This document shows, piece after piece, positions 1-64,000 of a DNA stretch of 64,000 bases. Location: NCBI RefSeq assembly GCF_009755275.1, contig NZ_WQLA01000005.1, positions 248,001-312,000 on the forward strand, given 5' to 3'. The position numbers and the translations under genes were made by a program. Under the pieces are notes generated by a model. It ran no database searches. It was not told the DNA's origin and worked only from the letters and a program-made list of their open reading frames with translations. The DNA comes from Mucilaginibacter aquatilis (GTDB lineage Bacteria > Bacteroidota > Bacteroidia > Sphingobacteriales > Sphingobacteriaceae). Each line of letters opens with the position of its first letter. Within the stretch, counting starts at the first letter, position 1.

Positions 1-326
1 TGCTAAGCGAAGCCACAACATTGCGCGATAAGTTGGAGACCAACACCCAATACTTCCGCCGAAAAATGACCGAAGCGGGCTTTGACATTAAACCGGGCGT
101 GCATCCAATTGTGCCGGTTATGTTATACGATGCCAAACTATCGCAGCAATTTGCTGCCCGTATGCTCGAAGAAGGTGTTTACGTAATAGGTTTTTATTAC
201 CCTGTAGTACCACAGGGCAAAGCACGTATCCGCGTACAAATTTCGGCAGGGCATGAGCAAGAGCATTTAGATAAAGCTATTGCTGCGTTTACCAAAGTAG
301 GTAAGGAATTAGGTGTAATTAAATAA
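1..326 (+). CDS. kbl: glycine C-acetyltransferase (2-amino-3-ketobutyrate CoA ligase), 3' end only
   Basis: C-terminal part of a PLP-dependent alpha-oxoamine synthase. The frame is open through the left edge, so the start and the PLP lysine lie outside the window; about 108 codons are visible. The segment with PIVPVMLYD, GFYYPVVP and then KARIRVQISAGHE is typical of the small C-terminal domain of Kbl. The enzyme cleaves 2-amino-3-ketobutyrate with CoA to glycine and acetyl-CoA in the cytoplasm. The preceding enzyme of the same pathway, an SDR-type threonine dehydrogenase, lies at 4754-5716 on the other strand, which supports the Kbl call over other oxoamine synthases such as BioF. The gene ends just before the pheS promoter region. 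Confidence 0.85.
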   Translation, partial: LSEATTLRDKLETNTQYFRRKMTEAGFDIKPGVHPIVPVMLYDAKLSQQFAARMLEEGVYVIGFYYPVVPQGKARIRVQISAGHEQEHLDKAIAAFTKVGKELGVIK

Positions 327-341
327 AGCTTTTAAAAGACG

Positions 342-349
342 TATCTTTG
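342..349 (+). promoter_or_regulatory. Bacteroidota -7 box upstream of pheS
   Basis: TATCTTTG matches the Bacteroidota -7 consensus TAnnTTTG exactly and lies about 20 bases before the pheS start codon. No clear -33 TTTG is seen at the usual distance. It implies that pheS has its own promoter after kbl. Confidence 0.5.
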
Positions 350-368
350 CCAGGTAAGGCTAACTATA

Positions 369-1403
369 ATGCAGGAATTAATTGATAAATATACCGCGGA
401 GGTTGAGGCATTTTCACCGGCAAATGCCGACGAATTGGAGACTTTCCGTATTAAATTTTTAGGCACCAAAGGTTTAATTAAAGACCTTTTTGAGCAGTTC
501 AAAAGCACTACACCCGAAGAGAAACGCACCTTAGGTAAAGTGCTTAACCAGTTTAAGCAATTAACTGAAGCAAAACACCAGGAACTCAAAGAGCAATTTG
601 ATTCGCAGCTTACTACAAGCACCAACCAGCAGGATTTGACTTTGCCCGGCGAAGGTTTTGCTGTGGGTTCACGCCATCCGTTGTCGCTGGTTCGCAATGA
701 AATTATTGACATTTTCAAGCGTTTAGGCTTTGTTGTAGCCGAAGGACCTGAAATAGAAGATGACTGGCATAATTTTTCTGCGCTTAACTTCCCAGAGGAG
801 CACCCTGCCCGTGATATGCAGGATACTTTCTTTATCACCAAAGATGGTGGTCAGGATAGTATTGCCTTGCGCACACACACTTCATCGGTGCAGGTACGGA
901 TGATGGAAAACGGCAAACCTCCGTTCCGCGCCATTATGCCGGGCCGTGTATACCGTAATGAAGCTATCTCTGCACGCGCTCACTGCTTTTTTCACCAGGT
1001 TGAGGGCTTGTATGTGGATGAAAACGTATCATTTGCCGACCTGAAGCAAACGCTTTTTCACTTTGTGCAGGAGCTTTATGGCGAAGGTACCAAGGTTCGT
1101 TTCCGCCCTTCGTACTTCCCGTTCACCGAGCCATCGGCCGAAATGGATATATCATGCACCATTTGTAAAGGTGCCGGCTGTAATATGTGTAAACATAGTG
1201 GCTGGGTTGAAATTTTAGGTTGCGGTATGGTTGATCCTAACGTACTTGAAAACTGTGGCATTGATAGTAAAAAATATACCGGTTTTGCATTTGGTATGGG
1301 CATTGAACGTATTACCAACCTTAAATACGTTATACGCGATTTACGTCTGTTCTCGGAAAATGATGTGCGCTTTTTAAAGCAATTTAAAACCGAAATAGTG
1401 TAA
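369..1403 (+). CDS. pheS: phenylalanine--tRNA ligase alpha subunit
   Basis: Catalytic alpha subunit of the heterotetrameric class II phenylalanyl-tRNA synthetase, which charges tRNA-Phe. The 344-residue length is normal. An N-terminal helical coiled-coil region (about 1-90) is followed by the class II core. This includes GSRHPLSLV, GFVVAEGPEIEDDWHNF and the FRPSYFPFTEPSAEMD motif 2/3 region, ending with GFAFGMGIERITNLKY (motif 3). A cysteine-rich stretch, SCTICKGAGCNMC, sits between the core motifs; similar insertions occur in other PheS proteins. The start at 369 follows a TAnnTTTG box. The beta subunit gene pheT is not adjacent; two small genes follow at once instead. Confidence 0.97.
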   Translation: MQELIDKYTAEVEAFSPANADELETFRIKFLGTKGLIKDLFEQFKSTTPEEKRTLGKVLNQFKQLTEAKHQELKEQFDSQLTTSTNQQDLTLPGEGFAVGSRHPLSLVRNEIIDIFKRLGFVVAEGPEIEDDWHNFSALNFPEEHPARDMQDTFFITKDGGQDSIALRTHTSSVQVRMMENGKPPFRAIMPGRVYRNEAISARAHCFFHQVEGLYVDENVSFADLKQTLFHFVQELYGEGTKVRFRPSYFPFTEPSAEMDISCTICKGAGCNMCKHSGWVEILGCGMVDPNVLENCGIDSKKYTGFAFGMGIERITNLKYVIRDLRLFSENDVRFLKQFKTEIV

Positions 1404-1406
1404 TTA

Positions 1407-1820
1407 ATGAGGATATTGGTTTGCCTGATAGGGCTTATACTAACACTTACCGCATGTGGTAAACAAGACCAAAGCTATATACCTAGTGTTGCGGTCAACT
1501 ATCAGGCACCACTTACCGACCCTCGCTTAAGCCGCTTGAATGCAATAGGCGGCTCAGTAACCGTTCCGGGCGGCGTATCAGGTATCATTATTTACAGGGC
1601 CTCAGCCAGCAGCTACGTTGCGTTTGACCGCTGCAGCAGCTATCAGCCTGAAAGGCGCTGCGCCGTAACCATTGATGATACCGGCCTTACCGCTACAGAC
1701 CCCTGCAGCGGTTCAAAATTTTTATTGAGCGATGGCTCTCCGGTTAAGGCACCGGCAACACGCTCACTGCGCACGTACAGCGTGTCAGTTAATAATGTTA
1801 GCATATTTGTGTATAATTGA
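1407..1820 (+). CDS. lipoprotein with a Rieske-like fold that lacks the histidine ligands
   Basis: A 137-residue predicted lipoprotein: a signal peptide ends in the lipobox LTAC with the acylated Cys at 17. The second half (about 55-137) resembles a Rieske [2Fe-2S] domain: a CSSY segment at 76-79, CSGS at 100-103, then GSKFLLSDGSPVKAPATRSL and a closing beta strand. In true Rieske proteins these are CxH and CxxH. Here both cysteines remain (76 and 100) but the histidine positions are serines (78, 103), so no normal cluster is expected. Seen: lipobox and motif spacing. Inferred: Rieske ancestry. The gene starts 3 bases after pheS and ends 3 bases before a TetR gene, so the three are probably co-transcribed. 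Its role is unknown. Confidence 0.75.
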   Translation: MRILVCLIGLILTLTACGKQDQSYIPSVAVNYQAPLTDPRLSRLNAIGGSVTVPGGVSGIIIYRASASSYVAFDRCSSYQPERRCAVTIDDTGLTATDPCSGSKFLLSDGSPVKAPATRSLRTYSVSVNNVSIFVYN

Positions 1821-1823
1821 TAC

Positions 1824-2408
1824 ATGGAAGCCGATAAAATAAGAGAAAGCATAAAGCGTTCGGCCCAGGAGCTGTTTCGCAAATTTGGCTACCATAAAAC
1901 CAGTGTTAATGAAATTGCCAAGAGGACTAAAATAGCCAAGGCAACCATTTATAAGTATTTTGAAAGCAAGGAGGCCATTTTGCACTCACTGCTAATGGAT
2001 TACATACAGGTGAGTGTGGATGAACTTATTCATACCGATACGCCCGATATGGATGAGGAAACACACCTTACTAACCTTATCATGAAAACCTGCCGTTTAT
2101 CTTACACCGTGTGTAATGAGTTCATAGGCTGGGACTTCATCCGTGAGTCAACTAACTCTCAGGAATTTTTGCGTAACCTTTCAAATGAGTTAGAAGATCT
2201 TTTGGTAAGCTCGTTTATGCGCCTTACAGGTATGCGTAAGCATGAAAGCTATCAACAGCGCATCAGGTTTTTAATTAAGTGCAGTAAAAATATTGTTTTT
2301 AGCTTTGCCTTTACTTCGGTAAGTGACGCTGATGTACGCAAGAATTTCGTATCCTTTCAAAAAGAAATTTTGCCTTATTTGGTTAAGGCAGCCATTACCG
2401 TAAATTAA
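1824..2408 (+). CDS. TetR/AcrR family transcriptional regulator
   Basis: A 194-residue one-component repressor-type protein. Residues 1-55 form the TetR DNA-binding domain: helices around ELFRKFGYHKTSVNEIAKR followed by the recognition helix AKATIYKYFESKEAIL. The remainder is an all-helical ligand-binding and dimerisation domain with no recognisable ligand class. It follows the lipoprotein gene by 3 bases and appears to be the last gene of a pheS-lipoprotein-tetR unit. No divergent target gene is present, so its regulon cannot be guessed. The next gene converges on it with only 3 bases between the stop codons. Confidence 0.9.
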   Translation: MEADKIRESIKRSAQELFRKFGYHKTSVNEIAKRTKIAKATIYKYFESKEAILHSLLMDYIQVSVDELIHTDTPDMDEETHLTNLIMKTCRLSYTVCNEFIGWDFIRESTNSQEFLRNLSNELEDLLVSSFMRLTGMRKHESYQQRIRFLIKCSKNIVFSFAFTSVSDADVRKNFVSFQKEILPYLVKAAITVN

Positions 2409-2411
2409 TAA

Positions 2412-3686
2412 TTATTCCTTATCGCCTTCTGCAGGAGGCTTAGGCTTCATCATACCTGGATTAAAGCGAGGCTTATATGGCTGCTTTGCGGGCGGTGTGG
2501 TTGGCGCAGGAGCAGTACTTTCTTCTGCTTTAGGTGCAGGAGTTACGGCTTCAGTGGGTTGAGCAGTTTCTTTTGTTTTCTCTTCTTCAGATGGTGCCGA
2601 CTTGGTAGTAGTTACACCGGCCTTAAACCGTGGCTTAAAACCTAATTTAGGTGCAGCAGGTGCTTCCGGTTTTTCATCTTCGTTGGATGACACTTCTGTT
2701 GAAGCCTCTTCCGTTGTTTCCTTGCTACTTTCTGATATGGACTCAGCAGGCTTTTCCTCTGTCGGTTTGGTAGTAGTTATACCAGCCTTAAAGCGTGGTT
2801 TAAAGCCTAATTTTGGCGTCGTAGGCTGTTCTACTGACTCCACTGCTACATCAATAGCAGGTTTGTCTTCCGTGTCAGCCGTTGTGTTTTCTAGTGCAAT
2901 ATTAGCGGGCTTTTCTTCAACAGGCTTACTTGTAGTTATGCCAGCCTTAAAGCGTGGTTTAAAGCCGGGTTTGACAGTTGTGCTTGCAGGCTTATCTGTA
3001 GCTGCATCAACCGAAGCATTTTCTTTTGCAGTTTCAGTATCCGTGATAGCACTATTGCTTTCCGTTGATGATTCAACAGGTATAGAATTCTCGTTGACCG
3101 GTTTGCCTGTAACGCCAGCCTTAAATTTCGGCTTAAAGCCCAATTTGGCAGGTTGTGCAGCAGGAGAAGTGCTATTGTCATTGGTTGCCTCAGATGCCGG
3201 TGTAGGCGTTACCTCTTCTGCCGGTTTGGTAACTCCTGCTTTGAAACGAGGCTTGAAACCCATTTTTACAGGTTCGGCAGCAGGTTTCGATGTTGCTGGT
3301 GCTTCGGCTGGTTCTTGTTTGGCCTGATCTGTAGTTTGCGGTAAGGGAGCGTTTTCAGCAGGTTTGGGTACTGGTGTTGTTCCTGCTTTAAACTTGGGCT
3401 TGAAACCTAACTTATCAAGTTCACCCTGTGGTGTTGGCTCGGTTAAAGCGTCGGCCACGGTTTGTTCGGCAATTGGGTTCTCAAGGCGAACTTTCTCTTC
3501 CTTAACCTCTACAGGTAGTGGATACTCATGGCGTAACTTATTAAACCAGTACTTTTTAGTATGGTCAAAGCTTTTCTCGCCCATCTGCGCATAGTGCTCT
3601 TTAAATTCCGAAAACAAGTCCGGCTGCCCTTGTTCAAGGGTAGCAAGATTTATTTTCTTCTTTTTAAAAAACTCTTCGAATAACAT
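2412..3686 (-). CDS. protein with seven short basic GFKPRFKAG repeats in acidic, proline-rich linkers
   Basis: Function unknown. I place the start at 3686 (424 residues), at the Met of MLFEEFFKKKKINLATLEQ. A start codon at 3749 would add 21 residues, but that codon lies inside a REP-like palindrome. The first ~75 residues form a compact, charged domain ending FDHTKKYWFNKLRHEYPL. The rest is low-complexity P/E/T/A/S sequence interrupted by seven copies of a motif close to KLGFKPRFKAGVT; the last copy is degenerate (KQPYKPRFNPGMM). No signal peptide or membrane segment is seen. Basic-aromatic motifs in acidic linkers could bind a repeated partner such as nucleic acid or a ribosome, but that is only inference. 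The gene converges with tetR. Confidence 0.75.
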   Translation of the reverse strand: MLFEEFFKKKKINLATLEQGQPDLFSEFKEHYAQMGEKSFDHTKKYWFNKLRHEYPLPVEVKEEKVRLENPIAEQTVADALTEPTPQGELDKLGFKPKFKAGTTPVPKPAENAPLPQTTDQAKQEPAEAPATSKPAAEPVKMGFKPRFKAGVTKPAEEVTPTPASEATNDNSTSPAAQPAKLGFKPKFKAGVTGKPVNENSIPVESSTESNSAITDTETAKENASVDAATDKPASTTVKPGFKPRFKAGITTSKPVEEKPANIALENTTADTEDKPAIDVAVESVEQPTTPKLGFKPRFKAGITTTKPTEEKPAESISESSKETTEEASTEVSSNEDEKPEAPAAPKLGFKPRFKAGVTTTKSAPSEEEKTKETAQPTEAVTPAPKAEESTAPAPTTPPAKQPYKPRFNPGMMKPKPPAEGDKE

Positions 3687-3743
3687 GGATGGATTTCGGA
3701 ATTCGGATGTTTGACTTTGGATTTGTTCTTGCTTGCCAAGCAA

Positions 3744-3825
3744 TGTCATTTCAAGGAACGAGAAATCTTTTCGAGCGGGTAACTTATCAACTAGAAAAGA
3801 TTTCTCTCTGTCGTTCGCAATGACA
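3744..3825. repeat. REP-like imperfect palindrome, copy 1
   Basis: The left arm begins TGTCATTTCAAGGAACGAG and runs through AAATCTTTTCGA. The right arm, AGAAAAGATTTCTCTCTGTC followed by GTTCGCAATGACA, is its approximate reverse complement. A second copy with the same arms is at 23274-23358. The left end overlaps the spurious upstream start codon of the repeat-protein gene. Confidence 0.75.
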
Positions 3826-3895
3826 GGTATGGTTAAAGAGTAAGGCCATAGCCAAAAGTCTTGGCTCTTGGTTCTTAGCTCTTGACTCTAAAAAA

Positions 3896-4621
3896 CTACT
3901 CCGCCATATTATGGTAAACCGCCTGTACGTCATCGTCTTCCTCCAGCTTGTCTATAAGCTTAAGTACGTCGGCAGCGGCTTCTTCGCTAATTTCAGTAGT
4001 TGATAACGAAATACGCTCCAACTTGGCCGATTTTAGTTCAATACCTAAACCTTCCAAAGTCTTCTGCATTTTACCAAAATCTTCGTAAGCAGCGTGAATT
4101 ACGGCAACGTCTTTGCCTTCTTCATCGGTTTCCACAAAAAGTTCTTCCAAGCCTGCGTCGATTAGTTCAAACTCCAGTTCTTCCAAATCACGCTCTCCCG
4201 GGTCAAAACGGAAAACCGATTTACGGCTGAAAATAAAATCTAATGAACCGGTTTTGCCTAGTGTGCCGCCAACTTTAGTGAAGTAGCTGCGTACGTTGGC
4301 CACAGTACGGTTAGTGTTATCGGTTGCAGTTTCAACCAGTACGGCTACGCCATGGGGTGCATAACCTTCGTATACTAATTCTTCGTAGTCTTTCTCGTCT
4401 TTGCTGGATGCACGCTTAATAGCAGCCTCAACACGGTCTTTAGGCATGTTTACCGCCTTGGCGTTTTGCATAGCGGTACGCAGGCGCGAGTTGCTTTCGG
4501 GGTTTGGACCGCCATCTTTAACGGCCATCACAATCTCTTTACCTAAACGGGTAAACTGAACGGCCATCTTGGCCCAGCGCTTAAATTTTCTTTCTTTTCG
4601 GAACTCAAATGCTCTTCCCAT
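3896..4621 (-). CDS. yebC: YebC/PmpR family protein
   Basis: A 241-residue member of the YebC/PmpR (TACO1) family. Family members have been described as DNA-binding regulators and, more recently, as factors that help ribosomes pass difficult stretches such as polyproline. Visible features are the N-terminal MGRAFEFRKERKFKRWAKMA, the block KDGGPNPESNSRLRTAMQNAKAVNMPKDRVEAAIKRA, YEGYAPHGVAVLVE, and NRTVANVRSYFTKVGGTLG. The acidic C terminus ends LEEDDDVQAVYHNMAE. Full length. It is preceded by a 130-base gap and followed by the REP-like element. The family is certain; which role applies here cannot be read from the sequence. Confidence 0.95.
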   Translation of the reverse strand: MGRAFEFRKERKFKRWAKMAVQFTRLGKEIVMAVKDGGPNPESNSRLRTAMQNAKAVNMPKDRVEAAIKRASSKDEKDYEELVYEGYAPHGVAVLVETATDNTNRTVANVRSYFTKVGGTLGKTGSLDFIFSRKSVFRFDPGERDLEELEFELIDAGLEELFVETDEEGKDVAVIHAAYEDFGKMQKTLEGLGIELKSAKLERISLSTTEISEEAAADVLKLIDKLEEDDDVQAVYHNMAE

Positions 4622-4753
4622 TATATAGCAAATAGTTAGTTGTTGTTAGTTATTATTCCCAGCCTGTCATTCGAACGAAAAAAAACCTATACGCCAAAAA
4701 GCAGCTTTAACAGGATTTCTTATTGTCACTCGATAATAACAATCGGAAACAGA

Positions 4754-5716
4754 CTACAAAACTAAACTATTCTTTAAATTTTTCAGCATTTCGCTGGTAA
4801 GGCGTTCAATATCATATTCCAGTTTCCAATCCCAGTCAGTTTTTGCGTAGGTATCATCAATAGATTGCGGCCAACTATCTGCAATAGCTTGTCGAGGGTC
4901 GTTATCGGCATAGGTAAGTGTGAACTCTGGTATTTGTTTTTTTATTTCGGCGGCAAGAGCTTCAGGGGTAAAGCTAATTCCACCCAGGTTGTAGCTTGAG
5001 CGTATGGTAATGCACTCGTCAGGTGCATCCATAAGACTTAACGTAGCGCGGATGGCATCATCCATATACATCATGGGTAATGCCGTATTGGCCGATAAGA
5101 AGCTTTGGTAAGTTCCGCTTTGTAACGCTTCGTGAAAAATATGCACGGCGTAATCGGTAGTGCCTCCACCTGGGTTAGTTTTCCAGCTGATAAGGCCGGG
5201 GTAACGTATACTGCGTACATCGAGCCCATATTTGGCGTGGTAGTACTCGCACCAGCGTTCGCCGGCCAGCTTACTAAAACCGTAGACTGTGTTAGGATCC
5301 ATTACGCAGTACTGTGGTGTATTTTGTTTTGGCGAGTGCGGGCCAAATACTGCAATAGAGCTTGGCCAGAAAACTTTCTTTACTTCAAATTCAACAGCAA
5401 GATCGAGCACGTGGATAAGGCCGTTCATGTTTAAATCCCAGGCCAGTTTTGGCTTTTGCTCGCCAACGGCCGAAAGTATGGCGGCCAGCAGGTATACCTG
5501 TGTGGGGCGGTACAGTTCAAATATATGTTGCAAGCTGTTTTTGTCAAGCACGTTTGCAATTTCAAAAGGGCCGCCATTGCGTATGGCATCAACCGGTGCG
5601 TTTATATCAGAAGCAATAACATGATCTGCGCCATGTTTTTTTCGCAAAGCTAAAACCAGTTCGCTGCCAATTTGCCCGTTAGCTCCTATTACCAATACCT
5701 TTTCGCTTGTTGCCAT
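4754..5716 (-). CDS. L-threonine 3-dehydrogenase, short-chain/epimerase (SDR) type
   Basis: NAD-dependent oxidation of L-threonine to 2-amino-3-ketobutyrate, the substrate of Kbl. The start at 5716 gives 320 residues beginning MATSEKVLVIG; a longer frame reaches 5896, but its first 60 residues have no family resemblance and cross the promoter. The Rossmann motif GANGQIG is at 11-17, the catalytic YxxxK at Tyr145/Lys149, with serines at 119-120. The motifs NPGGGTTDYAVHIFHEA and LPMMYMDDAIRATL are typical of the extended-SDR threonine dehydrogenases known from Flavobacterium, unlike the zinc alcohol-dehydrogenase type of E. coli. The presence of kbl within 5 kb supports the call. Other UDP-sugar epimerase-like proteins are the alternative. 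Confidence 0.88.
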   Translation of the reverse strand: MATSEKVLVIGANGQIGSELVLALRKKHGADHVIASDINAPVDAIRNGGPFEIANVLDKNSLQHIFELYRPTQVYLLAAILSAVGEQKPKLAWDLNMNGLIHVLDLAVEFEVKKVFWPSSIAVFGPHSPKQNTPQYCVMDPNTVYGFSKLAGERWCEYYHAKYGLDVRSIRYPGLISWKTNPGGGTTDYAVHIFHEALQSGTYQSFLSANTALPMMYMDDAIRATLSLMDAPDECITIRSSYNLGGISFTPEALAAEIKKQIPEFTLTYADNDPRQAIADSWPQSIDDTYAKTDWDWKLEYDIERLTSEMLKNLKNSLVL

Positions 5717-5734
5717 ATAATATTTGGATGTATA

Positions 5735-5742
5735 CAAATTTA
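5735..5742 (-). promoter_or_regulatory. -7 box for the threonine dehydrogenase gene
   Basis: On the minus strand the sequence reads TAAATTTG, an exact TAnnTTTG match 18 bases before the start codon at 5716. It falls inside the longer reading frame, which favours the shorter start. Confidence 0.5.
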
Positions 5743-5943
5743 CAAAAATGCTTGTAAACGTTTTATAATATGGATTTAAAAGTTTAGCTGTTATCGGATT
5801 TATCAAAAAGCATTCACAAATAGTTATAAAGATCCTTTTTACTGCCAAATTAAATTCGGTTGAAAATACATGGTTTATCAAGGCTGCAGTCTTCAAAAAC
5901 CTTATAAATAAAGCGTTTAAGGCTTTTTTTGTTTAAAAAAGCC

Positions 5944-5951
5944 TACATTTG
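5944..5951 (+). promoter_or_regulatory. -7 box for asd
   Basis: TACATTTG, an exact match to the Bacteroidota -7 consensus, 43 bases before the asd ATG. A TTTG at 5928-5931 is upstream but only 12 bases away, shorter than the usual 17-23. Confidence 0.5.
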
Positions 5952-5994
5952 AAAATTAACATTTTTATTAATTACATAATTTATTCGAGAGACA

Positions 5995-7002
5995 ATGAAA
6001 GTCGCAGTAGTAGGTGCTACCGGTTTGGTAGGCACTAAAATGTTGCAGATTCTTGAAGAACGCAACTTTCCGGTAACAGAATTAATCCCCGTGGCATCAG
6101 CAAAAAGTGTAGGTAAAGAAGTTACCTATAAGGGCAAGCCATATAAGGTGGTAACTGTTGAGGATGCGATAAAGCAGAAGCCCGATATTGCCTTATTTTC
6201 GGCAGGGGGAAGCACTTCATTGGAGCAGGCACCTTTATTTGCCGAAGCGGGCATCACCGTTATCGACAATTCATCGGCCTGGCGCATGGACCCAACCAAA
6301 AAACTGGTTGTACCTGAGGTTAACGCAGATGTATTAACAGCCGAAGATAAAATCATTGCCAACCCCAACTGTTCAACCATACAAATGGTAGTGGCCTTAA
6401 AGCCCCTGCACGATAAATATAAAATTAAACGCGTAGTGGTATCAACTTACCAATCAGTTACCGGTACCGGTGTAAAAGCTGTTGATCAGTTGTTTAATGA
6501 GCGTAAAGGCATTGATGGCCCTAAAGCTTACCCTTATCAAATTGACCTGAACGTGTTGCCACACATTGACGTGTTTACGGAGAATGGGTACACCAAGGAA
6601 GAAATGAAAATGATCTTGGAAACCAAAAAGATTATGGGCGATGACAGCATCCGCGTTACAGCAACAACCGTGCGTATTCCGGTAATGGGCGGTCACTCAG
6701 AATCTGTTAACATTGAATTTGAGAACGACTTTGACTTGGACGAGTTACGCACACTGCTGAGCGAGTCGCCGGGTATTGTTGTGGTTGATGATGTTGCCAA
6801 CCTGAAATACCCAATGCCTTTAGATGCTCACGAAAAAGACGAAGTGTTTGTGGGCCGTTTACGCCGTGACGAAACACAAGATAACACATTGAACGCATGG
6901 ATAGTATCAGATAACTTACGCAAGGGTGCTGCAACCAATGCCGTGCAAATTGCAGAGTACCTGGTAGCTAAAAACCTGGTAGGTCAGGCTGTAGAAGCTT
7001 AA
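5995..7002 (+). CDS. asd: aspartate-semialdehyde dehydrogenase
   Basis: NADP-dependent reduction of aspartyl phosphate to aspartate semialdehyde, the branch point for lysine/diaminopimelate, threonine and methionine synthesis. At 335 residues it is of normal length. The nucleotide-binding GATGLVG is at residues 7-13 and the active-site cysteine is Cys126 in ANPNCSTIQ. Further family motifs are YQSVTGTGVKAVDQL, RIPVMGGHSESV and the C-terminal WIVSDNLRKGAATNAVQIAE. It is transcribed alone from a nearby promoter, divergent from threonine dehydrogenase, and ends at a strong hairpin terminator. Confidence 0.97.
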   Translation: MKVAVVGATGLVGTKMLQILEERNFPVTELIPVASAKSVGKEVTYKGKPYKVVTVEDAIKQKPDIALFSAGGSTSLEQAPLFAEAGITVIDNSSAWRMDPTKKLVVPEVNADVLTAEDKIIANPNCSTIQMVVALKPLHDKYKIKRVVVSTYQSVTGTGVKAVDQLFNERKGIDGPKAYPYQIDLNVLPHIDVFTENGYTKEEMKMILETKKIMGDDSIRVTATTVRIPVMGGHSESVNIEFENDFDLDELRTLLSESPGIVVVDDVANLKYPMPLDAHEKDEVFVGRLRRDETQDNTLNAWIVSDNLRKGAATNAVQIAEYLVAKNLVGQAVEA

Positions 7003-7027
7003 GCCCCCCAGCCCCCTGAAGGGGGAG
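7003..7027. repeat. C-rich/G-rich inverted motif after asd
   Basis: Directly after the asd stop comes GCCCCCCAGCCCCCTGAAGG then GGGAG. It contains the small palindrome CCCCCTgaAGGGGG. Very similar CCCCC..GGGGG motifs are common between genes in Bacteroidota; only one copy is in this window. Confidence 0.4.
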
Positions 7028-7043
7028 TTGGAGAAATATATTG

Positions 7044-7076
7044 AAAGGGATAGTCTTTGTGGACTATCCCTTTTTT
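7044..7076 (+). terminator. Rho-independent terminator of asd
   Basis: The stem AAAGGGATAGTC (7044-7055) pairs with GACTATCCCTTT, closing on a six-base T run. It lies between asd and the convergent GT87 gene. Confidence 0.85.
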
Positions 7077-7081
7077 GAATA

Positions 7082-8305
7082 TTATCGTTTATGCTCAACC
7101 AGCACGTTCCTCTTATCCTCATAAAACAATATAACTCCGCTTACAAAAATCATTAATAAGGTTACAAAGCTGTAATGTTTTAATATGTCAGTGAGGGTTT
7201 GGCCTATTACATTTTTAGTTATAAGGTTGGTGAGCATGCCAAGTACACATATAATTACCAATAATGCTGTTTGCCGTTCTTTTAAAAGTATAAAGCACAA
7301 ATAGGTATAAATAAACCCGGTACACACATGGTGATGCGCCCACACCCGCCCGGGTAGTAACAGCGTAATCATATATATGAGGGATATATCAGCTAATGAA
7401 AGCTCTTCATTTTTACGAACATAACGGTCATAAGCAACCTTTAGCGTAAGCAATAGTATGCTTATAATTTGAAACACGAGTATAAAGTGTTTTAAGGTTA
7501 CACTGTTTAAGTGAAATAGCGGCTTAATACCTACTGCCATATTACCGGTATTCATTTTATTGAGCAATGCCGGTATACCTAAACTAATTATGTTTTCATC
7601 AATTTGCCCTTTGCTAAATGGAGCCACAAAGGCTTCATAGTAATCCTTCCAGTCGGTAATGCCGGTATGCACCCCGCGTAACAGTGCCGGAATCACAATA
7701 AAAGGCAACGCTGTTAAAGCTATTTGTGGCCAATGTTTGGGTCCTCGTTTAATGGCTGCAAAAACAAGGAACAGTACAGGGGTAATCTTGAAAAAGGTTC
7801 CGGCCATAAAAAACACGTAGCTCCATCCATACTGTTTACGCTTATAATACAATACACCAAGTAAAGTAAGGCATAGCACCGGCAAATTCGAATTCATCCA
7901 AATGAAGTTGTGCCAGTAAAAGCAGGCCGAAAGTGCAATTGCCAGCCCTAACGGCCACTTAAAATGCTGACCGGGGTAATACTGCTGCATAATTTTATGT
8001 ACCAGTACAAATGAGCTTATCCACAAACCATAATTAACAAAAAAGGTAAACAGGAACGCCGATACATGAAACGGCACAAGTGAAAATAGGCTGAAAAATA
8101 GCGCAGCAAAGGGAGGATAGGTAAAACCACCATCAATTAAACCGGGAGTATACAATTTGTTACCTGCTAAAAAAGCTTTCCCGGTCTCCCAATAAATGTA
8201 GTAATCGCCTTTAACGTCGGCTCGCATACCTCTGTTAAACGATATTATAGCAAAGGCAATAGTAACTACGGTTAATAAAGCAAGGTATACTTTTTTGTTA
8301 TGCAT
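7082..8305 (-). CDS. GT87 (DUF2029) family membrane glycosyltransferase
   Basis: A 407-residue polytopic membrane protein with about ten hydrophobic segments. The N-terminal part resembles family GT87 polyprenyl-phosphate-dependent mannosyltransferases: after the first membrane segment comes FNRGMRADVKGDYYIYWETG with an acidic DVKGDYY motif, then FLAGNKLYTP and GGFTYPPFAALFF. A short polar tail follows the last membrane helix. Such enzymes add a hexose from a lipid-linked donor on the outer face of the inner membrane. The acceptor is unknown, and no other envelope-sugar gene is next to it. It is divergent from a LysR regulator 107 bases away, which may control it. Confidence 0.8.
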   Translation of the reverse strand: MHNKKVYLALLTVVTIAFAIISFNRGMRADVKGDYYIYWETGKAFLAGNKLYTPGLIDGGFTYPPFAALFFSLFSLVPFHVSAFLFTFFVNYGLWISSFVLVHKIMQQYYPGQHFKWPLGLAIALSACFYWHNFIWMNSNLPVLCLTLLGVLYYKRKQYGWSYVFFMAGTFFKITPVLFLVFAAIKRGPKHWPQIALTALPFIVIPALLRGVHTGITDWKDYYEAFVAPFSKGQIDENIISLGIPALLNKMNTGNMAVGIKPLFHLNSVTLKHFILVFQIISILLLTLKVAYDRYVRKNEELSLADISLIYMITLLLPGRVWAHHHVCTGFIYTYLCFILLKERQTALLVIICVLGMLTNLITKNVIGQTLTDILKHYSFVTLLMIFVSGVILFYEDKRNVLVEHKR

Positions 8306-8412
8306 GCATGCGCCGGTAGATGTGGCGCTTCAAAACTAAGTATTTGTATTTTTTTAACCGACAACACATTGTTATTATCAGTGGTGATATAAAAAAGTTA
8401 CTTTTGATTGGT

Positions 8413-9303
8413 ATGATTTCTTTTTCTCACCGTGTGTTTTTAGAGGTTGCGGCTAATTTGAGTTTTTCAAAGGCAGCGCAGGTATTGTTTGTAACGCAAC
8501 CTGCCATAAGCAAGCATGTAAAAGCACTGGAAGATCAATATAAGCTCCCTTTGTTTGAGCGAAAAGGAAACAGCATTGTACTTACCGAGGCAGGCACAAA
8601 ACTACAAGAGTATCTTTTGCAGGCTACTGAAATTGAACGTAAAGCAGAGTATGATATGGCTTTGCTAAGCAATCAATCTTACGCGGCGGGGCATTTGCGC
8701 TTAGGGGCAAGTACTACTATAGCCTTATACATACTTCCGCCTATTCTTTCGGGTTATCAGCGTAAACATGCCAATGTTGGCGTTCAACTGGTTAACCGTA
8801 ACTCGGAGTATATTTTAAATGCGCTGTTAAATCACGAAGTAGATATTGGCATTATTGAAGTAGACAATAAACTCACTAATGTATCATATCAACCCTTTAT
8901 GGCAGATGAGGTGATTCCCGTTTGTTCGGCAAAAAGCCCGCTGGCAGGTAAATCGCTTACCTTAAAGCAGCTCACCAAAACTCCGCTTGCCCTGCGCGAG
9001 CGAGGCTCCGGAACTTTGAATGCCTTGCTGCGTTCACTAGCAGAGCATCATGTAAAACCGGCCGATTTGTTAGTTAAGATACGACTGGGAGGAACTGAAG
9101 CACTTAAAAATTTTCTATTAGCCGATCAGTGCCTTGGGTTTATGCCCCGCCCATCCATAAAACGCGAACTCGCCGAAGGCGACCTTGTGGAAGTGCCAGT
9201 TGAAGACTTGAAAATAGTAAGGAACTTTTATTTTATACGCCGCAAAGGTACCGAAGACTATGGGCTTACAACCAACTTTATCAATTATGCGTTGGAACAT
9301 TAA
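8413..9303 (+). CDS. LysR family transcriptional regulator
   Basis: A 296-residue regulator. The start at 8413 (MISFSHRVFLEVAANLSFSK) is the standard LysR N terminus; the frame remains open upstream to 8320 but those residues are unrelated. The winged HTH covers about 1-62, with AAQVLFVTQPAISKHVKALE as helix-turn-helix. Residues from about 90 to the end form the periplasmic-binding-like effector domain (LRLGASTTIALYILPPILSG). A TACTTTTG box at 8399-8406 is so close to the ATG that the mRNA may be almost leaderless. The divergent GT87 gene is the obvious candidate target; the effector is unknown. Confidence 0.92.
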   Translation: MISFSHRVFLEVAANLSFSKAAQVLFVTQPAISKHVKALEDQYKLPLFERKGNSIVLTEAGTKLQEYLLQATEIERKAEYDMALLSNQSYAAGHLRLGASTTIALYILPPILSGYQRKHANVGVQLVNRNSEYILNALLNHEVDIGIIEVDNKLTNVSYQPFMADEVIPVCSAKSPLAGKSLTLKQLTKTPLALRERGSGTLNALLRSLAEHHVKPADLLVKIRLGGTEALKNFLLADQCLGFMPRPSIKRELAEGDLVEVPVEDLKIVRNFYFIRRKGTEDYGLTTNFINYALEH

Positions 9304-9379
9304 TTTAAATTTCTTGAAACTTTAAATTTTTAACCTTGTAGTATTAAAGGTTCAATTAAACGAATTAAAACATACTACT

Positions 9380-9937
9380 ATGGGAACATTGAATAACCGT
9401 AAGGTAGCCATCCTTACAGAAGAAGGGTTTGAGCAGGTAGAGTTAACCAGCCCTAAACAGGCGCTTGAAGCAGCAGGTGCAACGGTACATATCATATCGC
9501 CACAAAGCGGAACTATTAAAGCCTGGGATAAAGACAACTGGGGTATTGAGGTTAATGTTGACAAGTTATTAACCGATGCAAGTCCGGATGATTATGATGC
9601 ACTGGTATTACCGGGCGGTGTATTAAACCCCGATAAATTACGTCAGAATAAAGATGCGGTAGCATTTGTATCGGCCTTTTTAGATGAGGGAAAACCATTA
9701 GCAGCTATATGCCATGGCCCCCAGATGCTAATTGAAACAGGCTTAATTAAAGGCAGAAAAGTAACATCATACCCATCATTACAAACCGACTTGCAAAATG
9801 CAGGTGCCGAATGGGTGGATGAAGAAGTGGTAACGGATAACGGGTTAGTAACCAGCCGTACACCTGCCGATTTAGATGCGTTTAACAGAAAAACCATTGA
9901 AGAAATTGGTGAGGGCGTACACGAAACCAACTCATAA
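9380..9937 (+). CDS. PfpI/DJ-1 family class I glutamine-amidotransferase-like protein
   Basis: A 185-residue cytoplasmic protein of the DJ-1/PfpI superfamily (YhbO/YraA-like). The nucleophile elbow is AAICHGPQML with Cys111-His112, and the LPGG motif at 77-80 and EEGFEQVEL near residue 15 supply the other conserved positions. Family members are reported as chaperones, deglycases or proteases; which applies is disputed in the literature and cannot be decided here. It is monocistronic: 76 bases follow the LysR gene, and a perfect hairpin follows the stop. Confidence 0.93.
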   Translation: MGTLNNRKVAILTEEGFEQVELTSPKQALEAAGATVHIISPQSGTIKAWDKDNWGIEVNVDKLLTDASPDDYDALVLPGGVLNPDKLRQNKDAVAFVSAFLDEGKPLAAICHGPQMLIETGLIKGRKVTSYPSLQTDLQNAGAEWVDEEVVTDNGLVTSRTPADLDAFNRKTIEEIGEGVHETNS

Positions 9938-9951
9938 TAGCCAATTAAAAA

Positions 9952-9992
9952 ATAAAGCCATCTTAAAAGCGTTGTTTTTAAGATGGCTTTAT
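9952..9992 (+). terminator. Perfect 17-bp hairpin after the PfpI-like gene
   Basis: ATAAAGCCATCTTAAAA (9952-9968) is the exact reverse complement of 9976-9992, with a 7-base loop. T-rich on its 3' arm; probably the terminator of the upstream gene. Confidence 0.75.
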
Positions 9993-10027
9993 AATGTATA
10001 TTGCCGTTGCTAAATTAATTTATTTCT

Positions 10028-10522
10028 ATGCTCAATATTCGACCCGCTACCCTGGCCGATGCCGATATCATTGTGAAAATAGCACATCAAACCTGGTGGC
10101 CTACCTACCGTTCAATTTTATCAACAGAGCAAATTACCTACATGCTTGATGCCATGTATGTATCAGATAAGGTTGCTCATCAAATTGACGAAGGCGAACA
10201 AACATACATTTTACTGGAAGAAGAAGGTACTCCTGTTGCCTTTGCGTCATACGGTTTGCGCAATGATGACGAAAATGTTATTAAGCTGCATAAACTATAC
10301 TGCCACCCAACTACACAAGGAAAAGGTTATGGCCGTAAATTAGTTGATGCGGTAGTTGAAGCCACACGCCAGGCTGGAATTAAAACGTTGGATTTAAACG
10401 TAAACCGCAACAACAAAGCAAAAGATTTTTATCAGAAATTAGGCTTCACCCTACTGCGCGATGAGGACATTCCTATTGGCCCTTACTGGATGAATGACCA
10501 TGTAATGCGCAAAGAACTTTAA
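10028..10522 (+). CDS. GNAT family N-acetyltransferase
   Basis: A 164-residue single-domain acetyltransferase using acetyl-CoA. The N-terminal IRPATLADADIIVKIAHQTW, the central strand KLHKLYCHPTTQGKGYGRKLVD containing the acetyl-CoA pyrophosphate-binding loop (Q/R-x-x-G-x-G/A as TQGKGYG), and the C-terminal LDLNVNRNNKAKDFYQKLGF are all typical. The substrate is unknown. The stop codon overlaps that of the convergent GNAT gene by 4 bases; the two are only distantly alike. Confidence 0.92.
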   Translation: MLNIRPATLADADIIVKIAHQTWWPTYRSILSTEQITYMLDAMYVSDKVAHQIDEGEQTYILLEEEGTPVAFASYGLRNDDENVIKLHKLYCHPTTQGKGYGRKLVDAVVEATRQAGIKTLDLNVNRNNKAKDFYQKLGFTLLRDEDIPIGPYWMNDHVMRKEL

Positions 10523-11031
10523 GCGTCGCTTGCTTTCGTATATAAATCTAACTCGCGGCCATCAACCCATACGGGCTTTGCATAAATAAAGCCAAGTTTG
10601 GTTAATAATTTTATTGATCGTTGATTATCGGGTTGCGTTATAGCGGCCACAACAGGCCAGCCAAATACATTAAATGCATAATTTATTGTTGCCAATGCGG
10701 CTTCGCTGGCATAGCCGTTACCCTCAAATTGAGGAAGGAGGGCATAACCTAAATCTGCATAAGCAAGGTATTCACGTTTTAACAAACCACACATGCCAAT
10801 GGCCTGCCCCGATTCCTTTGACTCCATCATGTAAAGGCCGAAGCCGTTAATGGCGTAATTCATTAAAATAACCTTAACCAGGTAATTATTAGCTTCGGCA
10901 ATAGTTTGTATACCTCTGTCTCCTATATATTGCTTCCAGGTAGGTGTATTAAGCAGTTCAACAATAAACGGAGCATCGTTTATGCTGAATTTTCTTAATA
11001 CCAGTCTTTCGGTCTCAAGAATGATTGACAT
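10519..11031 (-). CDS. GNAT family N-acetyltransferase, RimJ/RimL type
   Basis: About 170 residues, starting at Met in MSIILETERLVLRKFSIND, the usual first strand of RimJ/RimL-like acetyltransferases. An upstream ATG at 11055 would add only eight residues. The acetyl-CoA site is visible as LLPQFEGNGYASEAALA, followed by NQRSIKLLTKLGF. These enzymes acetylate protein N termini or small amines; the substrate is unknown. A 16-base direct repeat (TTATGCTGAATTTTCT) at 10980-10995 and 11031-11046 makes RKFSI occur both before and after the chosen start. The gene converges with the neighbouring GNAT gene. Confidence 0.9.
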   Translation of the reverse strand: MSIILETERLVLRKFSINDAPFIVELLNTPTWKQYIGDRGIQTIAEANNYLVKVILMNYAINGFGLYMMESKESGQAIGMCGLLKREYLAYADLGYALLPQFEGNGYASEAALATINYAFNVFGWPVVAAITQPDNQRSIKLLTKLGFIYAKPVWVDGRELDLYTKASDA

Positions 11032-11053
11032 TATGCTGAATTTTCTATTAACC

Positions 11054-11088
11054 AAAAAGCCACAGGTAAATTGTCCTGTGGCTTTTAT
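11054..11088 (-). terminator. Terminator of the M61-M28 peptidase operon
   Basis: AAAAAGCCACAGG (11054-11066) pairs with CCTGTGGCTTTT (11075-11086). Read on the minus strand it follows the M28 stop codon and ends in a T run. Confidence 0.8.
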
Positions 11089-11105
11089 TTATATGCAACA
11101 CTTAA

Positions 11106-12413
11106 CTATCTGTCCAATTTTGGTATGCGTGTAGGCGTATCTTTACCAGCTACAATACTGCGCGAGCTTAAAGCGATGGCATGTATGGTTGCGGTGATAT
11201 TTTTTACATCCAACGAGCTGTATTCGTCCTTAACGCTGTGATACAATTTATCGGTATCAATTTGATCGGTTGATATGGTATGCGCCGGTACTCCTAAACG
11301 GGCCAGGGTGGCATTATCGCTGCGGTAAAATAAATCCTGCGCCGGGTATGGGTCCGGGTGAAAAGTGAAGGCTGTACCTTGCAGGTTGCTTTGCAAAATT
11401 TTTCCAAAATCAGAGCGCTCATAACCAGTAATAAACGCGGTGTTTTTTCCAAACTTCGATTCTTTACCAATCATTTCAATGTTAAACATGGCAACTACTT
11501 TGTCGGGATTTAGCTGTTGAGAAAAATAACGGGCTCCGTAACCACCAATTTCCTCAGCGGTAAAGGCAACGAATATCAGCGTACGCTCATTATTTTTAAG
11601 CTTGTTAAAGTATTTAGCCAAGCTTATCATGGCAGTTGTGCCTGATGCGTCATCATCGGCACCGTTTGCAATACTATCACCTTGCATAGCAGGTAAAATG
11701 CCTAAGTGATCATAATGCCCCGAAAACACCACATATTCATCTTTTTTGCTTTTTCCCGGAATCATACCGGCAACATTAAATATCGGTGGATTTTGAACCT
11801 CGGTTTTGTAGCTGGCCTTAAAGTTTTTTACTTCGCCAAAACTGCCAAGTACCATCACTACCTGCTGCGCCGACGCTTCTGCAGGCTTGCTCATTGAGAT
11901 TGAACCGCTGTTAAAACGCTGACGTAACTGGTTAAATAAATCCTTATGTGCCTGATCAACTAAAACAAGCGTTTTTTTATTACCACGGAGATAAGTACGG
12001 TACTCTGTCCTGAAGTTTTTGTCGGCATCAATACGCGCAACTTCAACATCGGCATTGTTATCCCAATTAAAAGAGCTACCCGCATAAACGGCTACATTTT
12101 GTGCGTCAATACTTTGCCCCTCAATTGTGGCGCTGCTTTCAACAGGTGCAGTGCGGTAAACTGTAAAGTTTTGTCTAAAACCCTTCTCTCCGGTTAAGGG
12201 CTGCAAACCAGCCTTTTTAAACTCCGCCTCAATAAAGGTTGCGGCCTTATCTATTCCGGGCGTAAAGGTGCCACGTCCCTGCATCTCATCGGCCGATAGC
12301 GTCTTGATGAGACGCTGCACATCGGTTTCGTCAATAAGTTTATTGATATCTTGCGCATAACTGCTAAAACCGGCAGCCAGCAGCGCAATAGCTGCTACAT
12401 ACTTTCTCATCAC
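11106..12413 (-). CDS. M28 family zinc peptidase, exported
   Basis: A 435-residue exported metallopeptidase with a signal peptide (MMRKYVAAIALLAAGFSSYA). The M28 co-catalytic zinc residues appear in order: FSGHYDHLG (His/Asp), ANGADDDASGTTAMISLA (bridging Asp), FTAEEIGGYGARYF (Glu-Glu), NIEMIGK and, near the end, HTISTDQIDTDKLYHSV. The region between residues ~85 and 200 is a protease-associated-like insertion. It probably acts as an aminopeptidase in the periplasm. The gene begins one base after the M61 peptidase gene, so the two form one transcription unit for peptide breakdown, closed by a hairpin terminator. Confidence 0.93.
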   Translation of the reverse strand: MMRKYVAAIALLAAGFSSYAQDINKLIDETDVQRLIKTLSADEMQGRGTFTPGIDKAATFIEAEFKKAGLQPLTGEKGFRQNFTVYRTAPVESSATIEGQSIDAQNVAVYAGSSFNWDNNADVEVARIDADKNFRTEYRTYLRGNKKTLVLVDQAHKDLFNQLRQRFNSGSISMSKPAEASAQQVVMVLGSFGEVKNFKASYKTEVQNPPIFNVAGMIPGKSKKDEYVVFSGHYDHLGILPAMQGDSIANGADDDASGTTAMISLAKYFNKLKNNERTLIFVAFTAEEIGGYGARYFSQQLNPDKVVAMFNIEMIGKESKFGKNTAFITGYERSDFGKILQSNLQGTAFTFHPDPYPAQDLFYRSDNATLARLGVPAHTISTDQIDTDKLYHSVKDEYSSLDVKNITATIHAIALSSRSIVAGKDTPTRIPKLDR

Positions 12414-12414
12414 T

Positions 12415-14280
12415 TTATTTAATTTTCGAATTTAACCAATTATTACGAAACTGCATTTGCGCAGCAGAAGGTTCTTTACCAGCAGCCTCGTAAGTAACAA
12501 CCTCAAAAGCCGGGTTTTCTTCCAGCGTTACCACCGTTTGGTGATTGCCGGCCCTGTTTTTATAATTCACGGTAATTTTATCACCTGGCCTTTTTGCATT
12601 TATAGCATCGGCAAGAGCCTGGCCGTTAGCTTGTATGGTGTTACCGTCAACATTTAACAGCACATCGCCGGCATCCAGGCCTGCTTTATAAAACGGGGTA
12701 TTCATAGCCAAACTTGTACCAATAAGCAGTCCGTTGTTGTCTACACCAATAGCCTGTCCCGACCGCCCACGACCTCCGGCACCACTAAGCGCACCCGCCC
12801 ACGCCTTTCCGGCCTGTGCTTTACGTAAAATGAGTGCTGCATTATCTAAAAGCTTAGCGTAATCGTTTTTTTCAAACCCGTTTATGTACCGTTTAAAAAA
12901 ATCAGCAGCAAAAGCGGCATCCTTGGTAAAAGCGGCCAATACATTTTGTAAATCAACTATGGTATACGGCTTTTCGGGCTTACCATGTGTTAACCATATG
13001 GCACGCATATAATCATCAAGTGTTAACTTAAATTGGCTGCGCAGGCGTAAGTCAAGCGCTAGCGCTGTTGCACCACCATACGTATAATAGCTGGTAAACA
13101 CATTGGCATTATTATTTTGATCAATTGATGTACCTGCATCGGCAAATACAGCATAACGGCTCATTTGGGCAGGTGAATAGTGATTGGCCGCAGGTGATAT
13201 CAGCACCGTGTTTACTAATCCCGCAATTGTGCGGTTATGATCGGTTAAAGACATCAGCCCGGCACGTTCTAAAATTAAGCCGCCATAGTATTGAGTGAAA
13301 CCTTCGGCAAACCAAAGCTCATTACTCATATTAGCATGCGTAAAATTAAAGGGCTCTAAAGTTTTTGGGCGTATACGTTCCACATTCCAGCTATGGAAAT
13401 ACTCGTGCGAAAATGTACCTAACAACCGCACTTCATTACCCGCAATTTTAGGTGTAGTTTGTACAATACTGGTTGAGTTGCGGTGCTCCATACCATCACC
13501 TGCATTGCTCGAAGCTACGTCATGTAGGAATACGTAATTACCGTAATCATATACAGGCAACTCGCCAAAAACAGCTTGGGCCTCAAGTGTAACTTTTTTT
13601 ACCATTTGACCAAAGCCGTCAATAGTTGCCTGATCGTCGTCGCTATGCGAAGTTAAATGTATTGCCTGCTTTTTGCCGTCGGCATTCACAATGTCCCAGC
13701 TGTACTTTTTGTATGGCGCCAACGATGTTGGACTATCCATCATGTACTGAAAATTTGGTGCTGAGTATACATTGCCTGATTGGGGCTTAAGCTGCGTTGC
13801 TACCTTCCAGCCATACTTATCCAAATCGTTAAACTTGAAAGTTAATGGACGCTTATCCATGCCAACTACCCACATAAAAGCGGCGGGCATATTTAAATGC
13901 GCGTTACTAGCATCAATACCAACATAAGTACCGTCCATGTGATTGCCAAATAAAGTATAGGTAACAATCACCGTGCTGCCGTGGCTGGCAATTTCCCAAA
14001 CATCTCCTTCAATTTGCTTAACGCTTAGCGGCTTATTGCTTTCGCCAACAGCTTTTACGTTATAAACGTTTTTACCAAACTCGTGCGTGGCATAACGCCC
14101 CGGCGATGATCGGCTCATTCTGAAGCGCATAACACCAGCAGGGACTTGCGGCACCCTCATGCTTATTTCAGCTTCGTGGTGTATGGCGTTTGGAAAAGAA
14201 ACGGTATAAGATATTTCGCTTTGAGCTAAAGCAGTAGCCGACAACAGCAAAGCCGTGGCCGACAGGATAAGATTTTTCAT
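12415..14280 (-). CDS. M61 family (glycyl) aminopeptidase with PDZ domain, exported
   Basis: A 621-residue exported zinc peptidase. A signal peptide (about 1-19) is followed by the M61 N-terminal beta domain. The catalytic domain carries HEYFH at 292-296 in SHEYFHSWNVERIRP and a downstream NELWFAEGFTQYYGG supplying the third zinc ligand Glu. A PDZ domain near 510-590 includes GIGVDNNGLLIGTSLAMNTP and AGLDAGDVLLNVDG. The architecture matches the M61 glycyl aminopeptidases known from Sphingomonas. It is the first gene of the M61-M28 pair. A 16-bp perfect inverted repeat about 80-110 bases upstream may be an operator or the end of hemH. Confidence 0.94.
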   Translation of the reverse strand: MKNLILSATALLLSATALAQSEISYTVSFPNAIHHEAEISMRVPQVPAGVMRFRMSRSSPGRYATHEFGKNVYNVKAVGESNKPLSVKQIEGDVWEIASHGSTVIVTYTLFGNHMDGTYVGIDASNAHLNMPAAFMWVVGMDKRPLTFKFNDLDKYGWKVATQLKPQSGNVYSAPNFQYMMDSPTSLAPYKKYSWDIVNADGKKQAIHLTSHSDDDQATIDGFGQMVKKVTLEAQAVFGELPVYDYGNYVFLHDVASSNAGDGMEHRNSTSIVQTTPKIAGNEVRLLGTFSHEYFHSWNVERIRPKTLEPFNFTHANMSNELWFAEGFTQYYGGLILERAGLMSLTDHNRTIAGLVNTVLISPAANHYSPAQMSRYAVFADAGTSIDQNNNANVFTSYYTYGGATALALDLRLRSQFKLTLDDYMRAIWLTHGKPEKPYTIVDLQNVLAAFTKDAAFAADFFKRYINGFEKNDYAKLLDNAALILRKAQAGKAWAGALSGAGGRGRSGQAIGVDNNGLLIGTSLAMNTPFYKAGLDAGDVLLNVDGNTIQANGQALADAINAKRPGDKITVNYKNRAGNHQTVVTLEENPAFEVVTYEAAGKEPSAAQMQFRNNWLNSKIK

Positions 14281-14355
14281 TTGAGCTTAAAGTAGTTTCG
14301 GGTTTGAAAATACTAAATTTTAACGAATGAAAAATGTTGTTTAACGAAAGTTACG

Positions 14356-14393
14356 TAATGTTTTGATAGCTGCCACTAGCTATCAAAACATTA
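14356..14393. repeat. Perfect 16-bp inverted repeat between hemH and the M61 gene
   Basis: TAATGTTTTGATAGCT (14356-14371) is the exact reverse complement of 14378-14393, with a 6-base loop. There is no T tract on the side expected for a hemH terminator. It could therefore be an operator for the peptidase operon as well as a transcript end. Confidence 0.6.
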
Positions 14394-14406
14394 TCAGGAG
14401 TTATAA

Positions 14407-15420
14407 CTAATTCTCCCGCACCATGCGCTCAAGAGCGTCAATCCACAAAGGTGAGTCGTTCAGGCTTTCTACCAGTTGTACGTGCTCACCACCTGCGTGC
14501 TTAAATTCTTCATCGTACTCAACCGATACCTCGAAAATTGTTTCCAAACAATCGGCCACAAAGGCCGGGCAAAACACTAACAAGCGCTTTACGCCTTTCT
14601 TGGCTAACTCGGCAATTACCTCACTGGTGTAAGGCTGCATCCAAGGGTCGCGGCCCAGGCGCGATTGGAATGTAAGTGTATATTTTTCTTTAGGAATGTT
14701 CAAACGCTCTGCAATAAGGCGGGCAGTTGCATGGCTTTGCGCGCTGTAGCAAAAGCGGTTAGCGCCGGTAATAGTTTGGCAGCAATCGGCAGATTTAAGG
14801 CAGTGCTTACCGGTTTCATCAGCCTTAATCATTTGCCGCTGCGGCAAGCCATGAAAGCTGAAAAGCACATGATCGTACTCTTCGGGCTTATGTTTTGCAC
14901 CATTTTGCGCAAACGCCTCTATAATAAGGTCGTCATCATAATATGAATTTACAAAGCTCATGGCAGGTATAGTTTGCCACTTGCTTACAATTTCCATTAC
15001 TTTTTGATGCACTGAACCTGTTGACGCAGACGCGTACTGTGGAAACAATGGAATTACCTGTATTGATGTTACCTGTGCTGCACGCAACTTAGCCAGGGCC
15101 GATTCAATTGACGGGCTTTGATAGCGCATAGCCATCTCCACATGATATTCGTCACCAAGACGTTGCTTTAAAAGTTCAGTAGTTTTAACAGTATAAATCA
15201 TTAACGGCGAACCTTCTTCGGTCCATATCTCTCGGTAAGACTTAGCCGACTTAGGAGCGCGAAAAGGCACAATTATACCTTTGATGAGCAGGAAACGGTT
15301 AAATGCATTAATGTCTATAACCCGTTCATCCATTAAAAACTGATCGAGGTAACGTCTAACCGCCGGTGTTTCGGGATTATCGGGCGTACCTAAATTAACT
15401 AATAAAACTCCTTTTTTCAT
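14407..15420 (-). CDS. hemH: ferrochelatase
   Basis: Inserts iron into protoporphyrin IX, the last step of protoheme synthesis. The 337-residue length is normal. It begins KKGVLLVNLGTPDNP, followed by YREIWTEEGSPLM, the MRYQSPSIESAL region, LFPQYASASTGS, and LFSFHGLPQRQM, which contains the catalytic His. Later motifs are FQSRLGRDPWMQPYT and VFCPAFVADCLETIFEV with the conserved acidic side chains. Several cysteines lie in CLKSADCCQTITGANRFCY; some ferrochelatases have an iron-sulfur cluster, but I cannot tell whether these bind one. It is downstream of ispH and crtW on the same strand. Confidence 0.97.
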   Translation of the reverse strand: MKKGVLLVNLGTPDNPETPAVRRYLDQFLMDERVIDINAFNRFLLIKGIIVPFRAPKSAKSYREIWTEEGSPLMIYTVKTTELLKQRLGDEYHVEMAMRYQSPSIESALAKLRAAQVTSIQVIPLFPQYASASTGSVHQKVMEIVSKWQTIPAMSFVNSYYDDDLIIEAFAQNGAKHKPEEYDHVLFSFHGLPQRQMIKADETGKHCLKSADCCQTITGANRFCYSAQSHATARLIAERLNIPKEKYTLTFQSRLGRDPWMQPYTSEVIAELAKKGVKRLLVFCPAFVADCLETIFEVSVEYDEEFKHAGGEHVQLVESLNDSPLWIDALERMVREN

Positions 15421-15544
15421 CTATATGTCCTAAACCCTTTTAAAGAGCATTTTAAGGATTGCAAATATCCTATTTATTTTGTCAAACTAAAGCAATACTG
15501 GCATTGCAGGTTGTGATTTTAGTCACGCAACTGAACACAAACCA

Positions 15545-16240
15545 TCATGACTTTGCCTTCCATAACATCCACCAGGGTGTGCCTGGCGAGGCGTGATGTT
15601 CATAATGATAACCAAAAAAATAGCACGAAAAGAATGCTACTACATGGTTTTTCTTTTGCGACGTGGAATGATACGGATTATCATGTTCGCCTTTATGAGG
15701 CTTATATGTACCGAAGTAAAAAAGCTGTAAAGTGCTAAGTAACGATGGCACCACCCAAAATAAAATAAGGTTAGGTTGCGCAATCCATAGCTTAAGCAAG
15801 TTGAATAAGGCGGCCATAAATATCACCTGCCACACGGATAAGTAATTACGTATAAACCTTATATACCAAGCCCAAAAACCACCATGGTGATAGTCAGGAT
15901 CATCATTGGTGTGAACGTGACTATGGTGTTTGTGGTGTTTTTTTAAAAGCGTTGGATACCAAAAAGCAGCGTATAAAAACGTGGTGATATAACCGGCAGC
16001 ATTATTCACCGCCTTGTTTGCAGATACGGTTCCATGCATGGCGTCATGCGCGGTAATAAACAACCCGGTATATAAGTGCATTTGCACCAGTATAAATATA
16101 TAAAGTAATGGGTTGGTGAAACTTACCTGCCATTGCATAAGCAGTATGGTTGATGTAAGCCAAAGGCCGATTATAACCAAAGCAACCCCCACTCCTCCTG
16201 CCGGATAAGTTTTTTTAACGAAAGGGGTTTCGAGTGCCAT
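15545..16240 (-). CDS. crtW: beta-carotene ketolase-like (CrtW) membrane di-iron oxygenase
   Basis: A 231-residue integral membrane protein of the fatty acid desaturase/hydroxylase superfamily. The three histidine clusters that bind two irons are HDAMH (65-69), HHKHHSHVH (102-110) and HYEHH (212-216). The sequence around them fits CrtW carotenoid ketolases better than lipid desaturases: MHLYTGLFITAHDAMHGTV, HTNDDPDYHHGGFW and LQLFYFGTYKPHK. CrtW converts beta-carotene to echinenone and canthaxanthin. It starts 55 bases after ispH on the same strand, and IspH supplies isoprenoid precursors. No other carotenoid gene is present. A lipid hydroxylase is the alternative. Confidence 0.78.
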   Translation of the reverse strand: MALETPFVKKTYPAGGVGVALVIIGLWLTSTILLMQWQVSFTNPLLYIFILVQMHLYTGLFITAHDAMHGTVSANKAVNNAAGYITTFLYAAFWYPTLLKKHHKHHSHVHTNDDPDYHHGGFWAWYIRFIRNYLSVWQVIFMAALFNLLKLWIAQPNLILFWVVPSLLSTLQLFYFGTYKPHKGEHDNPYHSTSQKKNHVVAFFSCYFFGYHYEHHASPGTPWWMLWKAKS

Positions 16241-16295
16241 TATTAAACTAACGTAGGTATTAGTGAAATGTTCCCTTTTAGGTAAGTAGTAAATC

Positions 16296-17147
16296 TTAAT
16301 ATCTTTCCAGCTCAGCTTTTACCTGCTCCATAAGCCACATTGGGGTTGATGTAGCACCGCTAATGCCAACAGTATCGCCGGCGTTAAACATTTCGGGTGA
16401 AAGTTCATCAACTGCCGATACAAAGTAAGTATCGGGGTTATGTTTGCGGCATACCTCAAACAACACTTTCCCGTTTGATGACTTTTTGCCCGACACAAAT
16501 ACAATTTTATTGAAGCGTTTGGCAAAATCAGGCAAGTCTTTGTCGCGGTTTGAAACCTGGCGGCATATAGTATCATTTGCCTTTATATCATATCCTTTAG
16601 CTAACAAATGCTCCTTTATTTGGTAAAATTTATCGGTGCTTTTAGTTGTTTGACTGTAAAGGGTAATTTGCTGCGGCAACTCAAGCGTATCAAGCTCAGT
16701 AATATCCTGAAAAATTAACGCTTCATTATTAGTTTGCCCTTGCAAACCAATTACTTCGGCATGGCCATGCTTACCAAATATTACAATATTCTCCTTGTTA
16801 TCATGCGATGTTTTGATGCGGTTTTGCAGTTTAAGCACAACAGGGCATGATGCATCAATCAACGTAATATTGTGCTCTAAAGCAAGCCGGTAAGTTTCAG
16901 GAGCCTCACCATGTGCACGTATGAGAACTTTCTCATTATACAAATCAGCAAGCTGGGTATGGTCTATAATGCGAAGGCCTTTCGCCTTTAAGCGTTCCAC
17001 CTCTTCGTCATTGTGAACAATGTCTCCAAGGCAGTACAGGTAACCATCTTCAGCCAAAATCTCTTCGGCCATATCAATGGCATAAACCACGCCAAAGCAA
17101 AAACCCGAATCCTGGTCAATTTCAACCTGTAATTGATACGCTCCCAT
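16296..17147 (-). CDS. ispH: 4-hydroxy-3-methylbut-2-enyl diphosphate reductase
   Basis: Last enzyme of the MEP isoprenoid pathway, reducing HMBPP to IPP and DMAPP with a [4Fe-4S] cluster. At 283 residues it is full length. Cluster ligands are Cys17 (GFCFGV), Cys101 (DASCPVV) and Cys195 (DTICRQVSNR); substrate-binding histidines are His45 in IVHND, His79 in RAHGE and His129 in GKHGHAEV. The last part includes SGKKSSNGKVLFEVC and GISGATSTPMWLM. A TAAATTTG box at 17152-17159 lies only four bases upstream of the ATG, so the transcript may start at or near the start codon. It heads a likely ispH-crtW(-hemH) unit. Confidence 0.97.
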   Translation of the reverse strand: MGAYQLQVEIDQDSGFCFGVVYAIDMAEEILAEDGYLYCLGDIVHNDEEVERLKAKGLRIIDHTQLADLYNEKVLIRAHGEAPETYRLALEHNITLIDASCPVVLKLQNRIKTSHDNKENIVIFGKHGHAEVIGLQGQTNNEALIFQDITELDTLELPQQITLYSQTTKSTDKFYQIKEHLLAKGYDIKANDTICRQVSNRDKDLPDFAKRFNKIVFVSGKKSSNGKVLFEVCRKHNPDTYFVSAVDELSPEMFNAGDTVGISGATSTPMWLMEQVKAELERY

Positions 17148-17151
17148 AGGG

Positions 17152-17159
17152 CAAATTTA
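17152..17159 (-). promoter_or_regulatory. -7 box directly before ispH (possible leaderless start)
   Basis: On the minus strand the sequence reads TAAATTTG, then four bases, then the ispH ATG. Transcription would begin close to the start codon if this box is used. Confidence 0.4.
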
Positions 17160-17202
17160 CGCTAAAAATTTTAATGAAGTAGATTATGGTAAACCTGTAA
17201 AT

Positions 17203-17231
17203 AATAAAGGCGCTTATTAAAGCGCCTTATT
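17203..17231 (-). terminator. Terminator of the AI-2E/YtxH/holin-like gene cluster
   Basis: AATAAAGGCGCT (17203-17214) pairs with AGCGCCTTATT (17221-17231). On the minus strand it follows the 144-residue gene and precedes the ispH promoter. Confidence 0.75.
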
Positions 17232-17234
17232 AAA

Positions 17235-17669
17235 TTATACTGGTCTTACCGACGGCTGCTTTACCGTGGATGACTTTCGGGCTGTTGACGGCTTTTTACC
17301 GAACAAAGATTTTACACGCCCCCAAACTGAAGTTACCGAATCTTCACTTATATAGGTTGATGCCTTTTGAGATAGCAAGCCTACAACAGTTTTAATGATG
17401 ATGTTAGATTTTTTAAAGAGTGTTTTATTGAGCGCAATAGGCAATACAAATCTTGATATAAGTCCAATTACATCAGGCGAAATAAATGACCCTATGCCTC
17501 CACCCTCTCCTTCGGGAGCTTTTGGAAATGCAGAGCGGATAGACGAAAAAATGGCCGAAGGACTGCTGAAGCGTTGCTTCAAAACCATTTCCTGCTCCTG
17601 CCTGCTTTTCTCAAGTCGTATAATTTCTGACTGCAGGTCAAATATGCTTTTTACGGTTATGGCATCCAT
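17235..17669 (-). CDS. hypothetical protein of the YtxH/holin-like cluster
   Basis: Not recognised. 144 residues: an N-terminal helix with coiled-coil character (SIFDLQSEIIRLEKSRQEQE) and a glycine-rich turn. A hydrophobic, probably membrane-associated stretch around VIGLISRFVLPIALNKTLF and IIIKTVVGLLSQ follows, then a basic, serine/proline-rich tail. It begins one base after the holin-like gene, so translation is probably coupled, and a terminator follows. Together with YtxH and the holin-like protein it seems to form a small envelope unit whose job is not known. Confidence 0.65.
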   Translation of the reverse strand: MDAITVKSIFDLQSEIIRLEKSRQEQEMVLKQRFSSPSAIFSSIRSAFPKAPEGEGGGIGSFISPDVIGLISRFVLPIALNKTLFKKSNIIIKTVVGLLSQKASTYISEDSVTSVWGRVKSLFGKKPSTARKSSTVKQPSVRPV

Positions 17670-17670
17670 C

Positions 17671-18021
17671 TTACTTAAATATTTTGCTGATCAGCAGGTT
17701 AACAATCGGCTTCTCGATGCTTTTTTTAGCGGTGATAACAACAATTGCTATCAGCAGATAAAACAAAGCCACTATGCCAAATCCTTTCCACGCCGCACCT
17801 AAAACATCACCTAAAAACAATGCCAGTGTAAACGTAGCAAACAAGAAGGTTAGCAACAGGCTAAATACGAGTACCACAACGGTAACCAAACTTGCAGCAA
17901 CTGAGGTGCTTTTCTCAATGGTTTTGTATTTGGCCAGTAAAAAGCGCGTTTCTGCGTAATCTTTCAGCTGGTCGAGTATATTGGGTTGTGGTGCTTGTTC
18001 AGCTTTTTTTTCTTCTTCCAT
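17671..18021 (-). CDS. phage holin family-like small membrane protein
   Basis: A 116-residue protein with a charged N terminus (MEEEKKAEQAPQPN), an amphipathic helix (DQLKDYAETRFLLAKYKTIEK) and two strong membrane helices around LVTVVVLVFSLLLTFLFATFTLALFLG and IVALFYLLIAIVVI. This arrangement fits the putative holin superfamily III (Phage_holin_3_6), which in Bacteroidota chromosomes is usually a host membrane protein, not a phage lysis gene. No phage genes are nearby. It lies between the YtxH gene and the 144-residue gene in one operon. Confidence 0.75.
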   Translation of the reverse strand: MEEEKKAEQAPQPNILDQLKDYAETRFLLAKYKTIEKSTSVAASLVTVVVLVFSLLLTFLFATFTLALFLGDVLGAAWKGFGIVALFYLLIAIVVITAKKSIEKPIVNLLISKIFK

Positions 18022-18077
18022 TTATAACTCGGTATATAGTTACCGGCTGTGTAGTACAGCCGGTAAAGTTATGTTAA

Positions 18078-18407
18078 TTATGCGTGTTCCAGGTCGTCCT
18101 GATATTCGGCTTCTTCGCCGTTTAGCTTGGTTTTGATGTTATCAACCACCTTTGTTTTTAAACCGGCTAAACGGTCAATTTCGGCAGCAGCAGTTTCTTT
18201 AATGCTTTCGCCAAGGTTTGCTAATGACTCTGATAGCTTATCGCGGGTTTCGGTACCTTTATCAGGTGCAAATAAAATCCCTAAAGCAGCACCGGCAGCA
18301 ATACCTGCAAGCAATGCAATAGCTACTTTAGCGCCATCGCCCATACCGGTATCTTTTTTTAAACCAGGTATTTTGTTAATCAGATTGGTTACATCTTTTG
18401 TATTCAT
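18078..18407 (-). CDS. YtxH domain-containing protein
   Basis: A 109-residue protein with the YtxH signature: a glycine/alanine-rich membrane helix ([20 protein letters not shown]) followed by [16 protein letters not shown] long amphipathic helix then reaches to the acidic C terminus. YtxH proteins are small, often stress-induced envelope proteins; the molecular function is unknown. It is preceded by the AI-2E transporter gene and followed by the holin-like gene on the same strand with short gaps. Confidence 0.85.
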
Positions 18408-18491
18408 GGTGATATAAGTTAATGTTTACTATTATCAGGTTTCAATTATTTAACGGCTTAAGCAGCCGTTTGTTTATAGGCAGTTATAAAT

Positions 18492-19538
18492 TTATATATC
18501 GTTAGGTATTTTACGAACCCGCTCAAGGCGGTCGGCTGCCATACGGTTGGTTTCATAAACCTGTGTAAGGAGTATAAAATACGACAACAGTACCGGTCCA
18601 AAAACCAGGCCCAAAATACCAAATAAAGGCAAACCTATAAACACACCTATAATAGAAATTACCGGATGCGTGTTGGCAATGCGCTTATTAATTAGCATGC
18701 GCAAAACATGGTCAAGATTGCCAATAAACAACAGGCCGTACGCCATAATACCAACGCCTGCCCAGGTACGCCCCAAAAGCATCAGGTATATACCAGCCGG
18801 AATAGATAATGTGGGGGCTCCAACAACAGGTAAAAATGAGATAAAAGTTGCTATTACACCCCAAAAAACGGCATCGGGTATACCTACAATCCAAAAGCCG
18901 TTTGCCAGTAAAACACCCTGTACCAATGATATGATTCCCTGCCCCAACACGTTTGAATATGTAGCATTACGCAATGCCATTGCAAACTTTAGTGCGTGCT
19001 GCTGGCTAAAAGGCGCATACCTCACCATACCTGCTTCAAATTTGCGCAACTCGGCAAACATAAAGTATAGTATAAAATACATTACCAGCAGGGTGAGTAT
19101 AATATTAGCTGCGCTACCTAATATTGATGGAAAAAGTTCGGCTGCGTAGCTGCCCAGCTTTTGAAGCGTGTCTTCGGCAAAACGTGGCTGCCCAAAGTGT
19201 TCGGCAGTAAACATATCAATTTTATCTACCCATGAATCTATTGGCAGCGCTTTGGTATTAAAGCTGATGATCTTTTCGATCACCATAAAACTCATCAGTA
19301 AAAACGGGATTACAATTACTACCAGTGATACCAAAATGATCACGATACCGGATACACCTTTATTCCAGCCCCTTTTTTCGGTTAAAAACAAGTATAAAGG
19401 CCTGAATAGTACATAGAGCACAATAGCGCCCAGTATAGCACTAAAAATCTCGCTTAGTGCATATAGCAAAAAGCAGCCAAGCACAATAATGCTTACCAAT
19501 ACAATGGTATTACGTTGCTTATGACTAAAAACAGGCAT
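18492..19538 (-). CDS. AI-2E family transporter
   Basis: A 348-residue polytopic inner-membrane protein of the AI-2E/TqsA/PerM family. About eight hydrophobic segments are visible, including SIIVLGCFLLYALSEIFSAI and GVSGIIVIILVSLVVIVIPFLL. The family region GQGIISLVQGVLLANGFWIVG and the conserved FLPVVGAPTLSIPAGIYLML are followed by HPVISIIGVFIGLPLFGILGLVFGP. Members export autoinducer-2 or other small molecules, or act in Na+/H+ exchange; the substrate cannot be inferred. It is the first gene of the cluster that continues with YtxH, the holin-like protein and the 144-residue protein. Confidence 0.9.
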   Translation of the reverse strand: MPVFSHKQRNTIVLVSIIVLGCFLLYALSEIFSAILGAIVLYVLFRPLYLFLTEKRGWNKGVSGIVIILVSLVVIVIPFLLMSFMVIEKIISFNTKALPIDSWVDKIDMFTAEHFGQPRFAEDTLQKLGSYAAELFPSILGSAANIILTLLVMYFILYFMFAELRKFEAGMVRYAPFSQQHALKFAMALRNATYSNVLGQGIISLVQGVLLANGFWIVGIPDAVFWGVIATFISFLPVVGAPTLSIPAGIYLMLLGRTWAGVGIMAYGLLFIGNLDHVLRMLINKRIANTHPVISIIGVFIGLPLFGILGLVFGPVLLSYFILLTQVYETNRMAADRLERVRKIPNDI

Positions 19539-19571
19539 TCGGGAGAAGTAAATGTGAAACTACTATAAAAC

Positions 19572-19601
19572 AAAAAAGCGCCACAATGTTCGGGGCGCTT
19601 T
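19572..19601 (-). terminator. Terminator after the sigma-54 regulator/mini-DHp genes
   Basis: On the minus strand AAAGCGCC pairs with GGCGCTTT across an 11-base loop, then a run of T. It lies 22 bases after the stop codon of the 73-residue gene. Confidence 0.85.
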
Positions 19602-19622
19602 AAATAATTTTATAAGCTGGTG

Positions 19623-19844
19623 CTATGCGCCAAGCTCTTTAACCATTTCATTGATTTTATTGCAGCTCATTTTAATAGTATCCATATAGAAAGCAAAATC
19701 CTCAGTTGGATTTTCTACTTCGTAACGCAATTGCTCAACAGCTAAATGAATGTTAGACAGTTGATTTTTAATATCATGCTTAAACGTGCGTATAGCCGGG
19801 CCGTCAACTGTATTATACTGTTCTTCGTCGTGCTCCAATGCCAT
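19623..19844 (-). CDS. stand-alone histidine-kinase-like dimerisation/phosphotransfer (DHp) mini-protein
   Basis: A 73-residue protein that resembles only the two DHp helices of a sensor histidine kinase. Helix 1 carries an H-box-like TFKHDIKNQLSNIHLAVEQL with His23-Asp24 and Asn27. After a short turn (ENPTEDF), helix 2 is FYMDTIKMSCNKINEMVKEL. There is no ATP-binding domain, sensor or membrane segment. Its ATG is one base after the stop codon of the NtrC-type regulator gene, so translation is probably coupled and the two proteins probably interact. Inference: a phosphotransferase or dimerisation partner (Spo0B-like in principle) for the regulator. It could also be a decayed kinase remnant. 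Confidence 0.72.
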   Translation of the reverse strand: MALEHDEEQYNTVDGPAIRTFKHDIKNQLSNIHLAVEQLRYEVENPTEDFAFYMDTIKMSCNKINEMVKELGA

Positions 19845-19845
19845 G

Positions 19846-21321
19846 CTACTTGCCTAAGTTAATTGCCTTCATTTTATTGTATAGCGTTTTACGGTCTATC
19901 TTTAAAATTTCGGCCGCCTTGGTTTTGTTGAAATTGACCTCGCGCAAAACCTTTAAAATAGTTTCATACTCCGCTTCAAGGGCTGCATTTTTTAAGTCGT
20001 GGCGTACTTCTTTAACCGGTGCCGGAGCCGAAGACTGATCTTGATGCATACCCACAAATGTTGCCGAATTGGTTGGCCCATCCATAGGCATCCTGCTGTA
20101 AGCAAGCATTTCCAGCGGCAACGCCTTCATTTGTATTTCATCACCCTCACTTAATAGCGTAGCGCGACGTATAACATTTTTAAGCTCACGAATATTTCCC
20201 TGCCATCTGTAGTTCATAAAGCACTCAACCACTTCGGGCGACAGGCGGCTCACGTTACGGCCTAATTCCTGGTTGGCACTACGTAAAAAATGCTCAGCCA
20301 GTAAAATTATATCATGTCCACGCTCGCGCAGTGCAGGCATGTAAATACTAAACTCGTTAAAACGATGGTACAAATCTTCCCTGAAACGACCTTTTTGAAT
20401 AGAATCCTGAAGGTTTTCGTTTGTGGCTACAATTAAGCGTACATCAAGATCAATCTCTTTTGTTGAGCCAATACGTTTCACCTTGCGTTCCTGCACGGTG
20501 CGTAAGAGCGCCGCCTGAATATCGTATGATAGGTTACCAACTTCATCTAAAAACAGCGTACCGCCGTTAGCCATTTCAAAATGGCCAATTTTAGTGTAAA
20601 GCGCACCGGTAAAAGAACCTTTTTCGTGGCCAAAAAATTCACTTTGTGCAAGCTCTTTGGTTAATGATCCACAATCCATGGCAATAAAAGGCTGATCGCG
20701 GCGTGAACTATTAAGGTGAATGCTTTTGGCAACGGATTCTTTACCGGTACCGCTTTCGCCCATAATAATCACACTGTAGTTAGTTGGCGCTACAAGTTCA
20801 ATTTGCCTTAACAGCTCTTTTGATGCACGGCTGTTACCGCTCACAAACTCGTTAGACATTACTTGCTTACCCTTGTCCTTACTGCTACCACCGGCTTTGG
20901 TATTGCTCACCGCTGCCGATGTTGCAGAAGCTTCCTGGTCGGCCGCTTCAAGCAAAGCATAGTGAGTTTCAATAGCCTTGTTGATGGTAGTTAAAATTTC
21001 ATCTGGGTATAGCGGTTTTGTTATGTAGTCATAAGCGCCCATTTTAATGAGCTCGACCGCCATTTTTATATCAGAGTAGCCGGTAATAATAATTACACCG
21101 GTTTTAGGGTAGTTATTTTTAATATACTTCAGCATCTCGCGGCCGTCGGTATCTTCCAAACGGTAATCGCACAGCACTAAATTATATTCACTATTTTTTA
21201 ACTGCTCCATGCCGTTACTGCCGCTTGAGGCAGTGGTAACTTCAAAACCATTACGGGTTAAGAATTTAGACAGTAATAGTGCGGTATTTACTTCATCATC
21301 AATGATGAGGATTTTTTTCAT
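19846..21321 (-). CDS. sigma-54-dependent NtrC-type response regulator
   Basis: A 491-residue transcription activator for RpoN promoters. A receiver domain (1-120) has the acidic pair Asp8-Asp9, phospho-acceptor Asp52 and Lys102 in TKPLYP. The AAA+ domain follows with Walker A GESGTGKE at 188-195, the sigma-54 contact loop GSFTGA at 235-240 (the usual GAFTGA with Ser) and Walker B GTLFLDEVG. The C-terminal Fis-type HTH spans about 450-490 (NKTKAAEILKIDRKTLYNKM). All parts are intact. No ordinary sensor kinase gene is adjacent; instead the 73-residue DHp-like protein is encoded one base downstream. Target promoters are unknown. Confidence 0.96.
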   Translation of the reverse strand: MKKILIIDDEVNTALLLSKFLTRNGFEVTTASSGSNGMEQLKNSEYNLVLCDYRLEDTDGREMLKYIKNNYPKTGVIIITGYSDIKMAVELIKMGAYDYITKPLYPDEILTTINKAIETHYALLEAADQEASATSAAVSNTKAGGSSKDKGKQVMSNEFVSGNSRASKELLRQIELVAPTNYSVIIMGESGTGKESVAKSIHLNSSRRDQPFIAMDCGSLTKELAQSEFFGHEKGSFTGALYTKIGHFEMANGGTLFLDEVGNLSYDIQAALLRTVQERKVKRIGSTKEIDLDVRLIVATNENLQDSIQKGRFREDLYHRFNEFSIYMPALRERGHDIILLAEHFLRSANQELGRNVSRLSPEVVECFMNYRWQGNIRELKNVIRRATLLSEGDEIQMKALPLEMLAYSRMPMDGPTNSATFVGMHQDQSSAPAPVKEVRHDLKNAALEAEYETILKVLREVNFNKTKAAEILKIDRKTLYNKMKAINLGK

Positions 21322-21533
21322 AGCGGCAATTTACTCAATTAAAGGCAATCTGTTAGTTTCACTGGTAGCGTTGCTTACAAAAATGATAAAATTTGTAGTT
21401 TTTTCCCAAGCATCACCCATATTTTTAACTATCAACTAATATTTTTTTTCCAATAAACAAAACAGGTTTAAACGGTGTGGCATATAAATCAAACTCACAA
21501 CGCTACATACAGCCTGTAAGCGCTATTTTTTAC

Positions 21534-21541
21534 TACATTTG
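21534..21541 (+). promoter_or_regulatory. -7 box for glnS
   Basis: TACATTTG, an exact TAnnTTTG match, 20 bases before the glnS ATG, in the 240-base gap divergent from the sigma-54 regulator. Confidence 0.5.
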
Positions 21542-21561
21542 CCTAAGTACACATACAAAGT

Positions 21562-23217
21562 ATGACTGAAGAAAGAGCACTTAATTTTATTGAAGAAATT
21601 GTAGAGAACGACTTGCAAACCGGCAAAAACAATGGCCGTATACATACGCGTTTTCCTCCCGAGCCTAATGGATACCTGCACATTGGGCATGCTAAATCAA
21701 TATGCTTAAACTTTGGGCTTGCGCAGCGTTACAACGGTAAAACCAATTTACGGTTTGATGATACCAACCCTGTTACCGAAGACACCGAGTACGTAGAAAG
21801 TATAAAAGAAGATGTACGCTGGCTTGGCTTTGAATGGGCTAATGAGCTGTATGCATCTGATTATTTTGATGTACTGTACGCATTTGCCTTAAACCTGGTT
21901 AAACAGGGTTTAGCTTATGTTGATGATAGTACTCCTGAAGAAATAGCGGCTCAGAAAGGTACGCCTACCGAGCCCGGCACCCCAAACCAGTACCGCAGCC
22001 GCAGTATTGAAGAAAACGTGCAGCTTTTTGAAGAAATGAAAGCGGGTAAATACCCTGATGGAGCTAAAGTACTGCGTGCAAAGGTTGACCTGGCCTCACC
22101 TAACATGCACCTGCGCGATCCGCTGATGTACCGCATACGTCATGCCCATCATCACCGTACAGGTGATAAATGGTGCATTTACCCAATGTATGATTTTGCT
22201 CACGGCCAGTCAGACGCTATTGAGGAAATCACACACTCTATTTGTACGCTTGAATTTATTCCGCACCGCCCGCTTTACGAGTGGTTTATTGATAAGTTAG
22301 AGATTTTTCCTTCTCGCCAGTATGAGTTTGCCCGCTTAAACCTTACCTACACAGTAATGAGCAAGCGCAAGTTACTGCAACTGGTAAATGAAGGCCATGT
22401 TGAAGATTGGGACGATCCGCGCATGCCAACTATAAGCGGCTTGCGTCGCCGTGGTTATACGCCGGCATCTATACGCGAGTTTTGTGAGCGCATTGGCGTA
22501 GCCAAGCGCGAAAATCTGATAGACGTAGGCTTACTGGAGTTTTGCATCCGTGAGGATTTAAACAAAACTGCATGGCGCCGTATGGCTGTTTTGGACCCAA
22601 TTAAACTGGTTATCACCAACTACCCTGAAGGGCAAACCGAAACCCTGCATGGCGAAAACAATCCGGAGGTTGAGGGTGGCGAAGGCGGACGCGATATTCC
22701 GTTTAGCAATGAGCTTTATATTGAGCGTGAAGACTTTATGGAGGTTCCACCGAAAAAATTCTTCCGCCTCGGTGTTGGCCTTATGGTACGCTTAAAGCAC
22801 GCTTACATTGTAAAATGTGAGAGCTTTGTGAAAGATGCCGACGGCAACGTAACAGAGGTGCATTGTACTTATATACCCGAATCAAAATCAGGTAATGATA
22901 CCAGCGGCATTAACGTTAAAGGTACCATACATTGGGTAAGCGTACCCGGCGCAAAAACCGCCGAGGTGCGTTTGTACGACCGCCTGTTTAAATCAGAAAA
23001 TCCGGCTGCGGAAGAAGGCGATTTTAAAGATGACCTGAACCCTAACAGCTTGCAAATTATAAACGCCTTTGTTGAACCCGATTTGGCTGAGGCCTTACCA
23101 GGTAAAGGCTACCAATTTATCCGCAAAGGCTATTTTACTTTAGATGAACTTTCAACCGATGAAAAGCTGGTGTTTAACCGCACCGTTACGTTGAAAGACG
23201 GCTGGGTAAAGAAGTAA
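21562..23217 (+). CDS. glnS: glutamine--tRNA ligase
   Basis: Class I aminoacyl-tRNA synthetase that charges tRNA-Gln directly. At 551 residues it is of normal length for a bacterial GlnRS. It has [19 protein letters not shown] (HIGH motif at 40-43), [40 protein letters not shown] and the KMSKS-loop variant VMSKRKL. The C-terminal beta-barrel anticodon-binding domain begins near residue 340 ([12 protein letters not shown]). The specificity for Gln over Glu follows from the [13 protein letters not shown] form and the GlnRS-type C-terminal domain. It is monocistronic, with a REP-like palindrome after it. Confidence 0.97.
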
Positions 23218-23273
23218 ATGGTGACGGCCGATGTTGCCACCGATATCAGGCTGAAGAAGAAAACAATAAAACC

Positions 23274-23358
23274 ATGTCATCTCGAACGACAGCGAGAGAT
23301 CTTTTCGAATTGATAAGCTAATAGCTTCGAAAAGATTTCTCCTTCGTCGACATGACAT
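23274..23358. repeat. REP-like palindrome, copy 2
   Basis: The left arm ATGTCATCTCGAACGACAGC and GAGAGATCTTTTCGAA pairs with TTCGAAAAGATTTCTCCTTC and GTCGACATGACAT. The arms match those of the element at 3744-3825. It lies between glnS and the exonuclease gene, where it could end or stabilise a transcript. Confidence 0.8.
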
Positions 23359-23420
23359 TCTTTTTTATAAATATTTTAGTTGGTGGTTGGTATTGTAACC
23401 CAACCAAGCATTAAGTTGAT

Positions 23421-24188
23421 ATGAAAATTGTTACTTATAATGTAAACGGCATCCGTTCGGCCATAACCAAAGGCTGGCTTACCTGGCTGCAGGCTACTGA
23501 TGCCGATGTTGTTTGCTTACAAGAAATTAAAGCTACACCCGAAGTACTTACCGATTTGTTTTTGGTTGAGCAGTTGGGTTATCAGCATTACTGGTATCCG
23601 GCACAAAAAAAGGGTTACAGCGGTACCGCAATTTTTACTAAACATACCCCCAAGCATGTTGAATACGGTTGCGGTATTGAAGATTTTGACAATGAAGGTC
23701 GCTGCATAAGGGTTGATTTTGAAGACATCTCGGTAATGAGCGTATACTTTCCCTCGGGTTCAAGCGGTGATGAGCGCCAGGTATTTAAGTACCGGTTTTT
23801 AGATGAGTTTGGCGAATACCTTAACCAGTTGAAATGGGCTTACCCAAAACTGGTAGTTTGCGGCGATTATAATATTTGCCACAGACCTATTGATATACAT
23901 AACCCCAAATCAAACGCAAATTCGTCGGGCTTTTTACCCGAGGAGCGCGCCTGGATGGATCGCTTTATAGAAATGGGATTTGTAGACAGTTTCCGTTATC
24001 TTAACCAAGAGCCGCATAATTACACCTGGTGGAGTTTCAGAGCTAACGCCCGTGCAAAAAACCTGGGCTGGCGCATTGATTATAATATGGTTACTGCCGA
24101 GTTACAAAGCGCTATCAAACGCGCCGCCATATTACCCGAGGCCCGTCACTCAGACCATTGCCCGGTTTTACTTGAGCTGGATGTTTAA
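23421..24188 (+). CDS. xth: exodeoxyribonuclease III (AP endonuclease)
   Basis: A 255-residue Mg-dependent exonuclease III/ExoA-type AP endonuclease for base excision repair. All active-site blocks are present: YNVNGIRSA near the N terminus, VVCLQEIKA with the catalytic Glu35, YSGTAIFTK, VVCGDYNICH with Asp and Asn, the RAKNLGWRIDY segment and the C-terminal HSDHCPVLLEL with Asp-His. The start at 23421 gives the standard MKIVTYNVNG. It is a single gene, with the DUF2059 gene 52 bases downstream. I use the general symbol xth. Confidence 0.95.
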   Translation: MKIVTYNVNGIRSAITKGWLTWLQATDADVVCLQEIKATPEVLTDLFLVEQLGYQHYWYPAQKKGYSGTAIFTKHTPKHVEYGCGIEDFDNEGRCIRVDFEDISVMSVYFPSGSSGDERQVFKYRFLDEFGEYLNQLKWAYPKLVVCGDYNICHRPIDIHNPKSNANSSGFLPEERAWMDRFIEMGFVDSFRYLNQEPHNYTWWSFRANARAKNLGWRIDYNMVTAELQSAIKRAAILPEARHSDHCPVLLELDV

Positions 24189-24240
24189 TAATTTACCAGT
24201 CCATATTTCTTTATATCAGTATACCTAAAACACCTGCCTT

Positions 24241-24738
24241 ATGATCACTAAAAAACTAATACTGTTCGTTACCATAATATGCGCATTTATTAGTACGGCT
24301 AATGCACAACAAGCGCCTGTACCATCTGGTACTAATACAACCATACCCGCTTCAAGGCTGCAGGCAGCAGCAGACATGTTGGCGGCAACCGGACTTTCAA
24401 CACAAATGGATGGCATGTATAAAAGCATGATTGACGCCAGCAGTACTCAAATACCGGCTGAAAACAAGGAGAAGTTCAGCCTTATTTTAACAAGCTTTCT
24501 TAAGAAATACATGAGTTATGACATGCTAAAGAATGACCTTGCCAAAATTTATGCTGAAGAGTTTACCGAGCAGGAACTTAAAGACATTACCAAATTTTAC
24601 TTAACCCCAACCGGTAGGAAAGTAAATCAAAAGCTATCAGCATTAATGCAACGGGGTATTCAGTTAGGCCAAAGCCGTATGCAGGCACATTTGCCCGAGT
24701 TTCAGGAAGAGCTTAAAAAAGCCTTTCCAGGTCAGTAA
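24241..24738 (+). CDS. DUF2059 domain-containing exported protein
   Basis: A 165-residue exported protein. The signal peptide ends around STANAQQ, followed by a short linker and a helical DUF2059 domain with LAATGLSTQMDGMYKSMI and IYAEEFTEQELKDITKFYLTPTGRKV. Proteins with this domain are found in the periplasm of many Gram-negatives; their function is not established. The 3' end overlaps the convergent lipoprotein gene by 7 bases. Confidence 0.85.
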   Translation: MITKKLILFVTIICAFISTANAQQAPVPSGTNTTIPASRLQAAADMLAATGLSTQMDGMYKSMIDASSTQIPAENKEKFSLILTSFLKKYMSYDMLKNDLAKIYAEEFTEQELKDITKFYLTPTGRKVNQKLSALMQRGIQLGQSRMQAHLPEFQEELKKAFPGQ

Positions 24739-25355
24739 ATATTTAGGTTGTCATAAAACGGCAGGTAGGTGGCGCCCGGTTTAACATCAGGAGTGAACAC
24801 CATTATTGCCGTACACTTTTGCTCGTTATTTATTTCGAAGGCTATGCCGTTGGCCTGGTAAATTTCATACTTTTTCAAGTCTTTTTTAAACCATGCTGTC
24901 TTTTTAGGCTGATATAGATCTTCAATTTGTTCAAAGCTTGATCCTACCTTAACGCTGTCTTTAGTAACAAACCACGGCGATGTAATCCTTATTTGTTTTA
25001 CACGACTGGTTTCATCCTCAGTACCCATTTGCCGCGAGGTAAATATCATGGTTTCGTAACTGGTACTATCATGATTAGCATACCATATTGACATTGATTT
25101 GCCCATGGCAGCATCACCTGCATCAGGGCGGCCCAAGCGCCGCGTAACATCGGCACCGTTATCATTCAATGCAGTTTGCCCAATGGATTTACCCGGAACA
25201 ATGAGCTGGTTGTTGGAAACCGAACTCTTATCAACCTCACTACTAGTGCTGCTTGACGTAACAGTGGTCTGCTCAGCTTTTACATTTTTTGAAGCGGGCT
25301 GATTGCAAGCCATAAAGCTTACAGCAGCGAGGAGTAAAACAGTAAATCGTGCCAT
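24732..25355 (-). CDS. putative lipoprotein with SmpA/OmlA-like repeats
   Basis: Start chosen at 25355 (MARFTVLLLAAVSFMACNQP), giving about 207 residues with the lipobox FMAC; an upstream ATG at 25370 only adds five residues. A low-complexity T/S linker follows. The rest shows two weakly similar halves: IVPGKSIGQTALNDNGADVTRRLG and DSVKVGSSFEQIEDLYQ. They recall the SmpA/OmlA or BLIP-like pattern of 'G-x-t...v...lG.p'. No function is known. It is convergent with the DUF2059 gene, and divergent from the helicase gene 75 bases away. Confidence 0.7.
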   Translation of the reverse strand: MARFTVLLLAAVSFMACNQPASKNVKAEQTTVTSSSTSSEVDKSSVSNNQLIVPGKSIGQTALNDNGADVTRRLGRPDAGDAAMGKSMSIWYANHDSTSYETMIFTSRQMGTEDETSRVKQIRITSPWFVTKDSVKVGSSFEQIEDLYQPKKTAWFKKDLKKYEIYQANGIAFEINNEQKCTAIMVFTPDVKPGATYLPFYDNLNIY

Positions 25356-25430
25356 AATATAGTTATACAATTTTGAGGCTGTTAGTGTTCAATTGCAACC
25401 AAATAAAGGTTGCTTTGTATTATTACAGCA

Positions 25431-28034
25431 ATGAAGAGCAAAGGGCAGCAAATAATAGGCAACTGGTTTAAGCAAAAGGGCTGGCGGCAGTTTCCATTTC
25501 AACAGGAAATGCAGGATTCCTACCTTGCCGGCTACTCGGGTTTGCTTAATGCCCCTACGGGTAGTGGTAAAACCTTTGCCCTGTTTTTACCTTTTTTGGT
25601 TGGCTATATTAATCAATACCCTGATACGTACCAAACCCGTACCAACAACGGCTTGCTAATGCTGTGGATAACACCTTTGCGAGCGTTAACCAATGATATA
25701 CGCAAAGCCATGCAAGAGGTGTGCGATGAGGTTGGCCTGCCCTGGCGCATAGGTACCCGCACCGGCGATACATCAGCTGCCGAAAAGCAGGCCCTGCGCA
25801 AGAAGCTTCCGGAAGTGTTGCTTACTACTCCTGAAAGCTTACACTTAATGCTGGCTCAAAAAGATTATCCAAGTGTTTTCAAAAACCTGAACGTTGTTGT
25901 AATTGATGAGTGGCATGAATTACTCGGAACCAAGCGCGGTGTACAAATAGAACTGGGGCTATCAAAACTCCGCCATCTGTCGGTTACCGGAACTCAACTG
26001 CCTGAAAAAAAACTAACAGCTAAAAATCCAACTTCTGAAAAGCTGCAACCGCCAACAGGACAAATGCAACTCCAAACATGGGGCATAAGTGCTACCATCG
26101 GCAACCTCGAACAAGCGGCCGAGGTATTGCTTGGCACCAGGTTTCCGCCTGAACGGATGAAGATGGTGCGTGCACATATTGAAAAGAAACTTGATATACG
26201 ATCAGTCATTCCGCAGGACGTAGAAAATTACTCGTGGACGGGGCACATTGGCTTAAAACTATTGCCCGAGGTTATGGAAATTGTAGCCAACAGTAAAACT
26301 ACGCTCATATTTACCAACACCCGTGCTCAATCTGAAATATGGTATCATGCCATCCTCAACAGCTATCCTGAGTATGCAGGCATAATGGCCATGCACCACG
26401 GATCGTTAGATAATGATTTACGCAACTGGGTAGAGCAAGCCCTGCACGAGGGAACGCTTAAACTGGTGGTTTGTACTTCAAGCCTTGACCTGGGGGTGGA
26501 TTTCAGGCCTGTTGACACGGTGGTGCAGGTGGGCAGCCCTAAAGGTGTGGCCCGCTTTATGCAACGCGCCGGGCGCAGCGGTCACCATCCGGGGGCGGTT
26601 TCACGGGCGTACTATATTCCTACGCATTCGCTTGAATTACTGGAAGGTGCAGCACTCAAACAAGCTATTGCCAACCAGCAGTTTGAAAGCCGCGACCCGG
26701 TTTTGCTGGCTATTGATGTACTTATTCAGTACATGGTAACCCTGGCCGTATCAGACGGCTTCAGGGCCGACGAGCTTTACGAAGAAATAAAATCCACCTA
26801 CGCTTTCGCCGACTTACGCCGTACCGAGTTTAATGAGCTACTTGGCTTTATCACAACCGGCGGCGCTACGCTGTCACAGTACGATGAATTTTTAAAGGTT
26901 GAGGTTGAGGACGGATTGTACAAGGTTAACAGCCGACGCGTGGCTATGCGTCACAGATTTAGCATAGGCACCATTACCAGCTATGCAACATTGAGGGTAA
27001 AGATGTTGCATGGCGGCTCATTAGGATCAATTGAAGAAGGCTTTGTTGCCAAACTTAAGCCAGGCGATACCTTTTGGTTTGCCGGCCGTAGTCTTGAATT
27101 TGTACAGCTTAAAGACATGACGGCCATTGTAAGAAAGTCAAGCAAGGCCAAGGGCCTTATACCCAGTTGGGCAGGCGGCCGTATGCCCCTCTCTTCGCAA
27201 CTATCATCAGTACTGCGCGACAAGTTAGACGAGGTTGCCCAGCATTTAGAAAAAGATGAGGAGGTGGTTGCTCTACGCTCATTATTTAACCTGCAGGAGC
27301 AGTTATCACATCTTCCGCGCAAAACTGATTTGTTAATTGAATCTTTTGAATCGCGGGATGGGTATCACCTTTTTGTTTATCCGTTTGAAGGACGACTGGT
27401 TCACGAGGGCATGGCGTCATTGATTGCTTACCGTATGGGTAAAATACGAAAGGCCACTTACAGCATTGCCATGAACGATTACGGCTTTGAGCTACTTACT
27501 GATGAACCCATACCGTTAATGGAGGCTTTGGAAGATGACCTTTTTACCATTCATAATTTGCTAGATGACATTCAACACAGCCTTAACGCTAATGAAATGG
27601 CGAGGCGACGTTTTAGAGACATTGCTCAAATTGGCGGATTGATTTTCAACGGTTACCCTGGCCAGCCATTGAAGAACCGGCACTTACAGGCAAGCAGCGG
27701 TTTGTTATTTGATGTTTTCAGAGAGTATGAGCCGGACAACCTGCTGGTAAGGCAGGCATTTAATGAGGCACTGGCCTTTCAGCTGGAAGAATTTAGGTTG
27801 CGTGAGGCCTTGCAACGTATTCAAAAACAGGACGTAGTTATCAAGGTACTTGAACGGCCCACGCCATTTGCCTTTCCTATTATGGTTGATCGTCTTCGCG
27901 AGAAAATTACAATGGAAAGCCTGGAAGAACGAGTTGCTAAAATGGCCCGTACCTACAATGCTCATGAGAACTTTGACGAGCCTATGGAGCCTACGCCCGA
28001 ACCTGTCAAGCCACGCCGACGCAAGCGTCCGTAA
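25431..28034 (+). CDS. ligase-associated DEXH-box DNA repair helicase (Lhr-like)
   Basis: An 867-residue superfamily 2 helicase. The start at 25431 (MKSKGQQIIGNWFKQKGW) is preferred over an upstream TTG at 25410. The motor motifs are in order: Q-like FPFQQEMQ, Walker A NAPTGSGKT, WITPLRALTND, LLTTPESLHLML, DEWH box VVIDEWHELLG, TWGISATIGN, LIFTNTRAQSE, SSLDLGVDF and RFMQRAGRSGH. The C-terminal part (FNGYPGQPLKNRHLQASSGLLFDVF) matches the group usually encoded with an ATP-dependent DNA ligase and a calcineurin-like nuclease. Neither partner is in this window. Probably a DNA repair helicase. Confidence 0.92.
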   Translation: MKSKGQQIIGNWFKQKGWRQFPFQQEMQDSYLAGYSGLLNAPTGSGKTFALFLPFLVGYINQYPDTYQTRTNNGLLMLWITPLRALTNDIRKAMQEVCDEVGLPWRIGTRTGDTSAAEKQALRKKLPEVLLTTPESLHLMLAQKDYPSVFKNLNVVVIDEWHELLGTKRGVQIELGLSKLRHLSVTGTQLPEKKLTAKNPTSEKLQPPTGQMQLQTWGISATIGNLEQAAEVLLGTRFPPERMKMVRAHIEKKLDIRSVIPQDVENYSWTGHIGLKLLPEVMEIVANSKTTLIFTNTRAQSEIWYHAILNSYPEYAGIMAMHHGSLDNDLRNWVEQALHEGTLKLVVCTSSLDLGVDFRPVDTVVQVGSPKGVARFMQRAGRSGHHPGAVSRAYYIPTHSLELLEGAALKQAIANQQFESRDPVLLAIDVLIQYMVTLAVSDGFRADELYEEIKSTYAFADLRRTEFNELLGFITTGGATLSQYDEFLKVEVEDGLYKVNSRRVAMRHRFSIGTITSYATLRVKMLHGGSLGSIEEGFVAKLKPGDTFWFAGRSLEFVQLKDMTAIVRKSSKAKGLIPSWAGGRMPLSSQLSSVLRDKLDEVAQHLEKDEEVVALRSLFNLQEQLSHLPRKTDLLIESFESRDGYHLFVYPFEGRLVHEGMASLIAYRMGKIRKATYSIAMNDYGFELLTDEPIPLMEALEDDLFTIHNLLDDIQHSLNANEMARRRFRDIAQIGGLIFNGYPGQPLKNRHLQASSGLLFDVFREYEPDNLLVRQAFNEALAFQLEEFRLREALQRIQKQDVVIKVLERPTPFAFPIMVDRLREKITMESLEERVAKMARTYNAHENFDEPMEPTPEPVKPRRRKRP

Positions 28035-28201
28035 CGGCATCACATATTTTGATTACTCAATTCTTACCCTCTTTGGGGCAAGCCTTCCTCACGCTTTTAC
28101 TATTGATAGTACAAAATCATTGTAAATCTTCGTGAAAGACACTTTTTGATTGTGGAATACGTTTTGCCTTAACCTGATTAATTAATTTAACTTATAAAGC
28201 C

Positions 28202-28279
28202 ATGATGATTGCCCTAATTACCCTTTTAGTTGTTGCCAACGTAGTTGTAGTAGCTAACAACAAAAAAACTATTGTTTAA
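28202..28279 (+). CDS. possible 25-residue single-span membrane peptide
   Basis: A short frame begins with a double ATG at 28202 and encodes MMIALITLLVVANVVVVANN plus KKTIV, then TAA. It is one hydrophobic helix with a basic tail, as in many bacterial membrane micropeptides. It sits in the 246-base gap between the helicase gene and the convergent MmcQ gene, and its stop is one base before that gene's stop. There is no Shine-Dalgarno sequence, but most genes here lack one. Chance cannot be excluded. Confidence 0.4.
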   Translation: MMIALITLLVVANVVVVANNKKTIV

Positions 28280-28280
28280 G

Positions 28281-28655
28281 CTAAGCATTTTCATTTGCCT
28301 GGTGGTTACCAAACAACTCCTGCTTTAATTTTTTGGGCAGGCTGTTAGCTACAAGGGTGTATGAGTGGTCTATCATCTCACACAGTTGCTTGCGGCTAAG
28401 TGCCCCATCCGTATAAACGGTGTTCCAGTGGCGCTTATTCATGTGATAGCCGGGCTGCACTTCAGTAAATTGCTCACGCAATTCAACAGCCCGTTCGGGG
28501 TCGCACTTCACGTTAAAACGGTTAGCCGTATCCAGGCCAATCAATAAAAATAACCTTTCGCCTACTTTAAAAACCAACGTTTCCGGGCCAAACGGAAAAC
28601 TCTCAGTTACCCCTTGCTTTTGCAGGCAATAGTTGCGTACGTCTTCAATATTCAT
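28281..28655 (-). CDS. MmcQ/YjbR family protein
   Basis: A 124-residue cytoplasmic protein of the MmcQ/YjbR (double-wing, CyaY-like fold) family. It begins MNIEDVRNYCLQKQGVTESFPFG, then ETLVFKVGERLFLLI and NVKCDPERAVELREQF. A PGYHMNKRHWNTVYTDG segment follows, with the conserved HWNTV. Family members are proposed DNA-binding proteins; no specific role is proven. The short tail KQELFGNHQANENA ends one base from the putative micropeptide on the other strand. It lies downstream of the vWA gene but after a terminator, so it is probably transcribed separately. Confidence 0.9.
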   Translation of the reverse strand: MNIEDVRNYCLQKQGVTESFPFGPETLVFKVGERLFLLIGLDTANRFNVKCDPERAVELREQFTEVQPGYHMNKRHWNTVYTDGALSRKQLCEMIDHSYTLVANSLPKKLKQELFGNHQANENA

Positions 28656-28741
28656 AAAGCCTCCATACCCTCTATAAAGAGGGACTTAAATTGCATTCCT
28701 TTCAAATGTATCAAAGAAGGCTTGAATCTTTATAACCGTTT

Positions 28742-28777
28742 AAAAAAAATCTCCTCCGCATTTCGAAGGAGATTTTA
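28742..28777 (-). terminator. Terminator of the vWA gene
   Basis: On the minus strand AAAATCTCCT (28776-28767) pairs with AGGAGATTTT (28756-28747), followed by T-rich sequence. It is just after the vWA stop codon. Confidence 0.85.
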
Positions 28778-28783
28778 TGATAT

Positions 28784-30700
28784 CTATTCAACAGACGCTA
28801 AAGAGCTTTTACTTAACAACCTTGCGCTTTCGGCCAATTTTATGAATTCTGCGCGGTAGCCTTCATGGTCGTCTCCTTTGGCGGCGCGGGCCAATTTAAT
28901 AGCATCGTCGTACTTTGAATTTTGCTTAAATTCCGATTCCCGCAACAGCATACCTACTTCGGCTACAGCAGCGGCAAAGCGAAAATCCACAGAGGTGCTT
29001 TGCAGGCTTACAGGCTTATCTAAAACTATTGCCTGGCTTAATTTACTCACCAATCCATTAGGCTCTTTATAACGGAACTTTATGGTAAGCATGTCGTTAG
29101 AAACATAATCTACTTTGGCTTCCTGTTTTTGATACTTCAGTGGGTCTACGCTGTGGGTAAATCTATCGTGTACTCCCGCCGGTATAATTTCATAAAGTGC
29201 TGTTACATTGTGCCCGGCGCCCATGTCTCCAGCATCTTTCAAATCATTATTAAAATCTTCTTTATTCAGCATGCGGTTTTCATACCCAATAAGGCGGTAG
29301 GAAGCTACTTTAGCCGGGTTAAATTCCAGTTGTAGTTTTACATCTTTGGCCACGGTAAATAAAGTGCCTCCAAATTCGCTCACCAAGGTTTTGCGGGCTT
29401 CTGTAATATTGTCTATGTAAGCATAATTACCATTACCTTTATCTGCAAGGGTTTCCATTTTACTGTCCTTATAATTTCCCATACCATAACCTAGTACTGA
29501 TAAAAACACACCGCTTTTACGCTCCTGCTCTATCAGTTTTTCCATATCCTCATCGGTTGAAGCACCAACGTTAAAGTCACCGTCGGTTGCCAGTATTACA
29601 CGGTTATTTCCTGCTTTTAAAAAGTTTTGCTTTGCAGTGCGGTAAGCCAGTTTTATACCTTCGCCACCTGCGGTAGAGCCACCGGCATGTAACCGGTCAA
29701 TAGCATCTTTGATGGTAGTTTTTTGATTGCCTGGCGTTGATGGCAATATTAAACCGGCAGCACCCGCATAAACTACAATAGCTACTTTATCTTGCGGGCG
29801 CAGCTGATCTACCAGCATTTTAAGCGACGATTGCAATAACGGCAATTTGTTAGGCGCATCCATTGAGCCCGAAACATCAACCAGGAAAACTAAGTTAGAT
29901 GCCGGCAACTTATCAGTTTGCACTACCCGTGCCTTTAAGCCAATGCGAAGCAGGCGGTGCTGCGAATTCCATGGTGCTGTTGATAATTCGGTATGTATGG
30001 CAACCGGTTCTCCATTTGAAGGGGCGGGCAGGTTGTAACTAAAATAATTAATCATCTCCTCAATACGCACAGCATCTTTTGGCGGCATTTGCCCGTTATT
30101 AATAAACCGGCGCACATTACTGTATGAAGCAGCATCCACATCAATAGAAAATGTTGAAAGCGGGTTATCTTTCGGGTTTTGAAAACCATTTTCAGCAACA
30201 CCCTTATAGCTTTCCTGTTCTTGAGTAACCGGGTAATTGCCCACAATTGGCGTTACAAAGCGTTGCGATGATGCAACTTTACTTTTTGCCGTAGCAGCTA
30301 AACCGTAAACACGGCCCTGTAACTGGTTATGGATTGCTGCAGGCTCAGCACACACTACTGCAGGGTCTGCATTCCGTGACATAACTGTTATCTCGTTAAG
30401 GTTACCGCTTTGTGATTTTAGGTACACCGTTATCTTACTTTGCTTGTTCAGCACAATGGTTTTTGTGCTATACCCCAGGTAAGTAAATGAAAGTTTATGT
30501 ACCCCCTGCGGAACCTGGATGGAAAATGCACCCTTAGCGTTTGTTAAAACACTCGTTTTAGTATCATCTAATTTTACCTGTACCCCCATTAATGGTTGCT
30601 GGCTGTTTGCATCGTTAACATGGCCGGTAACAGTGCGGTCGGTTGCACGGGCGCTGTTTAAAATACCCAATGCAATAAATAGTAACAGAATTTTTTTCAT
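28784..30700 (-). CDS. von Willebrand factor A domain protein with CarboxypepD_reg domain (YfbK-like), exported
   Basis: A 638-residue exported protein. A signal peptide (1-20) is followed by a CarboxypepD_reg domain (about 22-95, VTGHVNDANSQQPLMGVQVKL) and a linker with LNEITVMSR, as after such domains in TonB receptors. The YfbK N-terminal region (NPLSTFSIDVDAASYSNVRRF) comes next. The vWA domain starts near 265 with the metal-binding MIDAS motif DVSGS at 275-279. The C-terminal part (about 460-635, YRLIGYENRMLNKEDFNND) corresponds to DUF3520. Binding partners are unknown. It is divergent from an ECF sigma factor gene 89 bases away, which may control it. Confidence 0.92.
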   Translation of the reverse strand: MKKILLLFIALGILNSARATDRTVTGHVNDANSQQPLMGVQVKLDDTKTSVLTNAKGAFSIQVPQGVHKLSFTYLGYSTKTIVLNKQSKITVYLKSQSGNLNEITVMSRNADPAVVCAEPAAIHNQLQGRVYGLAATAKSKVASSQRFVTPIVGNYPVTQEQESYKGVAENGFQNPKDNPLSTFSIDVDAASYSNVRRFINNGQMPPKDAVRIEEMINYFSYNLPAPSNGEPVAIHTELSTAPWNSQHRLLRIGLKARVVQTDKLPASNLVFLVDVSGSMDAPNKLPLLQSSLKMLVDQLRPQDKVAIVVYAGAAGLILPSTPGNQKTTIKDAIDRLHAGGSTAGGEGIKLAYRTAKQNFLKAGNNRVILATDGDFNVGASTDEDMEKLIEQERKSGVFLSVLGYGMGNYKDSKMETLADKGNGNYAYIDNITEARKTLVSEFGGTLFTVAKDVKLQLEFNPAKVASYRLIGYENRMLNKEDFNNDLKDAGDMGAGHNVTALYEIIPAGVHDRFTHSVDPLKYQKQEAKVDYVSNDMLTIKFRYKEPNGLVSKLSQAIVLDKPVSLQSTSVDFRFAAAVAEVGMLLRESEFKQNSKYDDAIKLARAAKGDDHEGYRAEFIKLAESARLLSKSSLASVE

Positions 30701-30789
30701 GGCTGTTTAAGTATGGTTTTGCACTTAGGATGCAGTTGCATACCAATTTCCATAAGCCGGATAAAAAAATTATTTTACAGCCATTACTA

Positions 30790-31374
30790 ATGAGTTGGTT
30801 CAGTAAAAATATTAAGCCAGACACAGTGGACGATGACGCGCTGCTGCAACGCTACCGCCAAACGGGCGACCTAAGCGTGCTGGGCCAACTTTACCAACAA
30901 TACATGCCGCTGGTTTACGGTGTGTGTTTAAAATATCTGCAGGATGAGGAGCAAAGTAAAGATGCCGTTATGCAGATATTTGAGGAGCTCATCACCAAAA
31001 TACACAAGCACGATGTAAAGCAGTTCAGGAGCTGGCTTTTTGTATTAAGCCGCAACTTTTGCCTTATGCAGCTACGCGCTAACAAAAAAAACCAAACGTT
31101 GAGTATAGATGAGGTTATGGAATTTCCTTTTGTTTTGCATCATAATGATGATGATGACGCAATGGATAATGAAGCCGGTATACAACAATTAGAAAAGTGT
31201 ATGCAGCAGTTATCGCCCCAGCAAAAGCAGAGCGTTGATTTATTTTATATAAAAGAAAAGTGTTATAAAGAGGTAGCCGACATAACGGGCTACACCTTAA
31301 ACGAGGTAAAGAGTTACATACAAAACGGAAAACGTAATTTAAAAATTTGTCTGGAAAATAGTCGTGAGCAATAA
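30790..31374 (+). CDS. RNA polymerase sigma-70 factor, ECF type
   Basis: About 195 residues from the ATG at 30790 (MSWFSKNIKPDTVDDDALLQ); the frame extends upstream but without family sequence. Region 2 covers about 25-95 with LGQLYQQYMPLVYGVCLKYL and SWLFVLSRNFCLMQLR. Region 4 covers about 140-190 with LSPQQKQSVDLFYIKEKCYKEVADITGYTLNEVKSYIQ. There is no sigma region 3, as expected of an ECF factor. The next gene overlaps by 11 bases and encodes a membrane protein with an anti-sigma-like N terminus. The divergent vWA gene is a plausible target. Confidence 0.93.
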   Translation: MSWFSKNIKPDTVDDDALLQRYRQTGDLSVLGQLYQQYMPLVYGVCLKYLQDEEQSKDAVMQIFEELITKIHKHDVKQFRSWLFVLSRNFCLMQLRANKKNQTLSIDEVMEFPFVLHHNDDDDAMDNEAGIQQLEKCMQQLSPQQKQSVDLFYIKEKCYKEVADITGYTLNEVKSYIQNGKRNLKICLENSREQ

Positions 31375-32680
31375 AACACCCGACATATTACTGATACAAA
31401 AGTACCTGAACGGAGAACTTGACGCACGTGCCATGCACGAGCTGGAACGCCGCGCGCTAAATGACCCTTTTCTGGCTGAAGCATTGGAAGGTTACCAGTT
31501 AATTGAAAAAAGTCAGGAGTCAAATCTTGCCGAGTTACAGCGAACCCTGCAACAGCGCATTGAGCCGAAACAAAAGCGCGTAAGCTTGTGGCCAGCCTTT
31601 AGCATTGCTGCATCAATACTTGTGTTTTTAAGCATTGGGGGCTGGTGGCTTCTCAACTATCGTCCTGCTGCTAATCAACCAAAGCTCCCTGCTGCCGACA
31701 AAACAACTGTTGTTAAAAATAAACCAGCGGTATCTTCGGCCCCTCAACAATTTAAGCAAGAGCCTATTGCGGTAATCAAACCGTCGGCCCCGGCTACACA
31801 ACGCTTTGTACAACCATCACCTGTAACAGAAGCCAACGAGGCTGTAGCATCCTCTGCAATTGAGGACGATGTGCAAATGAGATTTCTTGTTCCGGGAAAG
31901 GATACTTCGGCAAAAATGAAAAGTAAACTGTTGACCGCTGATGTTTTTAAGGCCAAAAAAGAGTTACAGAATGCTCATAACGATTCGTTACTATCAAAAA
32001 CGCTTCCTCAGGCTTTGGCCGGCAGAATTGCAGGCATACAGGTAAAAGCGGCACCAATTACATCGCCTCAAATAGTTTTAAGGGGCACGTCGAGTTATAA
32101 TAAGCAGGCTAACCAGGCAAAAATAATAACCGGCCAAATTTTAGATGAAGATGGCAAGCAACCCTTAGCTGGCGTTACAGTGAAAGTAAATTCGAGCGGT
32201 TTGGGCGTTAATACCGATGCACAAGGCCGTTTTAAAATTGCCGCAACCGACAAAGATGAACTTAGCATTGCCTTTATCGGATACAACACACAACAAGTTA
32301 AACTGGGAAGTAAAGACAGCTTAAACGTTATATTGAAGCAAAACCATCAATCACTATCTGAAGTTATGGCTATTGGCTACGGGCGCCCGCGTGAACCTCA
32401 GGAGGTATTACAAGAAGCGCACCCTGCCGATGGCTGGCAAAACCTTTACAATTACCTGAATAAAGAAGCACGTGTAAGTAACGGCCAAACTGGTGTGGTG
32501 CGTTTAAGCTTCATTGTTGGCACTAATGGAACGCTAAATGATTTCGAGGTATTAAAAAGCATGGGTGCTGTTATGGATGAAAAGGCAATTGATTTAATTA
32601 AAAACGGCCCGAGGTGGCGGCCTAATGCCAATGGCAAGCCCGAAACAGTAAAGCTTCGCGTCAGGTTCCGTAAGGAGTAA
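31364..32680 (+). CDS. composite membrane protein: anti-sigma-like N terminus, SusC-like segments, TonB C-terminal domain
   Basis: 438 residues from a GTG start overlapping the sigma gene by 11 bases. Residues 1-70 form a charged cytoplasmic helix domain (ILLIQKYLNGELDARAMHEL), where anti-sigma domains lie. A single membrane helix is at 74-98. The periplasmic part has a proline-rich linker, a plug-like piece (ALAGRIAGIQVKA at 218-229, IVLRGTSSYN at 237-246), a CarboxypepD_reg domain (about 256-325) and LSEVMAIGYG (331-340), the motif after such domains in SusC receptors. A TonB C-terminal domain (about 375-437) ends the protein. Inferred role: relay of periplasmic or receptor state to the sigma factor. 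No zinc-finger motif is seen. Confidence 0.8.
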   Translation: MSNKTPDILLIQKYLNGELDARAMHELERRALNDPFLAEALEGYQLIEKSQESNLAELQRTLQQRIEPKQKRVSLWPAFSIAASILVFLSIGGWWLLNYRPAANQPKLPAADKTTVVKNKPAVSSAPQQFKQEPIAVIKPSAPATQRFVQPSPVTEANEAVASSAIEDDVQMRFLVPGKDTSAKMKSKLLTADVFKAKKELQNAHNDSLLSKTLPQALAGRIAGIQVKAAPITSPQIVLRGTSSYNKQANQAKIITGQILDEDGKQPLAGVTVKVNSSGLGVNTDAQGRFKIAATDKDELSIAFIGYNTQQVKLGSKDSLNVILKQNHQSLSEVMAIGYGRPREPQEVLQEAHPADGWQNLYNYLNKEARVSNGQTGVVRLSFIVGTNGTLNDFEVLKSMGAVMDEKAIDLIKNGPRWRPNANGKPETVKLRVRFRKE

Positions 32681-32743
32681 TTGCTCACTTAGCACGGTCA
32701 AGCCAAATAAAAATTTCATTTTTGCAACAAACATGCATTGCTT

Positions 32744-33985
32744 ATGAAGCCATTAAACTTTACCGTTACCGAGCGTTTCTTACGTTACGTAACTATCGAT
32801 ACACAATCTGACCCCGAATCGGCAACTTACCCATCTACCGAAAAACAGAAAGACCTGGGTCGTATACTGGTACAGGAATTACAGGAAATGGGCGTTACTG
32901 ATGCCCACCTTGATGAATATGGCTATGTATACGCCACCATACCATCAAAAACTAACAAAAACGTGCCTGTAATTTGCTTTTGCTCGCACATGGATACCTC
33001 TCCTGATTGTAGCGGCCAAGGTGTAAAACCTATCATACATCACAATTATAATGGCGATGATTTAGTCTTGCCTGATGACACTACACAGGTGCTTAAACCA
33101 AAAAATCATCCCGAACTTAAGAACCAGTTAGGCAACGATATTATAACTGCCAGCGGCACTACCCTTTTGGGTGCGGATAATAAAGCAGGTGTTGCTGAAA
33201 TTATGGACGCGTGCTACCAGTTGATGAATAAACCTGATATTAAACATGGTGACATCCGCATACTGTTTACGCCCGATGAAGAAATAGGCCGCGGTGTTGA
33301 CAAGGTTGACCTTGAAAAGCTGGGTGCATTTGCCGCTTACACTATTGACGGTGAAACAGCCGGAAACATGGAGAATGAAACATTTTCGGCCGATGGTGCA
33401 AAACTTATTATTAAGGGTGTAAGCGCACATCCCGGCTTTGCCAAAGGACAAATGCAAAGTGCTATTAAAATAGCCGGGCAAATTATTGCCGCACTGCCTT
33501 ATGAGCTTTCGCCCGAAGGAACCGAGGGAATGGAGGGCTTTGTGCACCCGGTTAACATAAGCGGCCACGTTGAACAAGCTACTATCGATTTCATTATCCG
33601 CGATTTTGATGAAGCCTTACTAACCCAGCATGCCGGCGTCATTAAGTACGTAGCAGAACAAGTACTGCAAAACTACCCCGAAGCTACCTATGAACTTGTA
33701 GTAAAAGAACAATACCGCAATATGAAGCAGGTGCTTGATCAGCATCCGCAAATTGTGGAATATGGTATGGAAGCCATTAACCGCACGGGGCTTAGGGCTA
33801 AACTATGCAGTATACGCGGCGGAACAGATGGCTCCCGTTTATCTTTAATGGGATTACCAACGCCAAATATTTTTGCCGGCGAACATGCCTTTCATGGTCG
33901 GCAGGAATGGGTATCAGTTCAGGATATGCAAAAGGCTGTGGAAACTATATTACACCTTTGTACAATTTGGGAAGAAAAAAGCTAG
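32744..33985 (+). CDS. pepT: peptidase T (tripeptidase, M20B)
   Basis: A 413-residue cytosolic zinc aminotripeptidase; start at ATG 32744 (MKPLNFTVTERFLRYVTIDT), not the TTG two codons earlier. Zinc-ligand motifs are CFCSHMDTSPD (His82, Asp84), LLGADNKAGVAEI (bridging Asp), FTPDEEIGRG (Glu-Glu), YTIDGETAGNMENE, and the last histidine in NIFAGEHAFHGRQEWVS. The dimerisation insert (LIIKGVSAHPGFAKGQMQSA) lies in the middle. The length and IRGGTDGSRLSLMGLPTPN are typical of PepT. It is transcribed after the sigma/TonB pair but probably independently. Confidence 0.96.
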   Translation: MKPLNFTVTERFLRYVTIDTQSDPESATYPSTEKQKDLGRILVQELQEMGVTDAHLDEYGYVYATIPSKTNKNVPVICFCSHMDTSPDCSGQGVKPIIHHNYNGDDLVLPDDTTQVLKPKNHPELKNQLGNDIITASGTTLLGADNKAGVAEIMDACYQLMNKPDIKHGDIRILFTPDEEIGRGVDKVDLEKLGAFAAYTIDGETAGNMENETFSADGAKLIIKGVSAHPGFAKGQMQSAIKIAGQIIAALPYELSPEGTEGMEGFVHPVNISGHVEQATIDFIIRDFDEALLTQHAGVIKYVAEQVLQNYPEATYELVVKEQYRNMKQVLDQHPQIVEYGMEAINRTGLRAKLCSIRGGTDGSRLSLMGLPTPNIFAGEHAFHGRQEWVSVQDMQKAVETILHLCTIWEEKS

Positions 33986-34413
33986 CCTTGATTTTGGCAT
34001 GCTTTTTTTCCGGGTAGTAAGCCGGCTTGTATGAGTACGCACTATTTGCACGATAGTTGTAACTCAGTTTACAGCTTTGCAACATTAATGCATGATGCTT
34101 TAAGCGGCAAATTAAACCATTGGTTTAATTGCAGGTTTAGATTTTGATTTATGGCAAACCGTACATTTGCAAAGAATTTATTTTGAGCTGCATAATTTTA
34201 CTTGATTTATAAATACATTGAAGTAAAACTGCCAAAATTAACATGATTTATGCACTTATGTACCTGCTAACAATCATAATGATTTTAAATCAGAGGCAAT
34301 TGTGTACTTTAGCAATGGTTTAAAGAGGTGCTTGAAAACAACAGTTCTTAACTGTTGGGAATATTGGGTATGCACAACATTTATCAGAATAACAGATAAA
34401 CTACTTTTACTAC
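33986..34413. other. 428-base intergenic region upstream of the TPR gene
   Basis: No convincing gene is seen. It holds a TACATTTG box at 34162-34169 and a weaker TACTTTAG nearer the TPR start. It also has AT-rich stretches and a small inverted motif, AACAGTTcttAACTGTT, near 34338-34354. The leader of the TPR transcript could be about 240 bases if the first box is used. Confidence 0.5.
34162..34169 (+). promoter_or_regulatory. candidate -7 box for the TPR gene
   Basis: TACATTTG, an exact consensus match, with TTTTG 15 bases upstream (slightly short for a -33 element). It is about 245 bases before the TPR start codon. Confidence 0.4.
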
Positions 34414-36753
34414 ATGGGGAAATTATTACTTGTTTTATCACTTATTTTACCCATTTGGGCAATCGCTCAAACTGCCGACACTTACATTCAGGCAGGTAAT
34501 TCAAAAGATAAAATAAAAAATTATAACGGCGCCATTCAGGATTATACCAGAGCCATCCGTATTGATAGCACTAATGCTAATGCCTATTACTTTAGGGCAA
34601 ACGCACGCTCAAACGTGCAGGATTTTAGTGGCGCCGTAAGCGATTTTACCCAAACTATAAGGCTTAAAGCCGATTACCCCGACGCTTATTACTACAGAGC
34701 CAATGCTTACAGCAATTTAAAGCAGTATGAAAGCGCCGTGCAAGACTATACCACCGCACTGCGTTACAAGCCCAACAATGCCGATATTTATCATTACCGG
34801 GCTAACGCGAAAGCCAACTTAAAAGATAATGTTGGTGCCGTTGCTGATTTTACCAAAGCTATTGAGCTTACCCCAAACAATCCCGACTTATTTATATATC
34901 GCGGTGTTGCCAAAAGCAATATGGGCGATAACGCTGCCGCCATTATTGATTATGACAAGGCTATTAAATGGCGTCCCAACAGCTCAGAACTGTATTATTA
35001 TCGAGCCAACGCCAAAGCGGCTTTAAAAAACTACAACGGCGCAATACTTGATTTTGATAAGGCTATTACTCTTGATCCTAATAACGCTGAGGCTTTCTAC
35101 TACCGCGGAAATGCCAAAAGCAATATGGGTAATAACCAGGGAGCTATTATTGATTACAAAAATGCAATAAGGTTAAACCCAAAGCTATCCGAACTTTACC
35201 AGTATCTGGCAAACGCCAAAACAAACGCAGCTGATAATAAAGGAGCCATTGTTGATTACACCAAAGCTATTTCACAAAACCCTAAAAACGGCGAGCTTTA
35301 TCTGCGTCGTGGCGTAGCGTATTACAACACAGGCGATAAGGTTAAAGCCCTGACAGACTTGAATAAGGCTATTGAGCTTAAACCCGAAGCATACCCTGAG
35401 GCTTATCGCACTCGTGCAGGCATCCGTTATGACAATAAAGACTATGGCGGTGCAATTGATGATGCTGACTTTGCCATTAAAAGTAATGACAGTGACGAAA
35501 GCGCTTACGCAACCCGCGGCGCTTCAAAAGCTGCAATGAAAGATACTGCCGGCGCCCTAGCAGACTTCAATACCTCAATACAACTTAACCCGCGTAATAG
35601 TTATAGTCATTACATGCGTGGTAATATTAAACGCGATACGCGCGATTTTCATGGTGCTATTGAAGATTATACGCAAGCCGTAACCATAAGGCCCGATTAC
35701 ATGGATGCTTACCTGGAGCGTGGTAACATGTATGCCCGCACACGTAACTTCTCAGCAGCAGCGCAGGATTACCAACGCGTTTTAAATAACTCGCCGCGTA
35801 GCGAAGAAGCCTATTTAAAACTTGGCGATGCGAGGGCACTCTTTCGCGATTACCAGGGCGCCATTGATACTTATAACTTAGGCTTTAAAATCAATCCTAA
35901 AAACACCGCCTTCCTCATCCGTCGCGGGGTATCAAAAAGCAAACTTGGTGATACTCAAGGTGCCGCCCGTGATTTTAACCAGGTTTTGCGTATAGATACA
36001 GGTTCGGCCGAAGCCTATCAAAACCGTGGCAACCTTAAAGCAGGCTACGGCGACTATGAAGGTGCGCTTGCTGATATTAACAAAGCCCTGTCGCAAAAGC
36101 CTAATGAAGAAGGGTATTTGTTTTTAGGTAATGCAAAAGCAGGTTTAAACGATTATTTGGGCGCAATTGACAGCTATAACAAAGCACTTGACATTAATAC
36201 CAATAGCGCCAAAGCATATTATTTACGCGGTCTTTCGAAGGCTAACCTTCCTGACTCATTAGGTGCCATGGATGATTTTAAAAAGGCTTATGAGAATGAC
36301 CCGCAGGATGAAGATGTTTTTGTATACCGTGGTTTAGCCAAATTTGCATTGCAGGATTCCATTAACGCCATACAAGAATACAACACGGCAATTGATATGA
36401 ATCCTAATAATTCAGATGCTTACTTATACCGGGGTTTGGCCAAGTATAAGTTGCAGGATTACCGTGGCGCAATGATGGATTACAACAACGCCATTCAAAT
36501 GAATGCTGCCAATAAAATGGCTTTTTTACGCAGAGGCGAACTTAAGGAATTCCAAAAAGATAACCGTGGCGCTATAGATGATTACACCTCGGCCATAGCT
36601 TTAGATACCCGCCTGCGCATGGCTTACTTCCGTAGGGGTATGGTGCGGGTTCAGGTTTCTGCAGAGAAGAATAATGGCTGTTTAGACTTTAGTAAAGCCG
36701 GTGAACTAGGCCTACGCGAGGCATATGACGCTATTAAAAAGTATTGTAATTAA
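34414..36753 (+). CDS. large exported tetratricopeptide-repeat protein
   Basis: A 779-residue protein with a signal peptide (MGKLLLVLSLILPIWAIAQ) and then about twenty TPR units of 34 residues covering almost the whole chain. Units follow the form YYFRANARSNVQDFSGAVSD F..AI.L.P, many with the repeated 'G/GD/KGAI.DY.KAI'. No other domain is visible apart from a short C-terminal cap (NNGCLDFSKAGELGLREAYD), which resembles the SEL1-like or C-terminal block of similar proteins. It is probably periplasmic or outer-membrane attached and serves as a protein-binding scaffold. It is monocistronic, with its own upstream region and a strong terminator. Confidence 0.9.
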   Translation: MGKLLLVLSLILPIWAIAQTADTYIQAGNSKDKIKNYNGAIQDYTRAIRIDSTNANAYYFRANARSNVQDFSGAVSDFTQTIRLKADYPDAYYYRANAYSNLKQYESAVQDYTTALRYKPNNADIYHYRANAKANLKDNVGAVADFTKAIELTPNNPDLFIYRGVAKSNMGDNAAAIIDYDKAIKWRPNSSELYYYRANAKAALKNYNGAILDFDKAITLDPNNAEAFYYRGNAKSNMGNNQGAIIDYKNAIRLNPKLSELYQYLANAKTNAADNKGAIVDYTKAISQNPKNGELYLRRGVAYYNTGDKVKALTDLNKAIELKPEAYPEAYRTRAGIRYDNKDYGGAIDDADFAIKSNDSDESAYATRGASKAAMKDTAGALADFNTSIQLNPRNSYSHYMRGNIKRDTRDFHGAIEDYTQAVTIRPDYMDAYLERGNMYARTRNFSAAAQDYQRVLNNSPRSEEAYLKLGDARALFRDYQGAIDTYNLGFKINPKNTAFLIRRGVSKSKLGDTQGAARDFNQVLRIDTGSAEAYQNRGNLKAGYGDYEGALADINKALSQKPNEEGYLFLGNAKAGLNDYLGAIDSYNKALDINTNSAKAYYLRGLSKANLPDSLGAMDDFKKAYENDPQDEDVFVYRGLAKFALQDSINAIQEYNTAIDMNPNNSDAYLYRGLAKYKLQDYRGAMMDYNNAIQMNAANKMAFLRRGELKEFQKDNRGAIDDYTSAIALDTRLRMAYFRRGMVRVQVSAEKNNGCLDFSKAGELGLREAYDAIKKYCN

Positions 36754-36772
36754 CACTTCTAAACTCAACAAA

Positions 36773-36806
36773 ACGGCCGCCTTAATATTAAGGCGGCCGT
36801 ATTTAT
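36773..36806 (+). terminator. Terminator of the TPR gene
   Basis: ACGGCCGCCTT (36773-36783) pairs perfectly with AAGGCGGCCGT (36790-36800), followed by ATTTATTT. Confidence 0.85.
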
Positions 36807-36932
36807 TTAACCTAGAATTTCATTGAATTAAAACCGCTATCAAGCCTCAGCATTGTAACATCTACATTAAATCAGCATCTGATAAACGGGAGTAAATATT
36901 TAAGCACTGTTAATATTCTATTGAATTTTATT

Positions 36933-37499
36933 ATGGCTTTGCCTTCAATTAAACAGGTAACTAAGATTACCGCCTTAATTACATTTTTAGGAGGAACGCT
37001 GTTTTTGCTTGCTTTCTACCTTACAATGAGTTTAAGTGCAGCAATACTAGGCATAGTATATGGGGAGCTTATTATGCTCATAAACCTTGCTGTATTAACA
37101 GCAATTATAGTGCGCGCCCACTACCACGCCATACCATTACCAACTGCATTAAAAGCCATCGAAATTTTATTAATAAACGTTCCGGTTTCTATATTATACC
37201 TCTGGATTGGTATCACACTATCAAATTATGTGAGGATAACTTTTGTTAATCCCAACAAAGCAATAGTAGAAAACTTAAGAGTAAGCGGCTGCGACGATAA
37301 GTTAATTCAACAGTTAAATACCGGGCAAAGTAAAACCGTTTGGATAAAAATTCCGAACGACTGCAGTATTACTATAAATTACACCATTGGCCAACAAACC
37401 AAGCAAGAGGATGTGACCAGCTATGTAACTAACGGTGGAGGTTATATAACTACCTTTAATATCAATACTAAGCAAAAGCCCTGCAAATCGGATTTATAG
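36933..37499 (+). CDS. small membrane protein of unknown function
   Basis: About 188 residues from the ATG at 36933 (MALPSIKQVTKITALITFLG). Three membrane helices are visible: LITFLGGTLFLLAFYLTM, an alanine/leucine-rich one around LIMLINLAVLTAIIV, and one around ILLINVPVSILYLWIG. The remaining 80 residues form a probably periplasmic beta-rich domain (LRVSGCDDKLIQQLNTGQSKT, IKIPNDCSITINY). Not recognised as a named family. The spacing of cysteines in GCDDK and NDCS suggests a possible disulfide. It is followed by a bidirectional terminator shared with the convergent amidohydrolase genes. Confidence 0.65.
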   Translation: MALPSIKQVTKITALITFLGGTLFLLAFYLTMSLSAAILGIVYGELIMLINLAVLTAIIVRAHYHAIPLPTALKAIEILLINVPVSILYLWIGITLSNYVRITFVNPNKAIVENLRVSGCDDKLIQQLNTGQSKTVWIKIPNDCSITINYTIGQQTKQEDVTSYVTNGGGYITTFNINTKQKPCKSDL

Positions 37500-37537
37500 T
37501 CTGCTACATATAACCATAGACCTCATGTTTCAAGTAC

Positions 37538-37567
37538 AAAAAAGGGACAGAATCTCCGCCCCTTTTA
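37538..37567. terminator. Bidirectional terminator between convergent genes
   Basis: AAAAAAGGG at 37538-37546 can pair with CCCCTTTT at 37559-37566; T runs are present on both strands. Confidence 0.65.
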
Positions 37568-37584
37568 TAGTTAAACATGCTCTG

Positions 37585-38892
37585 TTATTTTAAGCTATAC
37601 TTTTCGCTGTAACGTTTGTAAAGCTGCTTGTGCAGGTTATCAAGGCTTATGCTTTTGCCTTGTATGTATGCATTTTCCACGTCAAGGGTAACCATGTCAA
37701 GTGCATCTCCTGCCGAAATAAAGAGGTTGGCATCTTTACCGGTTTCCAGGGTACCGGTTGTTTTGTCGATACCTAAAATTTTGGCATTGTTAAGAGTAAT
37801 CATTGATAAAGCCTGCTCTTTGCTTAAGCCGTAACCAACTGCCTGACCAGCCTCAAAAGGCAAATTGCGCTGACGCCAAAAACCGGTGCCGGTTAGGCCG
37901 TATAACACGCCTGCTTGCTGCAGCAGGTGAGGCAACTTGTATGGCAGGTAAACATCATCTTCGTCCTTATCTGGCAAAGCTTGGGTTTCTCTTATAACTA
38001 CCGGCACGTTATTGTCTTTTAAAACGTCGGTAACCAGGTAGGAATCTTTACCACCTACAATTACTACCTGCACTCCCATTTGCTTGCCAAAGTTTACCGC
38101 TTGGATAATTTCTTTGGCCCCGTCGGCAGTTATAAAAAGCTTTTTGCTGCCATTGAATAACCCGGCCATTGAACCTAAACGTGCATTGGTTATAGCTGGC
38201 TTTGCTTGTGCGTAGGCCTTAGCTTCTGCAAATAAACTTACAATAGCATCAATGGCTTTTTGAGCACGCTCCGCAGGTGATTCTTGCCCGGCAGCGCCTG
38301 TGCCAAAACCACCTCTGCGGCCACGACCGTTACGAACAACAGGCCATGTCAGGTGTACGGCAATGTCCTTTTTATAGGCTGCATCTTCCCAGTTCCAGCC
38401 ATCAAGCATCATCACTGATGACTGACCTGAAATGGTACCACCCTGCGGTGTTGGCTGAGCCAGTAAAACGCCGTTTGAACGTACGGTTGGAATAACCTTC
38501 GAATCGGTATTGAATGCAATAAGCGAACGCACATGCGGGTTCATTTCACCTGTTTCAGTCTCATCATCGGTAGCGCGGATAGATTCGAACTCCACCAAAC
38601 CTAATGAAGTTACGGGGCAAATAAAGCCAGGATATACTTGTTTGCCGCTGGCGTTTACTATGGTAGCGCCGGTGGTGTTAGGAGCCGAACCTTCGCCTAC
38701 GGCTGTAATTTTCCCTTTATCAAAAGCGATGTAGCCGTTGTTAATTACCTTGCCGTTGCCCACATGTATGGTAGCACCGGTAATTACAACAGGGCCAGCT
38801 TGCGGTTTAGCCGGCATGATGGTGGCCTGACCAAACGCGAGGACTGTAGTTAACATCAATCCTCCAAAACCTAATATAAATTTCTTTTTCAT
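37585..38892 (-). CDS. amidohydrolase-family protein lacking the HxH metal motif
   Basis: A 435-residue exported protein (signal peptide, then a beta-sandwich start VVITGATIHVGNGKVINNGY). The fold follows the imidazolonepropionase-like amidohydrolases: QVYPGFI near residue 85-91 and a C-terminal composite-domain piece NAKILGIDKTTGTLETGKDANLFI. Where active enzymes have HxH after 'PG-x-ID', this protein has ICPVTS (residues 91-96), so the first metal site is missing. A QGGTISGQSSVM segment is kept. It is probably not a normal hydrolase on its own. It lies 24 bases downstream of the 1031-residue amidohydrolase gene and is likely co-transcribed, perhaps as a partner subunit. Confidence 0.85.
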   Translation of the reverse strand: MKKKFILGFGGLMLTTVLAFGQATIMPAKPQAGPVVITGATIHVGNGKVINNGYIAFDKGKITAVGEGSAPNTTGATIVNASGKQVYPGFICPVTSLGLVEFESIRATDDETETGEMNPHVRSLIAFNTDSKVIPTVRSNGVLLAQPTPQGGTISGQSSVMMLDGWNWEDAAYKKDIAVHLTWPVVRNGRGRRGGFGTGAAGQESPAERAQKAIDAIVSLFAEAKAYAQAKPAITNARLGSMAGLFNGSKKLFITADGAKEIIQAVNFGKQMGVQVVIVGGKDSYLVTDVLKDNNVPVVIRETQALPDKDEDDVYLPYKLPHLLQQAGVLYGLTGTGFWRQRNLPFEAGQAVGYGLSKEQALSMITLNNAKILGIDKTTGTLETGKDANLFISAGDALDMVTLDVENAYIQGKSISLDNLHKQLYKRYSEKYSLK

Positions 38893-38916
38893 GTTGATTT
38901 CTTTGAATGGATTGGA

Positions 38917-41900
38917 TTATTGATGATTTTTAGCTGAAACCTGTTTGTTCATACCGTTATAGTCATCGGCAATAACGTAGGCGGCATCTTCAACACTTTC
39001 ACACTCGTATAAACGCGGGCGTTGGAATGCCGGACGCTGGGTAGCAGCACCACGACCTTTAGACTCGATCATTTTTTGAACAATACGGCCTGCATCGGCT
39101 TTCATGGCTTTTTGCTTTTCGGCATCTTTTGCATAATCCCAGTAGGGTACGCCATCAACATATGTTTTTTCAACTACGGCGTAAATAGAAAGCGGGTTGG
39201 CCGACCATACAACCACATCAGCATCTTTACCTGGTTTTAGGCTACCTACTTTACTGTCAATATGCAGCATTTTAGCCGGGTTAAGGGTAACCAATTTCAG
39301 GGCGTCCTCTTCGCTTAGTTTACCGTAAGTAATTGCTTTAGCAGCTTCCTGGTTTAAACGGCGCGCCATCTCGGCATCATCAGAGTTAAAGCCGGTTACA
39401 ACGCCAACCTCATGCATTAGCTTGCCGTTGTACGGGATAGCTTCTGCCACCTCGTATTTGTAAGCCCACCAGTCGCTAAATGTTGACCCTGCAATTTTAC
39501 GGGCCTTCATTTTATCGGCCACTTTATAACCTTCCAAAATGTGGGTAAAGGTGTTAATCTTGAAGCCCATTGAATCGGCTACGTGCATCAGCATGTTAAT
39601 TTCTGATTGTACGTAAGAGTGACAGGTAATAAAACGTTTGGCGTCTAAAATTTCTACCAGTGCATCTAGCTCCAGGTCACGACGAGTGGTGCTGCCTTTA
39701 ACGGCACGGACTGCTTTGTATTCTTTAGCGCGGGTAAATGCATCAACATAAACCTGCTCCACACCCATACGGCTCTGCGGGAAACGTACGTTAGCATCGC
39801 CAAATGATTGTGTACGATTTTTTTGCGTTACGTTTTCGCCCAGTGCAAATTTGATAAAGCCATCGCTTCCTGCAAATTTCATTTGCTCGGGCATTACACC
39901 CCAGCGCAGTTTAATTAACTGGGTTTGGCCACCAATAGCATTGGCCGAACCATGCAAAATGTGCGATGTAGTAACACCACCGGCTAACTGACGGTAAATG
40001 TTCACGTCTTCGGCATCAATTACATCGGCAATACGCACTTCTGATGTTACCGATTGTGTGCCCTCGTTAATACCGTTTGATGCGGCAATGTGCGAGTGCT
40101 CGTCAATAATACCTGCGGTGATGTGCTTGCCTGTGGCATCAACCACTTTGGCACCACCCGCTGCAAGGTTTTTACCTACGGCTTTAATTTTACCACCTTC
40201 TATTAACACGTCGGCGTTCTGGAGAATGCCTTCTTTTTCGTTGGTCCAAACGGTAGCGTTTTTAAATAAGGTAGTTTCGGTTTTAGGCACTTCGGTGTTA
40301 CCGAATGCGCTGAAAGGATAAACCAATGGGCCAACAACAGGAGCTTTAGCAGTTTGATCTGCACCGGCTGCAGCACCCGGGCCGCGGCCTCCGCGACCGC
40401 CTGCCGGAGCAGCGCCGGTGTAAGTAGCCGTCCAGCTAACCGAACCACCATCAGGCAGTGTACCGGTACCACGCAGGGCCAGCGGTGCTGTTGAGGTAAT
40501 GTAACCGTTTAAACGGATATTTCCTGAAGGCTTATTTTTTAAGTCGAAGTATAAGCTAACCAAATCGCCTGCGCGTACTATGGTGCCTTGCGTACGGGTG
40601 CTATCAGTACCGGTGCGGTTAATATTAGCAGTGTAAGCTCCCGGAGTACCGCCTATAATCAATGTAGTATTAGCCAAACCGCTTCCGCTCAGGGTGTAAG
40701 TACCGCGCAGGTCGCTTACGTCCATTTTACTTACTACAAATTTTTGGCCTTGTACCCAGTTTTCATAAATCACGTTATCGGCCTTAAATAAGGTACCTGA
40801 GGTGATAATGAAGTTAGCCAGTTTACCTTTAGTCAATGTGCCTACCTTATCGCTCACACCTAATATTTGCGCCGGTATTTCGGTTAACGACATAAGGGCC
40901 TGTTTTTCGCTCAAACCATTGGTGATGGCCGTGCGCAGGTTAGTCCAAAAATCGCGGGCATTGGTTAAACCGTTAGAGGTTAAGACAAAACGTATACCTG
41001 CTTTTTCTAAAGCGGCCGGGTTGGTTGGAGCCAGTTCCCAGTTTTTTAATTGTGCGTAGCCAACGTTGCGGGCATCAAGTGCATCCTCAACATCAAATGC
41101 AGCCGGGAAACTTAGCGGAATAATAAAACTTGCATTCAAAGCTTTAATGGCATCTATCCGTTGGTACTCCTGACCATCGGTTTTGTATATATATTGTTTG
41201 CCAAACTCCTTGGCAATTTTATCGGCACGGAGAATGCTTTGCACGTCACTCACCTCAAAAATTTGCGGAAGGGTTTGCGTACGGTTAAACTCGGATAAGG
41301 AGATGTTATATTCCTTTTTTTGAGTTTTGTACCAGGCGGCATCATAGTAAGTTTGACGCAGCAACGCAATGCTGCCCATTAAAGATGAAGGGTAGTTAGT
41401 TGCCGCTGTGCCTTTGCTGAATGAGTAATGCGCCGCAACTTCATCTTTAACCAAAACTTCGTTATCGCTTGCACTGGCCAGGGTTAATACTGCCGATGTA
41501 CCACGGGCAATACCATCCTGAACTAAAGCTTGTACAGCGCCAAAACCGTTGCGCTTTAACTCTTCGGCACGGGTTGGGTTTACGTGAAACATTTTAACGG
41601 CCATAACATCGGGGCGAATGGCTTCGTTCCAACCATAAGGACCAGGTTTGGTTGATACCGGCACAGCGGCACGGCCAAAACCGCCAAAGCCACCTGCCTG
41701 GCGCGGAGCCTCGGGCATACCATAAGTAGTGTAGGCATCAATTAAGCCCGGGTAAATGTATTTACCTTTAAGATCTACAGTTACATAACCTTTAGGTACT
41801 GATGACCCTGAAGCTACAGACTCAATGTAACCATCTTTAATAATAAGCGTACCATTGTTAATGGTTTGGCCGGCACTAACCACAATGTTGGCATTGGTGA

Positions 41901-42012
41901 AAGCGTATTGCCCCGAACGAACGTCCCAAGAGCCGTTTACAGGATAAGTTTCCTGCGAAAAGCTTTGGCGTGCGAGTAAGAGGGCAAAACAAGCGAGTAA
42001 AATTTTCTTCAT
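38917..42012 (-). CDS. double amidohydrolase: inactive-looking N half fused to an intact C half, exported
   Basis: A 1031-residue exported protein with a signal peptide to about 19. The N-terminal half is an amidohydrolase relic: KYIYPGLIDAYTTYG at 84-98 has Tyr94 and Thr96 where the HxH motif is expected. A middle region (about 420-560) is a beta domain with SGLANTTLIIGG and a glycine-rich RGGRGPGAAAG linker. The C-terminal half restarts with KTETTLFKNATVWTNEKEG and keeps GIIDEHSHIAAS with both histidines, plus SHILHGSANAIGGQTQLIK, RFITCHSYVQSEI and FNSDDAEMARRLNQEA. The C half is probably the active enzyme. Substrate unknown; peptides or cyclic amides are the family norm. Confidence 0.88.
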   Translation of the reverse strand: MKKILLACFALLLARQSFSQETYPVNGSWDVRSGQYAFTNANIVVSAGQTINNGTLIIKDGYIESVASGSSVPKGYVTVDLKGKYIYPGLIDAYTTYGMPEAPRQAGGFGGFGRAAVPVSTKPGPYGWNEAIRPDVMAVKMFHVNPTRAEELKRNGFGAVQALVQDGIARGTSAVLTLASASDNEVLVKDEVAAHYSFSKGTAATNYPSSLMGSIALLRQTYYDAAWYKTQKKEYNISLSEFNRTQTLPQIFEVSDVQSILRADKIAKEFGKQYIYKTDGQEYQRIDAIKALNASFIIPLSFPAAFDVEDALDARNVGYAQLKNWELAPTNPAALEKAGIRFVLTSNGLTNARDFWTNLRTAITNGLSEKQALMSLTEIPAQILGVSDKVGTLTKGKLANFIITSGTLFKADNVIYENWVQGQKFVVSKMDVSDLRGTYTLSGSGLANTTLIIGGTPGAYTANINRTGTDSTRTQGTIVRAGDLVSLYFDLKNKPSGNIRLNGYITSTAPLALRGTGTLPDGGSVSWTATYTGAAPAGGRGGRGPGAAAGADQTAKAPVVGPLVYPFSAFGNTEVPKTETTLFKNATVWTNEKEGILQNADVLIEGGKIKAVGKNLAAGGAKVVDATGKHITAGIIDEHSHIAASNGINEGTQSVTSEVRIADVIDAEDVNIYRQLAGGVTTSHILHGSANAIGGQTQLIKLRWGVMPEQMKFAGSDGFIKFALGENVTQKNRTQSFGDANVRFPQSRMGVEQVYVDAFTRAKEYKAVRAVKGSTTRRDLELDALVEILDAKRFITCHSYVQSEINMLMHVADSMGFKINTFTHILEGYKVADKMKARKIAGSTFSDWWAYKYEVAEAIPYNGKLMHEVGVVTGFNSDDAEMARRLNQEAAKAITYGKLSEEDALKLVTLNPAKMLHIDSKVGSLKPGKDADVVVWSANPLSIYAVVEKTYVDGVPYWDYAKDAEKQKAMKADAGRIVQKMIESKGRGAATQRPAFQRPRLYECESVEDAAYVIADDYNGMNKQVSAKNHQ

Positions 42013-42221
42013 TTTGCAGTTATTAGTTTAATCGCTTAAATATATTTAAATAACCGTCCAAATTTTAGTTGCTTTACACAAAATAGCCGCATTGTTACAA
42101 CTACAGTACATAGCAATTATGCAGTTAAGCGCTATGAGTTAAATAATATAGTTAGGATTAATAGTCGACTACCTAAATACGCAGCTTAAACCTAAGGAGG
42201 ATGGATGACTTTAATTTCTTG

Positions 42222-42229
42222 TATATTTG
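42222..42229 (+). promoter_or_regulatory. -7 box before the small membrane protein gene
   Basis: TATATTTG, an exact TAnnTTTG match, 18 bases before the ATG at 42248. A sequence TAAGGAGG and a 12-codon frame also lie just upstream (42193-42243). Confidence 0.45.
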
Positions 42230-42247
42230 AGCCAAACTTATAAACAC

Positions 42248-42694
42248 ATGTCTGCATACCAAATTATTAAATACCTGCACTCAGGTTTGCGTTTTGTTGT
42301 ACTGATACTTATTGTATTAGCCATATTACAGGCTTTAGCCGGATGGCTGGGTAACAAAACCTATTCACAAGGCAACCGCAAGCTTAATATGTTTGCCATG
42401 ATATCGGCACATACTCAATTTTTATTCGGGCTTATTTTATACTTCGTAAGTCCGTTTGTGCAGTTTGGCAGCAACACCATGAAAGAGGCAACCACACGCT
42501 ATTGGACAGTTGAACACATTGCCATGATGCTGTTTGCCATTGTTTTGATTACTATTGGTCACAGTAAATCTAAAAAAGCTACTTTGCCGCAGCTTAAACA
42601 CCGCGCCATTGCTATTTTTTACATACTGGCAGTTCTAATTATAATTGTTGCTATTGTGCAAAGCAAGCGTCCGTTTTTTTCTATAACAGGTTAA
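42248..42694 (+). CDS. small four-helix membrane protein (often annotated cytochrome b-like)
   Basis: About 148 residues from ATG 42248 (MSAYQIIKYLHSGLRFVVLI). Four membrane helices carry several histidines: His11 in YLHSGLRF, one in AMISAHTQFLFG, one in WTVEHIAMM, and one in IGHSK, with a further one in LKHRAIAI. Proteins like this in Bacteroidota are often called 'cytochrome b' because of the His pairs, but heme binding is not proven. It stands alone in the + direction, divergent from the amidohydrolase operon, and shares a bidirectional terminator with the NHL-repeat gene. Confidence 0.75.
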   Translation: MSAYQIIKYLHSGLRFVVLILIVLAILQALAGWLGNKTYSQGNRKLNMFAMISAHTQFLFGLILYFVSPFVQFGSNTMKEATTRYWTVEHIAMMLFAIVLITIGHSKSKKATLPQLKHRAIAIFYILAVLIIIVAIVQSKRPFFSITG

Positions 42695-42713
42695 GAACAA
42701 AACAATAAAAAAG

Positions 42714-42752
42714 AAAAGCGCCGGTAATTAAATTACCGGCGCTTTTCTTTTT
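42714..42752. terminator. Bidirectional perfect-stem terminator
   Basis: AAAAGCGCCGGTAATT (42714-42729) is the exact reverse complement of 42731-42746, with A and T runs at both ends. It lies between convergent genes. Confidence 0.9.
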
Positions 42753-42769
42753 GCAATAAACTCTATAAA

Positions 42770-44158
42770 CTATTGCACTATGATTTTACGGATACGGTTA
42801 TTATTCGTGTCGCCTACGTAAATATTTTTATTAGCGTCAACTGCTATACCTGCGGGGCTCGAAAATAATGCGGTAGCCTTATTGCCATCAGCAAATCCTG
42901 CAGTAGCAGTTTTACCTGTAAGTGTATACAAAATTTTCGCTGCTGATACCTTAAGTATACGTCCGCTTTGATCTGTAACGTAAATGTTATTCTGATTATC
43001 AACAGCAATGCCTGACGGTGTGTTCAGCAAATTTTTTGTTGCCGAGTTGCCTACATACGTACTTACCACGCCTGCAAAAGTAATTTTGCGGATGTATGCG
43101 TTTGACTGATCAACAACAAACAGGTTTCCCTGCGCATCAAAAGCTACACCTGTAGGGCGATAAAATGCTGCTGCCGAAGTAGCATCTCCATTGGCCGAAC
43201 CGGGCGTACTTGCGCTGCCTATACCAGCGTAGGTAGTAACTACACCGGCTGATGTAATTTTACGTATACGGTTGTTATCACGATCGGCAACATAAAGATT
43301 TCCTTGCGCATCGGCAGTGATGCCGTAGGGCACATTAAAGCGGGCAGCACTACCTGTTCCATTGCTTGCTCCGGCGGTACCATCTCCTGCCAAAATAGTT
43401 ACCACACCAGCCTGGGTAATTTTGTAAACGGCATTATTACCAATATCTGTTACGTAAACATTTGAGCTTGCATCAACAGTAATTCCCTGCGGGCTATAAA
43501 ATTGAGCCGTAGCTGCCGAACCACCTGCAAAGCCAAGACCACCGCTACCTGCAAAGGTAGTAGTAACGCCGGCAGGTGTAACTTTACGTACTAAGTGGTT
43601 AAATGAATCGGCAACGTAAACATTACCCTGTGCATCAACCGCTACCCCTTGCGGATTGCCAAAACTTGCGCTGGCTCCGGTACCGTTGCTGTTGCCAAGT
43701 GTGCTGCTGCCGGCCAGGGTACTTGTAGTTACTGTGGTATCGGCTCCGGCGGCACTGGTTTTAAATGTTACCACATCTCCATACCCAATACCTGCCTCAG
43801 TTTGTGTATAAGCCCTTAGGTAGTATGTAGTGTTTGGCGTTAAGCCGGTTATAATGCTTTTGAAATTCACAGCAGCACCGTCGCTGGTTTTAGCGTCGGC
43901 AATGGTAGGTGTTTGGTTGGTTGCGCTGTAACACACACCTGTACTGCTAATAATTAAATTTGAGCCGTAATTAGTTACATTACCACCGCTTTGCGCGCCT
44001 GTTGTAGTAACGTTGGCCAACACCGGCAACGACTCAACCGAAGGAGCTACAGGAGTAGTATCGCCGCCATCTTTATTACAGCTTGTGAAAATTGCCGCTG
44101 CTGCCAAACACACTGCTGCAAGGCCATTTCTTATTACCGAATTTTGTAGAAAAATCAT
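42770..44158 (-). CDS. NHL-repeat lipoprotein
   Basis: A 462-residue predicted lipoprotein (lipobox IFTSC near residue 26, then NKDGGDTTP). After a linker comes a fibronectin-III-like domain (about 45-135, with LTPNTTYYLRAYTQTEAGIGYGD). The rest consists of NHL beta-propeller repeats of about 55 residues, each with a core like GVAVDAQGNVYVADSFNHLV RK. Six or so copies reach the C terminus, which ends RIRKIIVQ. Such propellers bind proteins or carbohydrates at the cell surface. It is monocistronic, convergent with the small membrane protein. Confidence 0.9.
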   Translation of the reverse strand: MIFLQNSVIRNGLAAVCLAAAAIFTSCNKDGGDTTPVAPSVESLPVLANVTTTGAQSGGNVTNYGSNLIISSTGVCYSATNQTPTIADAKTSDGAAVNFKSIITGLTPNTTYYLRAYTQTEAGIGYGDVVTFKTSAAGADTTVTTSTLAGSSTLGNSNGTGASASFGNPQGVAVDAQGNVYVADSFNHLVRKVTPAGVTTTFAGSGGLGFAGGSAATAQFYSPQGITVDASSNVYVTDIGNNAVYKITQAGVVTILAGDGTAGASNGTGSAARFNVPYGITADAQGNLYVADRDNNRIRKITSAGVVTTYAGIGSASTPGSANGDATSAAAFYRPTGVAFDAQGNLFVVDQSNAYIRKITFAGVVSTYVGNSATKNLLNTPSGIAVDNQNNIYVTDQSGRILKVSAAKILYTLTGKTATAGFADGNKATALFSSPAGIAVDANKNIYVGDTNNNRIRKIIVQ

Positions 44159-44374
44159 AAAAGTTCAATCATTCAATTACTTACTAGTTACGCAGCAACA
44201 CCAAACATTGCTACACTTAATGCTGCAACAAGCTGCTAAAATACCTATAATAAAATTACGGTGCTAATTACGCAACTGTTTACTGTTAAAACACATAAAC
44301 TAATGTTAAATAATGTTAATGCAATAAACAAATACTTGCTGAAACCTTGAAACAGCAATGTTGTTGATAGCAAT

Positions 44375-44860
44375 ATGTTTACCAGCGTAATAAAAAGAAC
44401 TTTAATTACTGTAAGCTTTAGCTGCCTGTTTACCCTTAATGTAAATGCTCAAAAAAAGACTGCCTTGCCACACGGTATGGTATTTGGAGCAAAACCCGGC
44501 AGTGTTGGCCTTATGCAGGCTTCAAAACTTGAAAGCTTTATGGGAAGGCGCACACGCACCAGCGCTGTAATTAACGGACGGGTTATAAAGGTTACCAAAC
44601 CAAAAGGCGGTTGGTTTGAACTTGACGCCGATAGCGGACGGGTTATAAAAGCACACTTTAAAAACTACAACGTAACACTACCAACCGCACTTAAGGGCCG
44701 CGAAGTTATTATTGAAGGGGTGGCTGCCAAGCAATTTATAGCTGATGACCAGCAACACATGGCCGGCGACACCGTAAAAGGCAAAAAGCAGCATGAAACC
44801 AATACGGACCCCAAAAGGCGTATTGTGTTTGAAGTTACCGGCTTAATGGTTAACAAGTAA
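44375..44860 (+). CDS. DUF4920 domain-containing exported protein
   Basis: A 161-residue exported protein: signal peptide to about VNAQK, then LPHGMVFGAKPG and GRVIKVTKPKGGWFELDADSG. LPTALKGREVIIEGVAAKQF follows, as in the DUF4920 family of Bacteroidota. It has the mixed beta structure of an OB-like fold. The function is unknown; the family occurs near periplasmic redox genes in some genomes. The stop codon is 4 bases from that of the convergent GH3 gene. Confidence 0.8.
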   Translation: MFTSVIKRTLITVSFSCLFTLNVNAQKKTALPHGMVFGAKPGSVGLMQASKLESFMGRRTRTSAVINGRVIKVTKPKGGWFELDADSGRVIKAHFKNYNVTLPTALKGREVIIEGVAAKQFIADDQQHMAGDTVKGKKQHETNTDPKRRIVFEVTGLMVNK

Positions 44861-44864
44861 TAAT

Positions 44865-46400
44865 TCAGGCTGCAGATACGCTGTTGCCATTCCCCATAAT
44901 CTGCAATAAGCTATCTATATACTCCCTGTTGTTGGCCAGGCGCGGCACTTTGTGTTGCCCGCCAAACTTGCCGCGTTGTTTCATCCAGGTTACGAAAGTA
45001 CCCTGAGCGGCAACATGCACTTTAGGGCGATGCAGGGCCATATCCTTAAAACGTTTGGCATCATAATCAGAGTTTACCTTGCGCAAGGTCTCATCTAACA
45101 GGTCAACAAAACGTTCAAATTCGGCAGGCTTTCTTTCAAACTCAACAATCCATTCATGGCCGCCACTCTTACTATCGCTGAAATATATTGGCGCGGCGGT
45201 GTAATCGGCTATTATAGCATCTGTTTGACGGCATGCTTCTTCCAGTGCACGCTCGGCATTGTCAATAATTACCTCCTCGCCAAAAGCATTAATGTAGTGT
45301 TTGGTACGCCCGGTAATTTGTATGCGGTAAGGGTCTAAAGAGGTAAAGCGCACAGTGTCACCAATCATATAGCGCCACAAACCCGCGTTTGTACTTATAA
45401 TAAGCGCATAGTTCTCGCCCGTTTGTACCTCATCAAGTGTTAATGTGCGCGGGTTCTCGTCGTGCAAATTTTCTAAAGGTAAAAACTCATAATAAATGCC
45501 GTAATCAAGCATCAGCAACATATCACCCGGCTCTTCCCTATCCTGTATTCCAAAGAAACCTTCACTTGCATTATAGGTTTCAAGGTAATACATGACATCG
45601 GTAGGAATAAGCTTTTTAAATTGTTCGCGGTATGGTGTAAAGCTTACCGCTCCATGAAAGTACAGCTCCAGGTTTGGCCACACTTCTAAAAGATTATTTT
45701 TACCTGTAATCTCCAGTATTCGCTTAAACAGTAACAAGTTCCAAGTAGGTACACCACTAATGGTTGTTACATTTACATTGATGGTGGCATGTGCCATCTT
45801 CTCAATTTTTTCCTCAAAATTTTCAAGCAATGCAATGGTAAGGTCGGGGGTACGGTAAAACTCGGCCCACATGGGCAGGTTCTTCATAATTACGGCCGAT
45901 AAATCTCCAAAATAAGTATCGGCATTTAACTGACCAACCTGGTGGCTCCCGCCCAATGTTAAACCTTTACCGGTAAACAACATGGCATCGGGCCGGTTGT
46001 TACAGTAAATGGTAAGCATATCCTTACCACCCTTAAAGTGACATTCCTCTAACGACTCCTCACTTACCGGTATAAATTTACTCCTGTCGTTTGTGGTACC
46101 CGATGACTTTGCAAACCAACGAATTTCTGATGGCCACAATACATTTTGCTCACCTTTAAGCATGCGCTCAATGTATGGCTTCAGCGTATCGTAGTTTTGC
46201 AACGGTACACGTTCCTTAAAATCAGCAAGGTTTTTTATGCTTTTATAATGGTGCTGCTTACCCCATTCAGTATCCTGGGCATTATGAATAAGTTGATTAA
46301 ACCATTCGGTTTGAACCTCGTTAGGATATTTCATAAAAAGCTCAATCTGATGAATGCGCTTTTTCATGAGCCAGGTAACAACGGAGTTTAAGATGGTCAT
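44865..46400 (-). CDS. GH3-family acyl-adenylate/amide synthetase
   Basis: A 511-residue protein of the GH3 auxin-responsive family (ANL superfamily relatives). Motifs include EVQTEWFNQLIHNAQDTEWG, the ATP-binding loop AKSSGTTNDRSKFIPVS, GVPTWNLLLFKRILE and LETYNASEGFFGIQD. IISTNAGLWRYMIGDTVRF follows and then GRTKHYINAFGEEVIID, with a C-terminal domain. Plant relatives conjugate hormones to amino acids; bacterial relatives in Bacteroidota have unknown substrates. It is downstream of lptB by 21 bases, so the two are probably co-transcribed. Confidence 0.9.
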   Translation of the reverse strand: MTILNSVVTWLMKKRIHQIELFMKYPNEVQTEWFNQLIHNAQDTEWGKQHHYKSIKNLADFKERVPLQNYDTLKPYIERMLKGEQNVLWPSEIRWFAKSSGTTNDRSKFIPVSEESLEECHFKGGKDMLTIYCNNRPDAMLFTGKGLTLGGSHQVGQLNADTYFGDLSAVIMKNLPMWAEFYRTPDLTIALLENFEEKIEKMAHATINVNVTTISGVPTWNLLLFKRILEITGKNNLLEVWPNLELYFHGAVSFTPYREQFKKLIPTDVMYYLETYNASEGFFGIQDREEPGDMLLMLDYGIYYEFLPLENLHDENPRTLTLDEVQTGENYALIISTNAGLWRYMIGDTVRFTSLDPYRIQITGRTKHYINAFGEEVIIDNAERALEEACRQTDAIIADYTAAPIYFSDSKSGGHEWIVEFERKPAEFERFVDLLDETLRKVNSDYDAKRFKDMALHRPKVHVAAQGTFVTWMKQRGKFGGQHKVPRLANNREYIDSLLQIMGNGNSVSAA

Positions 46401-46421
46401 AGCAGTATTGCGACAGCCAAA

Positions 46422-47159
46422 TTAAGCAAAAGTTTTTCTTTTCAGCACAAAGTTGGCCCCAAGGTATACCTTGCGCACCATCTCATTAGCGGCAAGTATT
46501 TCGGGCACACCCGATTCAAGAATTTTACCTTCAAATAAAAGATAAGCCCTATCAGTTATAGAGAGTGTCTCCTGTACGTTGTGATCGGTAATCAGAATAC
46601 CGATGTTACGGTGCTTTAGCTTGTAAACCATAGCCTGTATCTCTTCAACGGCAATAGGGTCAACACCGGCAAAAGGTTCATCAAGCAATATAAAATTGGG
46701 CTGAGCTGCAAGTGCACGGGCTATTTCGGTACGGCGGCGTTCTCCACCCGATAGCAGATCTCCACGGTTTTTGCGAACGCGGTGTAAACTGAATTCATCT
46801 ATCAGTTCCTCCAGCTTATCTTTTTGTTCGGCCTTGGTCATGCCACCCATTTCAAGCACTGCTTTGATGTTGTCTTCAACCGTAAGCTTACGAAAAACCG
46901 ATGCTTCCTGCGCCAGGTAACCAATACCTTTTTGCGCACGGCGGTACATGGCATCATTGGTTATTTCTTCATCGTCCAAATAAATGTGGCCTTCGTTAGG
47001 TTTTATCAAACCCACAATCATATAAAACGACGTGGTTTTTCCGGCACCGTTAGGCCCCAGTAATCCCACTATCTCGCCCTGCGATACGTTAAACGACACA
47101 TCGTTTACTACGGTACGCTGTTTATATTTCTTTACCAGATTATCGGCGCGTAAATTCAT
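46422..47159 (-). CDS. lptB: LPS export ABC transporter ATP-binding protein
   Basis: A 245-residue ABC ATPase. The motifs are Walker [18 protein letters not shown]-loop [15 protein letters not shown], signature [17 protein letters not shown], Walker [13 protein letters not shown] and H-loop ITDHNVQ. The AGVDP form, the GERRR signature variant and the C-terminal YLGANFVL are typical of LptB, the motor that extracts LPS from the inner membrane with LptFG(C). Other lpt genes are not nearby. It lies between recJ and the GH3 gene on the same strand. Confidence 0.95.
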
Positions 47160-47236
47160 TTTGATTGTATTGTGAGTGTGGCTAAGTGGTGAGTAGTTTT
47201 ATTTATGGCTATAAACCATCAACAATAAACCAAACA

Positions 47237-48934
47237 CTAACACCTTATTCCTTTAATATTTAATTGTATTGAACGCTTTTCGCGCCAAATGTTCTCTTCA
47301 ATAGTATAACAAATATCAAACGGTTTGCCTTTGCGTATTTCCTCAATGCATTCACCCTGGTTAAAGGCAATACAGTCAAACAAAGGCGAGCCGCTTTGGT
47401 GTACACACATTTTAATATGGTTACTTCCAACCAAACTAACGTTGCCATACACCGAAACATTGCGCGAAATAAACACCGGGCACACATTTTCGGGCCCAAA
47501 CGGACCAAACTGTGTCAAAACTCTAAAAAACTTGGATGTAATTTTCTCCAGCTTAAGCTCCGCATCTATCTGTATTTCCTGAATAAGCTGCTGCTCGGTT
47601 ATGGTTGCAGCCACTACTTCTTCAAACCGTGCTGTAAAAGCTTCCACCTGCTCGGGCTTCATGGTTAAACCAGCTGCATACTTGTGTCCGCCAAATTGCA
47701 GCAGTAAATCACTGCAGCCGCATAAGGCTTCGTACAAATCAAAACCAACAACTGATCGGGCTGAGCCCGCTACATGCCCGTTAGAGTGGGTTAACACAAT
47801 GGTTGGCCGGTAATATTTCTCAGTAAGGCGTGATGCCACAATACCAATAACCCCTTTGTGCCACCGCTCGTTGAACACCACCGTTGATTTACGCCCGGTC
47901 ATTACCGCATCAGCCGCTATCATGCTCAGGGCCTCGTCGGTTATGGCAAGGTCATGGCCCTTGCGCTCCAGGTTTTTTTCGCTGATGAGCATTCCCTTTG
48001 CTTTGGCAGCTTCCATATCTTCTGAAAGCAGCAGCTCCACAGAGTGGCGCGCATTATCAATACGACCTGCAGCATTAATGCGCGGGCCAATCATAAAAAC
48101 CACGTCAGATATGGAGTAATTACTGGTTTTTCCGGCTATATCCATCAGCACCTTTATGCCGGTACCCGGGTTACTGTTAATTTTTTGCAGACCGAAGCTG
48201 GCCAGTGTACGGTTTTCGCCGGTTACGTGCACAATATCACAGGCTATGCTGGTGGCTACCAGGTCAAGATAGTTGGCAACTTCATCAAAGCTGATATCGT
48301 TTTTTTGTGCGTAGGCCTGTATCAGTTTAAAGCCAATACCGCAACCCGAAAGCTCTTTGTACGGATAGTCACAATCATTACGCTTAGGGTCGAGCACGGC
48401 CACCGCTTCGGGCAGTTCATTGCCGGGAGTATGGTGATCACATATAATGAAGTCAACCCCTAACTCATTTGCGTAAGCTACTTTATCAACCGCTTTTATA
48501 CCACAATCAAGCGCTATAATGAGCGTAAAATTGTTTTGAGCGGCATAATCAATACCTTGTGTTGATATACCGTAACCTTCCAGGTAACGATCGGGGATGT
48601 AATATTCTATTCTGCTGTACCGCTTTCTGAAAAAACTGTAAACAACGGTAACGGCTGTGGTACCGTCCACATCATAATCACCGTATATTAAAATATTTTC
48701 GCCGGTTTGTATGGCTTTTTCAATACGCTCAATTGCCTGTTCCATCCCTTGCATCAGGAAGGGATCATGCAGATGCCGCATATCAGGACGGAAGAAAAAC
48801 CGGGCCTCCTCAAAAGTTTGAATACCTCTTTGCAACAACATGGCAGCCAAAACCTCATCAATACCTAACTCGGCCGAAATACGCTTTACCTCATTAATAT
48901 CGGGATTTTGCTTAAGTGCCCACCGTTTTTGCAT
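47237..48934 (-). CDS. recJ: single-stranded-DNA-specific exonuclease RecJ
   Basis: A 565-residue 5'-3' exonuclease of the DHH superfamily. The conserved motifs are IYGDYDVDGTTAVTVVYSFF (DHH domain motif I), ALDCG, FIICDHHTPGNELP (DHH motif), GCGIGFKL and GPRINAAGRI. The DHHA1 domain includes AGSARSVVGFDLYEALCGCSDLLLQFGGHKYAAGLT. An OB-fold C-terminal domain contains GNVSLVGSNHIKMCV. It acts in recombination and mismatch or base-excision repair. It is transcribed toward lptB, and a minus-strand TAnnTTTG box precedes it. Confidence 0.96.
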   Translation of the reverse strand: MQKRWALKQNPDINEVKRISAELGIDEVLAAMLLQRGIQTFEEARFFFRPDMRHLHDPFLMQGMEQAIERIEKAIQTGENILIYGDYDVDGTTAVTVVYSFFRKRYSRIEYYIPDRYLEGYGISTQGIDYAAQNNFTLIIALDCGIKAVDKVAYANELGVDFIICDHHTPGNELPEAVAVLDPKRNDCDYPYKELSGCGIGFKLIQAYAQKNDISFDEVANYLDLVATSIACDIVHVTGENRTLASFGLQKINSNPGTGIKVLMDIAGKTSNYSISDVVFMIGPRINAAGRIDNARHSVELLLSEDMEAAKAKGMLISEKNLERKGHDLAITDEALSMIAADAVMTGRKSTVVFNERWHKGVIGIVASRLTEKYYRPTIVLTHSNGHVAGSARSVVGFDLYEALCGCSDLLLQFGGHKYAAGLTMKPEQVEAFTARFEEVVAATITEQQLIQEIQIDAELKLEKITSKFFRVLTQFGPFGPENVCPVFISRNVSVYGNVSLVGSNHIKMCVHQSGSPLFDCIAFNQGECIEEIRKGKPFDICYTIEENIWREKRSIQLNIKGIRC

Positions 48935-48982
48935 ACTTTTGTAATACGAAACCTTTTATTGTTTTACAGGGTTTATAACCCA

Positions 48983-48990
48983 CAAAGGTA
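48983..48990 (-). promoter_or_regulatory. -7 box for recJ
   Basis: On the minus strand the sequence reads TACCTTTG, an exact TAnnTTTG match 48 bases before the recJ ATG, in the gap shared with the divergent MBL-fold gene. Confidence 0.45.
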
Positions 48991-49020
48991 CATTTCTAAA
49001 TATAACACGCTACAGTAACT

Positions 49021-49791
49021 ATGGAAATTTTTGCATTAGGTGAAGGCTCTTACTCGGTTGATTCCTCAAAACAGTTTATACCATTTAACCCGGCTACTGA
49101 TAATGCAAAAGACCGCCCCGGCTCACTGTTTATTCACGTAAACCCTTTTTTGGTAAAAACAGACCGCGACCTTATTATACTGGATAGCGGTTTGGGTTTG
49201 AAAGATAGCAGCGGCGAACTTATTATACATCAAAACATACGTAAAGCAGGTTTTGCCCCGGGCGAGGTTACGCTGGTGCTGCAATCACACCTTCATTATG
49301 ATCATACCGGCGGTTTGGTAGTTGAGCGCAACGGCAAGCTTGAGCCAAGCTTTCCGCAGGCAACACATGTTATTAATAAGGGTGAATGGGAAGTGGCAAT
49401 GTCGGGCAAGTCAAGCTCGTATCGAAAGCCAATATTTGAAGCCCTTGAGCGCGAAGCAAAAATTGAATTTGTTGAGGATAACGGAGAAGTAAGGCCAGGT
49501 ATTCACTTTGAATTATCGGGCGGACATACCCAATATCACCAGGTATTTTTGATTGAAAACAACGGGCAAAAATGCTTTTTTGGCGGCGATGAACTGCCGG
49601 AACCTGAGCAGTTGCTCCGGAAGTTTGCTGCGAAGTATGATTATGACGGCAAAAGGGCTATGCACCTGCGCGAGGAATACGGAACGAAAGCATCTGCCGA
49701 AAACTGGGCCTGCTTATTCTATCACGCCAAGTCAACAGCTATCGGCTACGTATCACAACAAGACGATACGTTTAGCATAAAGCCTTATTAA
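49021..49791 (+). CDS. MBL-fold metallo-hydrolase
   Basis: A 256-residue metallo-beta-lactamase fold protein. The zinc motif is QSHLHYDHTGG with His90, His92, Asp94 and His95; further ligands are in HFELSGGHTQYHQVFLIE and FFGGDELP. A C-terminal segment ends AIGYVSQQDDTF. The closest functional types are lactonases and other small hydrolases (AHL-lactonase-like), but the substrate is not readable. It is divergent from recJ and overlaps the convergent response regulator gene by 4 bases. Confidence 0.9.
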   Translation: MEIFALGEGSYSVDSSKQFIPFNPATDNAKDRPGSLFIHVNPFLVKTDRDLIILDSGLGLKDSSGELIIHQNIRKAGFAPGEVTLVLQSHLHYDHTGGLVVERNGKLEPSFPQATHVINKGEWEVAMSGKSSSYRKPIFEALEREAKIEFVEDNGEVRPGIHFELSGGHTQYHQVFLIENNGQKCFFGGDELPEPEQLLRKFAAKYDYDGKRAMHLREEYGTKASAENWACLFYHAKSTAIGYVSQQDDTFSIKPY

Positions 49792-50210
49792 ATTGTATTT
49801 TCAACAGCAAACAGCTCTCTGATTTTCTCTACGTTTAACGGTTTCGATATAAAATCTTTAACCAAATCATATGATTTAGCTTTGTTAATATCATTGCTGA
49901 AAACAGATGAGGAGATAATGTATATTTTAGATTTCCCAAGAGGATCGAGCCCTAAACGCTTGTACTCATCCAAAAACTCCCATCCGTTCATTATGGGCAT
50001 GTTAATGTCGAGCAAGATATAGTCAGGCAAATTTTCAGGGTTTTTTTCCTGAATTTCAAGCAATTGATTTATAGCATAACTCCCGTCCAAACAAGCGGTT
50101 ATATCAGCATATACCAGTGCTTTTTTAATAAGCTTTATTGAAATAAAATTGTTGATCTCGTCGTCATCAACCAATAATATGCTAATAGGTTTGGAGTTGC
50201 TCATTGTCAT
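49788..50210 (-). CDS. single-domain CheY-like response regulator
   Basis: A 140-residue receiver domain and nothing else: ISILLVDDDEINNFI with Asp15-Asp16, phospho-acceptor Asp68 in YILLDINMPIMNG, Ser/Thr at IISSSVFSND and Lys in FISKPLNVE. Such small receivers in Bacteroidota often sit next to a hybrid kinase, but none is adjacent here, so it is an orphan. It probably relays phosphate or binds a partner. It overlaps the MBL gene's end by 4 bases. Confidence 0.92.
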   Translation of the reverse strand: MTMSNSKPISILLVDDDEINNFISIKLIKKALVYADITACLDGSYAINQLLEIQEKNPENLPDYILLDINMPIMNGWEFLDEYKRLGLDPLGKSKIYIISSSVFSNDINKAKSYDLVKDFISKPLNVEKIRELFAVENTI

Positions 50211-50268
50211 AATTATTCCTTATACGGAAAGTACAACATAATTGTTTCATTCCCTTAAGTTTTAAAAC

Positions 50269-50300
50269 AAAAAAAATCCTGATATGTTAACCAGGATTTT
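50269..50300 (-). terminator. Terminator of the YceI-like gene
   Basis: On the minus strand AAAATCCTG pairs with CAGGATTTT, followed by a long T run, 27 bases after the YceI stop. Confidence 0.85.
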
Positions 50301-50326
50301 CTATATACGATTAGAAGTTTGAAATG

Positions 50327-50920
50327 TTAGCGGGTTGCTACTAAATTTATGTTTAATACAAACTCGTCATCAATGGCTTTATCACCTATGCTTGCGAAAA
50401 AGCTTTTTGAACCGTAACGGATATCGTGTTTAGTACGATCAACCTTAACGTCAGTTGCGTTTACGGTTAAAGTGTTACCAGCTACGCTGTAAGTAGCAGG
50501 AAATGTAATAACACTTGTTTTACCTTTAACCATTAAGTTACCTGTTACGTTAACTTTACCAGCACCTGCAGGAGCGATTTTGGTAGCAGTAAAATCAGCA
50601 GTTGGGTATTTTTCAACACCAAAGAAATCTTCTGATTTTAAGTGACCTAATAATTTGCCTTTTCCTTCGCCGCTTAAATCAGTACAGTCCATGCTGTTCA
50701 TGTCAATAACAAATTTACCGCCGGTAGGAACTTTGCCGTTTGTAGCAACTTCACCTGAGGCAAGTTTGATGGTACCGCTGTGCTGGCCTGTAACTTTTTT
50801 ACCTACCCATTCAATTTTACTTTTTTGAGTGTCAACTTTAAAAGTTACCGGTGCTACTGGTTTAAAAGCAACTAAAGCCACCGCTATAACTGCTGTAAAT
50901 AAGGTTGTTAATTTTTTCAT
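50327..50920 (-). CDS. YceI family periplasmic protein
   Basis: About 197 residues from ATG 50920 (MKKLTTLFTAVIAVALVAFK). A signal peptide is followed by the YceI lipocalin-like beta barrel: VTFKVDTQKSKIEWVGKKVT and GKVPTGGKFVIDMNSMDCTDL. LLGHLKSEDFFGVEKYPTADF follows and then DVKVDRTKHDIRYGSKSFF. Relatives bind isoprenoid or fatty-acid-like lipids in the periplasm. A TACATTTG box is upstream on the same strand, and a terminator follows. It is monocistronic. Confidence 0.93.
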   Translation of the reverse strand: MKKLTTLFTAVIAVALVAFKPVAPVTFKVDTQKSKIEWVGKKVTGQHSGTIKLASGEVATNGKVPTGGKFVIDMNSMDCTDLSGEGKGKLLGHLKSEDFFGVEKYPTADFTATKIAPAGAGKVNVTGNLMVKGKTSVITFPATYSVAGNTLTVNATDVKVDRTKHDIRYGSKSFFASIGDKAIDDEFVLNINLVATR

Positions 50921-50938
50921 GTTTGTTTTAAAAGAATA

Positions 50939-50946
50939 CAAATGTA
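50939..50946 (-). promoter_or_regulatory. -7 box for the YceI-like gene
   Basis: On the minus strand the sequence reads TACATTTG, an exact TAnnTTTG match 18 bases before the ATG at 50920. Confidence 0.5.
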
Positions 50947-51028
50947 ACAGATTAAAATAAATGTTTAAACATCTAATATTTTATTTGCTTTTGTATGACA
51001 ATTTATGGTTTGTATGGTTTAATACTTA

Positions 51029-52594
51029 ATGACTAAAAAGAAATTTACACTGCTGAACCTTATATTTTGCTTGTTTTCAAGCTTAGCATTTGCACAGCAT
51101 CAAACGCCTGCCCAACTTTACCCCCAGTTGTTTGATGCTGTACAAATGCAACAAGTTTATAGTGACGGTAAAACATTTGTTGACGCGCAGCCCACGCGCC
51201 CTGTAGTTGCCATTCTTAAAGACTACCGTCAGCAAAAAAATCAACCGGGATTTAATCTGAACGCTTTTGTTAAAGCAAACTTCAAAGCGCCAGTTGAAAG
51301 TGGCATACCATATAAGAGTAACGTAAGTGCAGGCATACGTAAACATATAGATACGCTGTGGAATGTATTACAACACGTTGCCGATACGGCTAAAGGCACC
51401 ACGCTTATACCACTACCGCATGATTATATTGTACCGGGCGGCCGATTCAGAGAAATTTATTATTGGGATTCATACTTTACTATGCTTGGCCTTGAGGAGG
51501 CTAAACGCTTTAAACTGATAGAGAGCATGGTAGATAATTTTGCTTACCTGATTGATAAAAACGGGCATATACCTAACGGCAACCGCACCTATTACCTTAC
51601 TCGTTCGCAGCCCCCATTTTTTTCTTTCATGGTGCAGTTGCTTGCCAGGCATAAAGGCAACAGCGTTTTAAAAAAATATTTACCGCAATTACTTAAAGAA
51701 TATGCTTACTGGATGCAGGGCGCTGTAAACTTAAAAGCAGGCACGGCAGCAATGCACGTAGTAAGCATGCCCAACGGTAGCTTGCTTAACCGCTACTGGG
51801 ATGCAAGTGCACAACCGCGTGAGGAATCATACCGCGAAGATGTTTTAACTGCACGCGAAACCAGCCAGCTTAAGGATGAGTTTTACAGGAATATAAGAGC
51901 AGCGGCCGAATCGGGCTGGGATTTCAGCAGCCGCTGGCTTGCTGACGGAAAATCACTTGCAACCATACAAACTACAAACTTTGCAGCGGTTGACTTAAAC
52001 TGTCTGCTTTACAACCTTGAAAACGTGATAGCACAAGCTTACAAAATCAGCAATAAGCCTCAATTGGCAGCACAATTTAATACCAAGGCTGCTAAACGTA
52101 AAAAAGCCATTGATAAGTATTGCTGGGATGCTAAAGCAGGTTGTTATAAAGATTACAACTGGAAGCTTAAAAGCATTTCATCACAGGTTACTATTGCTAC
52201 TGCATTTCCGCTGTTTACAGGTATTGCCAACAGTGCGCAGGCCAGTCAGGTTGCCGCACTCATTAAAAACAAGTTTATACAACCTGGCGGTATTGCTGCT
52301 ACTTTAAAATCTACAGGCCAGCAATGGGACCAGCCAAACGGTTGGGCTCCTTTACAATATGTAACCATTATGGGACTACGTAACTACCAATACTACAATA
52401 TTGCTAAAGGTGCTGCAGAGAAATGGATAACGCTGAACATTAACGTATTTAAACAAACAGGCAAGCTGCTTGAAAAATACGACATTCAGCACGCCGATGC
52501 AACTGCGGGCGGCGGCGAATATCCTTTACAAGATGGGTTTGGCTGGACAAACGGTGTGTTACTAAAGCTCATGAACTTATACCGGTACAAGTAG
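51029..52594 (+). CDS. treA: periplasmic trehalase (GH37)
   Basis: A 521-residue exported alpha,alpha-trehalase; signal peptide ends near FAQHQ. GH37 signatures are VPGGRFREIYYWDSYFTMLGL and QQWDQPNGWAPLQ. Other conserved blocks are HIPNGNRTYYLTRSQPPF, ESGWDFSSRWL (the acid Asp in this block), and DATAGGGEYPLQDGFGWTNGV with the basic Glu. Trehalose is hydrolysed to two glucose units in the periplasm. It stands alone, next to an unknown exported protein and a YceI gene; no trehalose operon is adjacent. Possible promoter: TTTG at 50990-50993 and TATGGTTTA 19 bases further on. Confidence 0.95.
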   Translation: MTKKKFTLLNLIFCLFSSLAFAQHQTPAQLYPQLFDAVQMQQVYSDGKTFVDAQPTRPVVAILKDYRQQKNQPGFNLNAFVKANFKAPVESGIPYKSNVSAGIRKHIDTLWNVLQHVADTAKGTTLIPLPHDYIVPGGRFREIYYWDSYFTMLGLEEAKRFKLIESMVDNFAYLIDKNGHIPNGNRTYYLTRSQPPFFSFMVQLLARHKGNSVLKKYLPQLLKEYAYWMQGAVNLKAGTAAMHVVSMPNGSLLNRYWDASAQPREESYREDVLTARETSQLKDEFYRNIRAAAESGWDFSSRWLADGKSLATIQTTNFAAVDLNCLLYNLENVIAQAYKISNKPQLAAQFNTKAAKRKKAIDKYCWDAKAGCYKDYNWKLKSISSQVTIATAFPLFTGIANSAQASQVAALIKNKFIQPGGIAATLKSTGQQWDQPNGWAPLQYVTIMGLRNYQYYNIAKGAAEKWITLNINVFKQTGKLLEKYDIQHADATAGGGEYPLQDGFGWTNGVLLKLMNLYRYK

Positions 52595-52618
52595 GCTTGC
52601 TTTAACCCGTTTGAGTAT

Positions 52619-53170
52619 TTAATTATTTTTTAGCTTCTTAACTTTTACGTTGAAGTCAACACCAGCTACCGGCATTTTCTTCCATTCGCCGTTTTGATTG
52701 CGGAAAGTGCCGCCATTAAACAAGCCAATTGAAAATGAAGGTTCAGAGCCTTTGTGTGTATTTAACCACTCAATGGCTACAAGCAGCGTACCCTTAGCAA
52801 TTACATTGTAAGGCTCGAGGTTTACATCTACCCTTGATTTACCGTAAGGAATAGCACCTATGATATCAGTTTTAACAAAGTTTTGCTGCGTGTTAACACC
52901 ATCAAATTCAAATACATTTACCTTGAATTTAAGGGTATCGCTGTTGTTATTTTCCACCCCGAAATTAAGGTTAAGTAACTGTACATCCTTTTTTCCGGCG
53001 TTCATCTTAATGCCAATTTGCTGACCTTTCACAACAGGGAACGACGCATTGCTGGTACCTTTGCGTGGTTTATTACCAATGGTTTTTACTTTATCCTGAG
53101 CTTGAGTAGTCGACGCAGTAAACATGAACACTGCTATAATCAGAGGCAGGCTTTTTAAAAATTTCAACAT
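52619..53170 (-). CDS. exported protein of unknown function
   Basis: A 183-residue protein with a signal peptide (MLKFLKSLPLIIAVFMFTAS, cleaved near TQAQ). The mature part is beta-rich: GQQIGIKMNAGKKDVQLLNL, NNNSDTLKFKVNVFEFDG and LLVAIEWLNTHKGSEPSFSI. The layout (long strands, a GTxxN/FNGG turn) suggests an Ig-like or jelly-roll domain, but I cannot assign a family. It is convergent with treA and stands alone. Confidence 0.65.
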   Translation of the reverse strand: MLKFLKSLPLIIAVFMFTASTTQAQDKVKTIGNKPRKGTSNASFPVVKGQQIGIKMNAGKKDVQLLNLNFGVENNNSDTLKFKVNVFEFDGVNTQQNFVKTDIIGAIPYGKSRVDVNLEPYNVIAKGTLLVAIEWLNTHKGSEPSFSIGLFNGGTFRNQNGEWKKMPVAGVDFNVKVKKLKNN

Positions 53171-53279
53171 AACGGTATATTTATAAGATGTGTAAGAGCA
53201 AGACGCACTGACTTGAAAAATGGTTGCAGCAATTATAGTTTTTATCCGGCTACAAATTTAACCGTCGAAAGCAAACAGA

Positions 53280-55604
53280 TCATATATCTTTTTCGTCTTC
53301 GTGCAGTATGTTTACACGTAAGGCTCGTAATCCTGATATACTCTGTAACTCTTCAACCTCTAATACTTCAACGTCATTACCTAATATACCTTTCTGCTGT
53401 AAATGCATTATATGATCGCGGTATTCCCTTTCCTCGTTGGTATTTGCATAAATAATAACTACGGTTCCGGGCTGGGTAATACGCTCATTGGTTCCTTTAA
53501 TGAATGCCTTGTCAATACGTTTCTTTACAATTTCAAAACGTGCATTATAAGTCCCGTCAACATCAAAACGTTTTTCATCCATCCTAAACCGTATGGACAT
53601 TGTTGTACTATAGGCCAGCACCAGCGTAGTTACCTCAAGCGTATAAGGCAGCGTAGTTTTATAACGATGGTGTTCGCGTTCCAGTTCACACAGCACTTTT
53701 AGCTGCCAAAGCCGAAGACTACGGAAATGCACAGGTAGAAACGTACGGTTAGGCGTTATTGATGATCCGATGTAGAGATTATGTTCTACACCGTCGCTTT
53801 TAAAGCGCTCGTAATAATGCGGAAATATTTCCTGTGCGACTGCCTGCCGTTCATCAAGCAACGCAGCCATTTTTTTATTAATAGTTGATACTGTTGTATC
53901 ATACTTACGCCTGTAAGTGTAATATAAACCTGTATTTTTATCTACCTGCTTAAAATAGTTACCAATTTCGGGGGTGAAATGGCCGCTTACAGTGGCCGAC
54001 TGCAGTAAAGGATGCACCTTCTCGTCAATAAAATGCTGTATGAATTGTTCTGTATCAGTACGTATGAGTACCGAAGCATTGTGTGTGAGGTTTTTAAACT
54101 CCTGCAGCCTTGGCAAGTAAGCTGATGCATGCTTGTCAATGCCTTGTATTTGCAGCACAATAGGCACCAATGCTTCAAGTTGGTTGTTCAAATCCTTTTG
54201 AATACTGCGATTACGCGAGTCTGAAGATGCTTTAATATCAACCTGGCCATACAGGGGATAAACGTCTTCAAATACAATTTCCTTTAATTCATATTCAAGA
54301 TTGTTATCCTGGCGCTCTATAAATTTATAAGCCTCCTTTTCAAATTTCCATTGAACGCTTGGATGCAGTGTAGTGTACTCATTTTGAATAACTGCCTGTA
54401 TACGGTTTTGCTTGTAGGCTATCTGCCGGTCAATAGTATTTACCAAAAATGGCATTACCACCTCAAGCTTATGTGCATTTACACTGTTCAGTTCGCCTTT
54501 TCGTAATGATACCAGCTCAATTATACCCAGCAACTGTTCATTCTTCATTACCGGGGCCAAAATAAAGCTCTGTATATTTTGCCTTAAAAATTCATGAGCC
54601 ATTTCACTGCCGGGGTGTTCCAAAAAAAACTGACGCGTATCTGATATGGCAAAATACTCACTTTTGCCAAGCAATGCCTGGTATGATTTAGGACCTAAGA
54701 TATCGGTACTAACGGCCTCATGATTATTGCCCAGCATAAAACTTCTTATTTTACGCAAGGGAGCAATGCTGCTAAACTTATTTTCCTCGGTATTGAACGC
54801 AGTGAACCCTATGCGTAAATCGGGGATTTTGTAAATTGACCTGAATATACTTTCAAAATCCTGCTCAATTTCAGTATCGTGTAAATCGGTCAATAGCGTA
54901 CCTTTTAAAGCCGATACTGCATTTTCAATTGTAGAATCAAAGAGGTTAACGATGGCAAAGCCTTTCAATAAATAGCTACCCTGCGGAAACAATCTCTTCC
55001 ACAACTCAAGATTATCGTAACTGTTAATTAGCTCATTAATATCAGCCTCGGTAAGCTTTACAGCTTTATCTGTTGGGATTATTTCTAAAAAATCAGCGTT
55101 GTATAGAATTCGGTAATGCCTTATGATACCCGTTGCGGTTGGTATATCATAAAACATGGGTTTTGCAAAATCAAGCTGTGTGTTGTAAAATTCATTAAGC
55201 ACTAAGCAACAGCTCATTACGTAAAACTGGTGGCTGTCAAAATCACGTATGGAGATGTCAAAATCGGTACCGGCAGCGCTCAAGATGTTTTTAAATCGCT
55301 GAGTACTATTGAGCATAAAATTATGAAACGGCACCGTAACGCCTTTTATCTCGTTTTGAGTAAGTGCCGCCGGAAACAAGTCTTCAAGAAGGTAATTAAT
55401 TACCGGGGCGTGTTGCTCTAATTCTTCCTGGTGTGTAAATCCTGTTCGCAGCTGCGGGTAGGGCTCTATTTCCTTCAACAAGTATGCAGCACGCTCAGCA
55501 GCATAGCCAGTTTGTTGGGCAGCCACCTTTTCCAGGTGCTCAATAAGCACGTGAAATGATATATGAATTTCGAAAGGGCTATCTTTAAAGGGCTGAACAC
55601 TCAT
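53280..55604 (-). CDS. GAF domain-containing protein of unknown output
   Basis: A 774-residue cytoplasmic protein. A GAF domain lies about residues 230-420: IPDLRIGFTAF, then FFLEHPGSEMAHEFLRQNIQ and FILAPVMKNEQLLGIIELVSL. Downstream is a helical region with a striking conserved-looking block, FEDVYPLYGQVDIKASSDSR NRSIQKDL, and a long C-terminal part including PNRTFLPVHFRSLRLWQLK and a coiled region. No kinase, cyclase, GGDEF, EAL or HTH motif was found, so the output is unknown. A TAGTTTTG -7 box on the minus strand is 20 bases upstream. It may be a sensor acting through protein contact. Confidence 0.75.
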   Translation of the reverse strand: MSVQPFKDSPFEIHISFHVLIEHLEKVAAQQTGYAAERAAYLLKEIEPYPQLRTGFTHQEELEQHAPVINYLLEDLFPAALTQNEIKGVTVPFHNFMLNSTQRFKNILSAAGTDFDISIRDFDSHQFYVMSCCLVLNEFYNTQLDFAKPMFYDIPTATGIIRHYRILYNADFLEIIPTDKAVKLTEADINELINSYDNLELWKRLFPQGSYLLKGFAIVNLFDSTIENAVSALKGTLLTDLHDTEIEQDFESIFRSIYKIPDLRIGFTAFNTEENKFSSIAPLRKIRSFMLGNNHEAVSTDILGPKSYQALLGKSEYFAISDTRQFFLEHPGSEMAHEFLRQNIQSFILAPVMKNEQLLGIIELVSLRKGELNSVNAHKLEVVMPFLVNTIDRQIAYKQNRIQAVIQNEYTTLHPSVQWKFEKEAYKFIERQDNNLEYELKEIVFEDVYPLYGQVDIKASSDSRNRSIQKDLNNQLEALVPIVLQIQGIDKHASAYLPRLQEFKNLTHNASVLIRTDTEQFIQHFIDEKVHPLLQSATVSGHFTPEIGNYFKQVDKNTGLYYTYRRKYDTTVSTINKKMAALLDERQAVAQEIFPHYYERFKSDGVEHNLYIGSSITPNRTFLPVHFRSLRLWQLKVLCELEREHHRYKTTLPYTLEVTTLVLAYSTTMSIRFRMDEKRFDVDGTYNARFEIVKKRIDKAFIKGTNERITQPGTVVIIYANTNEEREYRDHIMHLQQKGILGNDVEVLEVEELQSISGLRALRVNILHEDEKDI

Positions 55605-55624
55605 TACTTAATTGATAGGTTTGG

Positions 55625-55632
55625 CAAAACTA
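55625..55632 (-). promoter_or_regulatory. promoter of the GAF-domain gene
   Basis: On the minus strand the sequence is TAGTTTTG, an exact TAnnTTTG match 20 bases before the ATG. An ATTG about 20 bases upstream is a weak -33 element. Confidence 0.45.
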
Positions 55633-55721
55633 ACTAAAATACTTTTTAACAATTAAGCAACCAGGCCAAGGCCATTAAATCTGATGGTATAATTACAAAA
55701 CTGTTGAAATAAATTGGATGC

Positions 55722-58289
55722 TTAAAGCCTTACATTGAGTGATACATATGGGTACCAGCCCTCGGTAGAGTGACCGGCCAAAACCTGTATTACTGCTAGC
55801 CCTGCCGGTGCAAAGTAAACTCCGCCCCCTGTACCCGCATGCCATTTATTTGATGATTGCCCGCGCACCCAAACCCTGCCGGTATCATAAAATCCTGTTA
55901 CCCCTAACTGCCCGGGCAACACATAACCGGCAATGTTAAATAGGTTAAGGCGCGCCTGCAGGTTGTTGTAAAACATATGATCGCCGGCAAAGCGGTTACC
56001 CAGGTAGCCCAGTAAGTTTCCGCCCTGTCCGCCTAAAAACATTGACTGATAAAATGCCGGCTTACCAACACTTAGGCCGCCGCCAACCCTGTCTGATATT
56101 ACAAACGTGCCTTTGGCATTAAGGCTAAAGTAGTAGGTAAACTCCGGGCGTATTTGCGCAAAGGACCTTGTATAGCTATTTAAACCGTTATATGCCTGCA
56201 AGGTAACGTTAACATAATAACCGTTGCTGGGCAATACATTACTGTTACGTTTATTGGCGTTGAAATTAACCAGCAATCCAATATGGGCTTTGTCTTTATT
56301 AACAGTCAAGCTATCATAAGAATTCAAAAGGTTGGGATTGTTAATAAAACGACCTTCATTGTCTTCGCGGTGCAGGCGATAGTATTGAAACGATGGCCCT
56401 GCACTCAGGGTGGTATTAGCGCCCAACCACCAGCGCAATGCGGCATCAACCTGGTAGGTGTTATAACGCGTACGGTAAAAGCGCCTGTACCCCGGAAATT
56501 TGAACAAAGGCGTTTCATTACCTCTGCCAAAAAAGTTGAGGGTATTGTTTGGAGCCTGCACAAATGCGTTTAATACAATGTCGGCCTTGCCGATAGCATC
56601 TATCCACTCACCATTATATTTTATACGAAAAGCATCGGTTGCAAAAGCGTGCGTAACCAAAAGCTGCTGTATACTGGCATACGGCAACTTACGAAAGCCA
56701 TTCCTTCGGGTATACTTAAATCCTGCGCCAAGTAATATGCCGTCATCAGGGTTTATTGCCCCTGTTGCCAGCGGCATCCATACATTGTAAGGGTTATTTT
56801 GAACAAATTGGGTATTTAATGAATCATTGCTTAAATGTGTTTTCAACAAGCTACCGTTGCCGGTTATGGCTACACTATCTCTGCGGTTGTAAATACGTAC
56901 TTTGCTTTGTGCCTGTTGTACATCATAAGTTTTTTGTCCTTTAGCGCCGATAATCCGCAGCTTTATGGGTGAGTGTGTATAATTAATAACCACCTTATCG
57001 TTTCCGGCCTCGGTGTATAATCTTATTTCACGGGTAATTTGCGGGTTATAAACCATGCTGAGCAATTCATCCTCAACCTCGCCTGCTTTACTTATTTTAT
57101 TTATTTGTATACGCATGCCGCCATCAGCAGCATCAGTTATTATTACCTGTTCGTTTTTGTCAGTGGTGCGCAGGTCTACAGTTTTGTTTACAAACCGGTA
57201 ATACTCATCCATTGCCGTAGGTATATTGTTACGGCGTTGCTTTAGCTTATTAAAAAGTTCATCATGCCGTATTTTATAAACTTCGGGCGGAAGCAGCTTT
57301 AGTGAAGCCTCCAGCACCTCATCGCTCTCTGCCTTCACAAAGTCATTTGCCATACGCATCCAGTCGTTATAACTAATTTGCGCATCGGGCAACGGCTGTA
57401 TAAACCGGGTTTTTATCAGTGAGTATTTTACCCTTGGTATGTCTCCGTCAAAATGATCAAGCGTTGGGCTAATCCATGACCGGGCAGCCAGTGATGGCAA
57501 CACCCCTTCACTAACATGAAAAACCTGATCACGATCTCGTGGAACAGCGTAATATTTTTTGTCTTTATTCTTTTTTTCGTAAGCCCAACGCCATTGGTCT
57601 TCATGACGGTCCCAATCACCTAAAAGCAAATCGAGCATGCGGGCTTTTAAAAATTGTTCACCGTTAACCCGGTTATCATTGTCTTCTTTAAGCTCGCCCA
57701 GCATTTTGTCAGTGTTGTCTGATTTACCGGTGGGTTCGCGCTCTTCAAGTAGTACTACCAAGCCATTGAATATTTTGCTGTACTCACCTAAAGCAGCATC
57801 GGGCGCAATTACGCCAATTATCGGGTTAGCATGAGGCACGCCTGCAGCATCAGCAAGCGGCGGAACAACCAGTGCCGAATACGGATGCTGACTGCTTAAT
57901 GCATCATCAAGCCAATCAATAGCAAATGTACCTCTGAAATTTGGTGGAAGTAGTTTATCAGGCGTTTTCTCAACGCTTCTTATAACCCACTCTTTACCGT
58001 TTTTATCTTCGAGCCTTAATGATTTTGATTGCAAACCACCACCTTGCTTAAGCGGCTTGAGGCCACCATAAACTTCAGATATTTTTATAAGCGGCAGTTT
58101 AACAGTTGTAGCCCATTCCTCACGGTAGTTTTTGCCAAATAGCCATTTATGAATACCGCTTACCTGGTTGTATGACGGGTGGACTTTTACTAAGGTGCTA
58201 TCAGCAAAATAAGCCGTTGATTTTTGCTGAGCATAACTTGCTGCTGCTATACCAAGCAGTGATGTGAGTAAGGTGAATTTGCGAAGCAT
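55722..58289 (-). CDS. outer-membrane BamA-like barrel with an N-terminal kinase-like region
   Basis: An 855-residue exported protein; signal peptide to about 20. Residues about 40-290 resemble an atypical protein-kinase fold of the CotH/HipA/Fam20 kind: SKSLRLEDKNGKEWVIRSVE (88-107, Lys-strand-like), LLGDWDRHEDQW (222-233, Asp227 as catalytic Asp) and PRDRDQVF (250-257, metal-Asp-like). After a beta-rich linker, the C-terminal half has outer-membrane barrel strands of the surface-antigen type, with LGVTGFYDTGRVWVRG and GTGGGVYFAPAGL near the end. The barrel call is good; the kinase-like call rests on motif order only. Neighbours are a GAF protein downstream and a Crp/Fnr regulator upstream. 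Confidence 0.8.
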   Translation of the reverse strand: MLRKFTLLTSLLGIAAASYAQQKSTAYFADSTLVKVHPSYNQVSGIHKWLFGKNYREEWATTVKLPLIKISEVYGGLKPLKQGGGLQSKSLRLEDKNGKEWVIRSVEKTPDKLLPPNFRGTFAIDWLDDALSSQHPYSALVVPPLADAAGVPHANPIIGVIAPDAALGEYSKIFNGLVVLLEEREPTGKSDNTDKMLGELKEDNDNRVNGEQFLKARMLDLLLGDWDRHEDQWRWAYEKKNKDKKYYAVPRDRDQVFHVSEGVLPSLAARSWISPTLDHFDGDIPRVKYSLIKTRFIQPLPDAQISYNDWMRMANDFVKAESDEVLEASLKLLPPEVYKIRHDELFNKLKQRRNNIPTAMDEYYRFVNKTVDLRTTDKNEQVIITDAADGGMRIQINKISKAGEVEDELLSMVYNPQITREIRLYTEAGNDKVVINYTHSPIKLRIIGAKGQKTYDVQQAQSKVRIYNRRDSVAITGNGSLLKTHLSNDSLNTQFVQNNPYNVWMPLATGAINPDDGILLGAGFKYTRRNGFRKLPYASIQQLLVTHAFATDAFRIKYNGEWIDAIGKADIVLNAFVQAPNNTLNFFGRGNETPLFKFPGYRRFYRTRYNTYQVDAALRWWLGANTTLSAGPSFQYYRLHREDNEGRFINNPNLLNSYDSLTVNKDKAHIGLLVNFNANKRNSNVLPSNGYYVNVTLQAYNGLNSYTRSFAQIRPEFTYYFSLNAKGTFVISDRVGGGLSVGKPAFYQSMFLGGQGGNLLGYLGNRFAGDHMFYNNLQARLNLFNIAGYVLPGQLGVTGFYDTGRVWVRGQSSNKWHAGTGGGVYFAPAGLAVIQVLAGHSTEGWYPYVSLNVRL

Positions 58290-58409
58290 AACGCCTTTAA
58301 TGTTTGCAAGTGTAAAATAAGCAAAAATTAAAGCGTCAAATCCTATCGCATTTGTAATAAATGCGCTTTTTAATCAATTATTGACTAAAGTGCCGTTATA
58401 TGCAAGCCT

Positions 58410-58994
58410 TTACCGGCCTACGCTTGCTTTCCTTATCCTGCTTAATGTTTCGGGCGATATGCCTAAATAAGAAGCCACCATACTTTGGGGAAAGCGCTGT
58501 AAAAAATAAGGATATGTATTTTGCAGGTTGTTAAACCGCTCTTCGGCCGTAAGGCTTATAGCAGCGTGCACCCTGTTTTGGGTGGCAATATTTGCTCGCT
58601 TGTCAAGCTCCTTTATCATACCGGCAAAAGCAGGTACCTGGGTTTGCAGTTCCTCGCTTTGGGTATTTGATATTATGAGTAGTTCAGCATCTTCAACAGC
58701 GTCAATATTATATTTTGATGGCGTTTGCAGCATATAGCTTTCATAGTCGGCTACCCACCAGTTTTCTAAACTAAAACGTATAATATGCTCATGGCCCTTA
58801 TCATCAACTGAATACATACGAAAAGCACCTCTTATAACGAAGCCAATTTGTTTGTTTACATCGCCTTCCTGTAAATAATATTGTCGCTTTCTCAGTTTAC
58901 GCAGTTTAAAGGTTTGCTCTATAAGCTTTTTATCGCCGGCGCTTAAATTACTTTTGGCGTAGTTTTCAATATAATTAAATAGGGCCTCGAACAT
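58410..58994 (-). CDS. Crp/Fnr family transcriptional regulator
   Basis: A 194-residue regulator with a cyclic-nucleotide-binding-type beta barrel (about 20-115: LRKRQYYLQEGDVNKQIGFV, IRGAFRMYSVDDKGHEHIIRF). A C-terminal HTH is at about 165-190 (SMVASYLGISPETLSRIRKA). No cysteine cluster of Fnr type is seen. The effector is unknown. It lies 120 bases upstream of the barrel gene on the same strand and 324 bases from the divergent DUF5686 gene. A minus-strand -7 box is present at 59049-59056. Confidence 0.9.
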   Translation of the reverse strand: MFEALFNYIENYAKSNLSAGDKKLIEQTFKLRKLRKRQYYLQEGDVNKQIGFVIRGAFRMYSVDDKGHEHIIRFSLENWWVADYESYMLQTPSKYNIDAVEDAELLIISNTQSEELQTQVPAFAGMIKELDKRANIATQNRVHAAISLTAEERFNNLQNTYPYFLQRFPQSMVASYLGISPETLSRIRKASVGR

Positions 58995-59048
58995 CTCCTA
59001 ACGTTACAATAATGGCAATTTTAGCTTGATTATTTTATAGGTTTCATG

Positions 59049-59056
59049 CAAATGTA
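59049..59056 (-). promoter_or_regulatory. -7 box for the Crp/Fnr gene
   Basis: On the minus strand the sequence reads TACATTTG, an exact consensus match 54 bases before the ATG at 58994. Confidence 0.5.
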
Positions 59057-59167
59057 AGCCAATTGTAATCAATTTATAATCCAATTGTCATTACCATTGT
59101 TGAGTGTTGTAACTTGCAAATAGCCGCTGCACCTTTGCTTCCATATTTTACTTAAACCGTGTTCACA

Positions 59168-59183
59168 CGATTTTGCAAAATCG
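59168..59183. promoter_or_regulatory. perfect 16-bp palindrome, possible operator
   Basis: CGATTTTGCAAAATCG is identical to its reverse complement. It lies 136 bases before the DUF5686 start codon and downstream of the possible CACCTTTG box. It does not match the Crp/Fnr box patterns TGTGA-N6-TCACA or TTGAT-N4-ATCAA. Confidence 0.5.
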
Positions 59184-59318
59184 GTTCTCAGGTTGCTGGT
59201 ACAACTATTAAAAACAGCATTCCTGATAAATATCAACTGCACTTTTTAGCAAACTCCAATTTGCAACGCACTGGCATAACCCGTTTTGTGATATCTGAAC
59301 CCAGCAACCTTTAAGGTC

Positions 59319-61874
59319 ATGAAACTCTTTACTAAGTTAGTATTAATCATCAGTATAATTACTGTTTCCTTTAACACGCTGTATGCACAAAGCACTGTTG
59401 TAAAAGGCACTGTAACCGATGCCAAAACAAAAGAAGCATTACCCTATGTAACGGTAACATTTGGCGACAGCAACCAGGGTGCACCAACAGACGGCCAGGG
59501 ACGCTTTATCATAAGAACCAACGATAAGTTTGAATACATTAAAGTGAACTACGTTGGCTACCGTACGGCTACCCGTAGCATTGAGGCCGGGCAAGAACAA
59601 ACCATAAATATTGCCATAACCGCTGATAGCAAGCAGTTGGGCGATGTTGTTGTAAAAGCCGGTAAAAAAAAGAAGTATACCAATAAAAATAACCCTGCTG
59701 TTGAGCTTATAAGGCAGGTAATAGCCCACAAAGCACAAAACCAGGTAACCAGCTATAACTTTGCCGAGTATAAGCAGTATGAGCGCATGACCTTTTCGCT
59801 TAGCAACCTTAGCGACAAGTTTAAGAACAGAAAAATTTTTAAAAATTACCAGTTCATGTTCCGCGAGCAGGATTCAACTGCTATTGGCGGTAAAACATTG
59901 CTGCCTTTATATATGGAAGAGAAACTTTCGGCTAATTATTACCGCAAAGTTCCTTACGCCCAAAAGCAGGTGGTTGAAGCCAACAAGCAGGTTAAGTACG
60001 ATGAAACATTTGTTGATAACCAAGGCCTCACCACCTACTTCAACCGCATGTATCAGGACATTAATATTTACGATAACAACGTATCGTTGCTGAGCAACCA
60101 GTTGTTAAGTCCTATCTCTGATAATTCGCCTAACTACTATAAGTTTTTTATTACCGATACCATAAAAGATCAAAAACCTAATCTTATTGAATTAAGCTTT
60201 ACGCCACGCAATACCATTAACAAGCTTTTTGAAGGCCGCATTTATATTACTATGGATGGCAATTATGCTGTGCAAAATGCGGTGCTTACGGTGAATAAGA
60301 ACATCGATCTTAACTTTGTACGCCAAATGGAGGCGCGCTTATCATTCGAAAAAAATTCGGATAACCGTTACCATCTAAGCCAAAGCAATTTAAAAATTGA
60401 GTTTGCTTTAAATAAAAATAAAGGCGGTGGTGTATTTGGTGAACGCCTGGTTACCATACGCGATTTTAAATTGAACTCGCCCCGACCCAAAGAAACTTAT
60501 GACGGCCCTGCCCAGGTATATGCAAAACAGTCTGACGTACAAACTGATGCTTACTGGACCGAAAGCCGCCCAGATACGCTTGACAAAGCCGCTGCCGATT
60601 TATATAAAAACGTAGATAGCCTGCAAACCATACCATCGTTTAAACGCACTATGGATATTGCTACGTTGGTGCTGGCCGGTTACAAAAATTTTGGGCCGTT
60701 TGAAATGGGACCGGTTAACACGTTTTACAGCTTTAACCCGGTTGAAGGATTCAGAGCTCGCTTGGGCGGCCGTACTACCACTGCGCTAAGCAAACGGTAT
60801 TACTTTGAAACTTATGGAGCATATGGCACCCGCGACCAAAAGTTTAAATACTTCCTAAGCTCTACGTATTCACTAAACAACAAGTCTATATACTCGTTTC
60901 CACAAAACTACATTCGCGCCAGCTTTCAGCATGATACCAAGGTACCAGGACAGGAACTTGAATTTGTGCAAGAGAGCAACTTTCTACTGTCATTTAAACG
61001 TGGCGCTAATGATCAGTGGCTGTATAACGACATCTTTAAACTTGATTACGTACACGAGTACTTAAACCACTTTTCGTACGCTGTAGGCTTTAAAAAATGG
61101 AATCAAAGTCCGGCTGGGGCGTTACAATTTCAAAACCTCCTGCCAAACGGAGCCTTGAATAATGTAAACCTTATTCACACTACCGAACTGTCTTTACAGT
61201 TGCGCTTTGCACCGCACGAAAAGTTTTATCAAGGTAAATTGTATCGTACACCTATTCCTGATAAGTACCCTATTTATACCCTGCGTTATACACAAGGATT
61301 TAGAGGCTTATTAGGTGGCGACTACAACTACCAAAACGTTGTAGGTAACATTAGCAAACGCTTTTACCTATCGCAACTAGGCTTTACTGATGTTAGCACC
61401 GAAGGTGGCTACCTGTTTGGCAAAGTACCGTTCCCTTTAATGGATATACACAGGGCTAATCAAAGCTATGCTTTCCAGTTTCAGTCGTTTAACATGATGA
61501 ACTTTCAGGAGTTTGTGAGCGACCATTACGCCACGCTTACCATTGACCATAATTTTAACGGCTTTTTGTTTAACAAAATACCGTTACTACGCCGTTTAAA
61601 ACTGCGCGAGGTGGTAAACTTTAAAGGTTTATGGGGAGGTGTAAGAGCCGAAAATAACCCGGCTAATGACCGTTCCCTGCTGCGCTTTCCAACCAACAGC
61701 TCGAGCCTTGCAACAACCTATACGCTTAACAATGGCATGTATGCCGAGGGAAGCGTGGGCATTGGAAACATATTTAAAGTTTTAAGGTTTGACCTGGTAC
61801 GCCGCTTTACCTATTTAGATAACCCTAACGCTCCTAAGCTTGGTTTAAGAACATTTGTGAAGTTTGATTTTTAA
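59319..61874 (+). CDS. DUF5686 outer-membrane protein with CarboxypepD_reg domain
   Basis: An 851-residue exported protein. Signal peptide to about 24, then a CarboxypepD_reg domain (about 26-110, VVKGTVTDAKTKEALPYVTV TFG). Next come a short charged segment (KKKKYTNKNNPAVELIRQV), the DUF5686 region and a long beta-barrel C terminus rich in alternating hydrophobic strands; the final residues LGLRTFVKFDF end in Phe as outer-membrane barrels do. Relatives are common in Bacteroidota outer membranes; function unknown. It is followed by a long hairpin. Confidence 0.9.
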   Translation: MKLFTKLVLIISIITVSFNTLYAQSTVVKGTVTDAKTKEALPYVTVTFGDSNQGAPTDGQGRFIIRTNDKFEYIKVNYVGYRTATRSIEAGQEQTINIAITADSKQLGDVVVKAGKKKKYTNKNNPAVELIRQVIAHKAQNQVTSYNFAEYKQYERMTFSLSNLSDKFKNRKIFKNYQFMFREQDSTAIGGKTLLPLYMEEKLSANYYRKVPYAQKQVVEANKQVKYDETFVDNQGLTTYFNRMYQDINIYDNNVSLLSNQLLSPISDNSPNYYKFFITDTIKDQKPNLIELSFTPRNTINKLFEGRIYITMDGNYAVQNAVLTVNKNIDLNFVRQMEARLSFEKNSDNRYHLSQSNLKIEFALNKNKGGGVFGERLVTIRDFKLNSPRPKETYDGPAQVYAKQSDVQTDAYWTESRPDTLDKAAADLYKNVDSLQTIPSFKRTMDIATLVLAGYKNFGPFEMGPVNTFYSFNPVEGFRARLGGRTTTALSKRYYFETYGAYGTRDQKFKYFLSSTYSLNNKSIYSFPQNYIRASFQHDTKVPGQELEFVQESNFLLSFKRGANDQWLYNDIFKLDYVHEYLNHFSYAVGFKKWNQSPAGALQFQNLLPNGALNNVNLIHTTELSLQLRFAPHEKFYQGKLYRTPIPDKYPIYTLRYTQGFRGLLGGDYNYQNVVGNISKRFYLSQLGFTDVSTEGGYLFGKVPFPLMDIHRANQSYAFQFQSFNMMNFQEFVSDHYATLTIDHNFNGFLFNKIPLLRRLKLREVVNFKGLWGGVRAENNPANDRSLLRFPTNSSSLATTYTLNNGMYAEGSVGIGNIFKVLRFDLVRRFTYLDNPNAPKLGLRTFVKFDF

Positions 61875-61897
61875 GCAGGCAGACAAATAAGAAATAC

Positions 61898-61990
61898 AAA
61901 ATTGCGGGTTTTACCTTAAAATAATACGCACAGGCACAGCTACCACCGGGACAGGGCCGCGTATTTAAGAGGTAAAAGCCGCAATTTTTT
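61898..61990 (+). terminator. Long imperfect hairpin after the DUF5686 gene
   Basis: AAATTGCGG (61898-61906) pairs with CCGCAATTT, then TTTTACCT with AGGTAAAA, then AATACG with CGTATT. Together they make a stem of about 30 pairs with small bulges and a loop of about 30 bases. A T run follows. It works as a terminator in appearance but is much longer than the other terminators here. Confidence 0.7.
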
Positions 61991-62019
61991 TATATGATGA
62001 TTGCTAAAGCCGCAAGCCT

Positions 62020-62709
62020 TCAATTTACCAGCAGCTTATATCCCCGGCCATGCACATTGATGATTTCTACACGCGGGTCATCTTTAAGGTACTTACGTAT
62101 CTTACTTAAAAAAACATCCATACTACGGCCATTAAAGTAGTTATCGTCATTCCAGATGTTGAGCAGGGCTTCTTCGCGGGTGAGCACTTCATTTTTTTTA
62201 AGGCACAACAACCGCAACAAGGCAGCTTCCTTGGTTGATAGCTTTTGAACCAATCCATCGGCAGTTATAGTTTGTGAAGTAAAGTCAAAATCGTATTTAC
62301 CAATTTTAAATGTAGTAGGCTTTTCCTCTTCGGTGCTGCCGGCGGCAGTACGCTTTAAAAGCGCATTTATACGAAGCAGCAATTCCTCAATGCGAAAGGG
62401 TTTGGTGATATAGTCATCGCCACCTAAATTAAATGCCTGGGTTTTGTCCTCAATCATGGCCTTGGCAGTAGCAAAAATAATAGGCACATGCTCATTTATT
62501 TTGCGTATTTCCTTGCCCAGGGTAAATCCATCCTTTTTAGGCATCATTACATCCAGTATCAGCAGGTCAAAATCACTTTTGGTAAATTCCTTTAATCCGG
62601 CATCGCCATCTTTGCAAAGCACTACATCAAATTTGCCTTTAAGCTGCAGGTAGTCTTGCAACAGGGCGCCCAGGTTGGCGTCATCTTCTACCAATAGTAT
62701 TTTCTTCAT
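62020..62709 (-). CDS. OmpR/PhoB family response regulator
   Basis: A 229-residue regulator. The receiver domain (1-120) has Glu8-Asp9-Asp10, phospho-acceptor Asp53 in LLILDVMMPKKDG, and Lys in YITKPFRIEELLL. A winged-helix DNA-binding domain (about 130-228) contains LSTKEAALLRLLCLKKNEVL, then SMDVFLSKIRKYLKDDPRVEI and INVHGRGYKLLV. The ATG overlaps the stop of the sensor kinase gene by 4 bases, so the two are translationally coupled and form a cognate pair. Target genes are unknown. Confidence 0.95.
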   Translation of the reverse strand: MKKILLVEDDANLGALLQDYLQLKGKFDVVLCKDGDAGLKEFTKSDFDLLILDVMMPKKDGFTLGKEIRKINEHVPIIFATAKAMIEDKTQAFNLGGDDYITKPFRIEELLLRINALLKRTAAGSTEEEKPTTFKIGKYDFDFTSQTITADGLVQKLSTKEAALLRLLCLKKNEVLTREEALLNIWNDDNYFNGRSMDVFLSKIRKYLKDDPRVEIINVHGRGYKLLVN

Positions 62710-64000
62710 GCAATATTGAATTTCAGTTCAAATTCAGAACCTTTTTCTTTTTCCGAACGAACGCTTATCATCCCTTCCAGGCGCTTAACTATAGTATTTA
62801 CATAACTAAGTCCTAACCCAAATCCTTTAACATCATGCAAATTACCTGTAGGTACGCGGTAAAACTGCTCAAATATTTTGGCTTGTTGGTCGCGGCTCAT
62901 ACCAATGCCTTTATCGGCCACACGTATAACCAGTTGGCTGCCTTTATTAAGAGTGCTTATGGTAAGTTCGGGCTCATCTTTACTATACTTAACCGCATTA
63001 TCAATTAAATTGAATATTACGTTGGCAAAGTGAAGCTCGTCGGCCTCTATAACGGCAAATTCGGCATCTAAGTGCAAATCAAGTTGGGCATTGCTCTTTT
63101 GCAGCTTTAGCTGCATGCTGTCTAATACATCGGTTATCAGTTCGTTAACATCAACCGGTTTTTTGTCGAGCTTGAAGTCGTTTTTCTCAATACGGGCAAT
63201 GTTCAAAACGCGCTCAATGTGGCTACCCAGGCGGGCATTCTCTTCATAAATTATGTCGGCCAAGCGGGTTACGCGGGCTTTGTCTTCAATAATCTCCTGA
63301 TCTTTTAAAGCCTCACTGGCAATCATGATGGTTGATACAGGCGTTTTAAATTCATGCGTCATGTTATTGATAAAATCGGTTTTCATTTCCGAAATTTTCT
63401 TTTGACGCAGTATGGTGAATATGGTGTAACCAAAGCATACAATAAGCACCATTAACAAACCACCACTAATGCTAAGCATGTAAGTCATGCTGCTTAATAT
63501 GTGCGAGTTTTTATCAGGAAAAAACAGCTGTATCTTACCCGGATCGTTAATTACATCCTTAGTAAAAATTGGGGTTTGATAGGTTTCGCTGGCATAAAAC
63601 ACAGGCTTCTCTCCTACCATGTCATATGCTTTTGAAAATATGAGCGAATCGTTATTAGCCGTGCTTACTTCATAGCTAAAAGGCAACATAATGCCTTTGT
63701 TATGTAATTCAAACCGCAGCAACGAGTCAATCCACAGGGTATTGATGCGGTCCTTTAATGGCTGGCCTGAGTTTTTATACTCTTCGGCCAGGTTTTGCAT
63801 TACGGTGAAGTTGGTTAACGTTACCTCGGTTTCTTTTTGATTTAATTTGGCAAGTGAATCTGCACGCAGCATTTGCTTTATTTGGGCAACCTTGCGCTCC
63901 TTTACTTTACGGTCATGCTCGCGCTGCCAGTAAGGGTTAATTCTTACCCGGGCCACTACCTGCGGGCCAAACTGCGGGTCAAGATAATGTTGGTAAGTAG
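62706..64000 (-). CDS. sensor histidine kinase, 5' end outside the window
   Basis: Cognate sensor of the OmpR-type regulator. The frame stays open through the right edge: codons before the GTG at 63956 read TYQHYLDPQFGPQVVARV, so that GTG is not the true start. A periplasmic or extracytoplasmic sensor part lies before a membrane helix (YMLSISGGLLMVLIVCFGYT). Next come HisKA with the H-box NNMTHEFKTPVSTI and the catalytic domain: N-box FANVIFNLIDNAVKYS, G1 RVADKGIGM, F-box IFEQFYRV and G2 KGFGLGLSYV. All key residues are present. The N-terminal transmembrane segment is not visible. Confidence 0.93.
   Translation of the reverse strand, partial: TYQHYLDPQFGPQVVARVRINPYWQREHDRKVKERKVAQIKQMLRADSLAKLNQKETEVTLTNFTVMQNLAEEYKNSGQPLKDRINTLWIDSLLRFELHNKGIMLPFSYEVSTANNDSLIFSKAYDMVGEKPVFYASETYQTPIFTKDVINDPGKIQLFFPDKNSHILSSMTYMLSISGGLLMVLIVCFGYTIFTILRQKKISEMKTDFINNMTHEFKTPVSTIMIASEALKDQEIIEDKARVTRLADIIYEENARLGSHIERVLNIARIEKNDFKLDKKPVDVNELITDVLDSMQLKLQKSNAQLDLHLDAEFAVIEADELHFANVIFNLIDNAVKYSKDEPELTISTLNKGSQLVIRVADKGIGMSRDQQAKIFEQFYRVPTGNLHDVKGFGLGLSYVNTIVKRLEGMISVRSEKEKGSEFELKFNIA

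Follow-up and report, generated by a model that had tools for sequence, protein, structure and literature searches.

PI4KII enzymes carry out membrane-associated phosphate transfer, and Fam20 is a secreted kinase that is found with a degenerate partner. Phosphorylation outside the cytoplasm of Gram-negative cells is little understood, since to our knowledge the periplasm has no supply of ATP. For the bacterial kinase HipA, an adjacent antitoxin gene has been used as a sampling criterion (PMC8262856, in the part of the text available). Omp85 proteins were surveyed by Heinz and Lithgow in 2014 (PMC4104836), and the available portion of that paper describes a "Metallo" subfamily with a PF00149 domain, termed metalloprotease, together with "noNterm" proteins; the word "kinase" is absent from this portion.

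Here, we describe a protein from Mucilaginibacter aquatilis in which a predicted kinase fold is joined to an Omp85 barrel. Its gene lies in a 64,000-nucleotide stretch of contig NZ_WQLA01000005.1, which was analyzed as a whole and is referred to below as the window. The protein represents a large family with a predicted kinase fold that no Pfam or NCBIfam kinase model describes, nearly always with export signals, mostly membrane-tethered, often joined to a phosphatase-type domain and linked to polyphosphate synthesis, and it provides a concrete case for asking whether, and from what donor, phosphate transfer occurs at the outer membrane.

Gene and domain layout

The gene (positions 55722 to 58289 of the window, on the reverse strand, as are all the features given below) has an ATG start and codes for 855 amino acids, comprising a signal peptide, a kinase-fold domain, a beta domain and an Omp85 barrel. 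The open reading frame and the residue numbers given in an initial annotation of this stretch were right (GDWDRHEDQW at residues 224 to 233 and PRDRDQVF at 250 to 257), and the Lys-strand-like block that it mentioned was located at residues 91 to 108 as LRLEDKNGKEWVIRSVEK. The putative Sec signal peptide (approximately residues 1 to 21, positions 58227 to 58289) consists of a hydrophobic run and then SYAQQ, where cleavage would take place. The atypical kinase-fold domain follows (residues 25 to 367, 57189 to 58217), as delimited by the AlphaFold2 model of residues 25 to 395 and its Foldseek and VIA matches. Between this domain and the barrel, the full-length model contains a small all-beta domain (residues 370 to 486, 56832 to 57182) without any helix of four or more residues, which was detected by profile in 132 of the 142 distinct relatives.

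The barrel (residues 503 to 853, 55731 to 56783) has 16 strands in the full-length AlphaFold2 model (pLDDT of 85.3 and pTM of 0.78). Pfam recognized Omp85 (PF01103) at residues 604 to 826 with an E value of 2.8e-11 and 43.9 bits against a cut-off of 24, and the NCBIfam Omp85 model gave 57 bits, under its 200-bit cut-off. The 50 structural matches listed for the full-length model were barrels throughout and gave no classification of the beta domain, and the BamA and TamA structures among them had Z scores from 25.8 (BamA) to 22.8. Altogether, the Pfam match, the strand count and these structures bear out the BamA-like barrel suggested initially. The same genome carries a second copy of the protein, 38% identical to the one in the window, and a metagenome-assembled genome labeled uncultured Mucilaginibacter has a relative that is 98% identical over the whole length.

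Predicted fold of the N-terminal domain

The AlphaFold2 model of residues 25 to 395, built with 80 sequences, had a mean pLDDT of 89.1 and a pTM of 0.88. In the full-length model, the domain has a Gly-rich hairpin (residues 78 to 94) in which the loop GGGLQSK (residues 83 to 89, 58023 to 58043) lies between the first two N-lobe strands (78 to 83 and 90 to 94). Next come a strand (100 to 105) with Arg104 (57978 to 57980) at the position usually held by the strand-3 Lys, a helix (123 to 132) with Asp129 (57903 to 57905) at the helix-C position and a strand (178 to 183) ending in Glu182 (57744 to 57746), just before what would be the hinge. A helix (210 to 223) then leads to the catalytic loop GDWDRHEDQW (57591 to 57620), which aligns with that of CtkA and includes Asp227, the proposed catalytic base, and two strands (233 to 240 and 243 to 250) lead to the motif PRDRDQVF (57519 to 57542), whose Asp252 and Asp254 are assigned to the metal site by their conservation and by the alignment to CotH relatives. 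This order of elements fits a kinase, the residue equivalences being assigned by order and not by superposition.

Foldseek comparison with the PDB retrieved 21 chains at an E value of ≤0.001, belonging to CtkA (the best, 9.2e-7), PI4KII, CotH, a Golgi casein kinase that we take to be Fam20, and two pre-40S ribosome chains. With VIA-align, the best match among those listed was to PI4KII (alpha/beta), the beta form aligning with a Z score of 15.1 over 266 residues at 4.9 Å and covering model residues 2 to 344; CotH reached 13.0 (243 residues, 4.0 Å), CtkA 12.4, VPS34 11.5, HipA 10.4 and Fam20A 10.1. Of the 50 matches listed, 47 are entitled as a kinase or as HipA; in the remaining three (4uwk, 4uwf and 4uwh, presumably VPS34 structures), the title gives a compound only. 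The N-terminal domain is thus predicted to have a two-lobed kinase fold. The initial annotation had placed a kinase-like region ahead of the barrel and called for a structural comparison with CotH, HipA and Fam20; the fold model and the Asp conservation described below support the former, and representatives of all three (Fam20A for the last) are among the matches listed. Neither of the results named there as grounds for rejection, a model lacking the fold or a freely varying Asp227, was obtained.

Relationship to described kinase families

In the window protein, Pfam and NCBIfam recognized the barrel alone, no kinase model matching the kinase-fold domain, and a search of the PDB with the single sequence gave no relevant match (best E value of 0.71). 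A more diverse set of 57 relatives has 25 to 69% identity to the window domain. Against 177,635 PDB sequences, a profile of 58 diverse members placed CtkA at the top, exactly on the catalytic loop, with a weak E value of 0.048, and unrelated proteins ranked after it at 0.062 and 0.099. The best profile match by sequence was to relatives of CotH, for which hhalign gave a score of 30.9 over 147 collinear columns including the catalytic loop, the metal motif and the C-terminal helices, with PRDRDQVF paired to a WD.D..FG-like motif. Among 29 decoy families (8 in a first run), a set from which both the cluster of the family itself and CotH cluster c13 were excluded, no score was above 22.3, and none of the 60 column shuffles exceeded 19.0, although the program's own probability for this relationship is low (6.6%). 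A profile relationship to HipA was rejected, as its score (21.8) lies within the decoy range and was equaled or exceeded by 2 of the 60 shuffles.

Pfam CotH (PF08757) did not match the window domain and matched 1 of the 58 members at an E value of 0.03, none more strongly; HipA_C (PF07804), Fam20C and the PI3/PI4 kinase model matched none of the 58 at 0.1, nor did any further Pfam kinase family; and an NCBIfam scan of the 58 members one by one gave no match at 0.01. Membership in CotH, HipA or Fam20 proper, toward which the order of motifs had first pointed, is therefore not borne out by sequence models, despite the shared fold and motif order. Unlike PI4KII, the family is bacterial, exported and anchored by a barrel and has Arg and Gln in place of the usual Lys and Asn. 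We consider it, filed by fold only, a new family in which a kinase fold is joined to an Omp85 barrel and which is a member of neither CotH, HipA, Fam20 nor PI4K. In the open full-text literature, judged by titles and abstract openings and with preprints and subscription papers outside the scope, we found no paper on the kinase-fold domain or its fusion.

Two minor matches were also seen. DUF1598 gave a weak Pfam match in 3 of the 58 members (best E value of 0.0014), and the PADLOC models gave a single marginal match in the window protein, to Avs4, at residues 347 to 484, mostly in the beta domain (E value of 0.0029).

Architectures, export and location

Of the 142 distinct members from the loci retrieved, classified with profiles built here, 70 share the architecture of the window protein (kinase domain, beta domain and barrel, with no phosphatase on the chain), and 59 (about 40%) add an N-terminal calcineurin-like phosphoesterase-type domain. 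The others are kinase domains alone (10) or followed by the beta domain (3). PF00149 was confirmed in both proteins scanned, the fusion L061 and L207; in L207, as in L215, kinase, phosphoesterase and barrel are encoded by three adjacent genes. In a sample of 296 genomes from the phylum, 110 carried the domain, and the family is widespread in Bacteroidota and unnamed in the family libraries searched. The fused members resemble the Omp85 "Metallo" subfamily, as far as the available text of the survey describes it, in having a phosphoesterase-type domain ahead of an Omp85 barrel, whereas Pfam found no PF00149 domain in the window protein. The "Metallo" region between PF00149 and the barrel may be a kinase-fold domain, and our finding may refine the published description of that group.

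A simple hydrophobicity scan found a hydrophobic N terminus in 137 of the 142 distinct relatives (11 of them from possibly truncated open reading frames), and four of the other five have N termini resembling signal peptides just under the threshold. Export signals are present in every architecture. Some barrel-less forms are lipoprotein-like (those of L094 and L097, and several from L114 and L117), and the five of 426 to 433 residues have one hydrophobic anchor at the N terminus. In L121, a signal peptide is present, but a barrel and a clear lipobox are both lacking, so tethering is not universal. The lipobox pattern applied was a loose one, and the 28 matches that it gave (33 if possibly truncated open reading frames are included) were not used. 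Judging by these N termini, the relatives look nearly all exported and mostly membrane-tethered. The initial annotation had left both a surface and a periplasmic location open. Since a 16-strand barrel, from what is known of Omp85 proteins, puts both of its ends on the periplasmic side, the kinase-fold domain is likelier to be periplasmic than exposed at the surface.

Conservation of the active site

The alignment of 122 distinct homologous domains contains 18 strictly invariant positions (G52, R56, G76, G83, G84, R104, K108, D129, P136, E182, D220, D225, R228, D252, D254, G262, P334 and R352), and D227 (120/122), H229 (120/122), Q232 (121/122) and G85 (117/122) are nearly so. Such invariance rules out a chance origin of the motifs. 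It also answers the check proposed initially, that of Asp227 and of Asp252 and Asp254, and makes family-wide the two anomalies pointed out with it, namely, Gln232 where Asn is expected and Arg104 where Lys is expected. The Gly-rich loop, the catalytic-loop Asp and the metal-site Asp that are criteria of the protein-kinase-like superfamily are all recognizable in the sequence. Since the strand-3 Lys is absent throughout, we file the domain by fold alone and not as a proven kinase.

Replacement of this Lys by Arg inactivates many classical kinases, and Asn is the usual residue in related kinases at the position of Gln232, where the barrel-less L121 does have Asn. Both sequences without Asp227 are barrel-less copies, from L114 and L117, with Ser at 227 and Arg at 229, and both sit beside copies with an intact motif. 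Asp227 and His229 have been lost together, as expected of a pair of kinase and pseudokinase, and these tandem copies recall Fam20 and its degenerate partner. As L114 and L117 come from one genus (g17), the loss may have been a single event.

Neighborhood and linkage to PPK1

At the window locus, the kinase gene is followed by a co-directional gene for a GAF-like protein of 774 amino acids (53280 to 55604; the GAF match is weak, below the cut-off), a conserved neighbor. Upstream lies a gene for a CRP-like cNMP-binding regulator (58410 to 58994; PF00027, E value of 2.1e-9), whose homologue appeared in 1 of 80 related loci, so that it is not a conserved partner. These 80 loci were the best of 591 relatives, and their neighbor families were named by Pfam on one or a few representatives each. 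Because the flanks were 4.5 kb long, the counts are lower bounds: PPK1 was present in at least 49 loci and an SdiA-regulated-like lipoprotein (a weak match, 23.2 bits against 21) in at least 50. At least 46 loci encode a homologue of the GAF-like protein, and at least 19 encode a protein of the HD-PycTM or PycTM type. The common gene order was HD-PycTM, PPK1, SdiA-like, kinase and GAF. The two PPK genes of M. aquatilis itself are on contigs other than that of the window gene. The second kinase-fold gene of this genome is near a GAF/SdiA-like/PPK1/HD-PycTM cluster, at a distance of about 7 kb from its GAF end and of 10.5 kb from its PPK1.

PPK1 was found within 10 kb of the domain in at least 16 of the 110 domain-bearing genomes. 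These span nine families, and the two genes occur in either orientation relative to each other; by chance, 0.66 pairs would be expected for genomes of 4.2 Mb. This count used 135 of 139 domain rows, after fragments were dropped (two in G234, one in G130 and one in G066), and at least 101 PPK rows, with 68 of the 110 genomes having one. Of the 30 genomes whose PPK1 closely resembles the linked one (approximately 500 bits or more to the query), 26 had the domain, versus 84 of the 266 others (Fisher's exact test, P of 5e-9, with kinship uncorrected and the cut-off set after seeing the list, so that G162 at 499.8 bits is counted). Twenty regions had been picked partly for a nearby PPK; PPK counts there are biased and were not used as evidence.

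Proposed function

The window protein is probably an exported protein-kinase-like phosphotransferase, which its barrel would anchor on the side of the outer membrane that faces the periplasm. Asp227 would act as the catalytic base, and Asp252 and Asp254 would hold Mg2+ together with Gln232. Arg104, paired with Asp129, would replace the Lys-Glu pair that usually positions the donor phosphates. A swapped pair of this kind may be supposed because both residues are invariant and because there is a precedent in Lani_1194, a predicted kinase family whose strand-3 Lys site is occupied by Arg and in which the helix-C Glu could not be identified either (PMC9758233, available text). The substrate would belong to the envelope and could be a lipid, a glycan or a protein, with a lipid or an envelope glycan favored by the position beside the membrane and the closeness to lipid kinases. 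Since some 40% of the relatives have a calcineurin-like phosphatase on the same chain, addition and removal of phosphate may be coupled. As part of the most likely explanation, the repeated clustering with PPK1 would place the enzyme in polyphosphate metabolism or under its control. A confident model, the kinase matches, the hhalign score with CotH relatives, the invariant active-site set, the joint loss of Asp227 and His229 in two copies beside intact ones, the export signals, the kinase, phosphatase and barrel found fused or as neighbors and the proximity of PPK1 all count in favor of a phosphotransferase; the fixed Arg for Lys and Gln for Asn, the lack of any periplasmic ATP supply that we know of, the low hhalign probability for CotH, the HipA score within the decoy range, the weak PDB sequence match and the 15 further loci without PPK, HD-PycTM, SdiA or GAF (see below) count against it.

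The two fixed substitutions would also suit a pseudokinase sensor, a fold that binds a nucleotide or polyphosphate without transfer and regulates the barrel or a fused or neighboring phosphatase, as could the phosphatase-type domain of the 59 fused members. We consider this unlikely, although it deserves some weight: sensing alone would not require the catalytic Asp and the two metal-binding Asp residues to be retained in 120 to 122 of 122 sequences, both members without Asp227 adjoin intact copies, the 70 members built like the window protein have no phosphatase on the chain, and the change from Lys to Arg has its precedent in Lani_1194 (PMC9758233, as above).

A phosphotransferase needs a donor, and here the evidence points in two directions. 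The invariant Glu182 at the presumed hinge argues for a nucleotide, whereas the PPK1 linkage and the missing periplasmic ATP argue for polyphosphate. An enzyme that takes its phosphate from PPK1-made polyphosphate, or has polyphosphate itself as its substrate, would solve the problem of ATP and would give a role to the invariant basic residues R56, R104, K108, R228 and R352. It nevertheless seems rather improbable to us, since Glu182 suggests a nucleotide, export of polyphosphate is hypothetical, the linked PPK1 has PPK and PLD-type domains only (Pfam), and many genomes, e.g., most of those sampled from family f4, have the domain without a PPK among the listed rows nearby. More speculative, and in our estimate slightly less probable still, is ATP-independent phosphorylation of the envelope in Bacteroidota, in which the outer-membrane-anchored periplasmic enzyme would use PPK1-made polyphosphate, with Arg104, Lys108 and further basic residues of the invariant set suited to binding the chain and the attached phosphatase reversing the reaction. 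It is very improbable that the predictor has produced a spurious kinase fold for a domain whose true fold is unrelated, given a Z score of 15.1 over 266 residues (models without a clear match typically reach a best Z of 7 to 8), a pTM of 0.88 and two sequence methods that point weakly to kinases at the same active-site columns, even if no kinase family model matched over its cut-off and the 50 matches listed have rmsd values of 3.5 to 5.4 Å and identities of 7 to 16%.

Other neighbors

Thirty-nine further loci, 38 of them from other genomes and one being that of the second copy in M. aquatilis, extend the range of neighborhoods. In 15 of them, PPK, HD-PycTM, SdiA and GAF were all absent from the stretch examined. 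Of the 39, 22 encode HD-PycTM-type proteins and 10 encode histidine phosphatases resembling SixA, while cyclase-TPR proteins were seen in 6 and a CotH-family gene (cluster c13, with Pfam run on one) in 3. The HD-PycTM and cyclase-TPR neighbors match Pycsar models in PADLOC.

Gene neighborhood of the kinase-fold gene

The 774-residue GAF-like protein (window 53280-55604) gave no domain match above the cut-off. It has homologues in 46 of the 80 related loci (the best 80 of 591 relatives), where their usual place is directly downstream of the kinase-fold gene. In this same set, a homologue of the carboxypeptidase-regulatory-like plus DUF5686 protein, encoded upstream on the opposite strand (window 59319-61874), was found in only 7 loci.

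In several related loci, the kinase-fold gene and that of the polyphosphate kinase PPK1 adjoin a gene for a fusion of an HD domain and a PycTM membrane domain (positions 250-1539 of locus L034, among others). A cyclase-TPR protein, weakly similar to Pycsar cyclase, is also present in some of them, and these neighbors may act in defence or envelope signalling. A CotH-family gene (L198:3335-4516 and L200:11572-12705), assigned by Pfam on the L200 copy, lies close to the kinase-fold gene and PPK1, together with PAP2 and porin-like genes; a gene of the same CotH sequence cluster is found in L178.

Domain and copy variation

The beta domain of the window protein (residues 370-486; window 56832-57182) contains GND and G.KG patterns that resemble those of RTX-type beta rolls. 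Tandem or divergent kinase-fold copies lacking the barrel were found at L114:1629-6648 and L117:1936-5275. One copy in each carries Ser-Arg-Arg instead of the catalytic-loop Asp-Arg-His and adjoins intact copies, an arrangement that resembles a kinase plus pseudokinase pair. A tandem pair of kinase-fold genes was located at L206:5452-10687, the first of them strongly divergent (profile E value of 6.3e-35).
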